Source: Gyrodactylus bullatarudis (Eukaryota > Platyhelminthes > Monogenea > Gyrodactylidea > Gyrodactylidae). From it: DNA of 64,000 bases. The position numbers were made by a program, and so were the translations under genes. Positions 1-64,000 of this stretch are shown piece by piece (positions within the stretch are counted from its first letter, which is position 1; each line of letters begins with the position of its first letter). Where the stretch lies: assembly GCA_012064415.1 (NCBI GenBank), contig SSNU01000307.1:1-64000 (forward strand), in the 5' to 3' direction. The notes under the pieces were generated by a model. That model was not told the DNA's origin. It saw nothing but the letters and a program-made list of their open reading frames with translations, and did no database searches.

Positions 1-175
1 TAAGAACTCTTAACTTTTTATTATATAGAATAGAAATTTAATTTTTTCAGAAAATTAAAGCAAAAGTCTATAAATCTATTTAAATAGAAATTTCTTGAAA
101 AAGTCCCGATTGGTTGATTCAGTTATATTCTATTATAAATTGTATAATTAAATGGACTGATGATCATAGACCTGG
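1..175. repeat. Partial copy of foldback repeat
   Basis: These bases recur in inverted orientation at about 6005-6145 and in direct orientation at 5820-5930 (shared words include aaagcaaaagtctataaatc and ggttgattcagttatattct). The copy is cut by the window edge. It begins with taagaactc, exactly the sequence that follows the TTAA of the MITE at 5508-5822, so a similar insertion may lie just outside the window. Confidence 0.75.
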
Positions 176-940
176 GAATAAATCGAGCTGCTGTTTTGTA
201 TATCGTCATAAAGGTTCTAATCCCAAACTTTTCTAATGAACTTATTCGAAAATTACTTAAACTTCTTGATAATAATTTTTTAAAAACTGGACTGAAAATG
301 ATCTACTCAAAAACAAAACTAATGATCTTGAAGCCGCCAGTCTTTAAATCGGGATTTTTCTCATTTTGTCGTTGGAAGAATCGAGCACTTTGACACCACA
401 AACTCTCATGTGGAAGTGTATGGTGGGCGTATGGGGAGTATCAAGCTTTTTAATTCTCTACAACTCGTAAATTAAACCGTAAGATAGCTCAACACTATAA
501 TCTTTTCGAGATACTCAATAATACTTAAAATCTAAATCTTAGAGGTACACTTACCTCTTCAAGATAGATTCAAATTTGTGCTGAAAAACATACGATCCAC
601 GAATATCTTATCCACATGTGACTTCCTTCAGAAATTTATCCTAGAAGAAGAACTCCTTTAGAAATTATTTTTCATGGATATCAAACACAAAATAATAAAA
701 ATAAATATCCATACAAAAACAAAAATAGTTAGTTAAATAGTGCCACTAAAGCTTAGCATTTAAGTCTTGAAAAAACCAACAAAAAATCAACATTTCGAAT
801 CTGATAAATCTATGTAGTATTCGTAATTAAGAGCATGGATTATATATATCATTTATGAAACACACAATTTTAAAAGTGATTACTATTCATGTGGGAAGTG
901 ATAATAAACCGGAATAGATCAAGTAAATTTAGTAATTATA
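176..940. other. Non-coding, nothing recognised
   Basis: No ORF of convincing length or composition, no RNA gene and no clear repeat structure were seen. A short stretch near 675-700 resembles the terminal sequence of the MITE at 2636-2850 (atcaaacacaaaat). Confidence 0.5.
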
Positions 941-1250
941 TATGTGGTGGTTGGTGTAAAGGAAGACATTGTAGTTGGTAAAGTCATGTATTTATGAGGA
1001 CTGTATATTTGTGTGATAAATGTAATGAAAAGGCTAATAAAGGTACATTAGATATGAAGAGGAGAGATTCATAGTTTTTACGACTTACCACGAGGTGTAC
1101 ACAGAGAAATATAACCTGTGTACCCACGTGATTAAACAAATTAACCTCCATTGATCTCATTGGTTAATAAGGGTCCTTCAATATGATTGGTCGATAGGGA
1201 TCGTGTACATAAGAGTTTGTATTATTATATTATTACTATTGACTAGTATT
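941..1250 (-). repeat. Dispersed repeat, copy 1
   Basis: This interval is repeated in reverse complement at 20552-20845. Shared blocks include ggagagattcat, gaggtgtacacagag, gtacccacgtgattaaacaa, ttaacctccattgat and catattatgtggtggttgg-like ends. About 300 bp match with scattered differences and small gaps. No coding potential is conserved, so this is a non-autonomous dispersed element of unknown class. Confidence 0.75.
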
Positions 1251-1524
1251 AATAGATAAATTAGGTTTTTGAGGAATATTCAAAAGTTTTGGTGACTATG
1301 CTGTTACATATATGTAGGTTTTGATAGATTCCCTACCCCTATTTAGTTTATAGTTCATATATATATTTAGTTTTTGATGATATCCCTGATTAAAAATGGA
1401 TAAATGCATAAAAAACAACAGGTTTCAGATAAAGTATAATAGGTCAAAATGTTCAAGCTCAAAATGTTTTACACAAGTACCTTTTCAGTACGAATTAGTA
1501 GAGCAATCCCTGTTAATTTATACT

Positions 1525-1715
1525 TAACCCTCTCAGGTCCGAGTCTGTTTAATGACTTCTGAAATTGAATATGAATACATATTCGGAATCAGAATGAATT
1601 ATAGATAAACAATAAAACCTTGAATCATCTAAAAAACTTTCCATAAAAATTTTTTCCGACACTTTTCAATAAATTTTACCTATCTACTTTCAAGTGACCG
1701 CAAAAGTAGGACCTT
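1525..1715 (+). repeat. Truncated TTAA-type MITE
   Basis: Begins ttaaccctctcaggtccgag and matches the left half of the complete element at 49117-49516 (shared words aatacatattcggaatcaga and cgacacttttcaata). The match fades near 1715 and no right terminus is visible, so the copy is 3'-truncated or internally deleted. Confidence 0.75.
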
Positions 1716-2635
1716 GGCCGTGAACCTCCTTCTAATTAAATTTATGTAGAATATACACTAAATTTTCTGATTACATTGGGAAAAGCAAATCAAGGTATAG
1801 CATAGTAATCTTATGAAGACTTAAATAATTGGCGATGAGGTGAAAAATTGCTGATTCTTTATTGATAAGTGAGTTCTCAATGCTGATTAGTTAGTATTTT
1901 AGGCAGAGAAGTATAAATAAAAACATCTGTGAAGAATTTAATTTATCTTGAGACATCATTTGTGAAATCGCCTACACCAAGATTTATTGGTATCAATAAT
2001 ACAGGATTCACTTTAACTTCTTGAAATTTAGTGGCCTGTACGAAAATTACGAAAATTCTGAAATTTTGGAAAAAATTTATTCTTCATCTAAAATCTTTTA
2101 AATAGCAAAATAAATTTTTAAATATTTTTAGAGCCATTGCAGAGTGACACTTATACAGAATGTAATCTTGGCATCAAGGATGAAGATCTATTATTATTAT
2201 TCAAACCTAAAGCGACAACTTGAAAGGAATAACTTTTTTTACATGACACATGTTTTTATAAAATTATTTTTTTCTATCAAGATTATGATAATTAATTTGT
2301 TATTCCATAATAATTTAATCATTAATTGAAATTTACCACACAAATGAATAAAAATGCCTGTCTATTTGTTCTACTTGTATGATGATATCGAGTCATTGAT
2401 CCTCTCATGAGATTTACCCTATTTAGTGCGATTATTCAAAGTAGGAATTCTCACTTATTGTGCAGGTCCTAGAAATATTTTATAATTAAAAAAACGTCTT
2501 AAAGAGACATCAAAACTTTGATAAAATAATCAGTAAAATTTATCTACCAAAATATTTACAAATCATCTAAAAGCGATTTTAATAACGAATTTATCTTTCA
2601 TATGATAGTGATGCTTTAAATTGCCAAAAGTTGAG

Positions 2636-2850
2636 GGTACGGTGAGCTCATCAAACACAAAATACTATTTATATGCTTTCATGATTTCATCCCTATCAAT
2701 TTTTTTCCAATTAGATAAGAGAATAGTATAATATAATAGTTTAACCCATCATAATAAATTTATTACTCTATTCTTCTGACTATCAATACTTAGGGCTGAG
2801 ATCATAAAAGTATATAAATAGTATTTTGTGTTTGAGGAGCTCGTCGTACC
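2636..2850. mobile_element. MITE with ~58-bp terminal inverted repeats
   Basis: The first ~58 bases, starting ggtacggtgagctcatcaaa, are nearly the exact reverse complement of the last ~58, ending gaggagctcgtcgtacc, with only a few mismatches. The 215-bp unit encodes nothing. A clear target-site duplication was not found, so the superfamily is unassigned. Confidence 0.75.
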
Positions 2851-3842
2851 ACTGAAAAAGGCGTTTGAAGACAATCACCGTCGAAACGTTTTGGATGAAC
2901 ATGGCTGAGAATTCTAACTCGAATTAATAAATTTTATTCTAAAACTAATTCGTTAATCAAATTAACTCTCAACCAGTAATTAGCACCCTGAGCGAATCAA
3001 AAATTTCTACTATATATCAAGCTGGTGTAACAGTCTGAAGAGATCCGGCAAAATATAAGCTTTATTACTAAATTCACTTGTTTTCTAAATCCTCACAGAA
3101 TTGAATTCTGAGAATAAACTTTATGCTGAGACTTTGATGAAAGAATGAGATTTTTGTAAAATTCATGGTCATTACCTCGAGAACCCAACTTTTTCGTATT
3201 CAAATACCGTATGAATTTTGATTTTTTTAGTGTGTTATCGGGTCGCAAAACTCTCGACCAATAGGAGATTCTGGGAAATGAAGGCCTAGAAATTTTCGTT
3301 ACTATGGAGAGTTAAGATTAATTTTCTTTAGAGATAGAGACTTCAACTCGGTATTACCGGATATCTCGAAAGGGAGAACTGACTGCTGACGCTCTCCCCA
3401 TTAACAGCGTCATTACATTAAGAGCGTGGGGATCAAGGATTCTGTGATGGGACTCGGTCTGGGACTAAATGAATTAACAAAAAGGTCACAGTGACTGTCG
3501 GAAGCCCCAGGAAACAACCCATTACTCTATCAGTGTCGAGCCTGCTTCAAATATTAGATGCTTGTCCTCAAGGAGTATGTATCCTGACTAAAGACTTTCA
3601 GAAAGTCGCTTTCTGAAAAAAGCATAAAATCGGCATAAATCCTAAACACTTCAACACTTATAAAGCATAACAATATCTCTAGAGACATCTCCCTTGCTGC
3701 AAATGAGTCTCCTGAAAGAAGTGATGCTGCCAGTTTTAAATGAAGAAGCTCAAGGATATGTAAGCTAGTTTAATAATATTTCAAGTTCGTTCATAACATA
3801 ACTGATGAAGCCTGTCCTGATTCAGAGTTCAGAATAAATCCT
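2851..3842. other. Non-coding, likely transposon-derived
   Basis: Less A+T-rich than its surroundings, especially 3340-3600, but with no open frame. It directly precedes the decayed hAT-like transposase and is probably the 5' part of the same dead element. Confidence 0.4.
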
Positions 3843-5100
3843 TTGAAACACTGCACGTCTGTTCACGGACCAAGGTTTCTCATAGATGGTGAATATCATC
3901 TAGAATTTATGTGTAATATCTGTGGGATAACTCGCTTAGAATCATCCAGCAGAAAAAACAAGATTGTTTATCATATACGAACAATCCATCTGCGTCAAAT
4001 TGCAGAAATGTTTGAATACCGTATTAGAAAAGCGGAAGATCGATGCTTGATTGGGATGAAAAGATGATAAAAGACAAACTGCCCGATAACCATCCCGCTC
4101 AACCCAGTTTTGACAATGCAATAACAGAGTGGATAAACGAGACCAGAGCATAACCAAAGTCCTTTGACAGACCGGCAGCTCGCAAATTGTATGAACGTAT
4201 ATTACCACAGCTGACTGTCAGATCAGCATCATCCTATAATAATATGATGAGCGAGGTAGCTGCTTATCATAAGTATAAAACTGTAATTTTTAAAACTATA
4301 TTTTAGTTTACATACGCTAAGTCAGACATAGCCTCTGCTCCATCAATTTGTATTGGCCTAGATGCAGCTACGGACAGCAATGGAGACGGCTATTTTGGCA
4401 GTATATGTGAACATCTGGATGAAGGTCTGAATCTCCTGAGGATTTGCCCAATTTTTGAAGCTCTACGTGGGCCAAAAACGGCAGAATATTGCCTGAATAT
4501 TGCTAGTGTATTCAAAAGACTTGATCCAAAAATTCGTGTTCTTTTTACAGACATGGAGGGCGCTCTCCAGTCTGGTATCAGTCGATTAATGGTAAACTCG
4601 CCAAATAACAATTTGACGCAGATAGAATATATTGCTTTAGTCACAATCTATCCCTTATATTTGGTGAACTTTTTTTGTACTCCCCCCGCTTGCAATCAAT
4701 AATAGAGAAAATACGGGACTGTCATTTTGTACTGCGGAAAACAAAGTTCCGAACGCTTTTTAAAAGCAAATGCCTCGTCTTACGTACACACGTAAGACCA
4801 GTGTTAAAACTAGATGGATATACAACAGTGATGTTGTTGACCGTTTCTTACTATTACTTCCTTTAATAAAGGAATTTGGAACGTTTCCAGAAGTTGCAGA
4901 AACAATTCCTTCTCATGAAGACACTCTATTCTTGAAAGAACTCCAGAATTCCTGACATGGTATTTATGAAGCATCTCTCAGCTAAAGTTGATAATCCGAA
5001 TTCACGCAAAGGCTGTTCATTCTGCAATAAAAAGATCTCTAACTATTGCATGATTTGTAATTTTTTCTGTCTCAAATGAGGAAGGCTGCTTTATAAAAGC
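3843..5100 (+). pseudogene. Decayed hAT-like transposase
   Basis: Short open pieces in different frames line up in hAT order. At 3843-4067 there is a BED-like zinc finger (CNIC followed by HIRTIH). At 4320-4640 a segment reads GLDAATDSNGDGYFG and later FTDMEGALQSGI, resembling the catalytic-core motifs where hATs have their first two acidic residues. At 4770-4955 TRWIYNSDVVDRFLLLLPLI resembles the hAT TRW-N-S block. Near 5020-5080 a CxxC/CxxC patch is visible. Several frameshifts and stops interrupt the series, so it is dead. Some similarity to other DDE classes (the cysteine patch recalls piggyBac C termini) leaves the family assignment tentative. Confidence 0.55.
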
Positions 5101-5412
5101 TCACTTTAGAATAAATATTTCTTTTTGTATATTTTTATTAGTTTCATTTAATTATGATTTAATAGTTGAAAATTGTTGCCCTTAAGTACCATTTGAACAT
5201 AAATATGTTCATATAAAAATTCAATTCTTCTAAGTTTCTCTAATTGAAACATTCTGAGAAAGCATCAAAAAGAATTGAAAAGTTATCTTAGTTGGTTTTT
5301 TAAAAGCAAGGGTTAATATAAAATAATAATATTATAATTACATGAGTTGCATTCACGCACATGTTATAATTTTTCATGACCACTAGTGTCATCTATGTAT
5401 AGACACTTGGTT

Positions 5413-6262
5413 CCTAATTACACCTGTATGACTCATTAAAAATCAATAACGAATTTTATCGAAAGTTAATTCCTGCTTAATTATTTGAGCTAATTCTTGA
5501 TGAAACTTTAACCCTTTCAGTACCGTGGCCACATTGAACGATAAAAATTCTTATTTTTTGTTAATTCTCTCAGTTAACTTTCAATTCTTTTATCATTAAG
5601 TTCATAAAATATCGGCCAACTGCTCTTTTCAACAACCTATTTTTCATTTCTCTAGCAAAAATTTAAGATCATGATCCCTTACACTGAAAATGGAAAATTG
5701 ATAGAATATTTGAATATCAATTATAATTATTTTTTCATAAAATCATCTGAGTCATAAGACCGAACTGTGAAATTTTGAAAGAAATCGCATCAAATTTATC
5801 GAGTTGGTATTGAAAGGGTTAAGAACTCATAACTTTTTATCGTATAAAATAGAAATTTAACTTTTTCAGAAAATTAATGCAAAAGTCAAACCTAGTCTAT
5901 AAATCTATTTCTTGAAAAAGTCCAGAAAAGAATTTTAATTCTTTCAGCCTATCAACTAAAGCATAAGATGATGACAGGTCTCAGAAACTCAAAAAAGATG
6001 TTTTTCCCAGGTCTATGATCATCAGTCTATTTAATTATACAATTTATAATAGAATATAACTGAATCAACCAATCAGGACTTTTTCAAAAAATAGATTTAT
6101 AGACTTTTGCTTTAATTTTCTGAAAAAATTAAAGTTATCAGTTTTTAAAGTTTCATCAAGAATTAGCAATAAGTAAGACAAAAACCACTTGAAAATTAAG
6201 ACAGAAATTAACTTTCGATAAAATTCGTTATTGATTTTTAATGAGTCATACAGGTGTAATTA
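5413..6262. repeat. Foldback element with ~100-bp outer arms
   Basis: The arm at 5413-5510 (cctaattacacctgtatgac onward) reappears as reverse complement at 6147-6262; a second inner pair, 5850-5930 with 6085-6145, continues the same palindrome. A TTAA MITE (5508-5822) interrupts the left arm only. The right arm has a small extra segment around 6165-6210. No protein is encoded. Confidence 0.8.
5508..5822. mobile_element. TTAA-flanked piggyBac-like MITE
   Basis: The unit runs from ttaaccctttcagtacc to ggtattgaaagggttaa: 17-bp inverted termini with one mismatch, flanked by TTAA on both sides. TTAA target duplication plus CCCTTT-type ends are the hallmark of piggyBac-family elements. The 307-bp interior is non-coding. 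It sits inside the left arm of the foldback at 5413-6262, whose right arm preserves the uninterrupted site. Confidence 0.8.
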
Positions 6263-6319
6263 GGAAGTTACAAAAACGTGTGAAATTTTTACTAAGGGGT
6301 ATTATTTCTCTGCTCCTAA

Positions 6320-6480
6320 TATCGAGATGATATTGAGGGAATTCAATATCTCTATCGGTATATTGATGGAGCTCGGTGTAGACTCGATATATATACCGAA
6401 TGAATATTGCAGTTAGATATGGCTCGATATATCTCCATATCGAAAAATATCGAATATCGAAAGTCGATATGGACAGGTCT
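6320..6480. repeat. ATATCGA-rich degenerate repeat cluster
   Basis: The words atatcga/tcgatat and close variants occur about ten times in 160 bp in both orientations. The cluster separates two halves of the sequence taattagga / taataggaaccaagtgt that is contiguous, in reverse complement, at 5393-5420, so it may be an insertion. Confidence 0.5.
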
Positions 6481-7213
6481 AATAGGAACCAAGTGTTTAT
6501 ATGTTACAAAAACTATAGCGAAGACAAATCAAGAAAAACCCCATATCGATTTTTTTGTATTTTGCAAACTGTTAAAAAAAATGTAATTAAATTTAGAAAT
6601 TTATTAGTCACCTGTAAATTACAGGCTGTAATTATCCTCTTTCATTTGACACTAAAATCGACATTCATAAAAAATGTAGAAAAATTATTTTAATCTGATG
6701 TTAAGCTTATAAAAAACAACCCCCTCCTCAATATACGAATTTAATTTTCTATCGATTGATCTAAAAATCTCAACATTTTGAATAATTTTAGACAAAAATT
6801 TATACCAGGACCCTAATAGACCTAGTTCAAAATACAATGACAAGTTATTTATTTATCGAAAAACTGTGAAAATACACAAATGAATGGAGGTGTAGTTTAT
6901 ACACTCAACAAATACGGTTCTCACCTGTACTTCTTACCGCAAGAGCAATCAATAGAGTACTCCCCTTTTCCTTGCATCTGGTTTATATCTGACCTTTTCT
7001 TATTAATCTTATTTAGAATATTATTTATATTTCTAAGAACAACTCTTTAATTATAATTAATTTTTATATAGATCTTAGCTAATTTCTTATTTAATCTTTT
7101 ATAATCTAAAAACACCTTTTTATTTTCTAACTCATTCCTCTCAACTCTAGGACCATAAACCTTTGACATGGTGTCCTTAATAACCTTATTAGGATAACCA
7201 TAAAATTATTCTA
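6481..7213. other. Non-coding, nothing recognised
   Basis: An open stretch of 97 codons at 6400-6693 has low-complexity composition and no splice context, and is not supported as a gene. Nothing else was identified. Confidence 0.45.
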
Positions 7214-7330
7214 ATATAAGGGTTAATTTAAATTAGGGTTAATTCCAAAAATCACCCCAGAGGAATTTTTTTCTAATATTCACCCCAAATAATTTTTTTT
7301 AATAATAACTTATTATTTTATTCTTATTAT

Positions 7331-8138
7331 TAGGGCAACCAGAAAAAGGCAGTTTATTGAATGAAAGAAGGCATTTTTTCAGGCAAAATTTTGGAAAAAA
7401 GGCAGATAAAATTTTTTGCTTAACTGAATAAATTTTACCCGTGAACTATTCCAATTTGCATGGTATGGATACGAACTGGTTTAATTTTTCAAAACGAATT
7501 TGTATCACAACCGTTTTGAATCCATCAAGAACCTTTAACAAATGATTTTTAATTATCATTGGTTAAGTATGATCATCCAATGAATTAAGTATAAATATCT
7601 AGAATCTCTGAAATCTTATTGATTATATTTTTCAAATATTCGTTTGGACCATTTTGCTTATGATTTTCTCTAGCTTTAAATAGTACAGGGAAGCTTCAAT
7701 TGAATTTCCGAACATGGTATTTAATTTTAGCTTTGATTCCTGTTAGAAATAAGTTTTGAAAGTCCTCGTTGTAAACTTTAGTTAGTAGAAGCATTAAATG
7801 CAGAATATCATGATGATTTTAAAGTTAACAGCCTTCGATTTTTTCGTTGAAGTCGTATCCTGAGTGCAAATTCAAACGTATAATGTCATATCTTTATTAA
7901 TTGTTGCTTGTATCTGAGATTGAACAGGGGATTCTTATTTATTTTAATGCAAAAATGGCTTTTTAAGAAGTAAATTTAAAAAAGGCTAAAAAAGGTTTTT
8001 TTGGATGAAAAAAGGCAAAAAAGGCATACCCAACTCGTGAACCAAGCTATCAGGAGATTTTTTAATAAAATTTTCAGGCTCAATACACCTGTATTAATCT
8101 ATGGACAAAAAAGGCAAAAAACGCATTTGGTTTCCCTA
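7331..8138. mobile_element. hAT-type MITE with 8-bp target duplication
   Basis: The element starts tagggcaaccagaaaaaggc and ends ggtttccctacomplementary to its start; it is flanked on both sides by CTTATTAT (7323-7330 and 8139-8146), a perfect 8-bp target duplication as made by hAT transposases. The interior is non-coding but rich in the motif AAAAAAGGC, clustered near both ends as expected for subterminal transposase-binding sites. A sister copy lies at 59511-60113 with the same duplication sequence. Confidence 0.8.
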
Positions 8139-8506
8139 CTTATTATTAATAAGAAATAATTTAATTTAATAATTTCTCTACCCTTTTCGTCAGCGCTTGA
8201 TATTTTACGGCTTTTGCATGGTCTTCCATATATTTTATTTAACTCTAACCCTAACCTTCAAATTCCGACTCCATCAGATTTTCGACCTCACGGAGCATGA
8301 TAATCTCCGAGTAAGCTGCTTTCAAGGAGATTACTTTGTAGTCCTATGGGGCATACTTTTTAAAAACAACTTCTAACTTTTTAGCCACAGCATACAGATT
8401 TGAGTGGGGATATTCATTAATTTTTACAAACTACAAGGACATTGGAGTTTGGTAAAGCTAACAACTCTTCTTATTTCCATAAGAAAGAAAGTGATGCCAA
8501 TTAGTA

Positions 8507-8551
8507 ATAAGAATATAGCGCTTTTATTTCGTGGCATACTCATCAGCTTAT
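8507..8551 (-). ncRNA. Hammerhead ribozyme motif in PLE repeat
   Basis: Read on the minus strand, the core elements appear in order: ATAAG (stem I), CTGATGA, GTATGCCAC (a 2-bp stem II, G-C and T-A, with a 5-nt loop), GAAA, then TAAAAGCGCTATATT (3-bp stem III AUA/UAU) and CTTAT closing stem I with 5 perfect pairs. The cleavage triplet would be AUU. Both invariant core strands are intact. Penelope-like elements are known to carry such minimal hammerheads in their terminal repeats; here it lies in a segment inverted relative to the adjacent PLE ORF. Activity is inferred only. Confidence 0.65.
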
Positions 8552-8607
8552 ACATGCCAGATTTATATAAAGAAAATGTGTACAAAATATTGGTTTCTAC
8601 ATATTGA

Positions 8608-10711
8608 AACTGAATTCAATGATGCTCTATTACGATTTTTCGTTGAATCAGGTGAATCTTTATTGAACCATAAATATGAATCCTTATGCAAAGAATTTGG
8701 GAAAAGTCTTCGTTTTCATGAAAAGGGAATCTTCAACTTCACCGATATTCAATTATCAAAGGAGCAAAAAGAAATCCTTTCTCTTGGTCCAAATTTTTGT
8801 ATCCCCAAACGTAAAAATGAAATTGAAGATAAAGGAGCCTTCGAACGTCTAGTCTATGAACTAGGTTTAACTAACAATCGGAAGGACGACTCAAATACAG
8901 AGAAGTTCAAACTTGATCTGTTGTCTATCTATAGAAGTTTTGATCGTAAACCTTTAAAACCTAGTTTACTTTCTAAGAAACATTTTGTAGCACTTAAAGA
9001 ACTTAAATCTAATGAAAACATATTCTTAACAAAACCTGACAAGGGTAAAGGGATAGTAATTATGTATAAGGATGATTATTATAAGGCAGGGTTAGATTTC
9101 CTCTCTGATGAGAGTAAATTTCATAGCACTGGGCAAGATAGATTTTCGTATACTAAACAAATGGAATCCATGGAACGTTCCATGGATAAAATAGCCAAGG
9201 GATTATTTGACAGAAGTATAATTTCTGATAAAACTAGGAATTTCATAGCTAAGAAACATACTGGGATGTCTAGATTATATCTACATCCACTAAACACATA
9301 AGATAACTGATGGGATTGTTCCTGAGATTTTCCCAATCCGGTCGATCTTGGACATGTCGTCATGTCCACAACATAATTTAGCTAAACGGTTGATAGATAT
9401 TTTAAAACCAATACATGAATACTATGCTAAATATGTTGTTAAAGATACTTTTTCATTTGTTGATAAAATTAAGGCTCAAACAAAGGTTACAAAGGTTCAA
9501 AAGAGATGATTTCATTAGATGTTAGTTCTTTATTTCCTAATGTACCAATAGAAGAAACCCTTACTATTATCAGTTCTTTTGTCGATGAACAGGGTGGTTT
9601 TGAAATGCAGAGTAAAGAAATAACAGACCTTATAAGGATCTGTTGTATAAATGTTCCTCTATCATTTCAAAACAAAGTTTTCATCCAAAAAGATGGGATA
9701 GCTATGGGTTCACCTCTTAGTCCTCTTTTAGCTGATATCTTCTTAGGCTGGTTAGAACTAAATAAAATGTCTGAAACAATAAATTCTTTTACTGATGTTT
9801 ACATCAGATATGTCGATGACACTTTTATTTTGATGAAACCTAACGTATCATCGGATGATTTTTTCTTAAAGATGAACTCTGTTCATCCAAATATAAAGTT
9901 TACCATGGAAAAAGAATCTAATGATATTTTAAGCTTCCTAGATGTGAAACTGACTAGGAAAGAAGATGGTTCAATTCAAAGAAACATTTTCAAGAAAAAG
10001 ACTGACAATGGTAAATATCTCCATTATGCCAGTTTTAGTCTTGTTTCATATAAAGTTGGTTTAGTAATTCGCCTAGGAAAGAGGATAAGAAGGATAGCAA
10101 GTCCAGAGGAAATACCTAAAGAAATAGAGAACATGAAGTCGAGTTTATTGGAAAATGGTTATCCTAATAAATTTGTGGACAAATTTATCAACTTGTCGGA
10201 TGATAGAGATGTCATTGAAAACACAGATGAAGTGGACAAGACCATAATTTTCATGAAACTTAATTTCAAAGGAGATGGTTTTAGTAATGATTTACGGAGA
10301 AAGTTAACTGATCTCATCAATCAACATTATAACAACATACAATTGAAAATTTTATTTAAATTTCAGCGATTGTTTAACCTAATTCATAAAGATTTACTGA
10401 AACCTGAAAAGAAAACTCTATTGATTTATAAATTCCAATGTGACTGTGGAGCTACATATATTGGACGTACAATTAGGAAGTTGTCAACTAGAGGCAACGA
10501 TCATCTTAAGAAAGACACAGCGGTGACCAAGCATCTAAGACAGGAACGGCACGAAGCTTCAATCTCAAACTTTTCTATTTTATACAAAAATGCAGGGGAT
10601 GACAGTACAGACGTTTGGGTGAAGGAGAAATTCTTCATTAATCGATATAAACCAAACTTATGTGTTCAAAAAAACTATTCTTATAATCTTCAACTACCTT
10701 GGCCTATGTGA
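8608..10711 (+). pseudogene. PLE reverse transcriptase with GIY-YIG endonuclease, frameshifted
   Basis: The protein shows the Penelope-like order: an N-terminal region (FLTKPDKGKGIVIMYKDDYY), the RT core with SLDVSSLFPNVPIE, GIAMGSPLSPLLADIF and the catalytic RYVDDTFIL, then a linker and a C-terminal GIY-YIG nuclease (ATYIGRT with downstream acidic/His residues, about residues 295-400 of the second part). The frame is open from before 8608 to 9301 and again, in the same frame, from 9506 to 10711, but 9300-9505 encodes recognisable PLE sequence (HNLAKRLIDILKPI, VKDTFSFVDKI) in another frame. Two compensating frameshifts therefore inactivate this copy. The apparent N terminus at 8531 translates the inverted ribozyme repeat and is unlikely to be genuine. 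Confidence 0.85.
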
Positions 10712-11707
10712 GCTTTTTCACTTTTCTCTCCACTGTTGCTACTTATTGGAGAGTTTTGGTGTTTTTTCAGCTCACATTATATTCTGATTTTCTTTCACTT
10801 TTACTATTTCTTTCATAATTTGTAAATTATCTTCAATGAATTTTTAACTTATATCATTTTTAAAGTATTGCCACTGATGAAGCTTTGTAAAATGTACATA
10901 TGGCCCCAATATATATCTTTTTTCTAATTTTCCAAATATTACTAATTGGCATCACCTTCTTTCTTATGGAAATAACCGTAGCTCAACTAAAATCAGAGAT
11001 CCAAACGTTTCTCTTCTTATTTCACTATTTCGATCTTGAGAAACAAGAAATAAATCTTCTTTAAGGATAGCAAAAATTTGAACCTAGATTCGCGTTTTTT
11101 CCATCAAAGGTTCTATATAAGGAGAAAGTTCACATTCAATCTTTCTGAAACTCATGGAGGTTGCATAAAGAATTTGTATCATTCAAGTTACACCATTCAA
11201 TAAGAGGGGAATTTTGAAATCAGAATAATTGATTCGAGGTAAAGAGTTGAAATTTTCATTTGGGTGATTATTACCAAAAGAAAGGGTGATTTTTGGAAAA
11301 AAAGATTTTTGGAATTAACCCTATAAAATAATAATAATTAATTTTTAGTAAGCAAAAAATCATTAACAATTTGCATTTGTTCAACACTCACCTTTTGAAA
11401 AGTTGTCTGCATCAAGAAAAATAAACATATCTTGCATTAGAACAAGATTTCGTCCAAGATTGGCTAATTTAGATGATACAAACTTGTTATGTAAGAAAAG
11501 GATTCTCATTTATATTCAAAAATAGTATACTGAATGGTATATGATGTATACGATTAATGATATACATCCGTTACAAAAGGCAGAAATGTCGAATAAAAGA
11601 TTGAATATTCTGAAAATTATTTTTAAAGAAAAACAAAGTTAGTTTACACGTTCATGGCTTATCATGGAAGATAATTAATAATTATTAAATGCCTTTCTAG
11701 CCGAACG

Positions 11708-12485
11708 ATGCTTGCTGTGAACATTTTTCTGACTTTTAGTGTCACAATTGGATCTTTAGGTGCTATGCTCATGCCAAGTTTAGGTGATATGGCAAAGAAT
11801 GCTCTCGGCATGGGCGGAAGTGGAAGTATGGGAGGCTTTGGTGGCAACATGGGCGGCTACGGTGGTGGCATGGGTGGCAACATGGGAGGCTACGGTGGTG
11901 GCATGCCCGGCTACGGTGGTGGAATGGGCGGCTATGGTGGCGGTATGGGTGGCATGCCTGGCTACGGTGGTGGCATGCCCGGCTACGGTGGTGGAATGGG
12001 TGGCTACAACCCTGGCATAGTTGGTAAGCAAATTTTCGATTCCTATAATGTTAAATGGTACAAAAACTTTTTAGAGTATTTAAACATAAAATCTGAATTT
12101 CCTAATGCCTAACTTCTACTTTAGAGGCAGCAAGTTTTAGTTTGCTAAGTATGGCTATGTTGGGTGCTTGGAACTGAGGCCAACTTTGATTAGTATGGTC
12201 GATTTAGTATTAGACCGTTACAATTTTTACTAGATATTGGCTTCACTTTAATCGTTACCCTATTTTTCCAAGTCAATATTGAAACAATTTTAAATTAAAC
12301 TTTTTCAAATTACAATTCAATTAGGTGGAAATTCTTGCACTAGAGGCTGCATAATGGATCTACAACAGTGCCAGATGAAATGTGCCAACAAGTTATTGAT
12401 GACCAGCATGTGCCGAAAGAAATGTGATTTCAAAAAGACCGCTTGCAGTGCCAAATGTACTCTGACCGGAGGAATTTTGGGTTAA
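11708..12485 (+). CDS. Secreted Gly/Met-rich eight-cysteine protein 1
   Basis: Two exons, 11708-12023 and 12325-12485 (301-nt intron, G|GTAAGC donor, TTAG acceptor), give about 158 residues. An N-terminal hydrophobic stretch (residues 1-21) looks like a signal peptide. Residues ~35-104 are tandem GGMGGYG/GGMPGYG repeats. Exon 2 encodes a compact domain with spacing C-x3-C-x6-C-x3-C-x9-C-x3-C-x6-C-x3-C, followed by a short tail. The same spacing recurs exactly in the genes at 14714 and 15618, so the three are tandem paralogues. The paired CX3C layout suggests a disulfide-stapled helical hairpin; similar spacings occur in worm venom and mucus peptides, but function here is unknown. A splice-acceptor-like sequence (gcctttctag) stands 7 nt before the ATG. 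Confidence 0.8.
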
Positions 12486-13799
12486 GATACATGCGATTGA
12501 ATAAATATTTATTTTCAGTTAAAATTGGTGAAAAATTTTTCTTCTCTTGTTAATCAATTTTTCAGTAGTAGGTATCATATCAAATGACATTGACGGGTGA
12601 TACAAAGGTGTTAAAATGCTCAGAAAATGTCTATGAAAGTTTTCAACGAATTTATTTCTCGATCAGTCTGATTAGTTGATAGAATTCGAAAAGAATCAAC
12701 ATTTAAAAGTAATTTTGAAATAGTACAGTAGTTGGATCAAGCTTAGCCATCATTAGATCGTGTAATTACAATAGGCATGGAATTTTGTTTAAATCCTCTT
12801 TTAATTGGATGACAAATTAAGAATAAGATTTTTTTAGACATTTACTCCTGTTCTATGGAAATTTTAGATGGGAAAGATTAATAACTGACTGTTACTTTCG
12901 GCTTAATTGCCTGTTCCGAAAAAAAGGAATTGTAAGATATGAGAAGAGCTCAAGGTTAAAGTAGGGAATAATTGCCGCCTTCTTATTTCTCCAAGATTTG
13001 AAAGTTCACCGCAAGGGAATTGTTTTCCTTTTATTGATGTTAAAAACCCCACAGTCTCTTTGTCATTAGAATATTCATATAGACTAGCTAAGTTATAAGT
13101 CTGTTTTAACAACTTTATCCCTGGTTCTATGCATAAAAGGGTTCAAATTGATTGCAAAGTAAATCTCTGATCAACATTAAATGTAATGTCTTTTCGCTGA
13201 GTGACATTTTTCAATTAGAAATGAAATAACCAACCTCGATCATTGAATGAACGAGGCCTATCATAATTGAAAAAAAAACTTGGAGTTTTGGGAAAATAAT
13301 TCAAAATGATTTAGAAATAATAAATATTTTGAATATCCTTTTTTCTCTGGAAAACAAAATTAGCTTCCGGCTTACATTTGAGGCTATCAAACTTATCTTG
13401 TAATTGCATCATTTTATGTGTGAAATTGTTCACTTCCGTCCTTTGTTGTAAATATAAAATGGAAATAAAATTTATCTCTGATTCAAGTTTGCTTAGAGAT
13501 TGTCAAATTGAAATTCAAAAAAACATGGTGAGTTTTTTCTTAATTTTACTTGTTATTTTTCAAAAATGTAAATTTTCTTTGTTTGTATTTGCAAATTTCA
13601 AACGTGGTATTTTTCCAAATTTCCAGTCAGTATTAAGCCCATATGATCATTTTCATTTCTTTTCGTCTGTTTAGTTGATAACGAATATGTTTGATTCAGA
13701 TAGGCACATAAACACAATAAATTAAACAGTTACCACAACATAATTTTGAACAAGGTAGGTAGGAAACTGTTCAGCATAGATTGACTATAACATTGTTCA
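12486..13799. other. Non-coding spacer
   Basis: Spacer between the first paralogue and the inverted repeat. The longest open frame (13378-13674) has low-complexity composition and no homologue I recognise. No RNA gene seen. Confidence 0.5.
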
Positions 13800-14343
13800 C
13801 TTGCTACCTGACTATGTTGTCTTCTGGCTTGTATTGGTCTATCTGTAGAAAAAGAAAGAGGAGAGAAAGGTGTAGTATTTTTAAAGAATAAGTATTGTAA
13901 AAATTACAGTAATTGTTATAGTAATCAGAATTGTATTAGAGTAATAACTCTGATAATATAATTCATCATTGATTGATTAAAGTTGACAAGAAATCTGATT
14001 GGTTTAATGTTTTGATTGTACACACAAGGTTTCAAGTATCTTAAGTTTTTTGAAAAATCTCACGCCAGAAGGAGAATACGACATGTATTCGAAATATTGT
14101 GTGAGTCTAAACTATTTTTATCAGGGTAATCTAAATGTTTTTTATTCTAATCTTAATTTTAATTTTCTTTCTAGTGATGAATTGTATTATCAGAGTTATT
14201 ACTCTAATACAATTCTGATTACTATAACAATCACTGTAATTTTTACAATACTTATTCTTTAAAAATACTACACCTTTCTTTCCTCTTTCTTTTTCTACAG
14301 ATAGACCAATACAAGCTAGAAGACAACATAGTCAGGTAGCAAG
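13800..14343. repeat. Inverted repeat, 171-bp arms, ~200-bp loop
   Basis: Left arm 13800-13970 and right arm 14173-14343 are reverse complements with five differences in 171 positions. Four of the five would be G-U wobbles in a plus-strand transcript, so the RNA stem would be almost continuous. The 202-bp loop contains no convincing gene; an open frame at 14050-14262 spans loop and arm. The structure lies between two members of the eight-cysteine family and resembles neither MITE pair elsewhere in the window. Confidence 0.85.
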
Positions 14344-14713
14344 CGAAATTATGAATCTGAACTTCAGAGATACTGAGGGCTTCTTAACAACTGAAACGAA
14401 CTTTTAGGGATGAATTTTCATAGTCATCGAAATTAAATTTTGTTAATTAAAAAAGACCAACACGTTCTTTTATTTTATATTGAAAAATACATTGAGGGAA
14501 ATATATTCACAAAATTGGAACTTGGAGAAGTTGAGTGAGTCTCTAGAACATGGCTAACCCTTTTGATCCCTTTCGTTTAACCCTTCATAAAGACATAGAA
14601 CTTCTTTATAGAATCCATATTAAATCTCTATTTGGTGTCTAAAAGGAAAACTTCTAGACAAGTTAAATTCTACTGATTAGTTGGAAAGATAAACTAAAAA
14701 CTATTTCTTACAG

Positions 14714-14941
14714 CAATTAAAAATCATCGTGCCATTGGTTCTGCTACTTGCTCTATTTTCAGTTTACACAATAACTGATGCCTTCTTGATGCGTAATACA
14801 TCATGTATGGCCAAGTGTAAGGTCCAACAGGTCAAGTGTAAAGCAAAATGTGCTTTCCAGGTTATGTGGAGGGATACATGCAAGAACAGCTGTGTTCACT
14901 ACAACACAATGTGCACTTCATCTTGCTTCAACAGGTTCTAA
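14714..14941 (+). CDS. Secreted eight-cysteine protein 2
   Basis: The exon opens right after a strong acceptor (ctatttcttacag) and is open in frame to the stop, giving 75 residues. It starts QLKIIVPLVLLLALFSVYTI, a textbook signal-peptide core, then the mature region with C-x3-C-x6-C-x3-C-x9-C-x3-C-x6-C-x3-C, identical in spacing to the neighbours at 11708 and 15618 but without Gly/Met repeats. No in-frame ATG precedes the signal peptide in this exon, and I found no upstream exon that joins in frame. The start is therefore unresolved; an AUG donated by a trans-spliced leader would give exactly MQLKIIV. Confidence 0.75.
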   Translation, partial: QLKIIVPLVLLLALFSVYTITDAFLMRNTSCMAKCKVQQVKCKAKCAFQVMWRDTCKNSCVHYNTMCTSSCFNRF

Positions 14942-15617
14942 TACGACTCTGAACTCATAGCAAATCAAAGAATTGACGAACATTATAAGCAGTATTTTAT
15001 TGATTAAAAAATACATTTTCGTTACAAAACGTTTTTATTCAAAATCGGTAATCTTAATTTCAAATGAATTTCTTAATTTACAAAATCCAAGTGAGTTTAA
15101 TTTTATTATTTTTCAGTTGAACTTTGAAATATTTCTTAAAATCTAAATTACTTTCTAAGGCTGGTTGCCACCTCTTTACAAAGTTCCGACCAACTTGAAA
15201 GGAATCTCTATCTTCTCGTGATATGGTCAAATTATTAATTGACTAAGAAATATTTAATGTAACTAAATTTTTTTAGTGCTAACTGAGTGAAAAGATAACG
15301 TTTGACCTAGAATAGTTTCAAAATTTTTTTCATTTTGAGCCATTCATTTATAACTTTTTCAGTTTAGACTGAACATTTACAAACTTGTTCCTATACTATA
15401 CTGTTATAATAGTAAATAAATAATTATTTAGCAAGCATAAATTGATAAAGGTAAGAAATTGTTCCAAAGATTTGTGTTATTCGATTATGATTCAATGTAA
15501 TTTGGCGCCAAAAAAATTTCTTGAATAAATACCTTTTGAAAAAAATTTCTAGTTCTTAAATGATTGAAAATATTCAGTCATTTTACCCAGCCTTATTCAT
15601 TATTTTCCATTTTATAG
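14942..15617. other. Non-coding spacer
   Basis: Spacer between paralogues two and three, containing only short open frames and no recognised signal apart from the pyrimidine-rich ttttccattttatag just before the next ATG. Confidence 0.5.
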
Positions 15618-16446
15618 ATGAAGTCTTTCTTATTCGTTTTTCTTATAACTGGATTAGTTCTTGCTGCCCCAAAGGTTGAGCATAAACGTGAGTTCCCAAT
15701 AGTAAGAATAGTATAATTCGATAGAATAGTTAATTTAAAACCCCTCATTAGCCAAGGATGTCAAAGTAGAGGACTACGAAGATTACGAGGATGGTGAAAT
15801 CCAAAAGGATGAGGCAACAAAACTTAAAAACCCTTACCCCTCCAAGGGAATGTTTGACGGCATGAATGGCTTTGAAGGAATGAGAGATTTCGACAGCAGA
15901 AACAAATTCAGAGGAGGAGAATACGACAACGGTATGGGCTTTGGAGTGAGTTTAGAATAAACCAGAATTAATTAATTGAATATTTTCATCCTCACCTAGA
16001 ATATGGGCGGTCCCGGAATGGGAGGCCAAGGAATGGGCGGCCAAGGAATGGGAGGCCAAGGAATGGGCGGTCCAGGAATGGGCGGTCCAGGTATGGGTGG
16101 TCCAGGTATGGGTGGCCAAGGAATGGGCAGTCCAGGAATGGGCGGTCCAGGAATGGGTGGTCCAGGAATGGGTGGTCCAGGAATGGGCGGTCCCGGAATG
16201 GGTGGTCCAGGCATGGGTGGTCCAGGCATGGGCGGTCCAGGCATGGGCGGTCCAGGCATGGGCGGTCCAGGCATGGGCGGTCCAGGCATGGGTGCTCCAG
16301 GAGCTTTTAGCCAGTGTGACCATGAATGTGATATTGCCAAGGGCATATGCATGAATAACTGTTCAAAGAAATGGTTCTACAGAGAGCGCTGCAACTCCAA
16401 ATGTAATGGACGCCAATCAACATGCAAAAGCAAGTGCAAACTCTGA
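15618..16446 (+). CDS. Secreted Gly/Met-rich eight-cysteine protein 3
   Basis: Three exons, 15618-15687, 15752-15945 and 16000-16446, join in frame to give 236 residues. Residues 1-17 (MKSFLFVFLITGLVLAA) are a signal peptide. An acidic segment (EDYEDYEDGE) and a charged stretch follow; then about 20 copies of the pentapeptide MGG(P/Q)G, encoded by a 15-bp minisatellite at 16003-16295. The C-terminal domain has C-x3-C-x6-C-x3-C-x9-C-x3-C-x6-C-x3-C, the spacing shared with the genes at 11708 and 14714. The repeat-plus-cysteine layout suggests an extracellular structural, mucus, adhesive or gland product. Introns are 64 and 54 nt. An acceptor-like tttatag abuts the ATG. Confidence 0.85.
16003..16295 (+). 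repeat. 15-bp coding minisatellite
   Basis: About 20 tandem units of ATGGGCGGTCCAGGA and variants (GGCCAAGGA, GGTCCCGGA). Silent variation is clustered, with a run of GGCATG-type units at the 3' end, which suggests local unit duplication. The array encodes the Gly/Met repeat of the third secreted protein. Confidence 0.9.
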
Positions 16447-18205
16447 TTGTTTGAAATAAATACATTTCCAAATGACTAATTTCTCTATTTTTTGATTAAT
16501 TCATTGTTAAAAGGATGTCGATAACCATGGCCTAGAATGGAGCCTGGTGACTTATAAGATACAAATTCGGGTGATTAATCTCTATTGTTTTCGAATAACA
16601 CAAAACAAAACAGTTAACAGGATCAGACATAATTTCCAACTTTTCGAGTACTTGAGGGAAAATTTCAACCATTTGTTTTGAATTTTATTTAGAAATGCAT
16701 AATTTCAATTGAAGAGGTCAAATTTTCAAATTTCCGCCACCATTTTTTCAATGAAATTTACTACCAGGTGTAGTAAATTTCGAATTATTGGACACGCTAT
16801 GATCTTTTTAAATCAGATTTTGACTTCGAATTAATATCAAATATATTCTGAATAGACCCTCAAGAAATCCGGTCAATTTGGGAAAAATTAACGATTCTAG
16901 GGCAATGACATATCAGAACATCAAAAAATTTCAATTTAGTTTTCGAAAATGGCGATCATGGAAAACAAAGAATCTATTAGACGCATCAAATAGAAAAGTG
17001 TTTAGGGAAAAAAAATATTTGTCTTTCTCTAAAAGTTATAGATACTGGTAGAGCTTAAGGTAGGCTGATTTTGGTGATTGCAACAGCCAAAGGATATTAG
17101 ATCTATCCTGTTTTTATATGAACTACTCAAAGTTATAAATAAGTCGATAAGCTAAGGGTCGTTGAAAATAGTTTTAAATTTATAAAAATGGAATTTTGTA
17201 GATTATAGCTCAGATTTTAATTAAACTTAGGCCCCCTAAAAATGGGATATAGGAGGTGGAATCCGAGAGTAGCAAACATCTCAAGGTTTAGTTAGGTCTA
17301 ATTTCAAAAGTTTCGCGCATAAAATGTGTCTATTGCCAGGTTTATTTCTTACACACTGTGAAAATTAGTGGGTAAATTCTGTATAAATGTAACAAGTTGT
17401 TGAAATCATTTCAATCATTCATATAAATATATATTTATCGCCTTCTACAGGGATACTCAAAAATGTACATAATGCTAAAATAAATAAAAAATCATTCAAT
17501 ATGTTTCCAAGGCCTTTATAAATTTCAGACTGAAATTTTCAGTTAAATTTTTCAAGTTTCAAAATTCAATTAAAAGTAGTAAACATTTTTTCTTGAATCA
17601 AAATCCTTTGATCGATATTTTTTTTAGACTATCGTTCTGTTATGATAGAGAGAAAATTTTCAAAAAATTGATTTTGTACAGACTGATTGGAAGTAGCAAA
17701 AATTATTTATTCGTTAAATGATTTTCAAAGCAGTTTTTAGTATCAACAATACAAAATGCTTTATTACAACGAAATGACATAATTTGAGTGATTCTGCGAC
17801 AGTTTGTTAATCCGCATCGCTTCCTTTGATTACGTGGAACCATTCTTGGAATTAAGAGCCATTTCTCAATTTATATCTTGATTTAATCATATCACATAAT
17901 AATCTACATTGGATAGACTGAACCTCAACCGAACCATAAAATATTAATAAGTATAAGTGAGATATAGGCAGTCTTATACTGAATAATAGACTACTACATG
18001 TAGGCACATTTTTCGCCGAAGCTGAAAGAACTACCATTTATTTAATCAGTTATTATAACGGAAGACATAATTGAATATTATTACAGGAGGTGATTTTAGA
18101 AAGTTTCGCTTTCAATCTTTTACGTAAAAATTAAATATGATTAATCCATCATACCATTAGTTATATAGACTGTATTACTGAAAAAGGTTCGATATATTAG
18201 TACTG
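16447..18205. other. Non-coding with a dispersed repeat
   Basis: Contains AATAAA shortly after the stop at 16446 (near 16456), serving as a possible polyadenylation signal. Positions 16905-17100 recur, diverged, at 36575-36760 (catatcagaacatcaaa, tttagttttcgaaaa, aaaagtgttt). No gene seen. Confidence 0.6.
16905..17100 (+). repeat. Dispersed repeat, copy 1
   Basis: Matches 36575-36760 in the same orientation over about 190 bp, with shared words catatcagaacatcaaa, agttttcgaaaa, aaagaatct, aaaagtgttt and ttggtgattg. No coding capacity. Confidence 0.65.
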
Positions 18206-18277
18206 TCCCTGATGGTCTAGCGGTTAGGATTCCTGGCTCTCACCCAGGCGGCCCGGGTTCGACTCCCGGTCAGGGAG
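18206..18277 (+). tRNA. tRNA-Glu (anticodon CTC)
   Basis: A complete cloverleaf: acceptor TCCCTGA pairs with TCAGGGA, the D arm contains the A box TGGTCTAGCGG, the anticodon stem CCTGG/CCAGG encloses loop CTCTCAC with anticodon CTC, and the T arm contains the B box GGTTCGACTCC. A TTTT run a few bases downstream fits a Pol III terminator. No intron. The gene lies about 80 bp past the 3' end of the convergent gene at 18356. Confidence 0.95.
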
Positions 18278-18355
18278 AAAATTTTGAAAAGAATATTTTT
18301 ATCACAGAAATTTATATTAGGTTTAAATTGCAAAAAAATTCATTGTAATAAATGC

Positions 18356-21300
18356 TTAATCAACGTAAAAATCTTCTTCATTGAGTCCGTCGAACAGTCC
18401 TTGATGATTATCTTCAAAATCAACCTCATATGAATGATCTTCACTTTCCCTCCTTGAATATCCATCGAAAATATCAATCTTTCTCACAATCCAAATCAAA
18501 AGTGTTGCCAGCACCCAGGTAAAGAATATGTAATAGGAAAATAATACTTTTCTTCCAATTATAAGGCCGATTATGCTGTAATTTGAAAAAAAATATATAT
18601 ATAAATATTATTGTTGAATTTACTCGAAAGTAGTTTGGTGAATTTAAAATACCTCTCTTTGCAGGGAACGTAAATTTGATAAGGCTCTTCTCCAACAATA
18701 ATTATGTCCCCAATCGGATAAGACGGAAGACTATGCGAGGCCATAAAGGTTCCTGCACTCTTGTCTACAAATGCAATTGAATCCCATCCAACAGTTATAA
18801 GGATATCTTGGTATTCCTTCATTCTCATATCAACCTGTAATATCAAAAGTAATTTTTCAATTTAGTTTTTCAAGGGTTCTCTAAAGTATCAGAAAATTTG
18901 TTTTTTGGTCTACAAAGGTATCTAAAATCTTGAAAAAAAATATTTAGGAAAAAATAGACTTGGATTCGGAATTGTACAACCAATTTCTTCCAGATGCTTC
19001 GATACTAAGAAATTAGGGACCCGCATTGCATTGTTTCAAGCAAGTAATGCTTAATTAAGGCAAGTGTTTTTCAATTCAATTAATTGAATAACAAGAACAA
19101 ACAATTAATTTTAATTGACCAATGAATTGTGATTACATATACAATGCTTCAATTTGATTCGTCAGAACTCTAATGACACATTAAATGAGTAATTTACGTG
19201 AAATTCTCACGTTAGACTAACCATAATCTATATCTTTATTGATGCCTGCCAAAAGAAGTGATATTTGGGAGCATTTTTACGACTTGGAAGATATAAAAAA
19301 GGCTAAATTCTCAGAAAATATAAATTTGATCTGCAAGATATGAATGTATTAAGTTGGTGGAAATCCAAACAAAATATATTTCCAATACTTGCTAATATGG
19401 CTCGTTATGTGTTAAGTCAGCCAGCATCTTCTTCACCTAGTGAAAGAATTTTTAGCAAAGCTAGACATCTTATCACAGACTTTCGAGCAAACCTGTCATC
19501 GGAGCATGTAAAGATGACACTTTTTATTAATTGTAATAGAAAGTTTCTGGTAGAATAAAGATTAATATCCTATTATTTTGGTGGAGAATATCTCCTAAAT
19601 TAAAAGTTTGCTTTTGAAAAAACTTGCATATCCCGGAACGATACTGATGTAGTGATCTCATTCGAAAAAATCTCTCTCAAGGCCAAGTCTAATTTAGACC
19701 AATCAGAATCAAGTAAACCTTCATTTTTCTTTTCCCATGAAAAAAGGCAACAAAATGACTAATGAAAGAATAGATAAACCGGGGTTTTTTAAACTCACAT
19801 TTCGAGCAATTTTACCATCAGGATTAGTCAGTTGTGAGAGAAATTCTGAGTTTATGTGAATTATTCCAACTGAGTGTGAATTTAAAGATGGCCTGAATTG
19901 AGCATACTTTTCTGATATTGGATCCTCGCCAGTTGACTGTTTAACGGAGCGAGATATTTGCAGCCATGAGACTTGTGATTCAACCTAGTGAAATGATCTG
20001 TATTTTAGGATAGTTGTTGCTTGTAAATTTAATCATAAACTTTCTACAAAATTTATCGATTGAAATATTAATGCCTGTCACAAATGGTCGGTATTACCTA
20101 AGTACGACGATTGAATTTCAAAATTATCTTTCGACCCTCAGATATTTTGTAACGCCAAATCGGGGTGTGAATCCAAATTAAGTTGAGATAATCAAAGATA
20201 ATTAGTTGAATAAAATCAACCAATAAAAATCAATGGCTCTTGTTGTAGATTATAAATGTGATAAATAATTTTTGTCGAGTCGAAAAAATAGTCAAATGAC
20301 AACAACAGTTTTGTTGAAACAATCATTTTCATGGGTGAAATTTTCTTCCTACGTTTTTTATTTGCATAAATACCGCCAAAGGTGGAAACTAGAAAAGCTC
20401 AAAGTGATTCAACATCGTTCAACTATTTTTTCTTAGAAATATTTCTATATTGAAAAAAGATTATCTTGTATCTGAATGTAACAGCATAGTTACCACAATC
20501 TTTAAATGTTCCTTAAAAACCTTATTTATTTAAAATGCTACTCAACAGTAACAATGTAAAAATACAAACTCTTATGTACACGATCCCTATTGACCAATCA
20601 TATTAAAGAACCCTTATTAACCAATAAGATCAATGGAGGTTAATTTGTTTAATCACGTGGGTACACAGTTAATATCTCTCTGTGTACACCTCGTGTTAAG
20701 TCGTCAAAACCATGAATCTCTCCTCTTCCTATCTAATGTACTTTTATTAACTTTTTGTGTTATATTGCAACATCACACAAGTTATACAGTCCTCATTGAA
20801 TACATGACTTCCCCTACCACATCATCTTACATACCAACCACCACATGAATAAGGGACTGGTTGGTGTTTTAATAAATCTGAAAAATTTTAACGAAATCAA
20901 TTTGGTTTCTATGATTACTAGTAAAGGTCAGGATAGAGAGAGGATGTATGAAATATAGAAAAAGGGTCTCATCCACGTTGTAGACCTGAATATCTGAGGG
21001 TTTAAAAAACATTGTAATTATGGTCGTACTTATGAGTAGGTAAGGATTAATTTTACATACTTTTTAGAAAGTTTAGTGTACATTCACGTTCGACTCACTC
21101 TGAAAATTTCACGTCCAAACTTGTTGAAAGCATTTATGGAACCATCTGATGTTAGGGCATAGACAGTGAAGTCATCCTTTTCTAGGCACACTGATGTCCT
21201 TTCTTTCAATGAGAGACATTCGATTAATTTCTTGATTTCGACCAGCGGAGGCGGATTCTTGCCAGTATCCTCAAGCCATTCTCTTCGACCAAATCGGGAA

Positions 21301-23202
21301 TGTTGCCACAGGTTGTGTGGACGACAGAGATCTTGAGAAAATAACTTTTTCCCCCCGTTGGGCAGCCTTGAAGGCATAAAGTTTTCGTCATCAACTAGTT
21401 TTGTATAGAGATAACAATTGACAGTATGACCGAATTCACTTTCATCTATAACAAATTTTAGTTTTACTTGTAAAGAGTAGATGTAACAAATTTTCAACCT
21501 ATTTTAAAAACCTACTCAAATGATACTATGAATTCTAAAAACATAATTTTATATAAGATCAAGTATCAAAATGCTGATCAGTGATAATATTCAAATTTAA
21601 AGATAAGACTTTTTTAAAAATGCCGCTAGATTTTCAATGAATTTTTACTACGTTTTCACTAAAAAAATTTCGAATATCTTTCTTTCTGATAAAGGTTCAA
21701 GTGTTTTTTCAATGAAAATAGTATTAGAATCATGTTAGGATCATTTCTGTTAAATTTTGTTATTCCAATATGCCTACAAGAGAATTTAGGGAAAATGGGC
21801 AATGCACGGAATTGCAATTTGCAAACGAATTTTCAGTTATTTTAGATCTTACACATCATGGTTATCAAAATTATATGTGGAAACTTCACGGAATACTATG
21901 GTTTAAAAAAAGGTAAAATCTCTAGTAAAGAGAGAGTTTTAAAATTGACTTTAAGCCTAACTCACTAAAATCAAAGGTGGCATTGCCAACGTGATAATGT
22001 TCAATGTCATTGACTGACTTTGTAAAACTAAACATTGCCTTTGGACCGATGGTCGAGTCAAAGTTTATGGATTGATAGAAGAAACTATTCTTGGACTCCT
22101 CATAGACTGGATAAATTGTAGAGAGTGGTGGCAAGTCAAAATTAATTGATGACAACTTTGTCAGAGATGAAATGTCATAGAGACTTATCGAATCTTCTTC
22201 TAGTATGGCAAAAGAGTTGAATTTCTTGTTGGTGCGACTCAGAAATTCGTTGACATTGATTTTCTTTATCCGGCCATCTTGAGCAACACGTAAAAGTTTC
22301 ACTGAAACATCATGACGATTGACTCTAAATGGCTAGACCATGAAAGAATTAGAATGAATCATTGATCATTAAAAAAAGGATTTTTTCAATTTACCATTAA
22401 TTGAAGTAGAGAGTCATGATAGCTAGACCAGTCTAAATGGACAACACTGTCTGAATTTTCAAACTTTTTGATAATTCTTTGACGCCAGTTTTTTTCCTCT
22501 TTCGGTTCTTCATTCTTCTTGGAATGGTTGGAAGATTTCAGGACAAGCCCGCCAATGCTAATTCTGGTCAAATCCCAATGGCTTGAAATATATTTCAGTC
22601 TAGTAAAGAACGTACTTGAACTGTATAGAGAAACCAATGATAAATTCGATAGATCCAATGTCTACAACTTGAATAAATGATTTTTTCGGTAGTTCTTTGA
22701 CATCTAACCAAATTGTATTTTCAAAAATTGGACGGTTTTCTTTAATATCTATCAGATTTAGGTGTATTTTCTTCTCATGGAATATTAAAAATGCCGAGAG
22801 TAACTTGCTATTGTGCTGTAAAGGTTTTTGATTCAAGAGATATCCTTGGTGGATTATTTCAGGAGAATCTTTGGACAAAATGTATGAATCACAGTTTGAA
22901 TTAAAACTGCATAAAACTTGTTGCTCATGAACAAGACTGTCATTAACTTTATAGATCAATGTCTTCGACCGTTGAAAGTTATGTTTTACATTGTTGACAA
23001 AGAAGTAAGTTGAATTCTCAAAATGAATGGAGGATTGAGAAGAAAAATTAAATGCACCATCTTTATCATGAGCGAGGGGGATTATCGAGCTTGGTCGAAG
23101 ATAGTAACTGGTTGATAAAACATAATACTTGACAAAATATATCGTAGATAATGCAAATAATATGTTCTGAGCGCTGACTTTTTTCTTGATTTTTGAAGTC
23201 AT
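18356..23202 (-). CDS. Unidentified beta-propeller-like membrane protein, 7 exons
   Basis: Exons read on the minus strand as 23202-22616, 22581-22395, 22332-21966, 21445-21099, 19984-19799, 18834-18653 and 18575-18356, joining in frame to about 691 residues. Residues ~13-34 form a signal-anchor; a second transmembrane helix near the C terminus (VLFSYYIFFTWVLATLLIWI) precedes a ~45-residue acidic cytosolic-type tail ending YVD. The lumenal part has motifs such as DDFTVYALTSDGSINAFNKF and DILITVGWDSIAFVDKSAG, resembling blades of quinoprotein/FG-GAP-like propellers. I do not recognise the family; architecture resembles FG-GAP membrane proteins such as plant NERD1 only loosely. The first junction needs a 34-nt intron (GTACGT..TCAAG). 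Introns of 964 and 1114 nt carry a hAT derivative and a dispersed repeat. Confidence 0.75.
19242..19557 (+). pseudogene. Internally deleted hAT transposase
   Basis: The 5' piece at 19242-19340 translates to MPAKRSDIWEHFYDLEDIKK..NLICK, the start of a BED zinc finger. It is followed immediately, in another frame, by NVLSWWKSKQNIFPILANMA and SSSPSERIFSKARHLITDFR, the C-terminal hAT dimerisation domain. Everything between, including the catalytic core, is missing. This is a classic deletion derivative. It lies antisense within an intron of the gene at 18356-23202. Confidence 0.8.
20552..20845 (+). repeat. Dispersed repeat, copy 2
   Basis: Reverse-complement copy of 941-1250, located in an intron of the membrane-protein gene. 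Shared words include ttaatttgtttaatcacgtg, ctctgtgtacacctcg and atgaatctctcctct. Non-coding. Confidence 0.75.
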
Positions 23203-23239
23203 TTGAAACTGTGACCTAAACTAACAAAGTCATTACATT

Positions 23240-23809
23240 ATGTTGGTACTCGCGAAAAACAATGTGTACCAAGTTAAATTCTATGATAAAAATGAAATTA
23301 TTAATACTGAGAATCTCGAGATTGACAGTTACCTTTACTCTGTAAATAATGATATATCAGAAGAAAAAGTTTATATACCATTCAACTCCTTAGTAAAGCT
23401 TCAATCAGAAAAAAATTACGAATTCAATGACCAAACTCTATTAGTTCAGACCTCCTTTCCTGATATTATTGAAGAAGTTCCAAGAATTACCGATGAGACG
23501 AATAAATTTGAAGTCAACCCAATAATTGGTTCTTATCATCTCGTGGAGGGTATATTCGATTCGAATGATTTTCATATTCTCGTAATTCGTTTAAAGGCAA
23601 ATTCCTCCATAGAACTGAAATTTATTATTAATTTCTCCTATAATCTGCTTGTCTGTGATCATGAGAAGAAATTGATAAAAATCAATTATGTCCAAAATGA
23701 ATTGTTCCCTGGGAGAATCTACTATCCTAATTTTTTCCCTCTTGATAATTTGCTACAGTCCCTTAGCAAACCAGTTACTATAATTTTAACAGGAAAAAAA
23801 CAGGATTAG
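23240..23809 (+). CDS. Hypothetical protein, 189 aa
   Basis: A single uninterrupted frame of 189 codons with an ATG, far longer than expected by chance in DNA this rich in A+T. The protein is acidic in its first half and predicted mostly beta by eye (alternating hydrophobic residues such as FHILVIRLKA and IELKFIINF), with no signal peptide, membrane helix or motif I recognise. Its ATG is 37 nt from the divergent ATG of the membrane-protein gene at 23202, so the two must share a promoter region. AATAAA-like signals are absent immediately downstream; the stop faces the minus-strand ORF ending at 23905. Confidence 0.6.
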   Translation: MLVLAKNNVYQVKFYDKNEIINTENLEIDSYLYSVNNDISEEKVYIPFNSLVKLQSEKNYEFNDQTLLVQTSFPDIIEEVPRITDETNKFEVNPIIGSYHLVEGIFDSNDFHILVIRLKANSSIELKFIINFSYNLLVCDHEKKLIKINYVQNELFPGRIYYPNFFPLDNLLQSLSKPVTIILTGKKQD

Positions 23810-23904
23810 CATAACATATGTATATTTTTTATAATTTTATTTTTTATTTTAAATTTTGCTTTTGCAGAAGAACATGGATATTTGATGGTCTTGAAAGATA
23901 GATT

Positions 23905-24353
23905 TCAATTTTCACCAGAATTTTTTCTTGTTTTTGCATCGTCTAAAATTCCATTAGATATGCCTTCTTTATCTTCTTCCCCGACTCGGAAATCTTTTAT
24001 GCTTGAATTACACTTTTTGTTCAAAATACCAGAACTGCATATCAAATCCGAGTTGAGAATTCGACTTTTCAAAGAGGGAACAGCACAAGTTGGCGGACGA
24101 TACTCGGATGAATCATTGTAGATAAATGGATTCGAGGTGTTGTCTAGAAAACCATCTTGACCATTTTGAGAAAGATATGAGAAAGAGTTTTGCCCATGAT
24201 GATTCACCAAACTAATGTTTGTAGGAGAACTGCCATTGACAGGAAGACTAGCTCCTTTAGAATGATTCAACATGGGATCGAATACGTAAGAGGATAATAC
24301 CTCTATTTGATTTTTGAGATCGACGATTTTGTAATCCTTTTGGGAGAGTTCAG
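23905..24353 (-). CDS. Hypothetical 3' exon, unrecognised
   Basis: The frame is open from 24417 down to the stop at 23905 but has no suitable ATG at its start. A strong acceptor (ttttttatttgtttcag) ends at 24354, so the exon probably begins at 24353 in phase 1 and belongs to a gene whose 5' exons I could not find. The ~149 residues are Ser/Asn-rich (SSPTNISLVNHHGQNSFSYL) with two CSS/CNSS patches and a charged tail. No domain recognised. Confidence 0.45.
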
Positions 24354-24497
24354 CTGAAACAAATAAAAAATTTTTATCATTGATCTTTAAGAAGAGTTTT
24401 TCTGGGACATTTGGCAATAAAAAGTTTTCGTTTTATGCGCCTATCTCTTGTTTGGTATTTTTTAGTCACGTAAGAAACAAAACCAATTTTAAGAATC

Positions 24498-24767
24498 TTG
24501 AATCAAGATGATGAGAAAAATCGATATTTTTTGATGAAAAATAAATTTTTTTCAATTTCTGAGGTGAAAATATTTAAAATCACATTGACTCATCAGAGAG
24601 AAGAAGAGGGTGAGAAAATTTACACACACACAGCAGTTCGAGAATTTTTCTTCTTTCCTGAAACACGTCAAGTTGTTCCACAATCTGTTTTTAATTTTCA
24701 TGTAATAAACAAGTTGGGAAAACTCGGAATTTATTATAGATTTAACAACTTTGATATTGAAGATTGA
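24498..24767 (+). CDS. Possible short coding exon, unrecognised
   Basis: An open frame whose first ATG is near 24532, leaving ~77 residues ending NNFDIED. Composition (TRQVVPQSVFNFHVINKLGK) looks protein-like, but there is no recognised domain. It could be an exon of a larger gene or a chance frame. Confidence 0.3.
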   Translation: MNQDDEKNRYFLMKNKFFSISEVKIFKITLTHQREEEGEKIYTHTAVREFFFFPETRQVVPQSVFNFHVINKLGKLGIYYRFNNFDIED

Positions 24768-26579
24768 AAGGTAAAAATGGCGTTGAAATTCAACCTGCTC
24801 AATTTCAAAAGGCTCTTGAGAAAGAAAGGTTACTTATGGATAGACTTATTCATATGGAAAATAACTTGTTCTAAATTAGCCGTTCAGCTATATTATGTAC
24901 AAGAATTTAGCTACCAATAATTATTCATCCAAGGGTCAGAAAATAACTAAATCATTCATCAACCATTTGCTAAATAGATCAAGAAAGTTGATTATTATCA
25001 AATAAATTTTATTTTTAAACGAAAAAATTGGATGAAAAGTGAGAAACTTAGGACAGAAACTTGAGGGGCAAATTTCTTGGAAAAAATAGCAAAGATATAT
25101 CTGCCAATAGGAATTAAGAACATTATCTCAAATAATATCTGGTATATAGTAGGAATGTGTTAGCAAAAAGGACATGTCATGTTTTTATATAGGAAAATTT
25201 TCTCGGTTATCAGAAAGCTAAGAAAAGAAAGAATGATACTGACTATTTCGTATTGAAATTCTATTCATCATATCCAAAATTAGCAAAATCACTGCCCTAT
25301 TTATCAGAGATGCAATCACCTGAACCGTGTATCTAGTAAAGCATGAAAAATGACCCAATTCATGATCGATAACCCCTATACTAAAAATAATTTATATTTA
25401 TTATTTAAAAATAATCGCGTTAAATTCAACTGTAGATTCGTAAACAACCCGTGTGATGTTTTTATTCCTATGAGAAGCATAGATTGATGCTTTGAGAGCA
25501 TTGAGAAAAGTTTGGAGTTGGCGTCGAAAGGGCTTTAGATAGAGATGTCTCTCACTTATAGAAGGAAGATGAAGAAAGGAAACTGAATTGCTTGACAATG
25601 CAAGAGAGAGAGTGTTTGAGGAAGGAAAATTCAAATTCTCCAAGACAAACGCACAGCTTTATCAATAAGACAATGGAGAGCGGTACATAATAGTAGTAAA
25701 TAATTTGGGTATTTTCCTCTATTGGGAGTAGTAGAAGGGGGTGGTTGGGTTGTGCGTATAGGAAATTAATTACACAAGTCAAAGGGGTAGAGAAGAATAA
25801 ATTTTGATGGATAAATTCCTAGAGAAGGAGAGAACAAAAATTGAAATAAATGGAATGAGTAAAAAAAATTAACATTTTCCGAATTATCATCATCAGCATC
25901 AAGCAGCATCATAAGACAGTAAAATTTGATAAAATCTCATTCCTAATCCCAGTACTTTTGAGGAGAGAGAGAGAAAGAGAAATAGAGGGGTGGGGTTTAT
26001 TTTTTAACTCATCTTATTACCCCTCATTAAAGTTTGCTGGATGAAAAGAATTTCAATTTATTATTATCACAACAGAGAAAGAGATGAGAGATTATTAAAG
26101 AGGAAACTGTCAATCAGTGAGATAAAGGAGCAGGAAAAGAAATGCTTTACTTGATGAATTTTATTCCCCGTTTTCTTTAATAATAGTTTAATCTGTCGAA
26201 AAAATAAACTTGGGTATTAAAGTTACTTTTAGGTAAGCCTAAAACTTGACTTGGGTATTAATTCTTAGATATCTTTTGATAAATTTACAAAGGAACAAGA
26301 AATAAAAAATTCCATAAGCTTCTCAGAGAGTAAAATTAACGAGGAAATTTGATGGGGGTCCTAAAAAAGAAACAAACACAGGAAAATAATCAGGTTCAAT
26401 AATAGGACTTGTGGAAAGGGTCAAAAGAATATAAAAGTCAGTGAAGAAGAATTATTAAATTAAATTAATGAAATCCAAAGAAAACTGGAAGAAAACGTAA
26501 GATACAAAAAGCTTTAGAAGATGAAGCAACTCAACCGGCAGAACAAACTGAAGGAGGTATACCTATCTACATGAAACTA
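24768..26579. other. Non-coding, GA-rich in part
   Basis: No supported gene. From about 25540 to 26180 there are many GAGAGA and AGAAAG stretches on the plus strand (e.g. gaggagagagagagaaagag near 25961). The minus-strand frames at 25401-25782 are by-products of this purine bias. Confidence 0.5.
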
Positions 26580-26962
26580 AACTTCACAGCTATAAACTAA
26601 GAAGAAAATTGAATGAGCATTATAGTGATATACAATCGAAGGTTGTATAAAAAAAGACCACAAGTCTATTCAGATTTCAGCTCAAAGACAAGCTGAAAGA
26701 ATCGGAACAATCATTTATCGCTTCGAGGCATCATGCTAGATATATAGGTCGAACGCAAAGATGGTTGGGGATTAGGATCAATAAGCATTTGAACAAGAAT
26801 AGTTCATCAATTAAAAATCACATTGATAGATGCGGGTGTGAAGCGAACAAAAACAATTTCAAGATTGTATTTAAAAATTCGAGCGACCAACTGACGGTTT
26901 TTCATCAATTGGAATTACTCAAGAAAAGGTTTTTCATAGACATTTCCTTATAACAATTTTTA
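26580..26962 (+). pseudogene. PLE fragment: linker and GIY-YIG domain
   Basis: Short pieces match the C-terminal half of the PLE at 8608-10711: LNEHYSDIQSK corresponds to its INQHYNNIQLK, and ARYIGRTQRWLGIRINKHLN is the GIY-YIG strand. The reading frame is broken upstream and there is no reverse transcriptase, so this is a decayed fragment of a diverged relative. Confidence 0.65.
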
Positions 26963-29900
26963 TAAAATATATTTTGAACCAGGAATTGAGACTGACGAGA
27001 CCTTACGAAATGTACATTTCTCTACAAAATATAATTCTTTTGTTAAATTTTAATTCATAATTAATAGACCCAGAGAAATTTTTATCAAGGTACATTGCTC
27101 AAATTGGACTTCTTAGATCCTGAAGAGGGCTAACCTTTTAATTTCAAGATTTGACTTTTGGTTTCTCGATTAAAGTTTCTCTCATGTTCCTCTTCGATCT
27201 CTGTGAGTGGTTTCTCATTTTTTTCTAGGAAATATTATTTCATTATCATAACTTCTCAATGAAATATTGTAGCTTGATAAGTCATATAGTTCAATTGGAA
27301 GAATATTAGTTATCTTTTTCAGAAAAGTAGTCATTAAATTATTATCAGTTTGTTTAAAAAGCAGAATTTTAGCTTGAGAGAGAGTTACCTATCCCATTTA
27401 TGACCTTTTGAGGCTGAAAGGATTAAAGATACTTTTGGGTAAGCTCCGGGTTCAATCTTACAAATCTACACTTATTTTAACGCAATTTTTCCAAGTTCAT
27501 GATTTATCAAGAGGTATTCAAACACTTTTGTTTTAGAAATTCTTGGCAATTCGCTTCAAGTCATTAGTCAAAAGACAGTAAAGAAATTAGACAATCATGA
27601 GTCCTGATACTTTTAGCACGGGTAATCTCCAAAATTGTTTTTATTACAGTAAAAATATTTCTATTGAAACATCTTATTTTTATTGAAACACAGTGAATTT
27701 TCACATTTTCCCAAAGACTCACTTTTTTCCTATCTAAATGTATAGAAATCACTTGCTTCATTCTGATTGATCGAGATAAATAATACTTAATTAGGGGGTA
27801 AATATTCGTGTTTCAATAAAAATAACATGTTTCAATAGAAATATATTTTTACTGTAACGACTTTTAATCGGAATTTCAAGTTTACATTTATTGAAAAAAC
27901 TTGAAACAGATTTTATACAACAACATTAAGGGTTTCATGTTTTTTACCCCAAATCGGTGTTGTATCTCTTTTTCAATCATCATAAAAGTTAATCTTTTTT
28001 CTCGTTCAAGAGAAAAATAATTCCCTGATCAGAAACTAGTTTTAGTTTACAAAAAGCCGGGCAAAAGAAAAGTTTGATTTCGCATTCTAAAATTACAGAA
28101 GCATGAAAAGGTATTTTGGAGCGAAATTTAGTAGGATGATGTTAAAATACTTGAAGATTAATTTCATCATATGAATAGGCGATTTTAATAATTTTGGAAT
28201 AATAATTAAAATACATAAAATGAAAGAATTTATCTACGTAGGGAGAAACTCAACTATGAAATTAGGCCAACAGATTGAACAATGAAAAACTGAAAAAAAA
28301 TTTGCTAGTGATTTGAGTTCAGAAGAAGAAAAACAGGCCAGTTCTTCTGACAATGGTTGGTAAACAATTTCGTCGAATTCAGAAAGAGAGATTTTCACAG
28401 TTAACCTCTGATAAAAAATTGAAATTCTGGATCGAAAAGGATATTTAGCTAAGATTTAATGTCGGCATAGATTTAAAAAAGAATTCATGGGTTCAAATCG
28501 CAATTCCTTATTCAAAAAAAATTAACAGTTAACTTTTTAAACTTTATCCAGAGATTGTAATCTTAATTAAGGATTAAACTTGAGATGTTTTGCATATTAA
28601 ACTTTCTGCAATTTTTTCTCCCTGCCTATTGCCTACTTTTTACTCGATATACATAGGCATATATGCTATGTGTATTGAAGAATTTTAGAAGGATTTCCTT
28701 CACAGAGCAATTCAAGAGAATGAAAGACAAGAGAGGAATATTATTCAACTACTTGTATTATAATTATAATTACTGTATTAATTCGATTCAACTTAGAATA
28801 ACTAAACTACCACTCTCTGAGTTACTCTTTTGCAATTTATATTTTTTCTTAATGAATTACTACTTTGAACTGTCTAAATTCGACATTGAATTGAATGAAA
28901 AGTATATTTTACTATTTTCATTCAGATTGCATTTTATTTCCACTAAAAAGAATCATTCATAAATTGACTTTGATTTTTTTATATTTTTACTCACACCTTG
29001 AAATGGTCTTTTATCTTAATTTTTCAAGTATTTCTTTTTTCATTTGAAAAGAAAAAGTTCGACAAGCGAGCATGGAAAAATTGATTGAGTTCTAATGAAA
29101 GAGGCTAAAAGTTATTCTGCATCAATGGTTCATGGTGAATTCAACCATTTAAAAATCTTGAGAGCATGTCCATTTATTAAAATTATTATTAGTTTCTTTC
29201 ATTTTACTGCACACACAAATATTTATAAACTGAAAATAAAAACAATGAAAAATTAAGTGAATTGTAAATACATAAAATCACAAATCAATAACCTGATTCA
29301 AATTGAAAAAAATGAAAAAATATGAAAAATTGAAAAATATGAAAGAACCAAAAAGTAAGTCTATTACGAATTCAGATAGAGAGCGACACACACACACATC
29401 TTATTTTATTCATTCATTATTTGTGTGTAAACCCCTTACCACCCTCTAACACACATTCACAATCAAAATGTACATTTCAAGAAAACGACTAAATGTGTAC
29501 ACATATACACACGTGCATCAATCACTTGTGTTTTGTATTATTCTCCATATGCGTGTGTATGTATGACTCTTTTTCTACCCAAAAATTTATTTCTCATTTG
29601 GTTCTCTCTCTCTCTCTCTCTCCTGTGTGTGTTTTTTTTCACGAGGCAGGGACAGAAGGGACAGAGAGAAGTGAAATACTTTTTCAAGATTTATCAAAAA
29701 CTAATTCTAGTTTCTAAAAAACCAGCCGTTTATATTAATATGCATGTGTGCAGATAGAAGAGAGATGGATACACTATAAATACAGAGTAGTATGGTATAT
29801 TTTAAGGGCTACATACAATAGATATGATATACATGTACATATGTGTATACGTATATGGAAAGATAAATGAATGAATGAGTGTGTGTGTGTGTATAGAGTG

Positions 29901-30332
29901 AAAAAAGTAAATTATCTCTATTACTGAAAAATGCTCTGTATATAGCATAGTATAGTAGTTCGTTCTGACATTCAAATACATTCAAACCGATATAGATAGA
30001 TTTTGTGTGTAGAAGAGACAGAGAGAAGAAATGCTATCTTTTTTAGTTTTTAATTCATTTTATTCTACATTTTAAAAATTTATATGTAGATAGAGAGAGA
30101 AGACAGAATATAATAATAATAATAATATAGCTTTATGAATAATGAAGGTTGACTAGCCAATGAGAGAAGAGAATGAATTTTGAAGCTCGAATATTATTGG
30201 CCCAGAATAATCATGCAAATGATTTGCACACACAGAAAAATGCCAAGAACGAACATAATTTTTATACTTAGAAAGAGTAAAGTGGTTTTTTTCTTCAATT
30301 TTTTTCTCTTTCTTCTTTTGGAGTTTAAAATT
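26963..30332. other. Non-coding, simple-sequence rich
   Basis: Contains an inverted repeat (27643-27691 with 27809-27857, both including aaaaatatttctattgaaac or its complement), a CT-then-TG microsatellite near 29605-29635, a TG run near 29878-29893 and AAT repeats near 30108-30128. It ends in a long pyrimidine tract with ttcttttggag just before the ATG at 30333, suggestive of a 3' splice site of a 5'-UTR intron. No gene seen; a 99-codon open frame at 28663-28962 is unsupported. Confidence 0.5.
27643..27857. repeat. Short foldback, ~49-bp arms
   Basis: Arms 27643-27691 and 27809-27857 are reverse complements with a few mismatches (tattacagtaaaaatatttc against atatatttttactgtaac). The ~117-bp loop is non-coding. 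No target duplication was identified. Confidence 0.65.
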
Positions 30333-31433
30333 ATGCTCGGGGAGAGAAAGCAGCGTGTTGTCCTTACACCGAAAATGTATCAGTCAATAAACTACATGAT
30401 TTCAAAGGATAAGAAAACCAAGGAGATTGTTGAATTCCACAAGGACGAGTTTGATTTATCAAAGTCATCAGTTCTCAAGATAATGAGGGAAATATTCGAT
30501 TGTGATGATTTTGACGGTTTATTGGAGAAGGTGGAGAATCGGGCGAGTGGACGTGAACTGAAAGAGAACAAAATGGTCCTCAAACGTCGTGAATTAATCA
30601 AAGAGTCACTAAATCAGGATGGTTCGAATACTCTGAAGAGATTACAGAATCTCCTCGAGTCAAATGGAATCTACGTGTCGCAGACGACAATAAAGACTGA
30701 CATTGAAAAGATGAATTTCCGGCGTAAACGCTTAAAGAATGGAAATCTCATCTGGGTCCCGAATGATAGTGAGACAATTGACATTGAATTTGATGACGAT
30801 GACGATATTGTTGAGGAGATTGAAGGGGATAATATTCCCAGTGTTAATGGGTTCCATGAAGATCATAACTACCATCATCAACAACATCAAATTCAACATC
30901 AACGTCAACAACAGGAGGGGAATAGTCCAGATCCGAGGATAGACAAGGAGGCATTGTATTTCCGTAGGATTACCTTTAGTCTACCAAAGACAACTCAGTA
31001 TTTATTTAGTATATTGAAGAAGGCAGTTGATCAAATGGATATAGTCAGTCTTATCATGGTCATGACGAAGAGGGAGATTCTAGCACACAAAACCTTCTCC
31101 GGGCCATTGACGCCAGAGATATTTAATGCATTCCTAAGTGAGAGTTTGGCGCCAAAGTTAACCTCTCAAGGACTACCATCCCCACGTATTATGTACATGG
31201 ATAGTTTTGATACTTTTGTTGATAGTAATACAGGTCCTGTTTGTCGACAGAATCAACTGCAAATTCGAACGATAAATTCAAATTCGACAGAGTTTGATGC
31301 TTTGGAGAGGGTAGATTTATACATTCATTCCAAGTATACTCAGATTGAGGAGAAATGCATTGATAAGGTCGTAAAGTTTTTGGATGACCTCGTCACGAAT
31401 GAAATCAACACTGGCTTTCAAGCATATCAATAA
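30333..31433 (+). CDS. Domesticated Tc1/IS630-type transposase-like protein
   Basis: Single exon, 366 residues from the ATG at 30333; an ATG at 30180 would add a T-tract-encoded Phe-rich stretch and is less likely. Two helix-turn-helix units are visible: residues ~8-55 and ~85-135, the latter reading NTLKRLQNLLESNGIYVSQT then FRRKRL, a typical Tc1/IS630 pattern. An acidic run (DDDDDIVEEIE) and a His/Gln-rich linker follow. Residues ~205-300 resemble the second half of the DDE fold (VSLIMVMTKREILAHKTFSG), but where a DNA-xxH motif is expected it reads MDSFDTFVD, and no complete acidic triad is apparent. No flanking inverted repeats were found. It therefore looks like a host gene, possibly a DNA-binding regulator, with long simple-repeat-rich untranslated flanks. 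Confidence 0.65.
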   Translation: MLGERKQRVVLTPKMYQSINYMISKDKKTKEIVEFHKDEFDLSKSSVLKIMREIFDCDDFDGLLEKVENRASGRELKENKMVLKRRELIKESLNQDGSNTLKRLQNLLESNGIYVSQTTIKTDIEKMNFRRKRLKNGNLIWVPNDSETIDIEFDDDDDIVEEIEGDNIPSVNGFHEDHNYHHQQHQIQHQRQQQEGNSPDPRIDKEALYFRRITFSLPKTTQYLFSILKKAVDQMDIVSLIMVMTKREILAHKTFSGPLTPEIFNAFLSESLAPKLTSQGLPSPRIMYMDSFDTFVDSNTGPVCRQNQLQIRTINSNSTEFDALERVDLYIHSKYTQIEEKCIDKVVKFLDDLVTNEINTGFQAYQ

Positions 31434-32815
31434 GAAAGAGTAGAAAAAATATTCACAAAAATTGTTGCGCCCAGTTTATAAAGAACAATTTTTATACTGC
31501 CTTTCTCCCTAATCAAAGCCGATGGCGTGGGAAATATCATAAAACAAAGATCATTCCTTAGGTTCAAACAATCTTCCAAATTTATATGAATGAAGAAAAA
31601 TAATCGACTCCCTACATCATTATGTAAGCCCTACACACAGACACAAAAAGAAGAAGAAACTACTCCAGTATACCATCACCATGTATTATAACCAACCAAA
31701 CAACCTGACCCTGTGTATTTTGATGACCTTAATCCCCAATCTTCCAGCAACAGCCGCAACCTCAGCAACTGTGACCATTACTAAACTTTCAGTCTGTTTT
31801 TTGTATAGTTATTTTTAATAGAAACAAATAATAAAACCAAAAAGAAAATTTCAATAAAAACTGAGATATTCATTGAAAAAATAAGAAAAATATAAATACT
31901 TTGAAAAATACACAACTACCCTTTTGAATTTTGAAAAAAGGGATGTCGAATGGGCATACGAGACTAAAAATACGTAAAAAATAAGATATTCATTGAGGGA
32001 AATTTACTACAAAATCTGGTGATTCAACGGAGAGGTTTTTTCAAATTGCAAATATGAAAAGTTTTTTTATTTTTAAATAAAAAAACGTGGAGTTAAAGAG
32101 AATGTTTTGAGAAATGGAAAAATAGATGAACTGATAAATTTTATAATAATGATCGAGAGAGCGTGAAGAAGAGAATTCGAACAGAATTTTTTCAGAAATC
32201 TTGTACAAAAATTGTATACACAAGATTACACTTTTTTTTCTCTCTCTCTTTTATGTTTTAATAATATTAATAAATAATAAATGTAATAGAAATGAGAGAA
32301 AGAGTAGATGATGACGATGAAGAAGAAATATCATGGCTTTTAGTAAAAGATTCTTTTCAACCAGCTCAATCGCTTGTTTTTATTCTTCTTCATCATCGTT
32401 CTAGCTCACTTTATATAAAGAGAGAAAGAGAACTATTCTCGGTATGCATACGCTCCGTGAATTAACCAAGTTTTCTTATACAGTTGAAAGTAAGAGTTTC
32501 GAATCAAAAAAAAACAGTATAAAACTAGAGAATATATATATACATCTTTAGAATGTATTTAGAAAGCATATTGAGATTCAGAGAAGAAGAAGAAGAAGAA
32601 TTGTGTATATATATATATTTTAGCTTTGGTAAATCGATCTGATACACCGAATCGTGCGTGAGTGAGAGTTGAAAAAGGTTTTTAACCAAAAATTAACGAG
32701 ATGAATTGAATCGATTCGAGTAATTATCCAACTAAAACAAAAAGAATTGGCTTTCGATCTTCTTGTGTATTTGAGATTAATTATAAAGTAATTAGACACA
32801 ATTTTCAATTCTATA
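31434..32815. other. Probable 3' UTR and simple-repeat spacer
   Basis: AATAAA-like words occur near 31828-31857 and may mark the 3' end of the upstream gene. The remainder has AGA, TA and GA/CT runs (e.g. gaagaagaagaagaagaa near 32583) with no gene. Confidence 0.45.
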
Positions 32816-33180
32816 CAAAAATGCAGTACTGATGTTTGAGTGAAGAAGAAATTCTTCATAAATCTATATAAATCAAACTTATTATATTAACTTTATTATA
32901 TAAAAAAAACTATTCCTATAAATCTTCAACTACCTTGGCCTATGTGAGCTTTTTCACTTTTCTCTCCGCTGTTGCTAATTATTGGAGAGTTTTGGTGTTT
33001 TTTCAGCTTACATTATAACCTTATATTCTCTGACTTTTACTACACTTCTTTCATAATTTGTAAATTATTATCTTTAATGAATTCTTAACTTATATCATTT
33101 TTAAAGTATTGCCACTGATAATGCTTTATTAAATGTACATATGGCCTAATATATATCTTATTTCTAAATCTCCAAACACA
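32816..33180 (+). mobile_element. 5'-truncated PLE copy
   Basis: About 365 bp match the 3' end of the PLE at 10595-10935, from the last ~35 codons through the 3' UTR (shared words cttcaactaccttggcctat, gtgagctttttcacttttct, ggagagttttggtgtttttt). Several indels break the coding part. Truncation at the 5' side is typical of target-primed reverse transcription. Confidence 0.9.
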
Positions 33181-33593
33181 AGTTTGTACAAACACTTAGG
33201 GGGTTAATAAAATTCTTGGCCTAAACTAATCTTGAGCAGGACATTGCTCGTTCATCTGCTTACGATATTTATAGTAGGGCGAATAAAAAACAGCTTTTCG
33301 AGCTAATTTTTGCTAATTTGAATGCTTTTACATAGAAAACAAGATTTTCATAAATCGAATTGAAAAATTGTATTGTTCTGATACCCATAAAGGCCAAAAT
33401 ACTTTAAAACGCATTAAAATTTTCAAAAAATGTTAAGGATATTAACAACCATTAAAATAATTCCCATTCAAGAAGTAATACAGATTGCTTAAAAACTTGA
33501 AATGTATCAATTATCGTAGTAAAGTTCATTCAAAATTTGTTGGCGTGAATTTAAAAATTATTCATTTTGTACATCAGAACAAAATTTGAAATA

Positions 33594-34846
33594 TTAGGTT
33601 GCGAGAAAAATATTGGGATTTTGACTTCAACTAAAATTTTCTCCCTCAAAACTGAACCAAGTTTAAACAAAATAGGCATCATTCGAAAGCTTATTTTTCA
33701 AGCTTTTTGTTTATGTATATTAAACATTATAAAATTTTAAAAGCATGAGCATAGCAGAAATTTTTGATACCAAAGATTTTCGTAAGATTATTGCATACGA
33801 GTTTTGCTCTGGAACTGGACCAGCAGATACCTTCAAAAGGCTCAATTCTGTTTTTGGAGATCGAATAAAGCGTTCTAATGTATTCAGATGGCATTCCGCA
33901 TTCAAAAATGGGAAATTGGATTTTGAAGATGAAGCAAGGTCAGGTCGTCCTTCAGAGATCAATCGTGATGAAATCGTTGCTGCTATCGAATCAGATTGCC
34001 ATCTATCTTCTAGAGCTCTTTCTGCTCAATTGAATGTGTCCGACCACTCAGTTTGTCGAGTTTTACGCGAGGAGAATTTCGTAAACTCATATGATGAGTT
34101 TGTGCCACACGAGCTCAATGATTCTCAAAAAAAGCGTCGAGTTGAAGCAGTCAAAAGGCTACTCCACAGGATTCAGTACGACAATTTTCTGAAGAACATT
34201 GTTACCACTGATGAAAAGTGGATTTATTTGAGTGATCAGAGTCGAAAAAGGTCATGGAAGAAAGTAGGAGATCATGTCTCTCAGCCTACCCAAAATCGAT
34301 TCGCCAAGAAGGTGATGTTGACCGTCTTCTGGACAATGAAAGGAATTGTGCACTTTGAGCTCTTGGATTATGGTAAAACAGTCAATGCTGAGCGTTATTT
34401 GTCTTACTTGAAAGAGATGGTGCTTAAACTTAGACAAAACTACCCAAGATTTGGCAGAATAACTTTTCTTCAAGACAATGCCAGACCTCATCTGGGAAAA
34501 GAGGTTAAAAAATTTTTTGAAGAAGAGAACTTTGATCTCATTGACCACCCACCGTATAGTCCGGATCTTGCTCCGTCTGATTATCACCTTTTCAGATCAT
34601 TACAACATTTCCTAAAGGGTAAAAATTTCAGATCAAAAGAGGAGGTAAAAATTGGACTTGAAGACTATTTTGCTTCAAAACCTGAAGAATTCTATGCAGA
34701 TGGTATCCAACAACTGCCAATTCGTTGGGAAAAATGCCTCAACTCTTCAGGAAACTATTTTCATTGAATGTTCATGTTGTAATGTATATAAAATATCAAT
34801 ATATGCTTAATTCATATTTAGTCCCATTACTTTTCTCGCAACCTAA
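33594..34846 (+). mobile_element. Complete mariner element
   Basis: 1253-bp element with inverted termini beginning ttaggttgcgagaaaa on each side (right end read in reverse complement), identical over ~17 bases and similar for another ~12, flanked by TA duplications at 33592-33593 and 34847-34848. It encloses one intact transposase frame. Confidence 0.92.
33745..34767 (+). CDS. Mariner transposase, intact
   Basis: 340 residues, the usual mariner length, in one uninterrupted frame. The N-terminal paired HTH region includes the GRP(S) turn (EARSGRPSE) typical of the linker between the two HTH motifs. The catalytic triad is complete: D156 in TTDEKW, D244 in LQDNARPH and D279 in YSPDLAPSDYHLF, giving the DD34D spacing that defines mariner. 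Both termini are present, so this copy could be, or recently was, autonomous. It cuts and pastes its own element at TA sites in the nucleus. Confidence 0.95.
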   Translation: MSIAEIFDTKDFRKIIAYEFCSGTGPADTFKRLNSVFGDRIKRSNVFRWHSAFKNGKLDFEDEARSGRPSEINRDEIVAAIESDCHLSSRALSAQLNVSDHSVCRVLREENFVNSYDEFVPHELNDSQKKRRVEAVKRLLHRIQYDNFLKNIVTTDEKWIYLSDQSRKRSWKKVGDHVSQPTQNRFAKKVMLTVFWTMKGIVHFELLDYGKTVNAERYLSYLKEMVLKLRQNYPRFGRITFLQDNARPHLGKEVKKFFEEENFDLIDHPPYSPDLAPSDYHLFRSLQHFLKGKNFRSKEEVKIGLEDYFASKPEEFYADGIQQLPIRWEKCLNSSGNYFH

Positions 34847-34848
34847 TA

Positions 34849-37462
34849 TTTAATTTAAAAGGATTTTTTTCCTCAAGATTTAATTCTCTATCGAGTGAGC
34901 AAATAGCCGGAAAAGTTGTGTTACCCTTCTATGTATGGTATATAATACTGCAGAAATTAATTTCAAATTGTACCAAGAAGTAAAATCTATTAAAATCGAT
35001 TATAATTGATAATTATCAAACCAACGTAATTACACAATAAGATAAGCGATCTAATTTTAGGTTGAAACAAAATGTCATGAATCCTATATTATAGATGGTA
35101 AACATAAGGCTAGGATGATGAAACTCATATTCATGTCGAATTTATGAATCTTAAGAAGGATCGCTGTCTACTAGCCAAATCCAACGATTCGGCTTTCGAC
35201 ACAAAGAAAAATGGTCGAGGAACCCAATAGCACTGATGAAAAGGGAAAAAATAATTTGTGTAAAACTCCTGAGACTTGTTCGAATGCAATTCTGAGCACA
35301 AATTGGAAAAGAATTTCGAGTTATTTGAATTAAAAGTTTTCTTAGGTCCTAAAGAGTATTGTTTGATAAATAATACCTCTTTTGTTTTGTACAGCACTAA
35401 TAGATACTTTCAAGATTTGAATCATTCAAGGAATTTAACACTTGTGTGTAAGAGGTTAATCAAGCAATAATTTTTGTATGTTTTTGAGTAAGTAAGTACA
35501 GACTTTATCGTTTTTTATCTCCTTAGTTAGCGAAAGACGAAAGGGAAATTCCTGATAGAGAGGAAATGAAGTTGGATTGATTTTCACTTGATAGGAAATT
35601 TAATAAAAATTCAGTCGACTAACTAGGGTTAATTTTCATCATGAGGAGCTACTATAGAATAAAAGAGTTCTTTTACTCAATAAAATGTATGCGTAATTTA
35701 GTCATCTAATCCTTCAGGTCCCATTGTGACTTTAAAGCCATAAGCCTTCTTGATATTCTGCCGAATACAAATTTACACTTATCGACGTAATGTTTTTTTC
35801 AATCAAGAGATCATAAAATAAGCTTTGAATTGATATTGTATATCAAAGAAATTAAGTCAGATTATTTTTAGATTAAAAAATTTTCTACCAGCAAACTAGT
35901 TATAACTCAAATCCTTTGTATGAAACTAAAAATCACCAGAAAAAATAACTTGAAGAAATGGGATTTATTTTGAAAACTCAATAATAGTTTAGCACGGATA
36001 ATGATTTGATTTCATGTGATTTTAAAGTCACAATGGGAATCCTTCATTTGATTGCCTATTGTAGTGCACCATGTTTAAGTGAAATAGACTACATGACTGA
36101 GGAAATTGCTTATTCTGAAGAAGAAGAAGATGAATAACCAAGAACCACAAATAAAGAATGACATCTCCAAAGAGAGCTGAAAAAAATTTTGGCTGACTTG
36201 AAAGTCCTAGAGAAGACCTTATACTCTCATTTATAATAAGAGTTTGGTTTATTAAAGTAATAATTATTAAATCTTGAATTTTAAGACTTGATAATATAGT
36301 AATAATACGAATAGTAAAAGAAACAAAAGAATGTTATAAAGAAAAAAAACATGATAAAATCTTTACTACTAATGGATCTCTAAATTTATAATCCACATAA
36401 AAGCAAATCTTGAGTACAATATCTAGTTGTGAATAGGAGATAAGAATCTTTTTTCCTTCAAGATGAAATGTAATCACCAGTTTCAGTATGAAAACGGGTA
36501 TCTAACGATGGGTAAGACTTGATTTTTAACTTTTCATATTTATTAGAGTAATACTAAATTTAACTGAATAAACCCTGCATATCAGAACATCAAAGTTTAG
36601 TTTTCGAAAACGCCTCTTACGAGTTATAAAGAATCTGTATTGGAAGCATCAAAATTAAAAAGTGTTTGGCAAAAAATAATATTTGCCTTTTTCTAGTATC
36701 TAATGAGATTTGTTAGAAACCAACTTGGTGATTGACATGGTCCTGACTAATTAATAGGAGATCTCTCTAAACTACTTAGAACAATATGGAGAGTTCAAAT
36801 GAGCCAGGGTTGAAAGGAAAAGATGAAAGGCAGCAAATTATTTGGGCCGAGGTAAAAGATAACGATTAATTTGCATATCTAGAGGATATTTCTGTTGAAT
36901 ATTTCTAGGCAAGCAAGCTGGAAGAAAGAACTTTTTCATTAATCATGGCAAGAATATAATTTTCTGAAAAGGTTAATGTGACATTTTTGAAATCGTTTAA
37001 ATATAAGCTTCATCTCCCTACCAAAGTATTTTAATTATGAAGGCACGAAAAAGCATTCTATAGCAGAAAATATTCAAATCATTCTCACGAGTGTAAATAA
37101 ACTTTGGACATCTAGGTGTTTTTCTTCAAGATTTTAATCATAGTTACTTGAGAGTAGGTTTTTAATTTTTTCAAATTAATCTCGAATTAAACATTCATTG
37201 TTTATAAATGTATTTGATTTCAAGTATTTTAGATAAATTAGATACACGCTGACTATTAATCTAAGACAAGATGTGGGGCTTCTCCGCATCCAATAAGCGA
37301 TAATAAAAGATTTAAGCCCTTATCCATAAACAATTCATGTTTATGATTTAACATATTCGTAAAACTGTATTTACAATTTGTAAATTACAAAGCGAATTAG
37401 AGAGGATTCGGATAATTTCTATACAATTTACAAGTTATGAATCACAGTGGATTTGAGAGCTT
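34849..37462. other. Non-coding, one dispersed repeat
   Basis: Holds the second copy of the repeat first seen at 16905 (here 36575-36760). Open frames on both strands around 35131-35470 overlap and neither has recognisable content. Nothing else identified. Confidence 0.5.
36575..36760 (+). repeat. Dispersed repeat, copy 2
   Basis: Diverged match to 16905-17100 in the same orientation. Confidence 0.6.
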
Positions 37463-40400
37463 TTAACTAGCTGGAATTAAAGCTGCGATAAAGTTTTTGT
37501 CACAGCTGTCGATACAGAATTCATTTTCAAGAATAGTAATGTCATCATTGGAACGAAACTGCTCAATATCTACCAAGTTTTCTCCTTCTTAACATCACAG
37601 CTCAAAGTTATATAATGAACATGAATGAGGTTGAAAGGAAATTAAAGGTGGACATGTATCCACAAAATACAGTACAAAAGATTGGAGAAGGAAAATAAGA
37701 AAGACACTCACAGGTCAATTCTGCAACCTCGCGTGTCGATGATAAGTAGGCTGATATGAGATCTTGCTTCATTTTCTCTTGTTCTTTCAATTTCTGAGTG
37801 ATCCGTTGATTTTCATCATTCAAACTATTTAGCTTGATTGTTAACTCGGCCAGAGATTCATCTTTGAGGTCAAATTTTTCCTCGTTTGTCTAAGGAATTT
37901 TAAAAATAACGATGAGACTCATATTCAGTAGTTAAATAATCAAGAAGTAACCATGATATATCACTTTAATAGTGAAAAACAAGCATAAAAGTCTTTAGAA
38001 TTATTTCGTCTTTGGTGCTTAGGTAATATATCCCACAGGAAACAAGAAACAAGAGAAAAAGATCTCTTTGTTTTGCTGTAAAGCTGAACCCAACAATACA
38101 CAATAACCAACATATCAATTATATTTATCATGAGTTAAACTTTTTCTATAGTTTTTTTGACACCCAAGGTTTCGAGCCCTTATTTTCTCTTTAAAAATAA
38201 TTTTATGAGAATTGAAAATTCGTAGAGTAAGTTGCATAGATAACTCCTCGAGATAACGCTACCCAAAAAATAATCCTTTATTTATACCTCTCTGTCCCAA
38301 TTTCATTGATATATTTATCTCTGATAATTTACAGATGGAGCTGCCGGAATCCTACTTTAGATATGTTGCTAGATTGATTATAGTATTCAATACGATAGAG
38401 GTTCTAAGCTTAGAAACCCTTCCACGAGCCTATTGCCTAAAAAATTATGTAAATTTGGTCATGCCCTAATAAGAACTGTTACCACTTACCAGGTGATTAT
38501 TTGTACGATTGGCAACAATTTTTGCGTCTTTTAATGTTAATTCGCGACCTAGATTTTTCAGTTCCTGTTCCAGGTTCTTTTTCCTGGCAATGCAAGTTAG
38601 GCCATCACTAAAAGGACTAGAAGGAAAAAGATAAACTAATGATAATGATAATTTAAAGTATGAATTTCTAACTTTTACCAATGCAATCAATCAACTAAGG
38701 ACGTAGTTGGGAATTAAAAATAAGATAAGAAAAATTTATTTGACAAGCAAAAAAAACTAATTTCCCTATAAATTAATATTTTATTAAGCTCACTCGATTA
38801 AAAGTCATTTTGGCTCCATAAATACTATATTATGACAGATTATATTGATTTAAAGGAGGGGGACTTATTTGGTCCAATGGATATTCTCAATGCTCAGAGA
38901 TTATAATTTTTACTTTTAAAATATTCTGTCCTGTATTTTACAAAATTGATGAATTGCGTGCAAATTTTGAATTGAGATATGTTTTTTATCAGGCATCCAA
39001 CTCAAACGAGTATATTTTTTATACTCTCTAAATTTTCGATTGGCATTTAAAATGAATCAACCAAAAGTTGAGCAAGATCATTAAAGATTCCTCAAATGCA
39101 GAGAACTAGAAAATGATCTAAAAAATTCCTTTCGCTCAGAAACCTTTCTTTGGCACCCGACAAATTAGACCCACTAAAACAAATTCATGTTGTCTACAAA
39201 TTCAGATGTTTCTGTCAAGCTGAATATACCGGACACAGTTTTAGGAGACTAGAAGAGAGAATCGATGAACATCTCTATACAGGCACAACAGGCAAAACAA
39301 GATCACCAAATATTTTTCCCAGATGTAATCATCATGTTCATACCTACTATTTTCAAATTACATAATTTCCATTTTTATTACACTATTGTACTATTAGTCA
39401 CATTACAGATTCAAACGTGATAGGGATCACTCTTACATGTATATCCCAAAGAATCTACGTTATTACACACGCACCAGAGAACAACAAATGAGATTTAAAA
39501 TCAATATTTTATACACAATTTTCTGGCATGTAAAAGCTGATGAGTATGTCACGAAATAAAAGCGCTATATTCTTATAACTGGCATCAACCCTTTTTACTC
39601 ATGGAATTATCTGTAGCTCAACTAAAAACAGAGATCATAGAGTTTTTCTCTCGAAATAATATCCAACAAAGTAGAAATTATTGTTATTATTTAAATTATT
39701 ATTTTCTTGGTCCAAATAAAAGGTACCTATATTAAATTCATTTACAAATTTGTAGCAAATAAAAGTGAATTTAGACCTGCCAAGTTCTCATAATAAATTA
39801 TTCATAGCTGGTTAATTCCAATGTTGAGTCTGAATTTGGGGATACAGATTAGGTTTAAGTGGAAAAGATACCGACCGCGTAAATTGAAGATTGGTTAGAA
39901 ATTAATCAGCTATGAGTAATTCATTATAATAACAAAATACAACATTAAAGAAGATGATATAATCTGGGAAATATTTTTCAAAAAGTTAAAAAATGGAATT
40001 TAGTTGGAGCTTGTTTTGGAATCCTCTTTTAAATAGGTATCAATATAGTACAAAATTGAATATGATTGAGTATTTTCCTAATATATATATATAACCAACT
40101 TTTCATCGTTATCATTAAATTTGAAGGAAGAACTAATCGAGTTTTCCTTGTTGATCTTTTCCTGGAGTTCGTTGAGACTTTGTTCAGCAAGAATTTTCAG
40201 TTTTCTCTCCTCCGCCAATTTATTTTCGGATAATTCAATTGATTTTTTGTCAGACTAAATAGAATTATTATTATTTATAATTTTTAAATACTCATAAAGT
40301 TAACAACAAGTTCTCTGATGTTTATTGATACAATTTGAAAGATGATGGGATTCAACATACCAAAATACGATCCTTGCACGATTCCAATTTAATTTTGAGA

Positions 40401-41362
40401 CTTTCATATTCAGCCTTGGCTTGCGAATATTCTGTCCTAGCAGTTCTTTCTTCAAGAGAGGCGGCATGTACAATCTGACTCTTCAGGTCGGCTTCCACAC
40501 TTCGATACATTTGTAGTTCATATTTGAGACGTCTGACCTCACTTTCCAACCTAAAAGGACGCATGCGTTAAGAATAAATAGTTTATTTCAATACTCGAGG
40601 CAATTACTTGAGTGTTATCTCATTTTTTGAACCTTTTGGTAGTTTATTGTTGGAAACCTGACAGCTACTTTTTAATTTTTCATAATTTGTATTATAATCA
40701 TCATCATCTCCTTCGTCACGGTTGCATTTATTGTTGGATGAATTTGAAGATGGATTTGACGAATGCCGAACCGAATTGGATATTGGAACAGAACTATTCG
40801 ATTCAGTATTCGAATCATTATTGGACTGGCTATTCGAATTTTCATCAGCAGAATTATTCGAGCATTTAGAATATGTTTTGGGGCTGGTGAGTTTTCTTCT
40901 TTTTGTCGGGACAGATATTTTTAACGATAAATGACTGAATAAAGTCTTTTGTAAATTATCCAGTAAATTTGAATAATAATAAATTTTAAGTATTAAAATG
41001 CATAGGAACTTGTTCAGAGTATTTAAAATAAAATTCAAATACACTACACAAATGCAGAGAAAGAAAGCTTTAATCAAGTATATTATCTGTAATTCTGAAA
41101 ATAGACTGATACAGCTTGAGTGTTTTTCTGGCCCAAGAATCAAGGATAAAATCAATAGTATCGGTATTTTAATATAGGAATAACTTTTTGAATACAATGC
41201 ACATCCATATTTGTATATAGTTGATTCTTGAGTATACATATAATGAGTTTTATGCAAAATTAGTTCAAATTGATTGATTGTTTTCAAATATTTACTTTGG
41301 TATAACAAAATTTCTGTGTAAAAACGGGCAAGAAATATTGTTTTTATCGACATTTTATTCAA
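37463..41362 (-). CDS. MACO1: Macoilin-like membrane coiled-coil protein
   Basis: Six minus-strand exons (41362-40608, 40550-40361, 40254-40100, 38616-38490, 37889-37712, 37569-37463) join in frame to about 503 residues. The C-terminal half is coiled coil with macoilin-like blocks: LESEVRRLKYELQMYRSVEA, KLAEERKLKILAEQSLNELQ, and EKMKQDLISAYLSSTREVAE. An Asn/Ser-rich acidic linker precedes it. The first exon encodes hydrophobic segments (IIYLIKAFFLCICVVYLNFI) that could be transmembrane helices, but this part is strongly diverged and shorter than in typical macoilins (~650 aa). Macoilin is an ER-membrane protein of neurons. The start codon lies 31 nt from the divergent ALDH start. The 1483-nt third intron contains PLE debris. 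Confidence 0.7.
39060..39650 (+). pseudogene. PLE relic: GIY-YIG domain plus terminal repeat
   Basis: 39150-39365 encodes a recognisable GIY-YIG start (VYKFRCFCQAEYTGHSFRRL) that then loses homology; no RT precedes it. At 39528-39640 the PLE terminal repeat seen at 8470-8560 (inverted) and 10937-11000 recurs, including agctcaactaaaa and the hammerhead motif. Antisense in a macoilin intron. Confidence 0.75.
39530..39574 (+). ncRNA. Hammerhead ribozyme motif, second copy
   Basis: CTGATGA at 39535-39541, stem II GTATGTCAC, GAAA at 39551-39554, stem III AUA/UAU around AAAGCGCTA, and CTTAT closing stem I. Compared with the copy at 8507-8551 the loop-II base is changed (C to T) and one stem-I pair is lost (AAAAG instead of ATAAG). 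The catalytic core is unchanged between the two copies despite divergence of the flanks. Confidence 0.6.
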
Positions 41363-41393
41363 AAAAATTCGGAATTTTTAACTTCAAAACATC

Positions 41394-43380
<1,987 letters not shown>

Positions 43381-43471
43381 AAGACAGACACGATACTAAT
43401 ATAATAAAGAGATTAGATTATTTAAGTGAAATAAATTGATTTATTTACAAAAAGTATTCTAGTTTTTTGAA

Positions 43472-44218
43472 TTATGCTAGAGTCTGAGATGAGTTAAGGT
43501 TCTCCTGTTCAGATTTATACTTGTCCTTAGCCTCTTTGGCCAACTCTTCATACTTTGACTTATCAGGACATTGTTCCCACATTTTACCCATTAGTTTGGA
43601 GAGATCTCCAAATGAGATATCTGGATTTTCTTTCTTTACAGAAGGCCTAACTTCTTCACAGTAGAACAAAAATGCAGACAATGGTTTTTTTGGAGCATTT
43701 GGATCTTTCTTGCGCCTTTTAGCAGAAACTGGGGGACACAAAGAGTCATATTCTTCCTTGGCTTCCTTGTATTTTTGAGCATATATAGTTTTATCAACCT
43801 CTTGCCACTTGTGGGATATTAGTTTTGTCATTTCTGCAAAGGATATGTTCGGATTCTCTTCCTTGATCTTGGGGCGCATCTCATCGCAAAACAGTAGATA
43901 TCCAGATAAAGGTTTTTTTATAGCAGGAGTTCCAGAATGATTGTTATTAGAATCCCTTTTTGGTTTTGGAGTGGTAAAGGTAGGAGAATCAGAATCCATA
44001 AGTTCCTTTTGATACCGAGCTCTATCATCAATTGCTTTTTTCTCATAATACATTTTAACAGTGTGAGGAATCTGTGACCAAGCATCTAGAGCTGTTTTTT
44101 GGAATAAATCTTTCTGAATTTTTTCTGAATTGTTGTGAAGCCTTTCATGTTCTTCAACAATATCTTTTACAAATAACTCTAATGCTGTCGATGGAAGCTG
44201 AGGCTTTGTTGCACACAT
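43472..44218 (-). CDS. Three-HMG-box protein, HMGB-like
   Basis: Single exon, 248 residues. Box 1 (residues ~6-75, ALELFVKDIVEEHERL) is degenerate; boxes 2 (~100-165, KKPLSGYLLFCDEMRPKIKE) and 3 (~175-240, KDPNAPKKPLSAFLFYCEEV) are canonical HMG boxes, with a basic linker (SAKRRKKDPNAPKK) between them. There is no long acidic tail as in vertebrate HMGB1. HMG boxes bend DNA in chromatin or in transcription complexes. The gene lies between ALDH (stop-to-stop 91 nt) and P2X (ATG-to-ATG 133 nt). The number of boxes could also fit a UBF-like or mitochondrial HMG protein; nuclear HMGB-like is the best guess. Confidence 0.88.
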   Translation of the reverse strand: MCATKPQLPSTALELFVKDIVEEHERLHNNSEKIQKDLFQKTALDAWSQIPHTVKMYYEKKAIDDRARYQKELMDSDSPTFTTPKPKRDSNNNHSGTPAIKKPLSGYLLFCDEMRPKIKEENPNISFAEMTKLISHKWQEVDKTIYAQKYKEAKEEYDSLCPPVSAKRRKKDPNAPKKPLSAFLFYCEEVRPSVKKENPDISFGDLSKLMGKMWEQCPDKSKYEELAKEAKDKYKSEQENLNSSQTLA

Positions 44219-44351
44219 TTTGATGCACGAAAATCTTTTAAATTTAAATGCCTATTAAAATTGAATCAAAATTATAAATGTAAATTTGTTGTTTGAAATA
44301 TGAGAATGTATTTTTTTATATTTAAATATTGAGAAATTAATGATCAACAGG

Positions 44352-45520
44352 ATGAAACCGCATTATCCTGTATTACTTAAGTACGAAACTTATGCATTCA
44401 TCAGTGTTCGAGACATTCGCATCTCCGTTTTACATAGGGTATCTCAAATTGTTATTTTCTTGTACTGCATAGTGTAAAAGATTATTAATTATTTATTTAT
44501 AAATTGTAGATGGTTAATAATTTACAGAAAAGGGTATCAAAGGATTGAAGACGGAATTTCAGCAATCACAACAAAGATAAAAGGCATTCCCAAGCCTTTC
44601 GATGAAGTCATTGACAGCGTTGATTTGGTTCCATTCCCACTAGACAATGATGCTGCCTTTATCATGGTTAATTTTAAGCGGTTAAAAAAACAGAGCCAAG
44701 TATTTAACTCATTCTTATTCAGTATGATTCATTTTATATCGATGAAAAATTAAAAAATGCTACCACATTGAGTATTTTAGGAGTTGAGAGGTTCAGCTTG
44801 TTGATTAAAAATGATGTTGAATTCAGACATTTCGACATGAAGGCTCGTAACATTCTCTATTGGTTTACGAGAAAGTTCTTGAAAACGTGTCGATTTACAA
44901 GAGATCATCCGAGTTATAAGCATTGTCCCATTATTAAACTCTCGACTATATTCCTAGAGATCAATACAACTGTAAAAGGCATTGGCGATAAAGTATAAAA
45001 GCATTTTGACTTTTAATTTTAGGGAGCAGTCATTGGTATTTACCTGGACTGGAATTGTAACTTGGACTTTGATAAAAGATATTGCTTCCCAAAGTACAAC
45101 TTTAAACTAATAAGCAATGTTGGATTAACTATCAGGTGAGTCTTGTCTATTTTCTCAAGACTGTGCACAGTAAAAAGGTCTACTATCGAGTCGACGGCCA
45201 ATTATACTTTGATATAACTGAAATGACTGGAATTAGGTTTATATTCTTCACTAACATCAAGGCTTCCAAATTTGATGTCATCATATTCTCAATGAATCTG
45301 GGTTCAAGTTTAGCTATCCTCGGTCTGGTAAGAAGACGTTCCCTTTAATCTTTAGACAACTAAACTCTTTGACTATTTGGTGTTTAGGATTCTCAAAATC
45401 AGAAAAGACTACCAAAAAATTAAATTTCACAAAATTGCAAAGCCAAAAACATTTAAAAATCATGCACCTACAGATGTGGTTAGCTCTTCTAGACTGAGAG
45501 TTAGAAACCAATACTTGTGA
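44352..45520 (+). CDS. P2X receptor, short and divergent
   Basis: Six exons (44352-44473, 44510-44699, 44723-44992, 45023-45135, 45171-45327, 45356-45520) separated by introns of 36, 23, 30, 35 and 28 nt give 338 residues. The N terminus (LLKYETYAFISVRD), TM1 (QIVIFLYCIVWLII) followed by YRKGYQ, the ITTKIKG motif with the ATP-contact lysines, LDWNCNLDF, TGIRF, the TM2 region KFDVIIFSMNLGSSLAILGL and the cytosolic YxxxK trafficking motif (YQKIK) identify a trimeric P2X cation channel. Unusually, only ~22 residues separate VNFKRLKKQSQ from RFSLLIKN, so the cysteine-rich head domain is absent. The NFR motif is replaced (GLTISKKVYY), and the lysine normally three residues before GIRF is Glu. Ligand specificity is therefore uncertain. 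Confidence 0.85.
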
Positions 45521-45604
45521 GCACTTGTAAGAGATTTCGGTTTGTGATATAAAATTTATTGTACTAATAATATACATGTATATTCGGTAAATGATGCAGT
45601 TTTT

Positions 45605-48600
45605 TCATCTACGATATTTATAATGCTTAAAGTGAAACCATAATTGGAAAATGTTGTTTTGGAATTGACACCGATACCCGTGTCGGTAACTGTATTCCCA
45701 CTCACGATTAACAATTCTAAACGCAATATCTTCATACGGAGGTCCAGCTGTGAAGCGGAGAATAGCGAATTCAAAGTTGTCTTCAGCAATTGGCTTAAGC
45801 GTATATGTAGGCGGCTTCGATTTGTCAATCAGGTCAGGATAGAAAATATTGAATTTGTAGCCTTGGACAATTTTCGGGGGTGGATTATCAACATCGTAAT
45901 GTGTCTGGTTATATTTATTCCAGACATAACCAGTATGCACTCTATTGAAGAAGCGTGGCTTTCTAGGACGATACTTGTCGGACCATAGGAAGGATTGATC
46001 TTCCAAAGGATGCTATGGAAACGAAATAATGAATGAATCTGAACAAAAAAGGTTTACTATAAAAATTTTTAGTTTAAAAATGTGAAATCAACAAAAAATA
46101 GTTTGATTTTTCAGTCTAACAAACAATGTGATTATTAATCAGTGATTATTATGTCACTGATTAATAATCACTGATTATAGGAACGTATCAACAAGTTTTA
46201 TTTTTTTTGAAATGTTCTTTGCTAACTTACAGGAACAGAGAACTGAGCATCTTCGCCGTCTTCCATGCCAGACTTGGCAATCTTCATTAGTTCATCCTCT
46301 GAGGCATCTTTGAATTGCCCTGTCTCTTTGACTTCTTGTCGCTAAAAGGGAAAATTTTATATAGAAACTAGGAAGAAGGTTGTTTTGGTTATAATTTTGA
46401 TTGCCAAATATCTTTTTATTAGGCAGAAAATCCAGATTTGTGGAATACTAATTAGAGAGAAAAAGAATCCTTAATCTGTTTTCAAGATGTTTTACATGCC
46501 AAGTACTTTGGATAAACTATATTACATCTCTCAAGATAGTTTTATGTATGTAAAAATTAATTTTCAACATCTTAAAATTCATTAAATTTATTCGAAACGA
46601 ATAATTTTCCCATTGATTCAAAAAAGAGTTTTTAATATGGTCTCATTGAAGATGCTAAATTAAATCTGAGATTACAATTAATAATATAATTATTAAAAGT
46701 AGATTTAATTGGAATTTTGACTGAGAAATTTTTAAAAATTATGTTTATTTATGGTAGAGTTGTGCTAGTTTTTCACAAATTTTAGATATTCTATCCCCTG
46801 ATTGGTTTTTTTAATGAATCTTGTTTCAACCAATGAGAAGCAAGAATTTTTCTTCATAATCATCTGCATTATATACTTTATAAGCCTCAAGTTAATAATG
46901 TATTTAACTGAATTTTGATAAATTACTCGAGTATTATTCAATGAAATTTGTAAAGTTCGTTTGGGCCAATCAGAGCAATTATCTATACTTCACAAATTTC
47001 ATTGAATAATACTCTTTATAAAAATACATGTCAGTGTAGGGTCTGAAGAGAATGGACGAAAATAAAGAGCTCATGTTCACCCACAATCTATTTTCGTTTT
47101 CTTCCTTCAAAATGCAAGACATTAGTCAGAAAAAGAATAATTTTCCAATGCATAGTGTTTTTTTGGATTCTTTATGACATGGTCGATTTTCTATTGAGAT
47201 TACCATCTACTTAAATTTTTAAAAATCAAAGTTTAGACTTTTCGGGATTCATTTAAATGGTAATGTTAGTTAATAATGATTATAATTAGTTACCTGGAAC
47301 TTCATTTTCGCTTGATCATCTTCCAACGTGTAGACGATGCAATCTAATTCCAGTTCAGAGGGGTCTACTGTTTTAGGGGAATACTTTTGCGAATCGTATG
47401 GATCAGGAAGAATGGGCTCTGGTTCCCTCTCTTCGACCTCACTTGTTTCTTCTTCAACTTTAATTTCCTCCTTGTTTTCGTCCGATTTTTTAGAGGACAA
47501 GGCTTGATCTAGTTGCTGACGGAAGGAGGCTGATGGTTTCACAAAGCCATCCTTGTCTATTTCCGGCTTATTATCAGAGCCAGATGGAAATATTGGCTGA
47601 GAGATGATTCCTTGAGCCTGTCTGAGAATTTCCAGCTTCCTTCGAAGACATTCTTCGTGTCGTTCAAGAAGCCTTGTTCGTGCCATTTGAGCTTTCACAA
47701 ACGAATTCAAACATTCCCAATATCCGATATCGACACCTTTACCACCTGATAACTTTGGTTGAATCTAAGAAAGTCCTTTTATAAAAATTGTTGCCTTGTA
47801 ATAAATTTAATTGATAATCTTAACCAAGTTAATTTAGGTCCACTCAATTAACAATTCTTGGATCATAACTAAGGCCATAAAAATATGTAACTCTTAAAAC
47901 CCTCATATACGGGACAGGTAACCTTGTCAAGCCATAATTCTATTGAAATAAAAACTGAAATTAATTTATAACGAACGTATCTTTGACAATCCACTCAAAG
48001 AGATGAGGTTCTTGACGAGAAACCATAGCCGTAGAATTCGAAAATGTAAAAACCTTGAAGTCATCTTTTGGGATAAAAATGTTAGCCCTTTTTCAAGGTC
48101 TAAAAATAGACATATTGGACCTAGAATAAAATTTAGTGCTCTAGTTATTAGGGTACTCTGAAAGCACACAAAATCTTTTTACCTCAGCACTTGAATTACT
48201 CAAGAAATCTAGGGTGTTGATCAATTTTATTCGTAAATAGTTGAATAGCAATAATAAAATTGGTTGATATGGAATTATTAGAAAATAGAAATCTATGATT
48301 TTTACAGAAATCTCGATTCGAACCTGTTGAACAAATAAATTAAGAAAAAAAAATATTTCTATGAAAAATATGGCCTTTTTTCAAATTCCCATTTAGCGCC
48401 AAAATCCCATTTTTTCGAGCTGAACATTTTTATTGATTCTGAGTGAGAGAGTGATCAAAAGAAGTTTTGCAGGATCAAGAAAAAATTTCAGCCTAAAGTT
48501 CGAAAAAATGGGATTTTGGTGCCAAATTGGAATTTGAAAAATGACCATATTTTTCATAAAAATATTTTTTTCAGAATTTTTTTCGTCAAATGGTAAAAGG

Positions 48601-50935
48601 GGGCAACATGAGTAGGATTCCAAAAAATCTTTAACAAACTCGAATTCTTGATGAAAAAATCGAGATTTCTGTAAAGATCATATCAACCGACTTTATTTTT
48701 GAACATTTTATAAATAATAAAAAGTGATGCATGTCTTGAAATGCGCATTCAGGTTTAAGAATCCTGAATTTGATAAAAGCTTTGGAATTTTCCATTTGGA
48801 ATTTCAATCGAAAATGGCTTTACAAAAGACAAGAGAGAATTTTAAAATGACGAACCTGTTTCTCGAGGGCAGACAATTGAGCATATGTTTTACCCTCTAA
48901 TGTCTTTGAAATGGATTCCATGACCTGTGGAGAGATCGAGTCGGTTGTTGATGAATCACCAGATGACTTGTTATTTTTCTGATTCAGTTTGCGCATTTCA
49001 TCCTTGACCACAGTTGTAATGTCACGCCAAAAGTCAGCATTTGAGCCCTTCTCTAGACTGATATATACAATCTAATGGAAAGAAATTATTTAGATATTTC
49101 ACTTATAGGAATAGATTTAACCCTTTCAGGTCCGAGTCTATTTAATGACTTCAAACATTGAATATAAATACATATTCGGAATCAGAATGAATTATAGATG
49201 AATAATAAAATCTTAAATCATCTGAAAACCTTTTATTAATATTATTAATAATAAAAAATTCTTTTTCGACACTTTTCAATACATTTTTCCTATCTTCTTT
49301 CAAGCGACCACAAAAGTAATTGTAGGATTTTTTAAATAAATAAGGTGAATTTAGTCTATCCCAATGAAATACCTTATGGTTCAACTTTTTTCGGGAAGAT
49401 TGATAAAAAAGTTATTAAATGGTGTGTATCTTTTATTCATAGGATTTTTATTTCTACAAAAATTTTTAGGTTTGATATTTTGGCCCACATATGGGCCATG
49501 GACCTGTAAGGGTTAATTGGAATATAAACAACCTTTTTCCAAAGTTTCTTACAGATTAAGATAGTTAAGTACCTTTTTTGTACCGAAATTTACTGATTTT
49601 TGTCATTGCAGAAAACCCTGTAGCTTATGAATATTATGAATTAATAAATTCCCGATTTCTTTTAAAAAATAAAACACACTAAGTTTGAAAACAAAACAGA
49701 TTATTTATGAATAAAATCTAGTAATTCATGAGAGAAAACATACTAATTCTTAATAAACACCCTTTGGATATACTAGTTTTGCAAAAAACCCTTTATCTAA
49801 AAACCTTTGTGCTCTTATTGGTCCATATCTGAAATTAATTAATCCTCTGCTTAATCAATTATTTATTCAAAAGTCTTGTTCTCTTTCCGTATATTTGCAA
49901 CCAATTATTGCCTATTTTGACTTGGCCAACATTTCCATTGATAGTATCAAAATTTTTAGTAGGTTAGGCTTTAGGGAAAAGGTTGGTTATATTCCAATTA
50001 AATCTACTTTTACTCTAATATTCATTTTTTTAAAGAATATTTTATCTCAAATATCAAATATACCTTGATATCCTCGATTAAATCCTCAAGGTCATCAATA
50101 GAAAGACCAATTAGAAATTGGGTTGGCTCCAATAGGTCCACTGTCATGTTGTCGTCTGATTCAATGTCCGGTCTAATGTCTTCTTGGTCAGAAATATACT
50201 TTGATAGCAAGTCAATTGGTTTGGCTCTACCATCGGCAATACGAATTTTTGATCGGAGTTTAGCCTGTTCCAAGTGGAAGGTATCCTCTTGTTGGCCCCA
50301 AGATCGATAATATTCAGCTTCTTTTTCACGTTGTAGAATTTCTTGTTCTTTCTCTCGTTCTTCTTTGCACCTTTCGTGCTCAATTCGACGTCTGCGTACA
50401 GCTTCTAGTTCAAGTTTATTCTGTTCCATACGTTTGCGTTGGAGAAATTGAATATCGTCTGATGGTAGATTCGATAGACCAGTTTTATCCAGTTTTTTGG
50501 TCCACATAAAGCATTGAGATAACTGGAATAGAAATATTAATTTTGAGAAAAACTAAAATTGGTTTTATTTTTACTTACTTGATTATCGCCAAAGGGATTA
50601 TCCTCATTTGTATAGCCTAAATATTCCTTATCCCAGCCAATTTTTTCTTTCTTTAATTTTTCTTTAGCTTTCTTCTTAGCAAGTCGACGAGTTCTTTTCT
50701 CTTCCGGAGTTTCTTTAGACTTCATTTCCGCCTTCTTGTTACGAATAGTAGCCAATAAATTTTCAAGATCTTGCAGAGACATTTGCATCAAACGAGGTGG
50801 AATAATTCTTTCATTGCTAATATTGGCAGTTTCATCTTCAGAAGAGGAAGATTGACACTCTGTTTTTTTAGGGGATGGACTCTTTTTGCGATCCTTTTTG
50901 TGGGACTTTTTATGCTTCTTTGGCTTGCTGGGCAT
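45605..50935 (-). CDS. CACTN: Cactin, spliceosome-associated protein
   Basis: Six minus-strand exons (50935-50579, 50522-50064, 49071-48856, 47764-47294, 46341-46231, 46012-45605) join in frame to 673 residues, close to typical cactins. The N terminus is Lys/Ser-rich (KKHKKSHKKDRKKSPSPKK); the middle has the conserved helical domain (QFLQRKRMEQNKLELEAVRR; YWECLNSFVKAQMARTRLLE); the last ~125 residues are the highly conserved C-terminal cactin domain (NRVHTGYVWNKYNQTHYDVD, FNIFYPDLIDKSKPPTY, AGPPYEDIAFRIVNREWEYS) ending YKYRR. Cactin binds the spliceosome and regulates pre-mRNA splicing; in flies it also interacts with the IkB homologue Cactus. Introns of ~1 kb hold a MITE and dispersed repeats. 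The stop is 84 nt from the convergent P2X stop. Confidence 0.95.
46128..46171. repeat. Perfect 18-bp hairpin in cactin intron
   Basis: GTGATTATTAATCAGTGA at 46128-46145 and its exact reverse complement at 46154-46171, separated by the 8-nt loop TTATTATG, inside the last cactin intron (46013-46230). No TIR or target duplication suggests a transposon; it could structure the intron. Confidence 0.85.
47870..48700 (-). repeat. Dispersed repeat in cactin intron, with internal inversion
   Basis: Sequence shared with 60930-62330 in the FIP gene intron (ggacaggtaac, cataattctatt, aaaaatgggattttgg, ttgatgaaaaaat). Within it, 48365-48425 and 48490-48560 are imperfect reverse complements (~60-bp arms around caaaatcccattttttcga), so the unit contains a palindrome. 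It lies in the intron between cactin exons 3 and 4. Confidence 0.6.
49117..49516. mobile_element. TTAA-flanked piggyBac-like MITE, complete
   Basis: 400 bp from ttaaccctttcaggtcc to ggacctgtaagggttaa, including the flanking TTAA duplication; the 17-bp termini differ by one base. A truncated relative lies at 1525-1715. The MITE at 5508-5822 has nearly the same ends but an unrelated interior, so both were probably moved by the same transposase. Located in cactin intron 2. Confidence 0.85.
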
Positions 50936-51049
50936 TAATAATCTGGAAAAATATGATTTATGTATTCTGAAAATTTACATTTAGGAGAAGGACTGAGAAT
51001 AATTTAAATTCTAGTAATGTATAAAATAATCATTTATTAGAGAATGTAT

Positions 51050-51743
51050 CTATTGTCTATGGAGAAAGTAGTCTATTACTACTGAGAAGGCTGCAAATCC
51101 ACAAGCTCCAAATAAAGCTCCATGAGGTCCTGCTCTAAAGCCCAAAGTTCCACCGACCAAAAGACCACTATAAACGCTATTGAATATATCAGCTTGTCCA
51201 CGAATCTAATCACAGAGAAAAATTTTAAACTGGTCCAAAAATGTTTTTCAATATAAATTTAGTTACAGATTCGATAGTACACTCGGTTCCAGCAAAACAC
51301 AATCCAAGAAAGGCAAAATTTTTTGCTGAGCTAAACGATTTTTGATACATATCCTTTAGAACCATTTTCGTTGACATTTTTGCTGGATCCTGGCCCAAAC
51401 CGACAGGATCTATGCTGGCAGAAAAAAGACCGAAAAAGGTCCCAATAGCAAAACCACCAGCACAACTTAATAAAGATTTGAAGACACAACTGTCAAAAAC
51501 TTTTTGAACTCTTAATTCTTCAGCACTGGGCAAGGGAAAAGATTGCAATCGTCGGGAAAACATGTCTTGATTATTGAGAATATGTGTTGATAAGGCAATT
51601 TGTAAATGAAGTGGATCTGGAGAATCAAGCGCTTTTTTAATCAAGTTAAATGATTTAATTTTCCTTTTTCGTGTTTCGTCGTCCATATGTAAACTATTGA
51701 GCACAGATTCATTATCATTGATTTCATCAATTTGATTATTCAT
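51050..51743 (-). CDS. TIMM22: Mitochondrial import translocase subunit Tim22
   Basis: Two exons (51743-51267, 51205-51050; 61-nt intron) give 210 residues. The signature Tim17/22/23 core is present: CAGGFAIGTFFGLFSASIDP, KDMYQKSFSSAKNFAFLGL, FAGTECTIES, SGLLVGGTLGFRAGPHGALF and GFAAFSVVIDYFL. Four hydrophobic segments fit the four helices of Tim22, and the conserved cysteines flanking the carrier-interacting region (CAGG and TEC) are kept. Tim22 is the channel-forming core of the TIM22 complex, which inserts carrier proteins into the inner membrane. The N-terminal ~60 residues are lineage-specific. It is 114 nt upstream of cactin on the same strand and 73 nt from the divergent TMEM59 start. 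Confidence 0.93.
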
Positions 51744-51816
51744 TTTATTTAAACCAAGTTGAGTGATAATAGATTTTTTGTTTTAAATCTCCTCCTGAGT
51801 GATAGCTTTTTAAAAA

Positions 51817-52563
51817 ATGCTGGAACTACACAAATTTGCTTTTATTCTAGGTGTTCTATGTAGCTTTGCTTTAGCAGCTCCATTCGACACATGTCACACG
51901 AGATGCGCAACAAATTTTGATTTTAATTCTGATGAAATTTGCTTTAAAGGATGCGACTTATTCAGACAAGATGAAAATGTCAACTGCCAGGAAAAATGCA
52001 ATCTAATATATCCTGATAAATTGAATGCATGTCTTTTCGGTTGCAATCAGAACAAAAGCTCTGAACCTAAACCTGAAGTACCACAAACGGATATTTCAGA
52101 TGAAGAAGATGCAATTTCCTCTTCATTCCCAATGATCCAAATGCTTATGCATAATTTGGTCAATCGTGTCGGTTTCGGATTTATAATACGCAAAGAAGGT
52201 GAAAATGTTTACATCTCAAGATCCAACACTCCAATGACTATAGAACATATGCTCATTCAGCATAATGAGCCTGATCGAAGAATGATTCTAGAATCACAAC
52301 AGCATGCCTGGCATAGACGTTTAGCTTGTTTCGTGAGGCACATGAGCTATCCTATTATGCTTGCACTTGGTGTTCTTTTGTTCAGTTGTATTGTTCTTTT
52401 TGTTGTATCTATTTTCTACAAACTTCGTACTGTAAGACATAGACAAATCATACGAGACGCTTCATCTCTTCCCAGATATGAAGACATTGATAAATACAAA
52501 CCAAATTACAATCTATCATTTGAGGCTGATCCATTACCCCAAAAAGAACCTATCAATGCATAA
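51817..52563 (+). CDS. TMEM59: TMEM59-family type I membrane protein
   Basis: Single exon, 248 residues. Residues 1-20 are a signal peptide (FAFILGVLCSFALAA). The lumenal part has four CX3C pairs (CHTRC, CFKGC, CQEKC, CLFGC) with 10-11 residue spacers, in the order and context of TMEM59 (CFKGCDLFR; ACLFGCNQN). One transmembrane helix (IMLALGVLLFSCIVLFVVSI) is followed by a basic and Tyr/Pro-containing tail (SLPRYEDIDKYKP). In vertebrates TMEM59 acts in Golgi glycosylation control, autophagy and Wnt receptor clustering. It diverges from TIMM22 and is followed 182 bp later by MRPL42 on the same strand; AATAAA lies near 52580. Confidence 0.85.
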   Translation: MLELHKFAFILGVLCSFALAAPFDTCHTRCATNFDFNSDEICFKGCDLFRQDENVNCQEKCNLIYPDKLNACLFGCNQNKSSEPKPEVPQTDISDEEDAISSSFPMIQMLMHNLVNRVGFGFIIRKEGENVYISRSNTPMTIEHMLIQHNEPDRRMILESQQHAWHRRLACFVRHMSYPIMLALGVLLFSCIVLFVVSIFYKLRTVRHRQIIRDASSLPRYEDIDKYKPNYNLSFEADPLPQKEPINA

Positions 52564-52745
52564 TCAGTTGTGATCGAGCAATAAAAAATCAGCTAAACTA
52601 AACATTTTTCTCAATCCTTTCGAGAATCTCTGATTATAGAGTCCTAAATGTCATTCAAAATAAAAATTTTATTTCCTTAAATTTAATTTTTCTCATACGT
52701 TGGAATTCATACAATAATTTATTACTCTTTCAAAATATTTTTTAG

Positions 52746-53078
52746 CGTTTATACAGAAATCTACTCAGAGGATACAAAACCTGGACTACCGTAATTTCCG
52801 AAGATGGCAATGTAATAATAAGTCATCACCCAAAGCAGAATATTCTGTATGAGGATACTAAGCCAATATCAAGAGAAATGCTGATCGGAAATCAAATTGT
52901 TCAAAATGAATATCTCAGTGAAGATGCTAATCAATATCTTTGTAAATCTGATCCAACTGTTAGACAAATTGCAGATCAATTTGGTGTTCCTTGGTTTCAC
53001 TTTAGGCCAAAATCTCGTATCTGGAAACAATCTAAACCACATCAATGGATGAATGATCTGGACAAAAAAACAGCTTGA
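52746..53078 (+). CDS. MRPL42: Mitochondrial ribosomal protein mL42
   Basis: Open for 110 codons from a strong acceptor (ctttcaaaatattttttag) to TGA. ISEDGNVIISHHPKQNILYE followed by TKPI is the mL42 core (family pattern: strand, HPS/HP, YEHTKPIPR), and the tail has the expected basic residues (WFHFRPKSRIW). The exon begins RLYRNLLRGYKTW, a good mitochondrial presequence except that it lacks Met; no usable ATG plus donor exists in the 182 bp after TMEM59. The next in-frame ATG (52878) would remove the conserved core. A trans-spliced leader ending in AUG would give MRLYRNLL directly. Confidence 0.75.
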   Translation, partial: RLYRNLLRGYKTWTTVISEDGNVIISHHPKQNILYEDTKPISREMLIGNQIVQNEYLSEDANQYLCKSDPTVRQIADQFGVPWFHFRPKSRIWKQSKPHQWMNDLDKKTA

Positions 53079-53384
53079 ATTTAGAATTTTTACAAATTTA
53101 ATAAAAGTTATTTTTCAGAATATATTTAAGAATTTAAAATATAATGCTTCTAGAGGTCAAAAGAACAACAAAAGAATTAGAAAAGAAGGTTAAAATTAAT
53201 GTTTACGATGAGGTGTCTCAATTTAAGAGTTCTTAAAACATCTTTATAATTAAAAAAAATTTTAATTTAAAAGCACGGTCCTAGATGACTCAAACAAATT
53301 CTCAAATAAACTCAAAAGTTGTTTAATTATATTCTAGTAAACACCGAAAAGTTGAATAGTCTAGCAAAAATAAAAAATGAGCAT

Positions 53385-56300
53385 ATGCTAATGGATGAAT
53401 CCTCAGAACTTTTACAAGAAGTTTTCCAGACTCTCGACACTGAAAATCGTGGCTTTATAACAAGAGAGCAATTTAAAGATAAATTCAAAAATTATCTCGA
53501 AACATCTTCAGATTTGGGTAGTTTTAGCGATGAAGTGAGCTAAAATTTGACTGTTCTCCAGGATTTAAATGACATTTTAAGTAATCTAGACCCTGACAAA
53601 GACAATAACATCGATTTTAACGATTTTAAAAATGCTTTATCAAAATATTTCATGAGTAACTTTTTAGTGATCGTTTATTATTAATTGCTTATTAGGCAAA
53701 CGTGCCTCTATGAGTGGAGAGTCAAATGATACAACTCTACAGGTATCTTCTTCCTGTCTCACAGATCATGAGATTGATTTGAAAGTAAAAAAAAGTTACT
53801 TTAATAGACTACAGACTGATGATAGTGGCGTTAATTGTTTCACGGATAAAAATAATGATTCTATGTATCAGACAACTCTTAAGAGAGACGAATTCCGAAG
53901 TTCTTGGCCAAAGAGAGGTCTCAAGTGAGCAATCAATTTTAATCTCTTCTATTCCACTTTATAGCGCTTACGATGAGTTTGTTAAAATTTTCACATTCTG
54001 ACCAAAATAACTACAGTAGCGAAACAAACCGTGCATGCCAAATTTTTTTGGGTAGATTTAGTCTATAATTTGTAATATTTACAAAAGGGTAAATTGATTA
54101 ATTCTGATCAAACATTTTTTGAAATTTAAATTAATTAGAATGCATGTTTGAGCAAACGATTTGCGTCGCTACTGTAAAAATGAGATAATCTTCATTCAAA
54201 CATTCTATAATTATATAGCTCAAATTATCCTTCAAAAGATGGTAGATCATCTCCAATGAGTAATTCTCAGTCAGACGTACTGATCGATGATGTTGAAATC
54301 CTTCGAGTAAGATATTTTAATTAGAAAAAAATAAGAATAAAACGTTGCGATTATTTCATGCTTTGCTATTATATATACATATAACTCCTCATGATATATA
54401 TTTATATATATCTATTTAAATAATACTAATCACAATTTCATTTCAGTAGAATTTTTGGTAGAGTAACAGCTTGAGATACAATTCAATGAAAAAAGACTTT
54501 ATTTAATGTATGATATTATCACTACAATTATCTGTACTACTCATTATTATTATTATTAGAGAAAGAAATATAAATGTTAAAAAATATTATTAATATTAAC
54601 GAGAAACTAACACCAATTAATTCATTAAAGGATCAAGTTCGTCAAATGGTCGAGCAAATGGAAATTCTAAATCAATCCCATGCTTCAGGTAACGATGCGC
54701 GTTATCGAAGAATAAAAGAAGAGAATGATCGGTTAACTAGTCAACTAACCATCCTTGAAGAACGTCATAAGGAACTAGAGGCAAGATCTGCAAGAAATGT
54801 GGCCGATGAAAAGAATAGATATGACTCAATTATTGTAAGTATTCTGTGCAATGCACACAAAACCAAATTCGCAATAAACAGTAGTATAAAAACAAATTTA
54901 GTAGTTAGGAGTTAAATTGTTTCTTAACAGGTCTTTGAGGCATTCTATGTAACTGATAGGGGTCATAACAAGGGGTGGTGAGGGCAGCACTGTAATCAAA
55001 ATATTGAGAGGATGAAACTTTTCGTACACCTCAAGTTTTGAGTTACTTATTTTTAAATTTTTGGCAAATCTTTTCATAATAAAATATACTTTTTCCATTT
55101 CAAGTTTATTATAATTTTTTTCAAATGCTTCATTGGATATATAAAACTTTCAATAAATCAATTATAGAGAATAACTTTTCATAACTTTTTAGATTTTGTC
55201 TGAGAGAGAATATCAATGTACTCTCTGACGATCATAATGTTAATAAGAAATTTCAATTTTAAATTTTATGTAAAAAAAGAAAATTTGAATTTAATGGTTA
55301 GGTCTTGTCTCGAAATTTCATTCCATCTTGACGAATCTATCCAAATGTAATAGCAATGATTTGAAAAAGAGGCAGGCAATGAGATTGAACAGACGATACT
55401 GCGAAATTTTAGCAAATCGCATAGCAAATTATTGGATGAGTCTTTCAGGATTGGCAACTTGCGTAATTGGATATTGCGTTTTTTATTAACTTTTGAAAAT
55501 ATGAAAAGAATCCTTTTCTGAAATCTTTTTTGAATTCCAAGTTATGAATAAACATTAATTACACAACGATGCAAAAAAAGTAGGTAGGAATAAAATTTTG
55601 AGGGCTGGCAGATATTATAAAAGTAGGAAATATCAAAAAATATTATTTGATTTCGAGTAATTTAACATTTAGTACGAATGAATGTGTCAAATTTTCGAGA
55701 TATTAATAAAAAAAACATGGCATATTGAAGATTAGGATATCTGCTACAGACCCTTGCCTGACCACTGTAAGGTTCGACCTATATATTCCAAGATATTTTC
55801 AATAATGGTGAAATTTGTTCGAAAATTGAAAAAAATAAAAAATCCTTCATATATTAGACAGTTGAAATTTCAATAAAGTCTCTTATATAGCGTAAATTCG
55901 TGAAAATGCGTACGATTTTTTAAAATTTAAAATTTGCAGTGTGAATGAACTTAGCGAACTTAAAAAATTTACCATTTGAAAGTAACCTTTTTGAATCAAA
56001 ATGCATCAAAAAGAATAAAGATCTACTTTTAGAACTTTTTGGTTTATCATGAAAGATTTTTTTGTATTTCTGATTTTGATCCTCATGGTCAAGGAAATAC
56101 GAAATTTCTATTTCTAAAGCTGATTCCCTTGAGTATAACCAGGAATTTGTATTTCCAGAGTCGAATGGAACGTGACCATGAATCAGAGATGGAAAATTTA
56201 CGGTCAAGATTCAACAAAATGGAGACTGAATACAGCCAGCAGAGAATTGAAATAATCAAACTTGAAACTCGTCTTGATGTTACATCCAAAGTAGGTCATC

Positions 56301-59300
56301 TTTCATAATCGAAATGCATCATAATAAATGTATCATACAATATTATAATAAGGAATTAAAACGAATACAAGAAAGCTACAATGAGGCTCAGGAGACGATT
56401 AAAAAAATGCAGATTTGTGCCTCAATGGAAGAGGCAAAGATCAACTCCCAAATAACAAAGTTACGCATGGAAAGAGACCAAGTGAGGATATTGAATCTTG
56501 TACTGTTCAATGGAAGATATTTTATTAAAATTTCTCTTAGATTGTCCGAGAATTCAACCAGGAATTTGGCGAAGAGCAAACCACTCGAATCAAAGGTAAG
56601 AATTTGTAATAGAATTTACATAGTTATACATTTACACATTAGGATAATAAAAGATTTTATTTTCCCCGAATAATGTTCCATGCCTTGATCAAAAATTGAT
56701 GTTTTAGCCGAGAAACAAACATTTTTGAAAATCATCAAAAATTACCAAATCAAAATCAGAAAAGCAGCTAACGACATTTTTGAATTTTTATCAACCTTAG
56801 TGACCAAAATCCAAATCATTTGTTTATTAGTTACAACTTATCCGCTCATTTCTGGGTATCCATAAGATAATTATGTTCTTAACTCTAGGCGTGAAAGTCA
56901 TTCTCCATGACGTCATTGCCCATCCTTCCCACTAAATCCCACGGACATGATAAAACAACGAAATTCACCATGAAGGCCCTCTTGATGATAAGATTACTAT
57001 TTTTGAAGATAAAACTTAAGAAACTCATTAAATGGCCTAGATAAACCTTAGTAAAAATTCATTGAAGATTGCGCGGTGATTTGAAAAATTCTGGAATTTT
57101 AAAGCTAAATGATATAATGGTGAAGCATTTTCGACACAAAGTAGTGCTTAATGTTTTATCAGAAAAGTTGATACAAAAATGAGTTTAAAAATTTCACCCT
57201 ACCTTACTGTATGCCTTATTATATTTATTATATATGCCTACCTTATTTATTTCCTACACCTATTTTACCAGATTATTCCTGTTAATTTTTTATCCTAATT
57301 ACAACATAAAGTCAAGATAGTTGAGTCGATCTAATAAAATAAATTCACAGCAAAGAATGGAACGTCCATCGTGTATTTTCTCTTGGTTCAGTAAATGTGT
57401 GAAATTTAGTATTCTTACAGGATTAAAAAAAATTAATTAAGAATTATTTTTCCTCTAATCAACTAGGCCATTGTCTATGAGAGTAAGCGGCTCAGAATAA
57501 GAGCACTGCTCTTTCTATCAAAAAAAACAATTAAAATTGATTTGTTAATATAAAAAATCTAAGCTAAAATCTCTGCCCCATATACTTCAAGAGTGGAAAA
57601 TTTCCTAAAAGTTTATTTCAAAATATAATTGGGATGAGATCTGAATTCTGTACGTAATAATTTTATCTTTTTACTCTGACTCGGCTCCACAAATATTTGA
57701 TTTTTTAAAAATATATATTCAAGTTTATCTATAAGAATGGAACAGACTTTTGCAAGAGTAAAATATCTCTACTCAACATAAAACAGACGAAATGAATACA
57801 GTACTTTTGTATTTTTCAACTGTCTTCTAAAATGAATTATCATTCTCAGTAAAAAGAGCGACAACCTGAAAATTTTCTGCTAACATTTAATTTGTCTTGA
57901 ATTTGGTTGAAATGCAAATTTTTTGTCTTTCATTTTCTCAGCAAAAAATACCATGCCTTTGAAACATTGATTTGAAAAAAGATAACTAATCAATACAGGT
58001 TATGCTTCTCTTCAAATGCGTCACAAGAAATTGACTTTTTTCTCTCGATTATTTCATTAAGGGAATTAAAAATAAATAAAAAACTCATTCAATCTCTATA
58101 GTTCCCCAATATACAAAGTGTGTCACACATGCGATTTCATTCATAGAAAATGGAACAGATCAGAATTAGATTAATTAATATACCTTTTTTCAGTTCTATA
58201 TGAACTTTGGGCATTACATTAAGGAAATCTTGGGGTCAAACTTGAGCAAAAGAATATCATTTTAAAAATTAATAAAAATTATTGAATTTCCCATAGATCC
58301 ATGTCTTGGAACCAACTTTAAATTACTATACTTTAGTAGAGAACCGCCCAACCAATAATATTGGAAAATAATCGAACGTCACTCAATTATGTTTCTTACA
58401 TTCAAAGATATTAAAAGACTTTTCTTAAAGTCCTGATAATATTTTTGCATCAGTGTAAGGGTCTTAAAATCTAGAGTTTTATCATATTCAAGGTAACCTA
58501 AAGAAAATCTATACGATAGTTTTTAAGCAAAGATAAAAAAAGGAAACTGATGAATATCAAATCTTGAATTTTTTTAGTAATATTTTGATGAAATTGTCTC
58601 TGACTAACCAGAGAGGATTCGAAACTAATACTCTAAATTTTTTTTTTCTTAAACTCTATAGAGTGCAAACCTTTTTCGATTACATCCGTATTTTCAACAA
58701 AGAAAAATTGATATTCTCTTGAAATTAAATTGATTTTCCAAAGTTTAAGATGAATACTCAATTTAGTATTTTTATTACCAAGAAATACCTTTATAGCTTA
58801 TATAAAAATTATGAATAAGTTATTACCAAAGAACCATTTCATTATAATCAACATACACACCTGAGACACATCTTATTATTATCTTTTACATGTAAAGGAG
58901 TATTATTCTGTATGGATGATGGAACACAAAATAGTTATGAATACTTACTCTTTAATTTTATCTAATGCACATTGTCTTACAAATCGTCAATCATAGCGTC
59001 TTGTCGGGTTTAGAATGTTTAATCATTTTTATCACGTTCATTGTTCAAATTATAATTATTGATCAAAAATTAGCAACCCTTATTCTTTTGGTAAAATTGG
59101 TACAATTTTTACATCCTATTGAAGGACATTTATGAAGGTTTTATAGATTTTTTATGAATCTTGATTCCAAAATTATGGAAAAATATTAGGTTATCTTTTC
59201 GTTTGATTGATCTTCAAATCGAACGAGTTTCTAAATGAATATCAAATTTTCAAGGGGAAAAATGTGAGTGGAGGGTTAAAAAATACTTTTCTTATACAAC

Positions 59301-62300
59301 AATTATTTCAACCATCTTTGACTCATTTATTTAGGTATGATCTTTTGCATCAAAAATGTAGTTCACACATTTACTGAACCGTTGTATATTAGATTGGGTT
59401 CCTATTATTTTAAAAGTTGAAAATTAAAAAAATCTAATTCACTTTCTAAACTAAACGAAAAGCGTAGATTAAGAATTTTGACTCCATCTAATCGTATCGA
59501 TACTTATTATTAGGGCGACCAGAAAAAGGCATACTTTATGATGAAAAAAGGCAATTTTTAATTCTGAAAAAGGCAAAAAAAGGCAAATTCATAAAATCGA
59601 ATGTTTCTCACGAGAAGCACCCCAAGAAGGTATCTGCTGAAAGCGGACTTAAAGGAGATCTCATTAAAAATCCAAAAAGTAGCTTTAACAACATAGTAAA
59701 GCATAAAAGGTATATTCATATAATCGAATATCTCTCACAAGTAGTGATTTAAAAAAATTAATCAATTCTTCAAGCCTTTCAAGTGAATAGAATGAGAATG
59801 AGATGTTGAGTTGGATAAGCCATTTCTATTGGCTGTTTACCGAGTCCCCCCTAAAATTAGATTCAGACAATGAAAATTTAACTAAGATCAAGATAAACAA
59901 GGATAAAAAATTTGCACAATCCTTGAAAAAAATGAAAAAGCAATCCTTTTTAAAAAAGGCAAAAAAAAGGCAAGCCTCCTCGAAATAGGCAAAAAAGGCA
60001 AACTTATTTCTCTTATCAATAGGTTTAGAAAAAAAAGGACTGAATTTTTAATATTTTCAAAGTATTTTAGACTCACTCTCAAAAAAGGCAAAAAAGGCAT
60101 TTTGGTCGCCCTACTTATTATTAACACTTCATGTCCCATTGTTCCAGCAGTGGAACACAACTCTTTCTCGACCGATAATTTTAACTGAAAGATACCTAAA
60201 ACACTTTGTTTACCCCTCTTTAGAAAGGAAATTTATTAAGCTACAAAATTATGTATAATTATAATTCATAAAGATAACTTTTCACTGATGCAGACCATAG
60301 TTACTTGAAGAAGGGTGATTTTTTGAAAATGTTGTCAAATATTTGAAAAATATTCAGAAGGTTATTTTGAAAAACTATATGCTGAGGTTTTAGAAAGAAA
60401 TAAAATAACTTTCTTTCGTAAAATAATAGTCGTAGATTTCAAATATGTAATCGCCTGCTCGATATCTCACATAGTTTAGAAGATAAATGGTTTTAGAGCC
60501 TAAAAATACCAATTTTAATCTCTATTATCTTTGAAAGGATAAGTCAGCTTACAAAAAGGAATTCAGATTCAGAATCAGCGTAATTATTTTGGTCAATTTT
60601 CTCATTTGTGCGATGAAAAAAAATAATTTGGGACATGAAGGGTTAAATGGGGGATCGTTCTCAAATTAACATTAAAAGTGTTTAGAAAATTTGAAAATTT
60701 AGTCAAGAACCCAATAAAAGTTATCCAATTAGAATTTGGCTTTTATTCTCCCAGAAGTGTGCTTTCTCATCCATTACATAATTTAATTTATTTAGCTCTC
60801 TTGCGTTTCAAAAGCTTAAGGAATCATGCTAGAGAAAATCTATCGAGTTTCACGTATTCCATCTACATTGTGATACTAAAAATCAATTTTTGATCACTCT
60901 CTCACACTGAAATCAACAAAAATTTTCAAATCAAAGTTCAAAAAAATGGGAATTTGGCGCTACTTCAAGATTTAAAATTTGCCGTATTTTCCTTAAAAAT
61001 TGATTTTTTCTAAATTTTTTTTCTCCGTACCGTGAAAGAGGGCCTCATGATCTAGATTCCATAAAATCTTGATCAAATTCGATTTCCTGATGAAAAAATT
61101 GAGAATTTTGTAAAATCCATAAATTCCTATCTTCATATTAACTAGCTTTAGTAGTATGAAAGTGAATTAGAATTTTTTGGTTTTCTGCAGAGACCAACTC
61201 TACTGTATATATTTCACAGGAATTGAATTTTTGAAATCAATCAATAAAATTGTATTTTATTTTTTGAATTCCTATCAAATGAATTGTATGAAAGTAAATT
61301 TTAAATTCTATAAATCTAAAGTTTCTCAAATCGAGTATTCAGATTAAAAAATTTCAACGATGAACAAACATTATTGTATTATAATTTCTCTAGAGTAAAT
61401 TGAAGTGAAAACTTTTCACTTTTAAACTTGTGAAGAATATATACACAAAGAGCAAAATAACTATGCAAACATTGGTTGCACTTTCGTAAGCCTAAATAAC
61501 AACATACGAGCAAAGAGTATATACACAGTTCAGAAAGTGTAGTATGAAAATCGATTGAAAATATTATAAAAATAAATTTTCACGGCGCTTAATTCGGCAA
61601 ACAACCTCCTTTTCACACCCCTCTCATTAAATATTATTATTTGGTTAAATTACTTATTGGCGAGCTTTGTTGAGTAAAGATATTACGAATCTACACTTTT
61701 TTTAACGCATTTAGTTTAAGGAGTTATTTTTGAAGGTTGAGCAAATAGAGTAACATATTCGAATTCTACACGTATGATTACTCGATAAAAGTAATCTTAC
61801 TTTTTAGGAAATATGTTTTCAAAAAGACGTTTAAAAAAATCAACATTCTTTTAACTAGTAAAGCGCGTGTTTGAGAACTTTAATGGTTAACCTTTCAACT
61901 CCCAGTTAGTCATGATCATATATGAGACAGGTAACTTTCTCAAGACATAATTCTATTTGAAAGAAACTAAAAAATATTTCATTGGCCCCTTTTCAGGAAG
62001 AAAAACTAATATTTTTTCGAATGAACTATGACTTATCAAGTTACAAATTTTCATCGAAGAGAAAATTTAAAAATGAAAAATATAAAGAGGGTTTTTTTGA
62101 AAACCCCTCCCAGAGATCAAAGAGGAAAAAGAAAGAAACTTTTATCGAGAAACAATACCCATAGAACTCCAAAATGTGATTACCCTGAATTCATCTATGG
62201 AAATAAAAACTTGTGCCATTTTCAGGGCCTAAAAATGGTCGTTTTTACAAAATTTCCAATTTCAGCTATGTACTTTGGAAAAAAATTTCCCTTGATCTTT

Positions 62301-62625
62301 AAGGGCTAGAATTGGAATCGGTCTCGAGGGTTTCAAAATTGTATTTCTAGAGAATGATTCTCAAGGCAACTTATAAATAATTATTATTAATTCAACCCAA
62401 TCTTTTATAGGTCAGTTAGCTGCTAGTGATACTCTAGTCCGATATCAAGAATCTCAAGAAATCATCCGACAGTTAACCGAGGAGAATCGACGTCTTCAAG
62501 CAAAAATCAATGAAATGCAAGAGGAATTACTCTCCAGTAGCTTTGAGCAGGGACAAATTCTTCTCAACTCGAAATTGTCAGCTCAAACACTTGCTGATGA
62601 ATTAAATGAAATGACTCGTGAAGAG
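53385..62625 (+). CDS. Rab11-FIP3/4-like (Nuf-type) EF-hand coiled-coil protein
   Basis: Exons: 53385-53534, 53562-53655, 53696-53924, 54219-54306, about 54604-54834, 56159-56290, 56353-56481, 56541-56595, 62411-62625; all joined phases agree, though the acceptor of the fifth exon is uncertain. Two EF-hand-like units open the protein (DTENRGFITREQFKDKF; DPDKDNNIDFNDFKNAL), then a Ser/Asp-rich linker and a long coiled coil (LKDQVRQMVEQMEILNQ onward). The block EELLSSSFEQGQILLNSK then LADELNEMTREE matches the segment just before the Rab-binding domain of FIP3/4/Nuf, endosomal Rab11 effectors in cytokinesis. The Rab-binding domain itself is not visible. Introns include a 27-nt and a 40-nt one and a 5.8-kb one. 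An alternative terminal exon at 63495-63626 is possible. Confidence 0.75.
59511..60113. mobile_element. hAT-type MITE, second copy
   Basis: 603 bp with termini tagggcgacca / tggtcgcccta, flanked by a perfect CTTATTAT duplication (59503-59510 and 60114-60121). About ten copies of AAAAAAGGCA are spread through it. Related to 7331-8138 by termini and motif, but with a different interior. It lies in the 5.8-kb intron of the FIP-like gene. Confidence 0.88.
60930..62330 (+). repeat. Dispersed repeat in FIP intron
   Basis: Discontinuous similarity to 47870-48700: 60935-61120 (aaaaaaatgggaatttggcg, aaagaggg, gatgaaaaaat) and 61915-62330 (gagacaggtaac, cataattctattt, cagggcctaaaaatggtcg). The order differs from the cactin-intron copy, so one copy has been rearranged. 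Confidence 0.55.
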
Positions 62626-63494
62626 GTAAGTACAACCTCTATAAAAAGATATTTTAACAACTTTTTATTCAATACTAAAACCTCTTTTATTCCAATGACA
62701 TCATCAACTTATTTCTTTTACTGTACTATCGACCTAGAGTCAATTTTGAAAACCTAAAGTCGGAAATTCTCAGTTATTAGTAATAGGGCCTCAAAATAAT
62801 TAAAAAATAGTATCTCATATACTGAAAAATGAGTAGAAAAAAGTACTTTCAAGAAAATTTAAGGGATTTTGATTAAAAGAATAGTCCTCTACCGTAAATT
62901 GTTGCAGTTTTTAGTCAATCTTGTGTCAACAAAATTTCTGATTTTTGTTCAAATTTTTTTCCATGATAGAAAATGACCCTTCAACTGTTCTTGTGCATAT
63001 TTTACAAAATACATACATCCTTTTAGTAGAAATTTGAAATTCATGAAGGAATAGTATCCAACAAAAAGCTACGATCTAGGTGATATTTTCTTACAAGATG
63101 AAAGCTCAATATCAGGAATATAGCTATCGAAAATTATGGTTGGTAGATAGTTGAGGGATACCATATTCTGAGATTAAATTTGAAAAATAGTACAATAAAG
63201 TACCTGGGCAACAATTTAGTACCGAAATAGTACCAGCTATTTTTCAAATAGGATTAATAGAGTAGAAATAGACCAAATAGTACTTTTCTGAGGCCCTAGT
63301 TATTGCTCAGTTCCAAACAATATCACAAAATCTATTTTATAATTCACGCTAAAAAAATCTCAAAAGTCTCAAAGAGATATCTCGGATTAGATAAAGAACA
63401 TTTAATAGAATTCCCATCAGAATCTCATTTAGAATCCTTTTTATATCAATTTTGAGTCTTTTACTCGATAGGGTCGAATGATTCAGAGCTACAG

Positions 63495-63626
63495 AAAAAG
63501 GATCATGAATCTTTAGAAGTTTTATTTGCGAATCTGAGATGCACTAGCTCTGACCAGGACTGTATCAAGTTGAGACGAAATTACACACAGCTTTGTAAAA
63601 AATATTACTCTATTCAAAAGAATTGA
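63495..63626 (+). CDS. Possible terminal exon of FIP-like gene
   Basis: After the acceptor gagctacag the frame is open for 43 codons (KKDHESLEVLFANLRCTSSD..) to TGA in phase 0, the phase left by the donor at 62625, and AATAAA follows near 63736. It contains no Rab-binding domain, so it would create an isoform lacking it, or it may belong to another transcript. Confidence 0.4.
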   Translation, partial: KKDHESLEVLFANLRCTSSDQDCIKLRRNYTQLCKKYYSIQKN

Positions 63627-64000
63627 ATTATTTTTCTCAATAGACTATGATCAGGTTACCGACAAATCACTCAGAAAAAAAATAATATTTTGATCAGAAA
63701 TATTGATTTTGCTTCTGTGTGATTTATTCGTATAATAAATATATATAGATATTTCATTAAAACGAAATGATATATAAAGTTTAATCTTCGTTTATTTTAC
63801 CATGAAACTCTATTTCTATTCAGTAATCAAATTTGATGATCGTAAAATAACTCAACATTCAATTCATGCCACAGATTAGTGAATGGCTTGAGGATAATTC
63901 CTTACACATAATCTTTCTCATCCTCTAAACATATTTTTGCTTCCTGAAGAACTGTCTAGTTACAAATTATTAGTATTGAGACTCTCATTCAACACTTTCT
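63627..64000. other. Non-coding to window end
   Basis: A+T-rich sequence with AATAAA near 63736. No exon with a Rab11-binding domain was found up to the window end. Confidence 0.5.

Follow-up and report, generated by a model that had tools for sequence, protein, structure and literature searches.

The window analysed here, i.e. the whole 64,000-nucleotide stretch (positions 1 to 64,000 of contig SSNU01000307.1) of the monogenean Gyrodactylus bullatarudis, contains a tandem of three genes (A, B and C) located on the same strand (Table 1). The mitochondrial contig of the same animal indicates a flatworm, probably one resembling Gyrodactylus; PF00379 (arthropod cuticle) gave 0 matches, a weak hint against an arthropod, as no control matched either. 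Their splice sites were inferred from GT/AG signals and the reading frame alone, without transcripts, and the resulting gene models revise the coordinates of the sequence-only reading. The hairpin domain of gene A is encoded by a second exon, placed behind a 301-nt intron, while the tandem repeats of this gene lie at 11828-12007. The coding sequence of gene B probably opens with a single-codon exon (13525-13527) and resumes at 14714; gene C starts at 15618, and two exons precede its repeat exon. The gene B intron also harbours an inverted repeat, whose 173-nt arms (13796-13968 and 14175-14347) are 97% complementary.

Table 1. Positions of the three genes and associated features within the window
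Feature	Position	Strand	Evidence
Gene A	11708-12485	+	
Gene A, exon 1: signal-like N-terminus, Gly/Met/Tyr-rich repeats (GGMGGYG, GGMPGYG)	11708..12023	+	ORF, gene model
Gene A, exon 2: hairpin domain, then stop codon	12325..12485	+	AG acceptor, exon 1 frame retained
Gene A, eight-Cys core	12336..12458	+	Exact pattern match
Gene B	13525-14941	+	
Gene B, probable exon 1: ATG, then GTGAGT donor	13525..13527	+	In-phase donor scan, inferred
Inverted-repeat element inside gene B intron	13796..14347	.	
Gene B, exon 2: signal-like segment followed by hairpin and stop codon, without repeats	14714..14941	+	
Gene B, eight-Cys core	14804..14926	+	Exact pattern match, AlphaFold hairpin
Gene C	15618-16446	+	
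Gene C, exon 1: signal-like N-terminus	15618..15687	+	Gene model
Gene C, exon 2: linker of charged residues (Asp/Glu/Lys)	15752..15945	+	Gene model
Gene C, exon 3: MGGPG repeats followed by hairpin and stop codon	16000..16446	+	ORF, gene model
Gene C, 15-bp unit x20, coding MGGPG/MGGQG	16003..16302	+	Tandem Repeats Finder
Gene C, eight-Cys core	16315..16437	+	Pattern match, AlphaFold hairpin, 1VIB matches

All three genes encode an identical cysteine framework, C-x3-C-x6-C-x3-C-x9-C-x3-C-x6-C-x3-C, and a pattern scan of the window thus bore out the claim of the sequence-only reading that these tandem genes share one exact eight-Cys pattern (3/3 genes). When up to three mismatches were allowed, the cores of A, B and C were still the only matches in the window, and 100 dinucleotide shuffles yielded none. 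The proposed near-total divergence outside the cysteines was also confirmed (identities of 3/33 for A-B, 3/33 for A-C and 2/33 for B-C), as was the presence of different Gly/Met-rich repeats in front of the hairpin in two of the genes, namely A and C.

A fourth member (D), with Cys spacing identical to that of A-C and a different repeat, was found outside the window, on contig C420. Pairwise similarity of the non-Cys residues within this set is mostly not above chance (p < 0.05 in one of six pairs), and A-D are too diverged for dN/dS analysis of the suggested diversifying selection. Their joint non-Cys similarity exceeds that of shuffles (p 0.006), and hhalign aligns D to the profile of A, B and C (93%, E 3e-7, a score largely carried by the cysteines); these two results argue for common descent rather than chance. 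Outside the cysteines, the 41-residue core has not one position at which all four members agree, so that the family appears to represent a very tolerant natural scaffold. An origin of the hairpin by internal duplication, i.e. from two related halves, received no support (p 0.31).

The family size (A-D) is a lower bound, as genome searches with the hairpin or D proteins scored 1 to 3 candidates each. A half-motif scan covering loci L009-L022 (124,981 bases in all, of which 106,643 come from contigs C420 and C326 and the remainder from the mitochondrial contig) gave two matches, both within D. A match of D (L007 on contig C28, E 0.67) was rejected, because it lies in another frame over a gene that we take to be atlastin-like.

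Searches of 5.8 billion predicted proteins, which require shared 5-residue words, returned one candidate and no match for the A/B/C alignment, no candidate for the C domain, and 259 candidates for D, including a GGMMPG-rich protein (P0001, E 1.9) that was rejected, no such Cys framework being seen in it; none of these queries thus yielded an accepted homologue. Nothing was found among PDB sequences with the domain of A. Profile queries of the PDB (A/B/C and A-D profiles) gave matches to follistatin-like 3 (E 0.02 to 0.12), lysozyme (E 0.91) and a bc1 subunit (E 5.2), which we regard as chance matches since they cover the framework only in part. Pfam Toxin_3 (E 0.036; 14.7 bits versus a cut-off of 21.5) and LELP1 on A, as well as NCBIfam Syntroph_Cxxx on B, were likewise rejected as weak.

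It had been proposed that the framework forms a disulfide-stapled helical hairpin, and this fold is well supported as a prediction. AlphaFold models, built from three-sequence alignments for two of the four members, contain two helices in both C (mean pLDDT 84.4) and B (82.9), with pTM values of only 0.57-0.60. Moreover, in an ideal helix the 3-6-3 spacing sets the four cysteines of each half at 0, 40, 20 and 60 degrees, i.e. on one helix face. The complete spacing (3-6-3-9-3-6-3) is palindromic, which suggests that the probable staples of the hairpin are four disulfides in a nested arrangement (1-8, 2-7, 3-6 and 4-5). Secretion, also claimed earlier, holds as a prediction from hydropathy alone: all four members have signal-like N-termini, with the best 10-residue hydropathy ranging from 2.1 to 3.3 (the value for B depends on its inferred first exon). 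The cores are cationic (net charge +5 to +7). The segments preceding the hairpin in A, C and D consist of 30-51% Gly and 14-20% Met (C has 173 residues ahead of its hairpin), whereas gene B has no such tail.

The stapled two-helix fold is best known from a skin toxin of ribbon worms, and four-disulfide helical hairpins are known from few animals, mainly as toxins (neurotoxin B-IV, acrorhagin I; PMC11722136). Matches to this group came from gene C alone. Its single match among PDB sequences up to E 10 was neurotoxin B-IV (1VIB; weak, E 1.4), which was also the top match in a fold search with the gene C model (weak, E 2.3; probability 0.60, TM 0.66; rmsd 2.3 over 46 columns), while its sole Pfam match up to E 1 was PF07822 (E 0.25; 11.9 bits, below the curated cut-off of 21 bits). 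The gene B model did not recover 1VIB in the fold search, nor did the A/B/C or A-D family profiles recover it from the PDB. PF07822 did not match A or B (up to E 1) or D (up to E 10), and in a search of the animal's own genome it gave 0 matches, though no control matched either. The likeness to neurotoxin B-IV and the beta-nemertides of Cerebratulus lacteus mucus extends to a predicted helical hairpin with eight cysteines, spanning 41 residues from first to last Cys in both family and toxin. Seven of the eight cysteines occupy the same offsets as in 1VIB; the fourth is shifted by one residue (3-6-2-10-3-6-3 in neurotoxin B-IV versus 3-6-3-9-3-6-3).

It is conceivable, though in our opinion rather unlikely, that the family comprises mucus or gland toxins, whose hairpin acts on ion channels or membranes like the nemertean B-toxins, with the Gly/Met segment serving as a spacer or propeptide. 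The 1VIB and PF07822 matches, the shared Cys offsets and the cationic cores are all consistent with such a role, and the resemblance to mucus or venom peptides noted from the sequence finds a concrete counterpart in neurotoxin B-IV, described in PMC6410017 as a nemertean mucus toxin. The second and last fold match of gene C, sea anemone acrorhagin I, is also a helical-hairpin toxin according to PMC11722136; it differs in having one disulfide that links helix to loop. The family differs from neurotoxin B-IV in originating from a flatworm rather than a nemertean and in carrying Gly/Met tails in 3/4 members. Arg-17 of this toxin, required for toxicity according to PMC6410017, is unmatched, the residue after the second Cys being Ile, Lys, Asp and Met in A, B, C and D, respectively.

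A still less probable explanation is a host-defence role as antimicrobial peptides at the flatworm surface, with cationic stapled hairpins similar to plant alpha-hairpinins. Long tails are unusual for antimicrobial hairpin peptides, which makes the 173 residues of C atypical, and we know of no Gly/Met tails in alpha-hairpinins or the kappa-KTx group. Peptides of both groups are shorter than the present ones; alpha-hairpinins carry two disulfides, and those of both groups number two to three, in contrast to the eight core cysteines found in 4/4 members; moreover, PDB searches with the A domain, the C domain and the two family profiles gave no alpha-hairpinin match. The idea draws on the cationic, Cys-rich, secreted-looking character of the members, and on PMC11722136, according to which most alpha-hairpinins, themselves stapled helical hairpins, have antimicrobial activity. 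The same paper describes alpha-hairpinins and kappa-KTx (CS-alpha-alpha peptides) as two helices held by disulfides, as predicted for the present family, and scorpion kappa-KTx as short peptides with two to three disulfides. Finally, small Tim-type (twin-CX3C) proteins of the mitochondrial intermembrane space, in which case the Cys spacing would merely resemble that of a secreted peptide, are suggested by CX3C pairs on two helices and by the weak bc1 subunit match (E 5.2), but are highly improbable in view of the signal-like N-termini, the Gly/Met repeats, the four CX3C pairs instead of two, and the lack of Tim10/CHCH matches in Pfam up to E 1 (A, B and C) or of any Tim match for D.

We regard the family as a variation on a known fold class. 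As for its function, we consider most likely, with a probability of about one half, secreted flatworm gland proteins, in which the Gly/Met tail provides the bulk or elastic part and the hairpin a stable charged head. On this view, the tandem genes A-C and one or more dispersed genes would form a small family of predicted secreted proteins, released by gland cells, each ending in a compact cationic hairpin. The low-complexity tail preceding it in three of the four members probably stays joined, and may form the bulk or elastic component of a mucus- or glue-like secretion, which the rugged head would anchor or link; the tail-less product of gene B would be a free soluble hairpin. The material-like function earlier ascribed to the repeats can be retained as plausible, since no dibasic cleavage site separates them from the hairpin; none precedes the hairpin in any of the four members. 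The glandular material reading is weakened by gene B, because it lacks a tail. Gly-rich gland or adhesive secretions of flatworms and monogeneans resemble the family by description, as Gly-rich secreted proteins. However, the adhesive of other monogenean species is characterized, in PMC12472103 (a review citing Hamwood 2002), by high Gly and Ala and low Tyr, Met and His, and the Met-rich tails of A, C and D (30-51% Gly, 14-20% Met) may count against an adhesive-type interpretation.

If the gland protein reading holds, A-D offer concrete candidates for what gyrodactylids, which are ectoparasites of fish, secrete from their glands. A flatworm family that pairs this palindromic framework with nearly free sequence and repeat tails would be a sign that secreted materials are another, or the original, use of the fold. 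A more speculative and rather doubtful extension is that a toxin-type hairpin was turned into the cross-linking head of silk- or elastin-like Gly/Met gland proteins, with B keeping the free-peptide state; the hairpin may represent an ancient secretory fold of spiralians, later employed by nemerteans as neurotoxins.

Two loci matching the MGGPG pattern were also rejected, as by eye L043 seems to lack a signal peptide in the reading frame examined and L044 looks like an SmB-like protein. Two further loci of the same animal (L023 and L051) encode small signal-like proteins rich in Gly, Met and Pro and devoid of the hairpin, whose mutual likeness is weak (E 0.54, or E 22 when composition-adjusted). 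Tails of this Gly/Met-rich kind are therefore not confined to the hairpin fold.

Three tandem genes in the window (A, B and C) encode, in the C-terminal part of their products, the exact framework C-x3-C-x6-C-x3-C-x9-C-x3-C-x6-C-x3-C, which is predicted to form a stapled two-helix domain (the hairpin). The sequence-only reading had proposed one invariant eight-cysteine pattern shared by three same-strand genes, and this was borne out: the spacing is exact in all three, it has no other match in the whole window at up to three mismatches, and no match at that threshold occurred in 100 dinucleotide shuffles of the window. A looser six-frame scan revealed no extra eight-cysteine copies in the window. 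The contig concerned (C326, i.e. SSNU01000307.1), of which the window comprises 64,000 of 70,962 bases, has a GC content of 28 to 36% in 2-kb bins across the window and belongs to an assembly of 77.3 Mb in 471 contigs; nuclear assemblies of gyrodactylids are given as 67-91 Mb, with 31-39% GC, in a passage of PMC12677651.

Coordinates of the hairpin genes and of two hairpin-free loci of the same assembly
Feature	Contig	Coordinates	Strand	Basis
Gene A, exons	C326	11708-12023, 12325-12485	+	gene model, 158 aa
Gene A, exact framework	C326	12336-12458	+	pattern match
Gene B, exons	C326	13525-13527 (probable, one codon, donor GTGAGT), 14714-14941	+	gene model, 76 aa
Gene B, exact framework	C326	14804-14926	+	pattern match
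Gene C, exons	C326	15618-15687, 15752-15945, 16000-16446	+	gene model, 236 aa
Gene C, exact framework	C326	16315-16437	+	pattern match
L023, Gly/Met/Pro-rich small protein without hairpin	C119	1414-1794
L051, Gly/Met/Pro-rich small protein without hairpin	C103	1480-1875

The gene models were predicted from genomic sequence alone. Protein A consists of a signal-like N-terminus, Gly/Met/Tyr repeats and the hairpin, while in protein C the signal-like N-terminus is followed by a charged linker, MGGPG repeats (20 copies of a 15-bp unit) and the hairpin; two genes thus place different Gly/Met-rich repeats in front of the domain, as had been claimed. In protein B the hairpin directly follows a signal-like segment, with no such low-complexity segment (tail). 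An AATAAA motif lies 15 bases downstream of the stop codon in A and 9 bases downstream in C; none was found within 200 bases after the stop of gene B. The intron of gene B contains a palindromic element (13796-14347) with 173-nt arms that are 97% complementary.

Searching the assembly with the hairpin of A returned, besides itself, a site on contig C420 (654359-654496, E 0.34), and the reverse search recovered A at E 0.02. In the open frame at this site (D, 125 aa), a signal-like N-terminus leads into GGMMPGYG repeats, and the hairpin that follows has exactly the framework of A-C. All four proteins are predicted, from the hydropathy of their N-termini, to be secreted. Half of the framework, sought in the final 99.7 kb of C420 and in the remainder of C326, occurred in D alone; genome-wide member counts of the family are lower bounds.

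The earlier statement that the residues other than cysteine differ almost completely was confirmed for A, B and C; pairs among A-D agree at 2 to 7 of 33 such positions. Pairwise, this similarity reached p < 0.05 in one of six comparisons; jointly, it exceeded composition shuffles (p 0.006). The profile built from A, B and C matched D at 93% (E 3e-7), a signal coming mostly from the cysteines, whose codons are a mixture of TGC and TGT in all four members. There was no detectable internal duplication of the two hairpin halves (p 0.31). On the basis of the joint similarity and profile match, the common domain order and the tandem placement, we take A-D to be old paralogues.

An analogy with mucus or venom peptides had also been drawn, and it has a real counterpart, since B-IV (1VIB, PF07822) is described in PMC6410017 as a neurotoxin purified from nemertean mucus. 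A-D nevertheless differ from the B-IV family in framework, in profile score and in the test for Arg-17 (the B-IV residue needed for toxicity), and therefore their classification as B-toxins was rejected.

A long Gly/Met tail precedes the hairpin in three of the four members, none of which has a dibasic site before the hairpin. Moreover, two other loci, L023 and L051, encode signal-like small proteins with Gly/Met/Pro-rich segments but C-termini other than the hairpin; neither has a Pfam match, and these C-termini, which show weak mutual likeness (E 0.54 and E 22 in two comparisons), are perhaps a further type of head attached to similar tails. The probably uncleaved tails and the existence of these tailed proteins favour A-D being putative gland secretion proteins, in which the tails would supply bulk or elasticity and the hairpins would act as rugged charged heads. 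Against this count the tailless gene B and the low Met content reported for such adhesives in one review passage (PMC12472103).

Among the matches listed in open-licence PMC papers, we found no report of such a protein family in flatworms. The fold class is already known, and the family is therefore a variant of a known fold rather than a new one; what is new here is a flatworm family that joins a palindromic eight-cysteine framework to Gly/Met-rich tails.

Just upstream of gene A, the window carries a reverse-transcriptase frame (RVT_1, 9506-10711, +), preceded by a further open frame (8531-9301); together they span 8531-10711 (+). The C-terminal part looks like a nuclease of the GIY-YIG type, a feature of Penelope-like elements. 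An unbroken mariner/Mos1-type transposase frame (Transposase_1, DDE_3, HTH_48) occupies 33745-34767 (+). The frame at 51817-52563 (+) encodes a protein with CX3C pairs, outside the hairpin family and without a clear Pfam match, which looks like TMEM59.

The mitochondrial contig, C13 (14,926 bp), very likely places the animal among the flatworms, probably close to Gyrodactylus. It carries COX1 with 12 in-frame TGA codons. The placement of AAA at a COX1 site where Asn is near-invariant indicates that this contig uses the flatworm/echinoderm code. In the 14,000 bases read, A+T amounts to 74% and the long mitochondrial frames all lie on one strand, in the order nad2-nad1-nad3-cox1-cox2-nad6-nad5-cox3-cob-nad4L-nad4 (names assigned by eye). 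Passages of PMC4150975, PMC7799574 and PMC7800322 give 14.5-14.8 kb and 72-76% A+T for gyrodactylid mitogenomes, and describe that of Paragyrodactylus as carrying all genes on one strand, with the echinoderm code applied.
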